Program-made: the position numbers and the translations under genes | From: a virus | Reading direction: 5' to 3' (one strand) | DNA length: 21,227 bases | IMG/VR virus record: IMGVR_UViG_3300030102_001177 | Location: 1-21,227 of that record | The notes under the pieces: model-generated | The model's database searches: none | What the model saw: the letters and a program-made list of their open reading frames with translations, nothing else | Told to the model about the DNA's origin: nothing | Shown: positions 1 through 21,227 of the stretch, piece by piece | Position numbering within the stretch: position 1 is the stretch's first letter | Layout: each line of letters begins with the position of its first letter

Positions 1-1
1 A

Positions 2-127
2 GTGCCTATACAAGCAAAGAACGAAAAGTATACTTTACAAATACAAATACCAGACCCATTTTCCACCGCCTTACTCTCAGCAAGCTGGGATGGCAACTAC
101 AACGAAAAAAGACATGTACGAAGGTAA
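2..127 (+). CDS. Tail tubular protein B (T7 gp12-like), C-terminal end only
   Basis: Reading from base 2 there is an open frame of 41 codons closed by TAA at 125-127; it enters from the left edge, so the start is outside the window. The peptide ends in a segment reading FSTALLSASWDGNYNEKR. A short 'SA(S/T)W-G-Y' stretch followed by a basic tail resembles the C-terminus of T7-type gp12, the protein that forms the tail nozzle. Its position directly before the gp13- and gp14-like genes agrees with T7 order. It overlaps the next gene by 38 nt. The assignment rests on a short fragment plus synteny. Confidence 0.7.
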   Translation: MPIQAKNEKYTLQIQIPDPFSTALLSASWDGNYNEKRHVRR

Positions 128-557
128 GTATATTAAGCCTTGCACACCAGAGTTAGCTTTGAGTGTAGGGCTTAACCTACGTTACGAAGACAGACGAGAA
201 GCCGAAGAAACCACAGGATTATGTGCGGAGGCTTCTATTCTTCAATCATTTTATGAATCAACTTATTCCGTGTATTTCACGGTTCCCAACGGCAAGGCTG
301 CTGGAGTGGCGGGAGTGACACCGCACAATCTAATATGGATGTTATGTACTGATGCCAGCACAGAATATCCTCATACATTTGTTAAAGAAGCAAAACGCTG
401 GGTAAACAGTTTACTTAATCCTTATTTGTGTAACCAAGCTGATATGCGTAATGAGTCACACATAAAATTATTGAAACTTTTAGGATTTACTTTAGTTAAT
501 TATCATGTCTACAATGGAGTTCCCTTGATACAATTTATTAAACCATGTGTACAGTAG
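90..557 (+). CDS. T7 gp13-like protein with GNAT-type fold
   Basis: 155 residues, close to the size of T7 gp13 (about 138 aa). Visible features are the 'AGVAGVTPHNLIWMLCTD' strand region (residues 71-88) and 'N121-x2-H124-x7-GF133', a pattern typical of the GNAT acetyltransferase fold (N..H..L..LGF). T7 gp13 is needed for virion morphogenesis and has been called an internal virion protein; phage homologues are often labelled acetyltransferase-like, but I know of no proven substrate. The chosen ATG lies inside the end of gp12 (38-nt overlap), with no clear Shine-Dalgarno; a second in-frame ATG at 114 is possible. The gene overlaps the gp14-like gene by 13 nt, suggesting coupled translation. 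Family assignment is firm from motif plus position; enzymatic activity is inference. Confidence 0.75.
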   Translation: MATTTKKDMYEGKYIKPCTPELALSVGLNLRYEDRREAEETTGLCAEASILQSFYESTYSVYFTVPNGKAAGVAGVTPHNLIWMLCTDASTEYPHTFVKEAKRWVNSLLNPYLCNQADMRNESHIKLLKLLGFTLVNYHVYNGVPLIQFIKPCVQ

Positions 558-1303
558 CAGCATTTGCTATTGGTATGGGTGTGACTAAGACTGTTGCTGG
601 AATTGCAGAGCAAAACAGACAACATGCAAATCAAGTCGATGCTGTTAACCGTAGCAATGCTATGGCTAGACAGAACTATATCAATCAAATTACAATATCT
701 GCTTATGAGGATCAACGTAAGGGAGAAGTCTTTACAGCGAAACTACAAGCAGATGCAGCCTCTAGGGCAGCATATTTCAAACAAAAAGAACTTAACCAAG
801 CTGAAGCAACTAGAGCAACTGTTGCTAACGATCAGCAATTAAGAGAAAAAATAAACGAGCAGATGTTTGCTAGTCAAGCAAATCTTGCTAAAGCAATACA
901 AGCACAAGGCACTATACTTGCTAGTGGAATGTCAGCTGGGCAATCTATGCTCTTAGAATTAAATCAAGCTGAACGTGATTTAGGTTTTGCACAAGCACAA
1001 ATAGACGCAACTGTGTTTGATGCTACACGTAATTACGGTATCCAACAATATGGTATTGATCTTTCACAATATTCAGGTGATATGAAGGCTAGAAATTCTA
1101 TTACAACTTCTGCCTCTGTTGCACCATACGCATCATTTATGACACCTAGACCTATTGAACAACAAGCTCCACGTAAACCATCCGCACTTGGCCCCATACT
1201 AAGTGGTATTAGTACTGGATTAGGTACTGCTACTACTCTTGGTGGAAAAGATTACTTTTCAAGTATGGAGATTTTTGGAGGTAAACAAGGAGATAACGTA
1301 TAA
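545..1303 (+). CDS. Internal virion protein, T7 gp14-like
   Basis: 252 residues, somewhat longer than T7 gp14 (196 aa). It begins MCTVAAFAIGMGV, like the short Cys- and Ala-rich hydrophobic start of T7 gp14. A long Gln/Ala-rich helical region follows (about residues 20-165), then a Pro-rich tail and a Gly-rich hydrophobic stretch (SALGPILSGISTGLGTATTL). In T7, gp14 is ejected first and forms the outer-membrane channel of the ejectosome. The start codon falls within the last 13 nt of the gp13-like gene, and the stop is 2 nt before the gp15-like gene, so the block is probably translated as one unit. Assignment rests on N-terminal similarity, composition and position. Confidence 0.75.
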   Translation: MCTVAAFAIGMGVTKTVAGIAEQNRQHANQVDAVNRSNAMARQNYINQITISAYEDQRKGEVFTAKLQADAASRAAYFKQKELNQAEATRATVANDQQLREKINEQMFASQANLAKAIQAQGTILASGMSAGQSMLLELNQAERDLGFAQAQIDATVFDATRNYGIQQYGIDLSQYSGDMKARNSITTSASVAPYASFMTPRPIEQQAPRKPSALGPILSGISTGLGTATTLGGKDYFSSMEIFGGKQGDNV

Positions 1304-1305
1304 CT

Positions 1306-4300
1306 ATGGCATATCAAAAAAGCACACAATTTAGTGGTTTTAGGCAAAGAATTGCAAACGATGATTCTAAACAGTTTAAAGACCTTGCTAAAAATTTAGA
1401 AAAAGAAAACTCTAAAACTCTTAAAGATTTTAACAAAGCAGCAGCTGCACAGATTACAGAAATGGGTCGTGTAAGTAAATTAGAAGCTGCAGCAGATACA
1501 TACGAACTAAACAATTTACGTAAATTTAGTAAAGAATTAGACGGTTTTTTAGATAGTACAATAAAAAATGTTGTTGCTCCTGTATTTGATGCTCAAATGC
1601 AAGATGGTATTAATCAAGGTATATTAGCACAACAGGGTGATGCAGATGCTTTAGATAAAGTACGTCTTAATGATTTACAAGAATTAGAGCTAGAACAAAG
1701 ATCTAATAAAATTGTAGAAGAAACAGAATTTAAAACAGAACAAATAAAAGAAAAATATCAAGAAGATTTACGAAACGATTTACGCACAGAATATAGGTTA
1801 CTTAATCTTAAAAAACAAAATTCTAATTTTGCTAGAGGATACCGTAAAGGTATGCTTATGGAAGCTGCTACTGGTTGGGACGCATACAGAGATAGTGTTT
1901 TGACTAATAGTTCTGATTATGAAATACAAAGTTTAGAAGTAGAACATGAAGGTGAGCGTTATAGAATTGGTGATTATTATAAGATTAAAAATCAAGATGT
2001 AAGAGATAAAATTTTAGCTCGTGTACAGTCTGACTATATAGCTAAAGAAGGTAATGGTTTTAGTAGATTTCTTGTTAACAAACATTTAATAAATCCTATT
2101 ATAGAAAGAACTAATTTATTTCAACAAAAAGAGTTTAAAAAAGAACAGGTTGAGTTAGCACAAGAAAGGTTAAATGATTTAAAAGTTAAATTTGAAACTA
2201 ATTTTGCAGAGTTAGAGACTGATGTAGGGGAAGCTAAAGCTGTTGCTGTTATACAACATGCTCTCAATATATTACCATCTACCATGAAAATGGCTGGTGT
2301 AGAGGGTAGTTACAACCAAGCTGCTAAAGCAAAACTTATAGAAATGTTAACTGATAAAGGTTCATTTTTATATAATGGTAGTTTAGCTAATCAAGATGAC
2401 CAGAACGATATTTTAGATTTTTTTGAAAAACCTTTGTTTTATGTAAAAGGTGTATCTAAAATGGAAGGTAACACAATGAAGTTATCATCTCTTAGTGATC
2501 TAATGGCAGGTGCTATTAATAGGGAACAGTTACAAGCTGCTATGTTAGCAGAACAGTATGAAAGATCAGCTAAAGAAATAGAAGGTAAGAAAATTAATCT
2601 TAAGCAAACTTTAGAAAAAATTAATATTGAATTTAAAGGAGACCCTACTGGTAAAGCTTTAGCATTAAGTCAAGTTATGAATGAGAACTATGGCAAATAT
2701 TGGGCTAAAAATATATTAAGTAATAATATTGATGGTTATGAGGGTGTAGAACCTTATGACGAAAATCAAAGTGTACAGGTACTCCTTGAATTAGAAAAAC
2801 AATATAATGTTGGTGATGAAAAGTACGGTATTATACCCTTATCTTCGATTAATTTAGAACGTATAGATCCCGCAGTGCTAGCAGCATATATAGAAGATGG
2901 TAAGATAGGTGACCCTTATGAGAATGAACCTGGATCTGCAGCAAAACATAAAGGTTACGCAGAAGACATGAATAAATTAGCTGAAGCAATATTTTCTAGA
3001 AACGTAGGTAATGGTTCCTTAACTCAAGCTGATGCTGACCTACAGACAGACAACTTTACTAAGTTTATCAGCCCTTTACTCTTATCTACTGCTCGTGGTT
3101 ATGTAGCCAATAATAATGTCACACTAAACGAAGGATTAGATATGGCATTTAATTATTGGAAAAGTCAACTTCAAGGTTTCAATGGTAAAGCAGCAGATGG
3201 ATGGCAAGAAGGCCCTGTTAATTTAAGGGTAGGAACTGAAGGTTGGGAAAATCAAAAAATATATAAAACTGAAGCTATTGCTATAGCTAGTCCAAAAAAT
3301 TTAAAGCTAAAAGAAAATAATAAATTAAGACTAATAGGAGAAATGTATCATAATAATGAAAGTCCAAATTTATTTGAAAGTAAATTATTTTTTGACAAAA
3401 GTGATTTAGTTTATTTTGATCTTGATAACAAAGGTGATATTCACCCTATATTTCATCGTATGTCTCTTCTTTCAGAAGGAACTACACCTCCAGAATTAAT
3501 ATATAATCAACAAGCTAAGTTACTAGAAAAAGTTACAGGCATGAAGCTAGTAAAAGAGTGGGACGAAAAAACACAAATTAGACTTAATGCTTGGGAAGAA
3601 TTAGACTTAAATCAAAAAAAAGCTCTTGTTAGCGGTGAAACAGAAGGTTTTAATAGAACTTTAATGGGAATAGGTTTTTTCTCTCCTTATAATCTTATGT
3701 CATCTATGGTGACTGAAGAAGGTAAATTACCTTTAAATGGAGAAGAAGCAAATGTTATTTTAAACGAAATGGGTCTATCTGCTATGAAGTTTGATGAGTT
3801 ACTAGCTGACCCTAAATTATTAGAAACTGTATTAAATGCTAAAATTAGAAAAGGTGTAGAATTAACTAAAGACTTAACTAACAACGATAATATTAGAATA
3901 CGTATGGTTGCAGCTTATATGGCAACAGGTGATATTAACAACTGGAATAGTGACGAATACCAAATGTTTACTGCTAAAGTTTTGTCATCATACAAAAGTG
4001 GAGACACCTCTGCTATCGTACCTTTATTAAAAGAATTTAATATGAATGGTAGTTCCTTTAAGGTTGACTACAATATTAATGAAAGTTATATTCACCCAGA
4101 AGGTTCAGTATATAATGAAGAACCAGCAAATAACTTTGAAGGTATATTAGACCAATTATCTAAGTTAGACGCTGAAGGTATCCCACCTCAATTTATTGAT
4201 GTTGCTCCTATAGAAACAGGGGCTGTTAGTGGTTTACTACAACGTATGTTGTCTAAAAATCCTACTCGTGTTGTTAATGAAAAATATAATTCATATATAA

Positions 4301-5064
4301 AATTTAAACAAAATTTAGAAGATAAAAGAAACATTTTTCAACAACTTGAAGGTAAAGGAAATATAAATGCTGGTGTATTTTATAATTCATTACGTAGAGT
4401 TTTAGGAGATGAGAAGTACAATGCAATTAATGCACAGGCTGGAGAGTTATTTAGTCGAGGTCGTTTTGTTACTAAAGATAAAGCTTTGATACATGTATTA
4501 GTACAACAACCAGAGTTTGCTAATTTAGATATAGCTGATAAATACCTTAAAAGTTTAAATATGAAACTAACTGTCGATCCTAAACGATATGATGTTGGAG
4601 GTGATCTTGTAGGTAACATATCTAAAGACGATTTGATAGGTATACGTGGTTTCCCTAACGCTTTTGATAGAACTCAAGGAGTAGTGTCTATTAGAAAAGA
4701 TGCTTACCCAGATTGGTATAGATTCTTTCAAGATGCAAATGCAAACGGTCATAAGTTTGGTATAAATGACGGTTACAGAACTAATAAGCAACAAGCAAAA
4801 TTATTAGAAGAAAAAGAAAAGAAAAATTTAGGTAAAGATGTTAAACAGCCTGGAAAATCTAATCATAACGCAGGCGTATCCTTAGATTTAGATTGGGCTA
4901 CTGAGGCAGATTATCAATGGTTATTAGATAATTATAAAAATTATAATTTATGTCCACACACAGGTACACCAAGTTTAGACATGAACAGCGGTAACAAAGC
5001 TGGAGAAATCGAAGCATGGCATTGGAGTTGGGATCCTACGGGATCATGTAACCTAGAACGATAA
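1306..5064 (+). CDS. Internal virion protein, T7 gp15-like, with C-terminal M15 peptidase domain
   Basis: 1252 residues, far longer than T7 gp15 (about 747 aa). Most of the protein is charged and helical with no motif I recognise; position between gp14- and gp16-like genes gives the gp15 assignment. Residues about 1130-1250 look like a zinc peptidase of family M15 (VanY / L-Ala-D-Glu endolysin type): 'GINDGYRT' with the substrate-binding Arg, then S1185-N-H1187-N-A-G1190-V-S-L-D1194 matching SxHxxGxAxD (A replaced by S), then E1236-A-W-H1239-W, which supplies the catalytic Glu and third zinc ligand. The motif set is complete, so activity on peptidoglycan cross-peptides is likely. In T7 gp15 lines the periplasmic conduit; here it may also cut the wall during entry. 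AAGGAG at 1287-1292 precedes the ATG by 13 nt, longer than usual. Confidence 0.8.
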   Translation: MAYQKSTQFSGFRQRIANDDSKQFKDLAKNLEKENSKTLKDFNKAAAAQITEMGRVSKLEAAADTYELNNLRKFSKELDGFLDSTIKNVVAPVFDAQMQDGINQGILAQQGDADALDKVRLNDLQELELEQRSNKIVEETEFKTEQIKEKYQEDLRNDLRTEYRLLNLKKQNSNFARGYRKGMLMEAATGWDAYRDSVLTNSSDYEIQSLEVEHEGERYRIGDYYKIKNQDVRDKILARVQSDYIAKEGNGFSRFLVNKHLINPIIERTNLFQQKEFKKEQVELAQERLNDLKVKFETNFAELETDVGEAKAVAVIQHALNILPSTMKMAGVEGSYNQAAKAKLIEMLTDKGSFLYNGSLANQDDQNDILDFFEKPLFYVKGVSKMEGNTMKLSSLSDLMAGAINREQLQAAMLAEQYERSAKEIEGKKINLKQTLEKINIEFKGDPTGKALALSQVMNENYGKYWAKNILSNNIDGYEGVEPYDENQSVQVLLELEKQYNVGDEKYGIIPLSSINLERIDPAVLAAYIEDGKIGDPYENEPGSAAKHKGYAEDMNKLAEAIFSRNVGNGSLTQADADLQTDNFTKFISPLLLSTARGYVANNNVTLNEGLDMAFNYWKSQLQGFNGKAADGWQEGPVNLRVGTEGWENQKIYKTEAIAIASPKNLKLKENNKLRLIGEMYHNNESPNLFESKLFFDKSDLVYFDLDNKGDIHPIFHRMSLLSEGTTPPELIYNQQAKLLEKVTGMKLVKEWDEKTQIRLNAWEELDLNQKKALVSGETEGFNRTLMGIGFFSPYNLMSSMVTEEGKLPLNGEEANVILNEMGLSAMKFDELLADPKLLETVLNAKIRKGVELTKDLTNNDNIRIRMVAAYMATGDINNWNSDEYQMFTAKVLSSYKSGDTSAIVPLLKEFNMNGSSFKVDYNINESYIHPEGSVYNEEPANNFEGILDQLSKLDAEGIPPQFIDVAPIETGAVSGLLQRMLSKNPTRVVNEKYNSYIKFKQNLEDKRNIFQQLEGKGNINAGVFYNSLRRVLGDEKYNAINAQAGELFSRGRFVTKDKALIHVLVQQPEFANLDIADKYLKSLNMKLTVDPKRYDVGGDLVGNISKDDLIGIRGFPNAFDRTQGVVSIRKDAYPDWYRFFQDANANGHKFGINDGYRTNKQQAKLLEEKEKKNLGKDVKQPGKSNHNAGVSLDLDWATEADYQWLLDNYKNYNLCPHTGTPSLDMNSGNKAGEIEAWHWSWDPTGSCNLER

Positions 5065-5068
5065 AAAC

Positions 5069-8000
5069 ATGAACGAAGAAGAATTAATGCGACTCGATAA
5101 TGTCGAGGAGCAAGGGGAGACTACGGTTGATGACCCCGAAAGGTTTACTAAATACACAACGTCTGAGGTAAACAAACATAGTGAAGATAGCCAAGCTCTT
5201 TTAGAAGCAGCTCAACGAGATCAAGAAGCTGCTGCTGCAATAGCACAACAGGAAGCACAAGCAGCTGAAGGTACGAACCCTCAAGGTTTGTTACCAGATG
5301 GCCCTGTAAATTTTTTAGGTGAAACTGCCAAAGGTGTTTATGGTGGTTTAACAGATGCTGTTGAAAGTGCAGGTAGTTTTTTAGATCTTACGGGAGATAC
5401 AATTTCTGCTACTGCTAACAGAATTATGGGTTTAAACCAATCATACGGTAATAACCCATTTAATTTTAAAGAGTATAGAAAAGCACAAGAGCTTGGTATA
5501 GGTGGGGCACAACCTGGAATCTTAAATGTACCAGATAGGTTTCAACCTGAGACTTTATCTGGTTATGGTGATTTAGTTAGAGGATTATCAGAGTTTGGTT
5601 TTCTACTATATGCTACAGGAGGTGCTGCAAAGGTACTAAAACCTGCTACTACATTACGAAAAGCTGCTGTAATACAGAACAAAATAGGTAAAAATTTACT
5701 TGCAGGGGCAGTAAAAAGTAAAACACCTATTATAAGTAAACTTGCACAAACAAGGAAAGGTGCTAGATTTATTAAATTTTTACCAAAAAATACTGGTAAA
5801 TTAAGTAATATAGCATTTGAAGGGGGTGTTGCTGATCTTATATCATCATCCTCTGATTATGGTAACCTAGCAAATTTAATAGATGAGTATGCACCTTGGT
5901 TACCACTTTCAGAATTTTTGTCTGTTGATCCAGATGAGGATAATCCTTGGACAGCTAGAATTAAAACTGTCTTTGCGGGGGCTGGGGCTAACATAGTTGC
6001 TCATTATTTAATAGCTTTCGGTAAAGCTAGGTTTGCTGCTATACGTAAACGTAAATCTGGAGCAAGCATAGATGAAGCTAACGTACATGCAAATGGTGTG
6101 TTAGATGAAAGGTTAAAAAACGAAGTTAGAAATGAGTATAAACAACGTGAAGAATTAAAGAAAGATGCTGCAGTTGATGGTCGTGGTATACCTCCAGATC
6201 CTTGGGAAGACCATGTTGTTGGTAATTTAGATGAAGAACTAGGTAAGATGTATGTACACCTTACTAAAGGTAATTTACAAGATGTTATTGGCAATGATAT
6301 TTTCTTTCATGGTAGTGGTAGAGGACTCCCAGGAGATTTTCCATATTATGTAAGAGATGGTCGTAGATGGTCTGATGATAACTTAATGGGCAATGGTTTT
6401 TATACTGTTGATGATATTACGGTTGCTGCTGATGCTAGACCTCAAGGACAGGGACTTACAATTAGCATGGATGCTAGTGGTAAGAAAAAAGTTATGTACA
6501 GAGTTAACGAAAGAGAACCTGTAAACTTTTTTGATGCTGATAAACAATTTGATTTTGATGGTACAGATCCAGAAATTGCTGCATTTAAACGTGCAGGGTT
6601 TCTTCAAGAAAGAATAACAGATAAGGGTTTAGAGCTAGGCCCAGGACTTAGAAATCCCGAAGGCAACCCAGAGTTTGTGTCTGCATGGCCAACAGAGGGT
6701 AGTATAAGTTATTCTGATTATGTCCAAAGAATTAAAGATGAACAGTTATATCCTCGTGAAGAAGTTACACAGGTATTAGATACTATACATTCTGACTTAC
6801 AAGAGTTAGGGTATGGAGGTATACAGTACACAGCTAATCATGGTGAAAAAACACATAAAGTTAGAGTATACTGGAACCCAGATACTCAGATAGAACTTGA
6901 CAAATATCGTTTAAGAAATACCTTAGATCCAGACGTATCTACTGATTTACCTATATTTGACAGTAGAGGGTTTGGAGTACGACCACCTAGAAAACCTTGG
7001 CAAACAAACATAGAAGCTGGTAGAGGATTAGAAGGTAGTCGTGGGGCAGAATATTTAATAAATAGATTAAGAAAAAAATTTGTTATTGATGGTTTAGATT
7101 CAACTGAAGTAGAAGCTATCGAAGATTTTATCAACATGATGGGTGATAGGTTTTTCGGTGATGTATCTTTATCTATAACAAATAAATTAGGTGTTCAAGG
7201 TAGATTTAATTTTGGTAATAAACTTGTAGAAATACGTAGACAAATATTTGAAACAGGTGATTTTACCCAAACTATGATACATGAATTGTGGCATACGTTA
7301 TCTAGATATTTACCTGCAAAAGATGTTAAAAAATTAGGTGTAGAGTTTAAAAATCGTAAAGCTAAATGGTTAGCTGCAGGTGGTAAAGATGTAGAGTTAT
7401 TTAAAAAAGGTAGATACACACCTTCAAATTATCGTTACAAAAATTTAGACGAATATTTTGCTGAGACTATGTCAGATGAATTTGACATGTTTATGGTAAA
7501 TTATGACCAGCTAGCTCCCGAAGGTACATTTAAACGTATAACTCAAGAGGTTGCAATATTTGTAAAGGATTTGTATGCTTCTGTTGCTTCACGTTTAGGT
7601 GGCAGTCAAACTAGACGTATATTTACAAATTATCGTAAACAACTTTACGAAAATATGCAACGTAAATACACATTAGAATTAGAACAACAGGGTTATGGTG
7701 GATGGGATCCATTTATTGATGATGATGATTTTATTACAACTAACCTTGATGAGTTTGACAATGCTGAAAATAAAAATGGATTTAAAAGTCCTAGAGCTGA
7801 AGATTTAGAAAACAAAGCTGTACAGAAAGGTCAAGAAATAGGTGATCCTTGGTTTGATGAAGAAGGTGCAACTTACAGTGATACTTTTGGTAGTAAACAA
7901 GTTGACCCAGATCGTAACCCTAATATGTTTGGTGAACAGGATAAAACCTTTGTACCAGATGATAATAAAGACTTACAAGGTAAAGCTACTAGAGTTGTTA

Positions 8001-10741
8001 AGGAAGTACTAGACGAAGGTACAACTAATTCACAGGTACTAATACATAGACAGATAGAAAGAATGGCTGACGGTAGCGAGTCACTTTATAAATTTATTAA
8101 AGAATTTTCCGAAAAATTAGCCAACGAAATTTTTGACAATAAATTAAACTCATTTGACTATAAAAAAGTACAAGCTGCAATCTTACGTAAATCTGAAGAG
8201 TTATATTCTAGAGTAAATGCTGACGTAGCAGAGGGTACAAACAAGAATTTTATGTCTTATTTTGATCCTAAACGAAAGGATAATTACATAGATTATATGA
8301 CTGATGGTAACCAAGTTGTTACTGGTACGCCAGAACAAAAGGTTGCTTTGGAGATGGTTATACAAACATTGTCTAAAAGAGCTTCTCTATACGCTACAGG
8401 AGCACTAGAACTACCTCCAGGGGCAGCTGGTGTTCGTCAAATGCAACACGCCAACAAATCGCTTGTACTAGCCTTAAAAGAGTACAAGAAGATGAGCTAC
8501 ATGGCAGGTAGTACACTAGAAAGATTTAAAAACAAACTTATGCCAGAGGATGCTAGAAAACTTATAGAAGGTGAATTAGCTAGTATAGATGAGGCATATG
8601 ATGAGTTTTATAAAGAACTAGATAGAATAGCAAAAAATGGTAATAATGTAGAACGTACTACACTTATGGAAATACAAGCCTTATCTGGAGGTAGCGTGAC
8701 TACCCTTGATGATGCTTTGCAATGGGTTAAAGTAAGAACAAAAGGTGGTAGATACAAAGGTCAATCTTATAGATCTGGTATTAGAGAACAAGCTAAAGGA
8801 ATGTTTTATAATTCTGTATTAAGTAGTTTACGTACACCTATTAAAGCTATCGTTGGTACTAATTTTATTGCATTGTTACGTCCTTTTCAAACTTATGTAG
8901 GAGCTGCATTACAACGTAATAAGAAAGAAATGGTTATTGCTGCAGCACAGTTACATGGTATCAGTGAAATGTTTGCAGAAGGTTTTAAAATGTTTAGACA
9001 TAACTGGGATTTAGGTATAAACCGTAAAGCTCAAAGTTATGTTGGTAAATTTAACGTAGAAACAAATTCAGCAGAATTTAAACAATTAGGTAAATTTGTA
9101 GAAATGTATGGTACGGATTCTGAGAAAACGTATTATGCTATAGCTAATTTTATGTTAGATTTTAACAACTCACCTTGGGTACGTTATTCACAAAATGCTA
9201 TGGGTGCAGGTGACGCATTAGCTAGAACTTTAATTGGTAGGTTTGAAATGCGTATGAGAGCAGCTAGAAAAGCAATAGATGATGGTGTAGATCTTGATGA
9301 TGTAGTGGAAGTAGCAACTAGAACTGAAAAGAATTTTAGAGAACAAATATTTAAAAAAGACGCATATGATATGTGGGTTGTATCAGACAGAGCTGCAGCC
9401 CTAGCAGGTGACGAAACTGCCTTAACTAAACCATTAAGTGGTAATTTAAAAGGTTTAGAATCACTTTCATCAATAACTGGTTTTAAAAATTTCTTTCCAT
9501 TTGTGCGTACAGGTTTTAATGCGTTAGATTTAACATGGCAACATACCCCTGGATTAGCTAGATTCAATAAAAAATACAAAGATTTAATGGAATTTGCTAA
9601 TAATGGTGGTAAAAATGCTAAACAATTAGAGGTAGAGTACGGTATTAGAAAAGAAGATATACCTCAAGCTATAGCTTTAATGAAAGGTAGAGTAGCAACA
9701 GGTACTATGTTAAGTTTTATGGCGTTTACTGCTGCTGTAACAGGTAACATGACAGGTACACTACCATACGATAAAGAAACTAGAGATCACTGGAGAAACA
9801 ATAAAATACAACCTAACTCTTTTAAAATAGGTAACACTTACATATCTTATGGTGATATGGAACCATATAACACTATTTTATCTGCTGTTGCTAACGTAGC
9901 TGGTTATCAAAACTCGTTAGGAGAAGCAGTTAGAGATGATATGTTACAAAAAATACAATTTATGTTTGCTAGTGTAATAGTTGATAAATCTATGTTAGCA
10001 GGTGTTGACGATCTTGCTCAAGTATTTAGTGGTAATATCAGTGAAATACAATTAGGTAGAATAGCAGCAAAATTTGTTAGATCACAAGTACCTTATTCTG
10101 GTCTTATGGGTCAGTTAGGTAACTTAATGGATGAAAATGAAAGAATAACCAGAGGATTTTGGGAAACCACTATAAGAAGAGACATAGGATTTAAGTCATT
10201 TCTAGCTCCTAAGTACGATATACTAACTCCTGGAAATAAAGCTCAACGATTTACACCATATACTTCTAATCCATTGTTAAAACTATGGAACTCATTAAGT
10301 CCTGTTGCTATATCTTACGCTGCTGGAGATCCTGTAAAGGAAGCGTTGCAAAGTATTAGTTATAATTTACCAGAGGCTTTGAGAACTTGGAAAGGTGAGG
10401 AATTAAATTCTTTTGAACAATCTGAATTACAAAAATATTTAGCTGAAAGTAATTTATATGCTAGATTAAAGACACTTGTTACGAGTAAACAATGGAAAGA
10501 TGCTGTACAACAGTATAAAGATGATGGTTTACTTGCGAGAGAAGGTATGCGTCCTGTAGATCAACGGTTTTATTTACAAGTACAAAGTATATTTTTAAAC
10601 GAAAAGAAAAAAGCAATAACTAAATTACGTGCTAATAACCCTGATTTATATGCACGTATTAAAGATAGAGAACTTAGAAGGTTCTATAGTAAGAAAGGTA
10701 ACTATAACGTATTAAATGAATTAAAAAAACACGGAATTTAA
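5069..10741 (+). CDS. Internal virion protein, T7 gp16-like, with ADP-ribosyltransferase-like and metallopeptidase-like domains
   Basis: 1890 residues against about 1318 in T7 gp16. The N-terminus is acidic and Ala/Gln-rich and shows no transglycosylase motif. Residues about 400-610 resemble the ADP-ribosyltransferase domains of polyvalent phage proteins: FFH414GSG, then GNGFY445TVDD, then LGYGGIQY (581-587) and a closing 'VRVYWNPDTQIEL', which mirrors the family's 'GYDGI..Y...V.F.P.QI'. The usual third acidic residue is not obvious (Q586 or E593). Residues about 700-830 hold H738-E-L-W-H742, a zinc-protease HExxH, followed by NLDE795YFAE799, a plausible third ligand. Hydrophobic stretches occur near residues 1545-1567 and in the N-terminal 350. 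In T7 gp16 is ejected and spans the inner membrane, pulling in DNA. The gene starts 4 nt after the gp15-like stop. gp16 identity comes from size and order; domain calls come from motifs; targets are unknown. Confidence 0.75.
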   Translation: MNEEELMRLDNVEEQGETTVDDPERFTKYTTSEVNKHSEDSQALLEAAQRDQEAAAAIAQQEAQAAEGTNPQGLLPDGPVNFLGETAKGVYGGLTDAVESAGSFLDLTGDTISATANRIMGLNQSYGNNPFNFKEYRKAQELGIGGAQPGILNVPDRFQPETLSGYGDLVRGLSEFGFLLYATGGAAKVLKPATTLRKAAVIQNKIGKNLLAGAVKSKTPIISKLAQTRKGARFIKFLPKNTGKLSNIAFEGGVADLISSSSDYGNLANLIDEYAPWLPLSEFLSVDPDEDNPWTARIKTVFAGAGANIVAHYLIAFGKARFAAIRKRKSGASIDEANVHANGVLDERLKNEVRNEYKQREELKKDAAVDGRGIPPDPWEDHVVGNLDEELGKMYVHLTKGNLQDVIGNDIFFHGSGRGLPGDFPYYVRDGRRWSDDNLMGNGFYTVDDITVAADARPQGQGLTISMDASGKKKVMYRVNEREPVNFFDADKQFDFDGTDPEIAAFKRAGFLQERITDKGLELGPGLRNPEGNPEFVSAWPTEGSISYSDYVQRIKDEQLYPREEVTQVLDTIHSDLQELGYGGIQYTANHGEKTHKVRVYWNPDTQIELDKYRLRNTLDPDVSTDLPIFDSRGFGVRPPRKPWQTNIEAGRGLEGSRGAEYLINRLRKKFVIDGLDSTEVEAIEDFINMMGDRFFGDVSLSITNKLGVQGRFNFGNKLVEIRRQIFETGDFTQTMIHELWHTLSRYLPAKDVKKLGVEFKNRKAKWLAAGGKDVELFKKGRYTPSNYRYKNLDEYFAETMSDEFDMFMVNYDQLAPEGTFKRITQEVAIFVKDLYASVASRLGGSQTRRIFTNYRKQLYENMQRKYTLELEQQGYGGWDPFIDDDDFITTNLDEFDNAENKNGFKSPRAEDLENKAVQKGQEIGDPWFDEEGATYSDTFGSKQVDPDRNPNMFGEQDKTFVPDDNKDLQGKATRVVKEVLDEGTTNSQVLIHRQIERMADGSESLYKFIKEFSEKLANEIFDNKLNSFDYKKVQAAILRKSEELYSRVNADVAEGTNKNFMSYFDPKRKDNYIDYMTDGNQVVTGTPEQKVALEMVIQTLSKRASLYATGALELPPGAAGVRQMQHANKSLVLALKEYKKMSYMAGSTLERFKNKLMPEDARKLIEGELASIDEAYDEFYKELDRIAKNGNNVERTTLMEIQALSGGSVTTLDDALQWVKVRTKGGRYKGQSYRSGIREQAKGMFYNSVLSSLRTPIKAIVGTNFIALLRPFQTYVGAALQRNKKEMVIAAAQLHGISEMFAEGFKMFRHNWDLGINRKAQSYVGKFNVETNSAEFKQLGKFVEMYGTDSEKTYYAIANFMLDFNNSPWVRYSQNAMGAGDALARTLIGRFEMRMRAARKAIDDGVDLDDVVEVATRTEKNFREQIFKKDAYDMWVVSDRAAALAGDETALTKPLSGNLKGLESLSSITGFKNFFPFVRTGFNALDLTWQHTPGLARFNKKYKDLMEFANNGGKNAKQLEVEYGIRKEDIPQAIALMKGRVATGTMLSFMAFTAAVTGNMTGTLPYDKETRDHWRNNKIQPNSFKIGNTYISYGDMEPYNTILSAVANVAGYQNSLGEAVRDDMLQKIQFMFASVIVDKSMLAGVDDLAQVFSGNISEIQLGRIAAKFVRSQVPYSGLMGQLGNLMDENERITRGFWETTIRRDIGFKSFLAPKYDILTPGNKAQRFTPYTSNPLLKLWNSLSPVAISYAAGDPVKEALQSISYNLPEALRTWKGEELNSFEQSELQKYLAESNLYARLKTLVTSKQWKDAVQQYKDDGLLAREGMRPVDQRFYLQVQSIFLNEKKKAITKLRANNPDLYARIKDRELRRFYSKKGNYNVLNELKKHGI

Positions 10742-10753
10742 CATTGATTATCA

Positions 10754-13700
10754 ATGGCAGTTACAACTAAAAAAACCTTTCCTAACGCAGTGGGTACAAA
10801 TGGACAGTCAAGCACTGTCTTTTCCCCCGTTGAGGTACAACTAAATAACCAAGATGATCTAGATGTTTACGTTACATTATCGGGTGGTACTAGAGTGCTA
10901 CAGCTACGCCAGTCTACTGGTAGCACAGCTGTTGGCTCTGGTGTTAACAAACACCCACAAGTAAATGATACAACTGGATTATACTTCCCTGCCGTTTCAG
11001 CGGGTACAACTTTATACAACTACACGCTTTCCACTGATAATAATACAATCACATTTAGCACTGCCCTACCAAACGGTGCAGTAGTTTCTATTGAACGTAG
11101 AACTAGAGATGCAGACAGTAATTATACAACTTTTGCTAGTGGCAGCACCATAAGAGCCACAGATCTTAACAACTCATCAACTGAATCTAATTTTACAGCA
11201 CAAGAAGCTAGAAACAAAGCATTTACTATAGAAGGTGCCTTGTTTAGAGGAAATCAAGCAAGTACAAACTTTGTTACAACAGACCATATTGTAAATGGTA
11301 CTATTGTTGAAAATGACCTAGCAAACTCAGCTATAACTCAAAATAAATTAGCTAACAATTCTGTAGGAACTCCAGAACTAATTAATGGTTCTGTGACTTC
11401 AGATAAAATTTTAAACGGGACTATTGTCAATGCTGATATAAGTTCAAGTGCAGCAATAGATGCTTCAAAAATAGTATCTTCAACAAGTTCAGTAGCTGGT
11501 ACTATGTCAGCGTCTGATAAAGCAAAACTAGATGGCATACAGTCTGGGGCGACAGACGATCAGACAGCAAGTGAGATAAAAACATTGTTGCAATCAGATA
11601 AAATAACTAATTCTGAAATAGCAACAGGTACTTTAGACAGTAGGTATTTTACTGAAACAGAACTTACTGACGGTGCTCTTGATGGTAGATATTTTACTCA
11701 AACAGCATCAGACGCTAGATATTTTAACATAAGTTCTGGTGAGACAATTAAAGATGGCGATACATTTCCTGACAACGATACTACAATTGCTACAACTGCA
11801 GCTATTAATGACAGAATTATTGACCTTATAGACGATGTTGGTGGGTTTGATATTATACAAAGCGAGCAACATTTTCCTAACACGAACCCACAAGGGGTTA
11901 CAGGTCAAGCAGCTGTACTAAGTGTCAAAGCAGCCTCGACTAATTTAGTTCCTAGCGGTACAACTGTAACTATAAGTAATGGTAACTTAGCTAACAACGC
12001 TAATATTACTATAACTGGTGTTACCTCTACTATACCTACGGGTTTTGGATTCTTGGTAGAATCAACAAGTACAACACATACATATGCGTTTCACAGATTA
12101 GTACCAAATGCAACACAGGTTTCAACCGTTGCTGGTAAAGCTGTAGAAATAGGCAGATTAGGTACTGCTGATGCTGTAGCAGACATGGCAATACTTGGTA
12201 CAGCAGATGTTGTATCTGATTTAAACACTTTAGGTACTGCTGACGTTGTAGCTGATATGAACATGCTTGCTACATCTGATGTTATATCTGACATGAATAC
12301 GCTTGCAGTAACTGATGTTATCAATGACATGGATACTGTAGCTACTAATGTTGCTAACGTAAACAATGTTGGTACAAATATAGCAAAAGTTAACACTGTT
12401 GCAGCAGCAATAGGTGGTACACAAACATTTATTGTTACTGTACAAAATGTAGGTGGATCTAATTATTTCTTTATAGATGGTCAACAGGCACCAGTATTGA
12501 CTTTGGCTAGAGGTTTCACATACACATTTAATGTATCAGATAGTAGCAATAATAATCACCCTTTAAGGTTTAAAGACGGTAGTGGTAATAGTTATACAAC
12601 AGGAGTCACTGTAACTGGCAGCAACGGTTATTCTGGATCTACTGTAGTTATTGCTGTAGCAGCTAACGCACCTAGTTCATTACGTTATTACTGCACTGCA
12701 CATGGTAACGGTATGGGTAACACCATAACAGTTACTGATGATAACATAGGAATAGTTGCTGGATCTATCACAAACGTAAATGAAGTTGGTGACGATATTA
12801 CTAATGTAAATAGTGTTGCTACTTCTATAACAAACGTAAACACAGTAGCAAGTAACATATCTAATGTTAACAGTTTCTTTAGCGTATATCGTATTGGTGC
12901 AAACAACCCTACATCTAGCTTAGATACAGGTGACTTATTCTTTAATACCACATCTAACTCACTTAAGGTTTATACAGGTAGTGCTTGGGTAGATGGTGTC
13001 ACAGCTACAGGTAACTTTGCTGTTGTTACTGGTAACACATTTACTGGTAGTAACGTACATAACGACAACGTAAAGTCTATATATGGTACAGGGTCAGATT
13101 TACAAATTTATCACGATGGATCTAACTCTAGAATTAAAAACGCTACAGGTCACGTAGTTATTGATACTGATAGTTTAGATATTAATAATGCAGCAGATAA
13201 TGAAACTTTAGCTAAATTTGACCATAACGGAGCCGTAGAACTCTATTACGATGGCAGTAAAAAGTTTGAGTCAAAAAGTACGGGAGTTCAAGTTACTGGA
13301 GATGTGGATGCAACTGGAGTTCTTAGAGCAAAGGACATTGCTTTAACTGATGTAAGTCCAGCAGTTAATTTTATTGATAGTGACGATAGTCGTCAATACA
13401 GAGTAAATTCACAAAGTAGTAAATTTAATTTTACAGATGTTACAAATAATATTGATAGATTAGTCATAAATTCAGATGGTCATATTGACATTCCAGGTAG
13501 AATAGATGCTACTGGCGGTATTGCTGTAACAGGAAACATCACAGTTACAGGAACAGTTGACGGTGTAGATATAGCTGCACTTAACACAACAGTGGGAAAC
13601 ATATCTACTGAAGTTGTCAATGACAGTTCACCACAGTTGGGCGGCAACCTTGATACGAACGGTAAAAATATAGTATTTGGTGATAGTTCTGGATCTACCG

Positions 13701-15265
13701 TGAATAGATTAACATTCGGGGCTGGGACAGACCTTTCTATAAGGCATACGGGAACAGACACTATTTTTTCAAATGCTACTGGTGATCTATACATAAACAA
13801 CGCTGGAGCTAATAGTGATGACATTATCCTTAGTGCTAAAGATGATGTTTTAATTAAAGTACAAGATGGTGAAACTGCACTTAATTGCGTTGGTAATGGA
13901 GGTGTTGAACTCTTTTACGACAACGTAAAAAAGCTAGAGACAAAAGCTGGTGGGGTGCAAGTTCATGGAAACTTAATGCTTGATAGTGATAATGATAAAG
14001 CCATATTTGGTGCTGGTAATGATTTACAAATTTATCACGATGGTTCAAATAGCTATATAGCTGAAGGTGGTACTGGTGATTTAATTATCACATCAAATGC
14101 TATTAGACCTCGAACAGATACGTTTGTAGTGAACAATGCAGCTAATAATCAAAACATGATAACTGCTGCAAATGGTGATGCCGTAACCCTGTTTTTTGGT
14201 GGCAGTACAAAGTTTGTGACAACAAACTCAGGAATCAATGTTACTGGACAAGCTGATGTTGACAGTATTAATTGTACTGGTGAATTAGATTTAGTTGGTA
14301 ATCTAGATTTAAACTCTGACAGCCACAGAATTAAACTCGGAGCAGGGGATGATTTTCAAATATATCACGATGGTAGCAATAATTACATTACTACTAACAA
14401 TGGTGATATTAACATTACAACCACTGGTGATGATATAAGTTTAACTGCTGCTGATGATATATTTCTTAACCCTCAAGGTGGTGAAGCTGGAGTAAAAGTT
14501 TTTGGTAACGGAGCTGTAGATCTATTTTATGACAACGTTATAAAATTTCAGACTACAAGTACTGGAACATCTGCTTATGGAGAGTTAAATCATCATGCTG
14601 GAAGCTATGTAAATGCTAGTGGTGGTTATGTAAAAGTTAAACATGACTCAGGCAGGCTTACTCTTGGGGCTGGTGATGACTTACAAATTTATCACGATGG
14701 TTCATCGAGTTATTTAGATACTGCTGGTTCACTTCAAATTCATACAACTGAGTTATACATTAATAACGAAGCTAATTCAGAAAGAATGATTAGAGGTGTA
14801 CAAAATGCAGCAGCAGAGTTATATTACGATGGGGTTAAAAAGCTTGAAACACATTCTGCTGGCGTAAAGGTAAGTGATGGTAATCTTTATGTAGATAGAG
14901 ACAATGCCAAAGTAGTTATTGGAAATAATGATGACATACAGTTATATCACAATAATGGCAATAACCTTATTTATGCAGCTACAAACTCGGCTCTTTTAAT
15001 AGGAACAAACAATACTCATAGATGGACGTTTAATAATACTGGTGAATTTAAACCAGCCGCTAACAATACTTATGACATTGGTTCAACATCTGCCAGAGTA
15101 AGAAACATCTACACCAATGACCTTCACCTATCTAACGAAGGTTCATCTAATGATGTAGACCAAACTTGGGGTGACTGGACAATACAAGAAGGAGAATCAG
15201 ACTTGTTCTTAAAAAATAACCGTTCTGGTAAGAAGTATAAATTTAATTTAACGGAGGTTTCATAA
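10754..15265 (+). CDS. Tail fibre protein, T7 gp17-like N-terminus, with cupredoxin-like insert and long repeats
   Basis: 1503 residues against 553 in T7 gp17. Residues 1-160 match the T7-type fibre attachment domain that docks on the tail ('TTFASGSTIRATDLN' and neighbouring 'NFTAQEARNKAF' are typical). A shaft follows with 'DKAKLDGIQSGATDDQTASE' and 'D(S/G/A)RYF' repeats, then five 12-residue repeats (469-528). Residues 556-660 are cupredoxin-like: H602, then C647-T-A-H650-G-N-G-M654, the type-1 copper ligand set H, C, H, M. Four 10-residue 'ITNVN' repeats (670-708) follow, then about six long repeats centred on QIYHDG and LYYDG-KK. The end, 'WTIQEGESDLFLKN', is a C-terminus common in marine phage fibres. 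Host receptor binding is the inferred role. No clear Shine-Dalgarno precedes the ATG, which is 12 nt after the gp16-like stop. Confidence 0.88.
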   Translation: MAVTTKKTFPNAVGTNGQSSTVFSPVEVQLNNQDDLDVYVTLSGGTRVLQLRQSTGSTAVGSGVNKHPQVNDTTGLYFPAVSAGTTLYNYTLSTDNNTITFSTALPNGAVVSIERRTRDADSNYTTFASGSTIRATDLNNSSTESNFTAQEARNKAFTIEGALFRGNQASTNFVTTDHIVNGTIVENDLANSAITQNKLANNSVGTPELINGSVTSDKILNGTIVNADISSSAAIDASKIVSSTSSVAGTMSASDKAKLDGIQSGATDDQTASEIKTLLQSDKITNSEIATGTLDSRYFTETELTDGALDGRYFTQTASDARYFNISSGETIKDGDTFPDNDTTIATTAAINDRIIDLIDDVGGFDIIQSEQHFPNTNPQGVTGQAAVLSVKAASTNLVPSGTTVTISNGNLANNANITITGVTSTIPTGFGFLVESTSTTHTYAFHRLVPNATQVSTVAGKAVEIGRLGTADAVADMAILGTADVVSDLNTLGTADVVADMNMLATSDVISDMNTLAVTDVINDMDTVATNVANVNNVGTNIAKVNTVAAAIGGTQTFIVTVQNVGGSNYFFIDGQQAPVLTLARGFTYTFNVSDSSNNNHPLRFKDGSGNSYTTGVTVTGSNGYSGSTVVIAVAANAPSSLRYYCTAHGNGMGNTITVTDDNIGIVAGSITNVNEVGDDITNVNSVATSITNVNTVASNISNVNSFFSVYRIGANNPTSSLDTGDLFFNTTSNSLKVYTGSAWVDGVTATGNFAVVTGNTFTGSNVHNDNVKSIYGTGSDLQIYHDGSNSRIKNATGHVVIDTDSLDINNAADNETLAKFDHNGAVELYYDGSKKFESKSTGVQVTGDVDATGVLRAKDIALTDVSPAVNFIDSDDSRQYRVNSQSSKFNFTDVTNNIDRLVINSDGHIDIPGRIDATGGIAVTGNITVTGTVDGVDIAALNTTVGNISTEVVNDSSPQLGGNLDTNGKNIVFGDSSGSTVNRLTFGAGTDLSIRHTGTDTIFSNATGDLYINNAGANSDDIILSAKDDVLIKVQDGETALNCVGNGGVELFYDNVKKLETKAGGVQVHGNLMLDSDNDKAIFGAGNDLQIYHDGSNSYIAEGGTGDLIITSNAIRPRTDTFVVNNAANNQNMITAANGDAVTLFFGGSTKFVTTNSGINVTGQADVDSINCTGELDLVGNLDLNSDSHRIKLGAGDDFQIYHDGSNNYITTNNGDINITTTGDDISLTAADDIFLNPQGGEAGVKVFGNGAVDLFYDNVIKFQTTSTGTSAYGELNHHAGSYVNASGGYVKVKHDSGRLTLGAGDDLQIYHDGSSSYLDTAGSLQIHTTELYINNEANSERMIRGVQNAAAELYYDGVKKLETHSAGVKVSDGNLYVDRDNAKVVIGNNDDIQLYHNNGNNLIYAATNSALLIGTNNTHRWTFNNTGEFKPAANNTYDIGSTSARVRNIYTNDLHLSNEGSSNDVDQTWGDWTIQEGESDLFLKNNRSGKKYKFNLTEVS
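12158..12337 (+). repeat. Five tandem 36-bp / 12-residue repeats in the tail fibre
   Basis: Residues 469-528 of the fibre read as five copies of a 12-mer: LGTADAVADMAI, LGTADVVSDLNT, LGTADVVADMNM, LATSDVISDMNT, LAVTDVINDMDT. The period then shortens to 11 and 10 residues (VATNVANVNNV, GTNIAKVNTV). Regular Leu/Val/Met spacing suggests a helical or trimeric shaft segment; this structure is inference. Confidence 0.85.
12761..12877 (+). repeat. 10-residue 'ITNVN' repeats after the cupredoxin-like domain
   Basis: Residues 670-708 read as GSITNVNEV, GDDITNVNSV, ATSITNVNTV, ASNISNVNSF. The same 10-residue type appears just before the cupredoxin-like domain, so that domain seems inserted into one continuous repeat array. 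Confidence 0.8.
13069..15060 (+). repeat. Long tail-fibre repeats (QIYHDG / LYYDG modules)
   Basis: About six imperfect modules of roughly 85-110 residues. Each has a first half around 'GAGDDLQIYHDGSNSYI' and most have a second half around 'ELYYDGVKKLETxxxGVxV'. The first-half anchors fall at about 13103, 13736 (degenerate, SIRHTG), 14027, 14357, 14684 and 14939 (QLYHNN). A 20-nt sequence is identical in three copies at 13100-13119, 14024-14043 and 14681-14700, so homology is kept at DNA level as well as protein level. Confidence 0.85.
15251..15257 (+). promoter_or_regulatory. Strong Shine-Dalgarno for the gene at 15265
   Basis: ACGGAGG lies 7 nt before the ATG at 15265. It stands out because most genes in the window have no clear Shine-Dalgarno, and it lies within the last codons of the fibre gene. 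Confidence 0.7.
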
Positions 15266-15804
15266 TGCCAGTTCAATCACTTAATGGAAATGTAGTTCAA
15301 GTGCAACAAAGAACTACACAAGATACAGCAAATTACGCAAGTGTTAATTATCAAAATACAGATATATATACAGACATAACACTAAAATATAGCAACAGCA
15401 TGATTTTTATACAAACATATATAATATTTGGTGTAGGAAACCATGACGTTGCTATTGCTGGTAACTTTACTGATTCATTAACTAACTCAGGAACTACCGT
15501 TATAGCTCCACACAGTACAACTGGTGGTGATAACAACGGTAGTGGCGGTTCAAGAATGGCGGGTTACTTTGGTTTTGGTAGTTTTGCAGCTGAAAGCAAT
15601 GTTGACGACTGGTGGGTAGGTAATATGTTTGGACAGTATTTATATACGCCTGCTTCTGGTTCAACAAGTCAACGAAGAATATCTTTTGCAGTAAGAACAT
15701 CGCAAGGTTACAATTTTAGAATTAATATGGGTCAACGAAACCAAGCTGACCCAAGAGATGTTCGTTTAAGATCAAACATGACGCTTTGGGAGATAACAAG
15801 ATGA
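15265..15804 (+). CDS. Small fibre-associated or virion structural protein
   Basis: 179 residues, not assigned to a named family. It is Gly/Ser/Asn/Thr-rich and beta-like, starts 'MPVQSLNGNVVQVQQRTT' and ends 'LRSNMTLWEITR'. Proteins with this start and a closing 'TLWEI' are common beside fibre genes in marine phages and look like knob or decoration domains; that reading is inference. The ATG shares one base with the fibre stop (TAATG), preceded by the strong ACGGAGG, so it is probably made in good amount together with the fibre. It could form a separate fibre tip, analogous to phages that split the receptor-binding domain into its own gene. No signal peptide or membrane segment is seen. Confidence 0.6.
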   Translation: MPVQSLNGNVVQVQQRTTQDTANYASVNYQNTDIYTDITLKYSNSMIFIQTYIIFGVGNHDVAIAGNFTDSLTNSGTTVIAPHSTTGGDNNGSGGSRMAGYFGFGSFAAESNVDDWWVGNMFGQYLYTPASGSTSQRRISFAVRTSQGYNFRINMGQRNQADPRDVRLRSNMTLWEITR

Positions 15805-16106
15805 TTTTTACAAGAGTTGATGCGTTACAATCTTTAAGACCTCACTGCGAATTTTCTTGGGCAGGGACAGAGGTGTATTCAGAATTAAATTATATAAGCA
15901 CTGATACCCCTCCTACAGAGGCCGAGTTGGATGCTGAAGTAATTAAATTACAAACAGCTTACGATGCAGTTGAGTATCAAAGAAAACGTAAAGCAGAATA
16001 CCCAGATTGGGGTACTCAACTTGATTACATTTATCACAACGGGATAGACAAATGGAAAACAAACATAGTTGATCCTGTTAAAAACAAATATCCAAAACCA
16101 GAATAA
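15801..16106 (+). CDS. Small protein next to tail fibre, assembly-factor-like
   Basis: 101 residues from the ATG at 15801. I chose this start because it forms an ATGA overlap with the previous stop and GGGAG at 15788-15792 sits 8 nt upstream; the frame also opens at a TTG at 15786. The C-terminal half, 'YQRKRKAEYPDWGTQLDYIY' followed by HNGIDKWK, is a pattern common to small proteins encoded after tail fibres in marine phages and resembles fibre-assembly-type proteins ('YQ..R..AYP..GDQLD'). Acidic helix in the middle (TEAELDAEVIKLQTAYDAVE). Function in fibre folding or attachment is inference from context. Confidence 0.55.
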   Translation: MIFTRVDALQSLRPHCEFSWAGTEVYSELNYISTDTPPTEAELDAEVIKLQTAYDAVEYQRKRKAEYPDWGTQLDYIYHNGIDKWKTNIVDPVKNKYPKPE

Positions 16107-16107
16107 A

Positions 16108-16413
16108 ATGGCAATTACAAAAACTTGGGAAGTAAACACTCTAGAAAGAGAACTAGCTGACGGCTACGTTAAAAAAGTTATTTACCGTGTAAAAGGTATA
16201 GATGGTAGTGAAGAAAAAGCAAGAGCAACTGGTGAAGTAAATCTTGAAAAACCAGAAACACTTGTACCTTACAAAGATCTAACTGAGTCAACAGTACTTG
16301 GTTGGGTTAAAGCAAAACTTGGAACTGATGAAGTTACAGCTATTGAAAAATCTTTAGAAGATGAAATAGCACTTCTTAATACACCAGTTACAGCTACAGG
16401 AAAACCTTGGTAA
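16108..16413 (+). CDS. Conserved hypothetical phage protein
   Basis: 101 residues from the ATG at 16108, which follows the upstream stop by 1 nt; an in-frame ATG at 16069 would add 13 unlikely residues inside the previous gene. The sequence (MAITKTWEVNTLERELADGY at the start, then KVIYRVKG and a 'TVLGWVKAKLG' helix) is soluble, mixed alpha/beta, with no catalytic motif. I recognise it as a type recurrent after tail-fibre genes in marine podo- and myoviruses but know no function. The clean reading frame and tight spacing support it as a real gene. Confidence 0.65.
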   Translation: MAITKTWEVNTLERELADGYVKKVIYRVKGIDGSEEKARATGEVNLEKPETLVPYKDLTESTVLGWVKAKLGTDEVTAIEKSLEDEIALLNTPVTATGKPW

Positions 16414-16419
16414 TTATTT

Positions 16420-16599
16420 ATGACTAGACCAACCACTGAACAACTAAAAGAAACATTACAAAAATTAGTTACTCAACATAACAAAGCTTTAAAAGTTCAA
16501 AACCAATGTAAAGAGCAGATAATAGCAATTCAAGCTGTTATACAAGATAGAGAAGATGGAAGTACCAACGATACTAATTCCGAATTTACAGAGGATTGA
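16420..16599 (+). CDS. Small coiled-coil hypothetical protein
   Basis: A 59-codon frame starting at ATG 16420, 6 nt after the previous stop, ending TGA 16597-16599. The peptide begins MTRPTTEQLKETLQKLVTQH and continues with KALKVQNQCKEQIIAIQAVIQ, giving regular hydrophobic spacing expected of a single amphipathic helix or coiled coil, then an acidic tail. It fills what would otherwise be a gap and overlaps the next gene by 44 nt, in line with the overlaps elsewhere in this cluster. No family recognised. Confidence 0.6.
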   Translation: MTRPTTEQLKETLQKLVTQHNKALKVQNQCKEQIIAIQAVIQDREDGSTNDTNSEFTED

Positions 16600-16936
16600 A
16601 ACTATATCTATACCTTTACCAACAGCCGATGTTCCAAATTACATCCCGCTGGTTGTACCTCCGAGCGATCTTCGTGAACCAGAGGGTACGCAACCAGCTA
16701 CCACAGAAAAAACAGAACAACCAGATCCACCGAGCATAAACATTCCAATTATTAATTTTAATGTACCACTGCCTACTGCAGACACGGTGGTAGTTGCTGG
16801 TTATGCAGCTGTTTCAGCTGTTGCGGTAACTACCTTTGCTCAACCATTTTTTGACACTATAAAGAAAAAACTACAAAAGTTATTATTAGGTAGAATAGAA
16901 AAATGGAAGAAAAGAAAGACAAAAAACAAGGTTTGA
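16556..16936 (+). CDS. Proline-rich single-pass membrane protein
   Basis: 126 residues. The N-terminal 75 are Pro-rich and hold a duplicated motif PLPTAD (residues 20-25 and 71-76). A hydrophobic segment at about 77-95 (VVVAGYAAVSAVAVTTFA) is followed by a strongly basic tail (KKKLQKLLLGRIEKWKKRK). By the positive-inside rule the tail would be cytoplasmic and the Pro-rich part periplasmic. Not assigned to a family; its place among small membrane and exported proteins suggests a role in lysis or in modifying the envelope, but this is inference. It starts inside the coiled-coil gene (44-nt overlap) and overlaps the next gene by up to 34 nt. Confidence 0.6.
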   Translation: MEVPTILIPNLQRIETISIPLPTADVPNYIPLVVPPSDLREPEGTQPATTEKTEQPDPPSINIPIINFNVPLPTADTVVVAGYAAVSAVAVTTFAQPFFDTIKKKLQKLLLGRIEKWKKRKTKNKV

Positions 16937-17199
16937 TGTCAGCGTGTGATACGCACGAAGAACGCATGGAAATAGTTAGTACACTTGTACGTTTAACTGT
17001 TGTAGTTTGGAGTGGATTTATAATTACTTTAAATTATGTAGAAGTACCAATGCTTAAGAAATCTTCTAATGCTGCAGATATAACTTTTGTGGCCTCGATT
17101 TTTGCGGGCGGTATTGCCAGTTTTGGTTTGTCTACATCTAACGGAAAAAAAGATACAAAAGGTGTAAAATGTTCTGAATGTCAAAAAGTAATTAAATGA
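16903..17199 (+). CDS. Two-helix membrane protein, holin candidate
   Basis: 98 residues with two hydrophobic segments at about 28-46 (LVRLTVVVWSGFIITLNYV) and 57-77 (ADITFVASIFAGGIASFGLS), short charged ends, and a C-terminal CSEC pair (residues 90-93). Size, two transmembrane helices and location in the late cluster fit a class II holin like T7 gp17.5, which also lies between fibre and small terminase genes. No sequence signature proves it. A shorter start at ATG 16936 is attractive because it forms a TGATG overlap with the previous stop and has AAGG just upstream; it would remove 11 charged residues. The stop overlaps the next ATG by 4 nt. Confidence 0.5.
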   Translation: MEEKKDKKQGLMSACDTHEERMEIVSTLVRLTVVVWSGFIITLNYVEVPMLKKSSNAADITFVASIFAGGIASFGLSTSNGKKDTKGVKCSECQKVIK

Positions 17200-17549
17200 A
17201 AAAATTATTAACTGTACTACTGTTGTTACCTGCGGGTGCATATGCTAATACCGTTACGCCCCAGTTTACCACAGGTAGTATGAACTCAACAACTACAACC
17301 ACACAAACTATAACCGAAGTTGAACAGCGTCAAGTATTTGGGGCTGAAGTAAAGACCTGGAATGGTTCTAATGTAACACCATCTGCCGATATAACTGGTG
17401 CTGGTACTACATTTACCATAACAGACACAACTTTACCTTGGACACTAGAAACCACATCAAGATCCGCTGGATTAGTAGAACAATGGGATACCACAACAAA
17501 CTATACAATAAACTCTACTACTACTTCGCTCTCTGTATTTTCTCAGTAA
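17196..17549 (+). CDS. Small exported Thr-rich protein
   Basis: 117 residues with a textbook signal peptide: MKKLLTVLLLLPAGAYA then N, an AYA cleavage site at residue 17. The mature part is short, Thr/Ser-rich and beta-like, without Cys. It starts with ATGA overlap to the holin candidate, so it is probably cotranslated. No lipobox is present, so it is not an Rz1-type lipoprotein. Exported phage proteins of this sort next to a putative holin may act in the periplasm or outer envelope, but I cannot name a function. Its last 22 codons overlap the signal peptide of the next gene in another frame. Confidence 0.6.
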   Translation: MKKLLTVLLLLPAGAYANTVTPQFTTGSMNSTTTTTQTITEVEQRQVFGAEVKTWNGSNVTPSADITGAGTTFTITDTTLPWTLETTSRSAGLVEQWDTTTNYTINSTTTSLSVFSQ

Positions 17550-18049
17550 CGCCTGCATACGCAGAAGGAGATACAAATAATTCATCAAACCCTGTGGCAG
17601 CAGCTACGGGAAATGTTACCAATCAGGCAGTGCAATTTCAAAACAATGGAGCACCGTCTAGACAAGCTTACGGTTCTAACATATCATGTAATGGTTCTAC
17701 AATGACCTTTAGCCCATTTTATATGGGTAATGATACATCACCTTACGACCCAGAAGGGTACGTAATTAGTGAAAACTGGGGCTTTCAAATAAACTTTTCA
17801 GTGCCACTTAACAGAGATTTGACTAAACAATGTCAAAGAATAGCTAAGAGGCAAGAAGAAAAGATGCAATTAGATTTTGAGCTTGTACGTGCACTTAAAT
17901 GTGCAGAATTACAACAAAAGGGTTTTACTATACGCCCTAATACACGTGTTTATCACTTGTGTCAAGATATAGTACCAATACAATCATTATTACCAAAAGA
18001 AGATGTTAGCACTACTAAAACCAATCGTTTTAACTTTTTTAAAAAGTGA
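17483..18049 (+). CDS. Exported hypothetical protein with four cysteines
   Basis: 188 residues from ATG 17483; the frame also opens at TTG 17438, but the ATG gives a good signal peptide (basic NKLYNKL, hydrophobic YYYFALCIFSVT, cleavage after PAYA at residue 27). The mature protein has four Cys (in NISCNG, KQCQR, LKCAE, HLCQD) that could pair in the periplasm, a segment 'NWGFQINFSVPLN', and a C-terminal helix (QCQRIAKRQEEKMQLDFELV). Similar 'WGFQ.N.SVPLN' proteins recur in marine podoviruses as hypotheticals. It overlaps the previous gene by 67 nt and the next by 47 nt. A spanin-like role was considered, but there is no membrane anchor or lipobox, so I leave function open. Confidence 0.6.
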   Translation: MGYHNKLYNKLYYYFALCIFSVTPAYAEGDTNNSSNPVAAATGNVTNQAVQFQNNGAPSRQAYGSNISCNGSTMTFSPFYMGNDTSPYDPEGYVISENWGFQINFSVPLNRDLTKQCQRIAKRQEEKMQLDFELVRALKCAELQQKGFTIRPNTRVYHLCQDIVPIQSLLPKEDVSTTKTNRFNFFKK

Positions 18050-18173
18050 GAAATTTAAAATATTTGTAGTTGATCTACTTGAAAAATTATCTAAAGAAAG
18101 TGACAACGAACTGGACGACAAAGCTGTTGAATTTATAAGAAATGGATTATTTCCAGCAAAACCTTTAGATTAA
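18003..18173 (+). CDS. Small acidic-ended hypothetical protein
   Basis: A 56-codon frame from ATG 18003 to TAA 18171-18173. It begins MLALLKPIVLTFLKSEKFKI and continues VVDLLEKLSKESDN, then ends in EFIRNGLFPAKPLD, giving a hydrophobic N-terminal helix and an amphipathic, acidic second half. It overlaps the preceding exported-protein gene by 47 nt and stops 1 nt before the small terminase ATG. The weak AAAAGAAG just upstream could serve as ribosome site. Without it, 18050-18174 would be an unexplained gap in a genome that otherwise has almost none. No family recognised. Confidence 0.6.
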   Translation: MLALLKPIVLTFLKSEKFKIFVVDLLEKLSKESDNELDDKAVEFIRNGLFPAKPLD

Positions 18174-18174
18174 T

Positions 18175-18417
18175 ATGGATAAACCACAAAGAGCTGGTGA
18201 GTCGCAGTTTAATCACTTACACCATTTAGTAACTACTGAACTAATTGCAAGAGTACAAAGTGGTGAGGCAACAACTGCAGATCTTAAAGTAGCTGCTGAT
18301 TGGTTATACAAAAACGACATTACGGGGGTTGCGTTTGATACGTCACCTCTTAGTAAGTTAGCTAGTATTATGCCACAAGTTGATTTTGACTCAGTACAAA
18401 GATCAGTAACAAAATAA
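18175..18417 (+). CDS. Small terminase subunit (DNA maturase A, T7 gp18-like)
   Basis: 80 residues, close to T7 gp18 (89 aa). Helical, with the segment 'ATTADLKVAADWLYKNDITG' (residues 32-51), which matches the short helix-loop pattern of small packaging subunits in marine T7-like phages. It would bind concatemer DNA and present it to the large terminase at the portal. Position two genes ahead of the large terminase supports this. The stop shares one base with the next ATG (TAATG). No clear Shine-Dalgarno. Sequence similarity to T7 gp18 itself is weak, so the call leans on context. Confidence 0.72.
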   Translation: MDKPQRAGESQFNHLHHLVTTELIARVQSGEATTADLKVAADWLYKNDITGVAFDTSPLSKLASIMPQVDFDSVQRSVTK

Positions 18418-18686
18418 TGGCTCCTAAGAAAAAACCTTTTTCACAATTACGTAAAAGTGCAAAAGCATACCGACTTAGCCCAGAATCAAGGGCGAAAAAA
18501 AACGCAGCTCAACGCAAGCGAAACAAAACCACGGAAAACAAAAAATATAGAGCCGAACTTAACCGTGCCAGGAGGAAGGCTGGGCAATACGGCAAGGGGG
18601 GAAAGGATTTTTCACACACTAAATCTGGCAGAATAGTCAGAGAAAATCCTACAACTAACAGAGCAAGAAATCGTGGTAGAAAATGA
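18417..18686 (+). CDS. Very basic small protein in the packaging module
   Basis: 89 residues with Lys and Arg making up about a third of the chain (MAPKKKPFSQLRKSAKAYRL at the start, then 'RAKKNAAQRKRNKTTENKKY', ending NRARNRGRK). No zinc ligands or known fold are visible; it is probably partly disordered and binds nucleic acid. It is tied by 1-nt overlap to the small terminase and by 4-nt overlap to the HNH gene, so it belongs to the packaging operon. It might assist terminase-DNA contact or act with the HNH nuclease; both are inference. Confidence 0.6.
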   Translation: MAPKKKPFSQLRKSAKAYRLSPESRAKKNAAQRKRNKTTENKKYRAELNRARRKAGQYGKGGKDFSHTKSGRIVRENPTTNRARNRGRK

Positions 18687-19012
18687 TACCAGTACTTCCA
18701 ACTTATAAAGATTACAATTACAACTTAATAGTCATGACATCAACAGATGCTAAAAAACTCTGGAGAAAAGCTATTAAGGAGGCAAACAACTATGAATGTA
18801 TTTATTGTGGAGAAAGACATCATGAATTTGATCTTACCATTGACCATGTACGCCCCAGATGTAATGGGGGTGGTCATATGTCTAACAACTGCGTTCCAGC
18901 GTGTCAAAGATGTAATCAATCGAAAGGAAGTAATAATTGGTTGACGTGGTTTCGTACTACGTTTCCACCTAACCCTTTTAGGGAACAACTAATAACAAAT
19001 TGGATTAAATGA
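18683..19012 (+). CDS. HNH endonuclease
   Basis: 109 residues with a complete HNH signature: C39-I-Y-C42, then TID54H55VRPRCNGGG, then N69-C-V-P-A-C74-Q-R-C77-N78. The two CxxC pairs form the structural zinc site and D54-H55 with N69 and N78 form the metal-dependent nuclease centre. It likely nicks or cuts DNA. It lies between small and large terminase genes, a place where HNH proteins in other tailed phages assist terminase cleavage, or where homing-type nucleases settle. Start ATG 18683 gives an ATGA overlap with the upstream gene; ATG 18734 is an alternative. The stop overlaps the large terminase ATG by 4 nt. Confidence 0.88.
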   Translation: MIPVLPTYKDYNYNLIVMTSTDAKKLWRKAIKEANNYECIYCGERHHEFDLTIDHVRPRCNGGGHMSNNCVPACQRCNQSKGSNNWLTWFRTTFPPNPFREQLITNWIK

Positions 19013-20739
19013 GTTTAGAAAAAGAGTTACATAAAGATTTTAGAATATTTCTAACAGCTATATGGACTCACTTAAATTTACCAATACCAACCAGAGCACA
19101 GTTATGTATCGCTGAGTATTTACAACAAGGCCCAAAACGATTACAGATACAAGCGTTTCGTGGTGTAGGTAAATCTTGGATCACCGCTGCATTTGTGCTG
19201 TGGACTTTATTTAACGATCCAAACAAAAAAATTATGGTGGTGTCTGCATCTAAAGACAGAGCAGACTCCTTTTCTATATTTTGTCAAAGGTTAATTATGG
19301 AGGTACCTTGGTTATCACACCTAAAACCTAAAAACGATGACCAAAGATGGTCACGTATATCGTTTGATGTGGGGCCAGCAGCTCCGCACCAAGCACCCTC
19401 AGTAAAGTCTGTGGGTATTACAGGACAGCTAACAGGATCTAGAGCTGACCTTATGGTACTAGACGATGTCGAAGTACCTAATAACAGTATGACGGAGCTA
19501 CAACGTGAAAAACTCTTACAACTTGTTACTGAGTGTGAGTCTATTCTTACTCCTAAACGTGACTCTCGTATTATGTTTCTTGGAACTCCTCAAACGACTT
19601 TCACTGTTTACAATAAATTAAGAGAACGTAGTTATAGACCTTTTGTGTGGCCTGCTAGGTATCCTCGCAAGGTAGCCATGTATGATGGTTTACTTGCACC
19701 GCAACTAGCAGAGGATTTAGAAAACAAAAACGATCTTACGTGGGAACCTACAGATACACGTTTTAAAGAAGCTGATCTACTAGAAAGAGAAGCATCTATG
19801 GGTAGATCAAACTTTATGTTGCAGTTTATGCTAGATACTAGCTTATCTGACGCAGAAAAGTTCCCATTAAAGTTTGCAGATCTTATAGTAAATCCAGTAA
19901 ATCCTACACATGCACCAGAAAACATAATATGGTGCTCAGACCCAGACAATGTTATAAAAGATTTACCTTGTGTGGGGCTCCCAGGGGATTATTACTACAA
20001 ACCTATGCAGATACAAGGTAAGTGGCAAGAATATAGTGAAACTATTTGCAGTGTTGACCCATCTGGGCGTGGAGCTGACGAAACAGTAGCTTGTTTTTTA
20101 TCACAACTAAATGGTATCATGTATTTGCATGAAATATACGCATCACAAGACGGTTATAGTGATGACACATTATTAGCAATACTTAAAAGATGCAGAAAAT
20201 ATGATGCGAGTACACTGCTCATCGAGAGCAACTTTGGCGATGGTATTGTATCAGAGCTATTTAAAAAACACTGTCAAACGACAAAAACAAACATAAATAT
20301 AGAGGAAACAAGAGCAAATGTTCGCAAAGAAGACAGAATCATTGATAGTCTTGAGCCTGTGTTTAATCAGCATAGGTTGGTGGTTGACCCCAAAGTTATT
20401 GCATGGGATTATGAATCGAATACTGAGAGGGCAGCTGAAAATAGATACCAATATATGCTTGCCTACCAAATCTCAAGAATGTGCAGGGAAAAAGGTGCCG
20501 TTCGACATGACGACAGAATTGATGCCCTTGCCCAAGGAGTCAAATATTACACCGATGCCCTTGCCCTTTCAGCTGAACAACAAATAAAAGACAGAAGACA
20601 TGAGGAATGGTTAGATCATCTAGAAGCATGGATGGATGACCCAGAGTGTGAAGCAAATCATATTGCACTAGGAATGTCCTTAGACCAAAAAAGAGAGGCT
20701 AGAGGGGCTACTAGAAGCCACTCACACTCATGGATGTAG
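19009..20739 (+). CDS. Large terminase subunit (DNA maturase B, T7 gp19-like)
   Basis: 576 residues, matching T7 gp19 (586 aa). The N-terminal ATPase has Walker A R51-G-V-G-K55-S56, Walker B LMVLD152D153VE155, and a likely coupling motif MFLGTPQT. The C-terminal RNase H-like nuclease has D350 in 'VDPSGRGADETV', then LLIESNFGDG, and a closing HD501D502RID505AL. It powers DNA translocation into the prohead and cuts the concatemer at the terminal repeats. It begins with an ATGA overlap to the HNH gene and is the last long gene of the window, as gp19 is in T7. All key residues are present. Confidence 0.95.
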   Translation: MSLEKELHKDFRIFLTAIWTHLNLPIPTRAQLCIAEYLQQGPKRLQIQAFRGVGKSWITAAFVLWTLFNDPNKKIMVVSASKDRADSFSIFCQRLIMEVPWLSHLKPKNDDQRWSRISFDVGPAAPHQAPSVKSVGITGQLTGSRADLMVLDDVEVPNNSMTELQREKLLQLVTECESILTPKRDSRIMFLGTPQTTFTVYNKLRERSYRPFVWPARYPRKVAMYDGLLAPQLAEDLENKNDLTWEPTDTRFKEADLLEREASMGRSNFMLQFMLDTSLSDAEKFPLKFADLIVNPVNPTHAPENIIWCSDPDNVIKDLPCVGLPGDYYYKPMQIQGKWQEYSETICSVDPSGRGADETVACFLSQLNGIMYLHEIYASQDGYSDDTLLAILKRCRKYDASTLLIESNFGDGIVSELFKKHCQTTKTNINIEETRANVRKEDRIIDSLEPVFNQHRLVVDPKVIAWDYESNTERAAENRYQYMLAYQISRMCREKGAVRHDDRIDALAQGVKYYTDALALSAEQQIKDRRHEEWLDHLEAWMDDPECEANHIALGMSLDQKREARGATRSHSHSWM

Positions 20740-20745
20740 TCAACC

Positions 20746-20785
20746 CCACCATAACACACGGGGAAGTGGTGCTCCTCGTGGGTGG
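20746..20785 (+). terminator. Stem-loop just after the terminase stop
   Basis: CACGGGGA (20757-20764) pairs with TCCTCGTG (20773-20780) with one G-T pair and an 8-nt loop. CCACC (20746-20750) and GGTGG (20781-20785) extend the stem across a 6-nt one-sided bulge. No T-tract follows, so it is not a classic intrinsic terminator; it may end translation-coupled transcripts, protect the 3' end, or do neither. Confidence 0.35.
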
Positions 20786-20797
20786 AAACAGCGGTCA

Positions 20798-20820
20798 GAG
20801 GGGTAGCTAGTCTATCCCTC
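20798..20820 (+). terminator. 9-bp stem-loop downstream of the terminase gene
   Basis: GAGGGGTAG (20798-20806) pairs with CTATCCCTC (20812-20820) over 9 bp with one G-T pair and loop CTAGT. The position 60-80 nt after the last long gene suits a late terminator or RNA processing site, but no T-run follows. Confidence 0.4.
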
Positions 20821-20924
20821 ACTCTACATCGTGGTAAGGTTCACGATATATTATGAAAAAATTATTCTTACTCTTACTAATACTTAGGGTAGCTGCTCCT
20901 ATATCGTATATAACGTGGGTAGCT
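20801..20924 (+). repeat. Three copies of GGGTAGCT
   Basis: The exact 8-mer occurs at 20801-20808, 20887-20894 and 20917-20924, all on the + strand within 124 nt. The first lies in a stem-loop and the other two in the possible membrane-protein gene. Function unknown. Confidence 0.5.
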
Positions 20925-20981
20925 CTCAGGGATCAAAAAATTTGGCATAATTTTCCAAAGGCAATATACAGAGAGCGATAG
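20853..20981 (+). CDS. Possible small membrane protein, placed like T7 gp19.5
   Basis: A 42-codon frame from ATG 20853 to TAG 20979-20981. It starts MKKLFLLLLILRVAAPISYI, with a basic start and one hydrophobic helix, and ends in a charged tail with RDQKIWHNFPKAIYRER. T7 encodes a small membrane protein, gp19.5 (49 aa), directly after gp19; size, topology and place agree, though I see no sequence similarity that proves homology. A weak AAGG lies 13 nt upstream, a spacing like that before the gp15-like gene. Confidence 0.4.
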   Translation: MKKLFLLLLILRVAAPISYITWVALRDQKIWHNFPKAIYRER

Positions 20982-21035
20982 CTGGCAGCCCCCCAAGCGG
21001 TTGGCTTGTGTTCGGTTTTCCGTACTTGCTACAAT

Positions 21036-21188
21036 CATGAGACAGCCCCCACAAGATTATTTCAATATATTAAGAAGTACCGCAGCGGGGATAGCGTATA
21101 AATACATGAGTCTTATGAGACCAGCACCATATATAGCAATATTAAAAAACATTGCGGGGCCTTGACACAATCTCATGTGAGTCTCATG
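21036..21188. repeat. Cluster of CATGAG / CTCATG motifs
   Basis: CATGAG occurs at 21036-21041 and 21105-21110, with a variant TATGAGAC at 21114-21121. The inverse CTCATG occurs at 21172-21177 and 21183-21188. CATGAGAC (21036-21043) and GTCTCATG (21181-21188) are exact inverse 8-mers. They surround a TTGACA at 21162-21167. Binding sites or structure are possible but unproven. Confidence 0.4.
21037..21165 (+). CDS. Possible 42-residue protein
   Basis: A frame from ATG 21037 to TGA 21163-21165 begins MRQPPQDYFNILRSTAAGIA and has several Tyr, Ile and Arg residues with three in-frame Met. There is no Shine-Dalgarno and the frame includes some of the repeated CATGAG motifs, so chance is quite possible. 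Listed because the region is otherwise empty. Confidence 0.22.
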   Translation: MRQPPQDYFNILRSTAAGIAYKYMSLMRPAPYIAILKNIAGP

Positions 21189-21227
21189 GGATCTGTATTT
21201 CCTGAGTGTGGATTATTATATATAAGG

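Follow-up and report, generated by a model that had tools for sequence, protein, structure and literature searches.

A T7-like marine virus whose gp15-like ejection protein ends in an M15 peptidase-like domain

Wall hydrolases on ejection proteins

In phage T7 the virion-borne wall hydrolase of the ejectosome is gp16, a lytic transglycosylase, and gp15 forms the periplasmic tunnel (PMC8954989). That paper treats domain swapping across ejection proteins as a theme, places a lysozyme on the gp15-like protein of K1E and K1-5, and has gp15s matched across phages mostly by size and synteny. SP6 and phiKMV also carry the hydrolase on the gp15-position protein, gp36 in both phages, and the phiKMV gp36 lysozyme is C-terminal (PMC5380687); Pfam assigns Phage_lysozyme to aa 770-905 of the 978-aa SP6 gp36. 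A Pfam search of gp15s from 16 named cyano- and roseophages found a Glucosaminidase domain in S-CBP1 and DSL-LC07, Phage_lysozyme2 below the cut-off in P60, and no hydrolase in the remaining 13. Hydrolases on gp15-position proteins are already known, but searches of open-access listings turned up no M15 peptidase at this position. The locus described here adds an SLT-like remnant, exchange among sister phages and a predicted hydrolase of the peptide-cutting type.

We analysed a 21,227-nt stretch of viral DNA, positions 1-21,227 of IMG/VR record IMGVR_UViG_3300030102_001177 on one strand (the window). Its ORFs run gp13, gp14, gp15, gp16, gp17, the T7 order, as judged from the ORF list and the PHROG and Pfam matches of the neighbours; HNH and terminase-like genes lie downstream of this block (Table 1). 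The gp16-like protein matches the internal virion protein family phrog_6651 (E 1.2e-251) and the gp16-like proteins of 16 named phages (hhalign E 7e-127). Its nearest named relatives are the Prochlorococcus phages P-SSP10, 9515-10a and NATL2A-133, which are classed as Tangaroavirus, Autographiviridae. A psbA (D1)-like protein, read by eye, is encoded upstream in the close contigs L005 and L007, and the host of the window phage is therefore very likely a marine picocyanobacterium.

Table 1. Positions of the features discussed, in window coordinates
Feature	Position	Strand	Evidence
gp14-like internal virion protein	545..1303	+	PF24072 E 9.8e-7
gp15-like internal virion (ejection) protein, 1252 aa	1306..5064	+	single ORF, place in gene order, N-terminal homology
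SLT-like remnant, gp15 aa ~719-932, catalytic segment absent	3460..4101	+	profile A9, alignment
Direct SLT-like-profile match, gp15 aa 829-887	3790-3966	+	second half of SLT-like domain
M15/VanY zinc peptidase-like domain, gp15 aa 1128-1243	4687..5034	+	PF02557, AF2 + Foldseek
Presumed zinc ligand His1187 of SxHxxGxxxD	4864..4866	+	motif, alignment
Presumed zinc ligand Asp1194	4885..4887	+	motif, alignment
Presumed catalytic Glu1236 of ExWH	5011..5013	+	motif, alignment
Presumed zinc ligand His1239	5020..5022	+	motif, alignment
gp16-like internal virion protein, 1890 aa, without SLT domain	5069..10741	+	phrog_6651, hhalign, no PF01464
gp16 insert, aa ~348-908	6110..7792	+	extra relative to P-SSP10 gp16
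Tail fibre, gp17-like N-terminus	10754..15265	+	PF03906 E 2e-7

The gp15-like gene sits between the gp14 and gp16 genes. The N-terminus of its product is collinear with the gp15s of the IMG/VR relatives L033 and L069, with strong homology (E 0), and with P-SSP10 gp15, with a weak match (E 1e-3). A gp15 profile run against 496 ORFs of named-phage loci matched the M15 domain of S-SSM4 alone, so homology to the named gp15s is the less firmly supported part: alignment with 16 of them is weak (hhalign prob 31, E 5e-4), and whole gp15 found no match in the phage collection by tblastn. The same architecture with M15 recurs in independent contigs, and the window frame is a single open ORF. Within gp15, aa 541-760 (window 2926-3585) share 58% identity with L005 at a dS of 0.71, against 94-96% and about 0.1 in the flanks; this divergent stretch suggests recombination.

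The M15 domain and its distribution

The end of the gp15-like protein (P0001) matches PF02557 (VanY) with E 1.1e-9 and a score of 38.6 bits (cut-off 25), and a six-frame search recovers the same interval (E 1.3e-12). The first-pass annotation had described a complete M15 zinc motif set here, beginning at 4699; the domain starts slightly earlier, and the description holds, with all zinc and catalytic residues present. The core motifs read SNHNAGVSLD and EAWHW. We take H1187, D1194 and H1239 to be the zinc ligands and E1236 the catalytic residue, the roles that these positions have in the M15 family. The serine, both histidines, the aspartate, the glutamate and the tryptophan before the last histidine are invariant in all seven aligned M15 domains (window, L006, L033, L034, L048, L050 and S-SSM4); we looked for loss of zinc ligands among these homologues and found none. 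The E values together with this conservation rule out a chance match of the motif. The AF2 model of the domain, of low confidence (pLDDT 66.7), has VanY/LdcB as its best Foldseek matches in the PDB (E 3e-5, prob 1.00, TM about 0.5-0.58).

Three pairwise comparisons gave the M15 region dN/dS values of 0.36, 0.34 and 0.30, close to those for whole gp15 (0.36, 0.32 and 0.32), and identity to L006 is 69.8-72.4% in the M15 region versus 54.8-54.9% over whole gp15. The low ratios and the higher identity to L006 argue that the domain is maintained; judged from substitution patterns, the M15 region is under purifying selection.

A scan of relatives for the gp16 core yielded at least 80 loci, and 65 of the 80 listed have a gp15-like ORF directly upstream of the core. 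These 65 and 22 other gp15-position proteins form a set of 87, which we searched with three profiles; a regex screen for hydrolase domains missed several and was replaced by the profiles. Seven of the 87 carry M15 (window, L005, L006, L033, L034, L048 and L050), and 17 match the SLT-like profile with E below 1e-58. The lysozyme-like profile A8 matches 16 with E up to 0.01; four of these went into the profile itself, and the other matches are mostly weak. At the level of records, PF02557 and PF01464 were searched in the IMG/VR records of 50 of the 80 loci. PF02557 was found in four of these 50 relatives and in four of 23 records of a further set, namely the window and those of L005-L007; the 19 named phage records of that set had none.

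The best-ranked named phage relatives of the window M15 domain are S-SSM4 and, with it, S-SSM6b. S-SSM4, a cyanomyovirus, shares the domain with the window on a 974-aa protein (PF02557 E 3.9e-8), but that protein belongs to a myovirus tail-baseplate neighbourhood and is not an ejection protein. It is encoded beside the baseplate hub (L027:919-3843) and annotated as an endolysin; in cyanomyoviruses it is probably virion-associated.

An SLT-like remnant and exchange at the gp15 C-terminus

We placed the hydrolase types on a tree of the gp16 core with 45 selected rows, setting aside the distant loci L075-L111, L063 with its split ORFs, 13 of the 19 named phages and the loci that lack a complete upstream gp15 (L039, L043, L044, L049, L053 and L066). 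In 17 of the 45 phages gp15 ends in an SLT-like domain with a glutamate and a GKYQ motif. [QK]ES and GKYQ occur in every one of these 17 proteins, and GKYQ in none of 18 long gp15s. Placement in the SLT family comes from PF01464, which matches four of the 50 IMG/VR records, two of them over the cut-off; all four matches are on gp15-like ORFs of 857-860 aa (L036, L071, L062 and L037, the last with E 0.00048). An hhalign comparison of the SLT-like set with the lone T7 SLT sequence was negative (prob 0.4), and a PDB search with the set gave no meaningful match.

The long gp15s retain traces of this domain. Window gp15 scores 20.8 bits with the SLT-like profile A9, versus 12.0 for the best of 3600 shuffles, and 15 of the 18 long gp15s outscore the best shuffled sequence. 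The remaining three, L034 (7.4 bits), L047 (0.3) and L068 (0.5), fall below it, but a reverse profile built from eight long gp15s matches them as well as several active SLT-like gp15s (L041 E 5e-10). In the alignment the ES...GKYQ segment is gapped in the long gp15s; those of P-SSP10 and 9515-10a keep LGKFQ/LGRFQ but not ES. The simplest reading of these alignments is that the SLT-like domain decayed in place in the long gp15s. The order could also be the reverse, with a shared structural piece to which the short gp15s added a catalytic segment.

What follows the remnant differs between sister phages. Window gp15 aligns with that of L069 over aa 1-1074 and with that of L032 over 1-1071, then stops where the M15 and the lysozyme-like domains begin; with the M15-bearing L033 the alignment runs to 1250. 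An alignment that stops at a domain border points to a replaced terminal module. The lysozyme-like domain (A8; members L032, L069, L074 and S-TIP37) has no match in Pfam; against the PDB it matched a '66 kDa protein' (E 0.0023) and, less well, lambda lysozyme (E 0.047), so that a GH104-like assignment is a lead only. In L074 the gp15-like ORF (1689-4517) has the lysozyme-like domain followed, by eye, by an M23/LytM-like sequence (GHDFAAPDG) with no match in Pfam. As a point against a hydrolase slot, 15 of the 41 gp15s of the clade have no recognised hydrolase. Nine long gp15s (L042, L046, L047, L054, L056, L057, L058, L067 and L068) have no recognised added hydrolase; most of them contain the SLT-like remnant, and about 200 aa of unrecognised sequence follow.

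One set of six phages, starred on the tree, combines M15 (window, L005, L006 and L033) with the lysozyme-like domain (L032 and L069). The four hydrolase states require six changes on the tree, versus a mean of 21.9 after shuffling. M15 requires two, possibly a single gain plus a single loss; the deeper forks are weak, and gain and loss are indistinguishable on this tree. The gp15 C-terminus thus resembles a slot whose glycan-cutting occupant decayed and gave way to another domain. The case is well sampled: virion wall hydrolases are swapped at one place of an ejection protein, a remnant of the earlier enzyme is visible, and a tree is at hand for ordering the changes.

Predicted role at entry

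We consider the following account probable as a whole. At its C-terminus the gp15 of the psbA-linked marine T7-like cyanophage group would have a slot for hydrolases. The slot would earlier have been filled by an SLT-like, glycan-cutting domain, which lost its catalytic segment and stayed as a non-catalytic part, and in the window lineage an M15 zinc peptidase would have been added behind it. During ejection, by analogy with T7, gp15 would form a tunnel across the periplasm, and its terminal M15 domain would make local cuts in stem peptides, allowing gp15, gp16 and the DNA to pass. Like the hydrolases of phiKMV, SP6, K1E and K1-5, the window domain forms the C-terminal end of the protein that precedes gp16; unlike those glycan-cutting lysozymes, it is an M15 peptidase preceded by an SLT-like remnant. 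S-CBP1, DSL-LC07 and P60 similarly have their hydrolase domain in the last third of the gp15-position protein, but their families are glycan-cutting. T7 gp16 and, by prediction, window gp15 are both ejectosome wall hydrolases that differ in protein, fold and bond class. The relation of hydrolase type to host wall chemistry can now be tested, as can the place in the gp15 tunnel at which the wall opens in phages without the gp16 transglycosylase of T7.

The strongest competing reading, though an unlikely one, is that the M15 domain acts as a D,D- or L,D-carboxypeptidase, trimming stem peptides but opening no wall by itself. The best PDB profile matches of the domain are YodJ/LdcB/VanY (E 9e-20 with profile A10), in line with the Foldseek result, and such M15B-like enzymes trim the wall instead of cutting it. 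However, the core motif SNHNxGV is common to the window and the endopeptidases LysB4 and Ply500, whereas LdcB and YodJ have SEHQTG, and the slot otherwise holds wall-cutting domains, which suggests an opening function. With LdcB/VanY and Ply500/LysB4 presumed to represent subfamilies M15B and M15C, respectively, the signals conflict, profile and fold being nearer M15B and the core motif nearer M15C. The motif of L034 is SDHEVG, so the M15 group may be mixed in type. These four share the zinc motif and fold of the window domain; they are free-standing enzymes or endolysins, whereas the window domain is part of an ejection protein.

A role, or an additional role, in host lysis at the end of infection is less likely still. 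No peptidoglycan hydrolase family was found among 37 ORFs of the near-complete relative G002 and the downstream part of the window, a scan that left out G002 D1, capsid, tail tube B, portal, polymerase, terminase and several other large proteins; with no other wall hydrolase in these 37 ORFs, a share of M15 in lysis is conceivable. In HTVC010P-type pelagiphages M15 is named as a lysis gene (PMC10504331). Against this, the window domain belongs to a 1252-aa ejection protein, and sister proteins have an SLT- or lysozyme-like domain in the corresponding position. A small conserved protein that has hydrophobic stretches and by eye resembles a holin is encoded at window 16903-17196 and at L113:1027-1329; in the window it precedes the terminase region, and an adjoining endolysin was not found.

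The first-pass annotation had proposed that the wall-opening function passed from the N-terminal part of gp16, its site in T7, to gp15, and this now appears very improbable. Its starting observation was borne out at the profile level: PF01464 (SLT) matches neither the window nor any of 21 other non-T7 records, whereas the T7 gp16 control is matched at aa 15-127 (E 5.8e-33; 1.7e-31 in another search). By these searches window gp16 is without a recognisable SLT domain, a statement drawn from profiles only, as the AF2 model of gp16 aa 1-910 (pLDDT 32) was not used. Nevertheless, none of 72 non-T7 records, many of them fragments, has PF01464 on gp16, and where the family is found in relatives it is on gp15. 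SP6 and phiKMV also bear the hydrolase on the gp15-position protein; their records title the gp16-position proteins 'with endolysin domain', for which PF01464 gives no support. The survey of relatives therefore does not back a move, and with an SLT-like remnant still present on window gp15 one domain seems to have replaced another within that protein. The T7 state, with SLT on gp16, may be the odd one. Of the proposed switch from glycan to peptide bonds, the presence of a peptide-type, M15 hydrolase-like domain on gp15 stands, and the change of bond is plausible. An inactive passenger is the least credible reading of the M15 domain, as all ligands are kept in seven of seven domains and dN/dS is about 0.3.

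The gp16-like protein contains an insert of ~560 aa that is also present in L006, L032, L033 and L069 and is conserved at 56-72%. Profile searches of Pfam and the PDB and tblastn against the phage collection returned nothing for it. Tentatively, the gp15 C-terminus of marine cyanopodoviruses might be an exchange slot for different wall-opening chemistries, in which an SLT domain decays to a structural part and a peptidase or a lysozyme-like domain is added after it; the ejectosome would then cut another bond while the same protein carries the cutter. The insert gained by gp16 in this lineage might in turn deliver ART and zincin activities into the cell. The motifs of the insert are an ART-like FFHGS...NGFY (H414) and a zincin-like HELWH (7280-7294) with a later glutamate; L034 gp16 keeps the first but not the HEXXH. 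The FFHGS...NGFY motif resembles the H-Y-D polyvalent ART described in PMC5512222.

What the first reader, a model, noticed from the sequence alone, without database searches (positions are those of the whole stretch)
6260..6900. ADP-ribosyltransferase-like domain inside an ejection protein
Seen: FFH414GSG, GNGFY445T and LGYGGIQY with a closing NPDTQI in the gp16-like protein. Known: this order of H, Y and 'GYDGI...F.P.QI' marks ART domains of phage polyvalent proteins, and T7 gp16 enters the cell with the DNA. Inference: the phage may inject a modifying enzyme before any gene is expressed, for example to modify host RNA polymerase or a defence protein, much as T4 does with its injected Alt. 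The third catalytic residue is uncertain (Q586 or E593).
Basis: partly seen in the sequence, partly recalled or inferred. Interest (0 to 1): 0.78.

Follow-up and report, generated by a model that had tools for sequence, protein, structure and literature searches.

The report
Ejected phage protein with ADP-ribosyltransferase domain
A virus of marine photosynthetic bacteria carries, inside the protein it pushes into the cell ahead of its DNA, a domain that looks like an enzyme that tags host molecules with ADP-ribose; the domain lacks the usual third catalytic residue and has an invariant histidine next to that position instead.

Summary
Residues ~404-613 of the 1,890-aa gp16-like ejection protein (window 5069-10741, marine cyanopodovirus) are an ADP-ribosyltransferase (ART) superfamily domain. 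Relatives exist in 54 collected sequences, most of them in ejection proteins. Invariant in all 54 are H414, G415, G441, G443, Y445, Y477, G581, G584 and H596. Profile comparison with Pfam ART-PolyVal members scores 47 against at most 21 for 60 shuffles. The best solved-structure match is the A-4L cyanophage pre-ejectosome protein, followed by weak matches that include many known ARTs. The glutamate position reads V598 (53/54 Val) and H596 lies two residues upstream. This is a glutamate-less variant of the H-Y-[EDQ] type, not an Alt-type (R-S-E) enzyme. It is part of a ~500-residue insert: related isolates lack it, sister lineages carry the ART alone, and one clade adds an HELWH zincin. Delivery into the host is inferred from T7 gp16 biology. 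Activity and target are not shown. The most likely function is mono-ADP-ribosylation of a host factor at DNA entry; a non-enzymatic structural role is the main rival.

The parts
5069..10741 (+). gp16-like internal virion (ejection) protein, 1890 aa
   Evidence: phrog_6651 internal virion protein E=1e-251 over residues 29-1880; gp13-gp14-gp15-gp16-tail fibre order; 37% identity over the core to P-SSP10 gp16
6278..6907 (+). ART-like domain (residues ~404-613)
   Evidence: profile family of 54 members; hhalign to ART-PolyVal with shuffle control; AF2 model and fold search
6308..6310 (+). H414, motif I (HG[STA])
   Evidence: invariant 54/54
6401..6403 (+). Y445, motif II (GxG[FL]Y)
   Evidence: invariant 54/54
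6497..6499 (+). Y477, second invariant tyrosine (VYR)
   Evidence: invariant 54/54
6809..6820 (+). GYGG (581-584), start of the last catalytic hairpin
   Evidence: G581 and G584 invariant 54/54
6854..6862 (+). H596-K597-V598 at the head of the last catalytic strand; V598 is at the usual Glu register, H596 two residues upstream
   Evidence: H596 54/54, V598 53/54; register from hhalign to ART-PolyVal
7049..7648 (+). zincin-like metallopeptidase region (residues ~661-860)
   Evidence: HELWH and DE[YWF]FAE invariant in the 7 aligned relatives; weak Pfam zincin matches, best ATLF 0.001 and SprT-like 0.019
7280..7294 (+). HELWH (738-742), predicted zinc site
7781..10723 (+). conserved gp16 core (residues ~905-1885)
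   Evidence: aligned to isolates; core tree
1306..5064 (+). gp15-like protein with C-terminal VanY/M15 peptidase domain
   Evidence: PF02557 1.1e-9 at residues 1128-1243; position between gp14 and gp16
545..1303 (+). gp14-like internal virion protein
   Evidence: PF24072 9.8e-7; phrog_15746 7e-35

Best explanation
Residues ~404-613 form an ADP-ribosyltransferase-fold domain inserted into the gp16-type ejection protein of a marine cyanopodovirus. It is packaged in the inner core, ejected with the DNA, and most likely acts as a mono-ADP-ribosyltransferase on a host macromolecule before phage genes are expressed. It would bind NAD through H414, Y445 and Y477 and work without the canonical glutamate, as the H-Y-I/L mono-ART PARPs do, perhaps with invariant H596 taking part. 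Shown by computation: family, fold class, invariant residues, position in the ejection protein, purifying selection. Inferred: packaging, cytoplasmic exposure, NAD use, transferase activity. Unknown: target.
For: 54 homologues with invariant H414, Y445, Y477, H596. hhalign to ART-PolyVal score 47.2 against a shuffled maximum of 21.0 (n=60) and 11.7 reversed; to the A-4L/Pf-WMP3 domain 40.3 against 18.8. Pfam DUF3990 (an ART-clan family, PMC7955679) in 24/54 members, best 5.8e-7; ART-PolyVal best 7.5e-4. AF2 model pLDDT 71.5, pTM 0.73; top PDB hit is the A-4L pre-ejectosome chain 9k3a_B (E 1.7e-4, prob 1.00), then weak hits including RES, diphtheria toxin, cholix and ParT. gp16 identity: phrog_6651 1e-251 and synteny. 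In T7, gp16-C is placed in the host cytoplasm (PMC8954989). dN/dS in the ART mostly 0.09-0.36. PARPs listed as H-Y-I/L are mono-ARTs; PARP13, listed as inactive, lacks the His (PMC7955679).
Against: The window domain itself has no Pfam or NCBIfam hit, and the members listed with scores are under the Pfam cut-offs. The catalytic acid is absent, so activity cannot be assumed. The fold match is moderate (TMq 0.46) and matches to other solved ARTs are individually not significant (E>0.4). No virion proteomics, topology or activity data were found for any carrier, and no isolate in the phage collection carries this subfamily by sequence.
Confidence: 0.58

Rival explanations
1. The ART fold is kept only as a structural or binding module of the pre-ejectosome (a pseudoenzyme, perhaps binding NAD, nucleic acid or a core partner) and has no transferase activity.
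For: No conserved acid on the catalytic strand. The divergent A-4L and Pf-WMP3 ejection-protein domains also read T rather than E in that strand. The A-4L match falls in a protein resolved inside the capsid. Related phages do without the domain.
Against: The invariant non-glycine residues are H, Y, Y and H, the pattern of a kept active site. A module that can be absent altogether from related gp16s is not needed for the core structure.
Confidence: 0.22
2. It is an NAD-dependent enzyme but not a protein mono-ART: it modifies nucleic acid or a small molecule, or hydrolyses NAD, for example to counter an NAD-based or DNA-end-based host defence at entry.
For: Atypical third position with an invariant His. 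The H-H-h clade of ARTs acts on RNA and small molecules with a hydrophobic third residue (PMC9503650, PMC7955679). gp16-C is DNA-binding in T7 (PMC8954989).
Against: The second motif is Tyr as in the H-Y clade, not His. No sequence evidence points to a specific substrate.
Confidence: 0.15
3. The motifs are a chance resemblance in a helical phage structural protein with no ART relationship.
For: Single-sequence searches with the window domain find nothing; the first AF2 model gave no match.
Against: Profile, shuffle-control, fold and conservation evidence.
Confidence: 0.03

Closest known systems
A-4L ORF27 (PDB 9k3a_B, cyanophage A4 pre-ejectosome) and Pf-WMP3 ORF26
   Same: An ejection protein of a cyanopodovirus with an ART-like domain (HGT, a later Tyr, late NPD strand); best fold match, profile score 40 against at most 19 shuffled.
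   Different: Freshwater Saffermanviridae; ART near the C-terminus (residues ~1420-1606 of 1717 in A-4L) instead of 404-613 of 1890; no His at the head of the last strand. Whether its authors noted an ART could not be checked (paper not held).
ART-PolyVal (PF18760), ARTs of phage polyvalent proteins
   Same: Co-linear H, GxGFY, GYDG and [YF]xP motifs; hhalign prob 91.7; polyvalent ARTs often occur with zincins (PMC5512222).
   Different: The Glu of EYVVF is replaced (V598, with H596 upstream); scores under the Pfam cut-off.
N4-like ART in the vRNAP of Roseovarius Plymouth podovirus 1 (PMC5512222)
   Same: An ART inside a large podovirus protein ejected with the DNA.
   Different: Only weakly matched by the profile (i-E 0.054 at the HGT motif) and reads GEIMVV, keeping an acid at the last strand.
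T4 Alt
   Same: Virion-packaged phage ART that enters with the DNA (PMC9503650).
   Different: R-S-E clade; a free internal protein, not part of an ejectosome subunit.
T7 gp16
   Same: Gene order and role class as inner-core ejection protein.
   Different: No detectable sequence homology to T7 gp16 (hhalign prob 0.3); no lytic transglycosylase match in this gp16, while a VanY domain sits on gp15.

Membership tests
ART superfamily | Split-sheet ART fold | tested here: inconclusive
   AF2 pLDDT 71.5, pTM 0.73; top hit A-4L ejection protein at prob 1.00, then many known ARTs at non-significant E. Homology to ART-PolyVal by profile supports it.
ART superfamily | Motif I His in HG[STA] on strand 1 | tested here: met
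   H414 54/54
ART superfamily | Motif II Tyr in GxG[FL]Y on strand 2 | tested here: met
   Y445 54/54
H-Y-[EDQ] clade of ARTs | Glu, Asp or Gln in motif III | tested here: not met
   V598 at the register (53/54 Val), H596 two before; no conserved acid on the strand
ART-PolyVal PF18760 / DUF3990 PF13151 | Score over the Pfam gathering cut-off | tested here: not met
   best 20.9 of 31.2 and 26.7 of 32.2 bits among members listed with scores; window itself no hit
T4 Alt type (R-S-E clade) | R, S/T, E active-site motifs | tested here: not met
   H and Y in their place
T7-like gp16 internal virion protein | Profile match and gene order gp13-14-15-16-tail fibre | tested here: met
   phrog_6651 1e-251; neighbours identified
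T7-like gp16 internal virion protein | Packaged in the virion and ejected into the cell | not testable with these tools
   inferred from the T7 literature (PMC8954989)
Polyvalent proteins | Large protein joining unrelated enzymatic domains (ART, zincin) | tested here: met
   ART plus HELWH zincin-like region in one gp16; virion delivery itself is inferred
Zincin metallopeptidase | HExxH plus downstream Glu | tested here: met
   HELWH and DE[YWF]FAE invariant in 7 relatives; Pfam support only weak
ART enzyme | NAD-dependent ADP-ribose transfer | not testable with these tools
   needs biochemistry

The most novel reading that the evidence does not exclude
A glutamate-less ART subfamily (H-Y plus an invariant His) is widespread in cyanopodovirus ejection proteins, and the ejectosome itself is a loaded enzyme: the DNA-delivery pore modifies a host target, possibly nucleic-acid ends or a defence protein, at its cytoplasmic mouth during entry, using new catalytic chemistry with H596.
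Probability: 0.25. Interest if true: 0.85.

Novelty: new variant of a known kind. Interest (0 to 1): 0.62.

Why it matters
Virion-delivered ARTs are known (T4 Alt) or predicted (polyvalent proteins, N4-like vRNAP). Here a divergent, glutamate-less ART is built into the core DNA-ejection subunit of viruses of marine picocyanobacteria, kept over deep divergence, and absent from the related cultured phages tested. If active, the first host-modifying act of such an infection would be performed by the injection machine. A solved pre-ejectosome (A-4L) with a matching domain makes the idea directly testable in a cultured host.

Tried and rejected
Window domain alone: no hit in Pfam, PDB sequences or isolate phages. 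First AF2 model from 17 sequences: pLDDT 61, no fold match. Alt-type assignment: rejected on motifs. Q586/E593 as third residue: rejected. N4-like ART as the same family: weak match and E-retaining. Aligning the window gp16 to T7 gp16 to place the ART on one side of the membrane: no significant match; the most hydrophobic segment is 300-318, about 85 residues before the ART, but this settles nothing. NCBIfam hits are scattered and weak, taken as chance. Sequence homology between this zincin and those of the other ART carriers: not detected.

Full report
Observation. The ORF at 5069-10741 (+) encodes 1,890 aa and matches phrog_6651 internal virion protein over nearly its whole length. It lies in the order gp13, gp14, gp15, gp16, tail fibre, with the large terminase at 19009-20739. 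The ordered set does not appear in 5000 shuffles of the protein or in 512 other large ORFs.

Origin. A contig carrying the near-identical gp16 (L015, 97.6%) and five of the six other contigs tested carry psbA, and the terminase is 83% identical to Prochlorococcus phage P-SSP10. The window is therefore taken to be from a marine cyanopodovirus. Against P-SSP10, gp13 is 75% identical but gp14 is 41%, gp16 37% (outside the insert) and gp15 has no BLAST match, so the ejection cassette is far more divergent than its flanks.

What the domain is. Relatives were gathered from viral contigs and one Cyanobium bin contig. In an alignment of 54, nine positions are invariant: H414, G415, G441, G443, Y445, Y477, G581, G584, H596. 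Profile-profile comparison with ART-PolyVal members found in cyanobacterial genomes scores 47.2, against 11.7 for the reversed profile and at most 21.0 for 60 column shuffles; with the A-4L/Pf-WMP3 ejection-protein domain it scores 40.3 against at most 18.8. DUF3990, an ART-clan family (PMC7955679), is hit by 24 of 54 members, best 5.8e-7. An AF2 model from the 54-row alignment (pLDDT 71.5, pTM 0.73) has as best solved match 9k3a_B, the A-4L pre-ejectosome protein (E 1.7e-4, prob 1.00). Lower-ranked, individually non-significant hits include RES, diphtheria toxin, cholix and ParT, all ARTs. Seven predicted viral proteins match below 1e-3, and several lower hits are named ART-PolyVal or PolyVal ADP-ribosyltransferase.

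Active site. Q586 and E593 are not conserved. In the register given by ART-PolyVal the glutamate of EYVVF falls on V598; the invariant H596 is two residues upstream, on the same face of the strand if it alternates regularly. This last point is inference, since model coordinates could not be examined. Human PARPs listed as H-Y-I/L are mono-ARTs, whereas PARP13, listed as inactive, lacks the His (PMC7955679), so absence of the acid does not by itself mean a dead enzyme.

Evolution. The domain sits in a ~500-residue insert absent from P-SSP10-type gp16. On a tree of the gp16 core, ART plus zincin is one clade (support 100), ART alone occurs on both the branch around that clade and in a second clade, and most ART-less proteins group together (quick method, long branches present). 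dN/dS in the ART is mostly 0.09-0.36. The same ART family also occurs in two more divergent phrog_6651 proteins and in a portal-like protein. Phages with the ART have a larger gp15 (1,085-1,313 aa) than nearly all ART-less ones (827-1,111 aa), which is confounded with phylogeny. tblastn with four different members found no isolate phage with this subfamily.

Mechanism. Shown here: ART-superfamily relationship, kept H/Y/Y/H residues, location in the ejection protein, purifying selection. Inferred: packaging and ejection (from T7 and the A-4L structure), exposure in the cytoplasm, NAD use, transferase activity. The neighbouring HELWH zincin could release the ART after entry, as proposed for polyvalent proteins (PMC5512222), but sister lineages have the ART without it, so it is not required. 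The target is unknown. Searches of the open-access library found no report of an ART in a T7-type internal virion protein; the A-4L structure paper was not available to read.

Noticed in passing
window 1306-5064 against P-SSP10: gp15-like protein carries a C-terminal VanY/M15 domain and has no BLAST match to P-SSP10 gp15, although terminase is 83% and gp13 75% identical: the ejection cassette looks swapped or fast-evolving.
   Followed up: partly
window 7280-7294: HELWH zincin-like site next to the ART, present in a single clade of gp16 proteins.
   Followed up: partly
L166 3217-10710, L184 ORF from 3950: Two very large gp16-like proteins (2498 and 2231 aa) with ART followed by HEAFH; L166 was assigned to phrog_6651.
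   Followed up: partly
L104 2728-8319: Portal-like protein (phrog_21) with an ART of this family and HESWH.
   Followed up: no
L195, contig BJHE01000017.1: 44.8-kb contig in a Cyanobium bin with this ART and a T7-type terminase: probably a cyanophage genome binned with its host.
   Followed up: partly
L187 and L186: One ORF holds two copies of the ART domain.
   Followed up: no
L201 10453-11013 (-), L200 6551-7117 (-): A-4L ORF27 and Pf-WMP3 ORF26 carry a divergent ART-like domain near the C-terminus of the ejection protein.
   Followed up: yes
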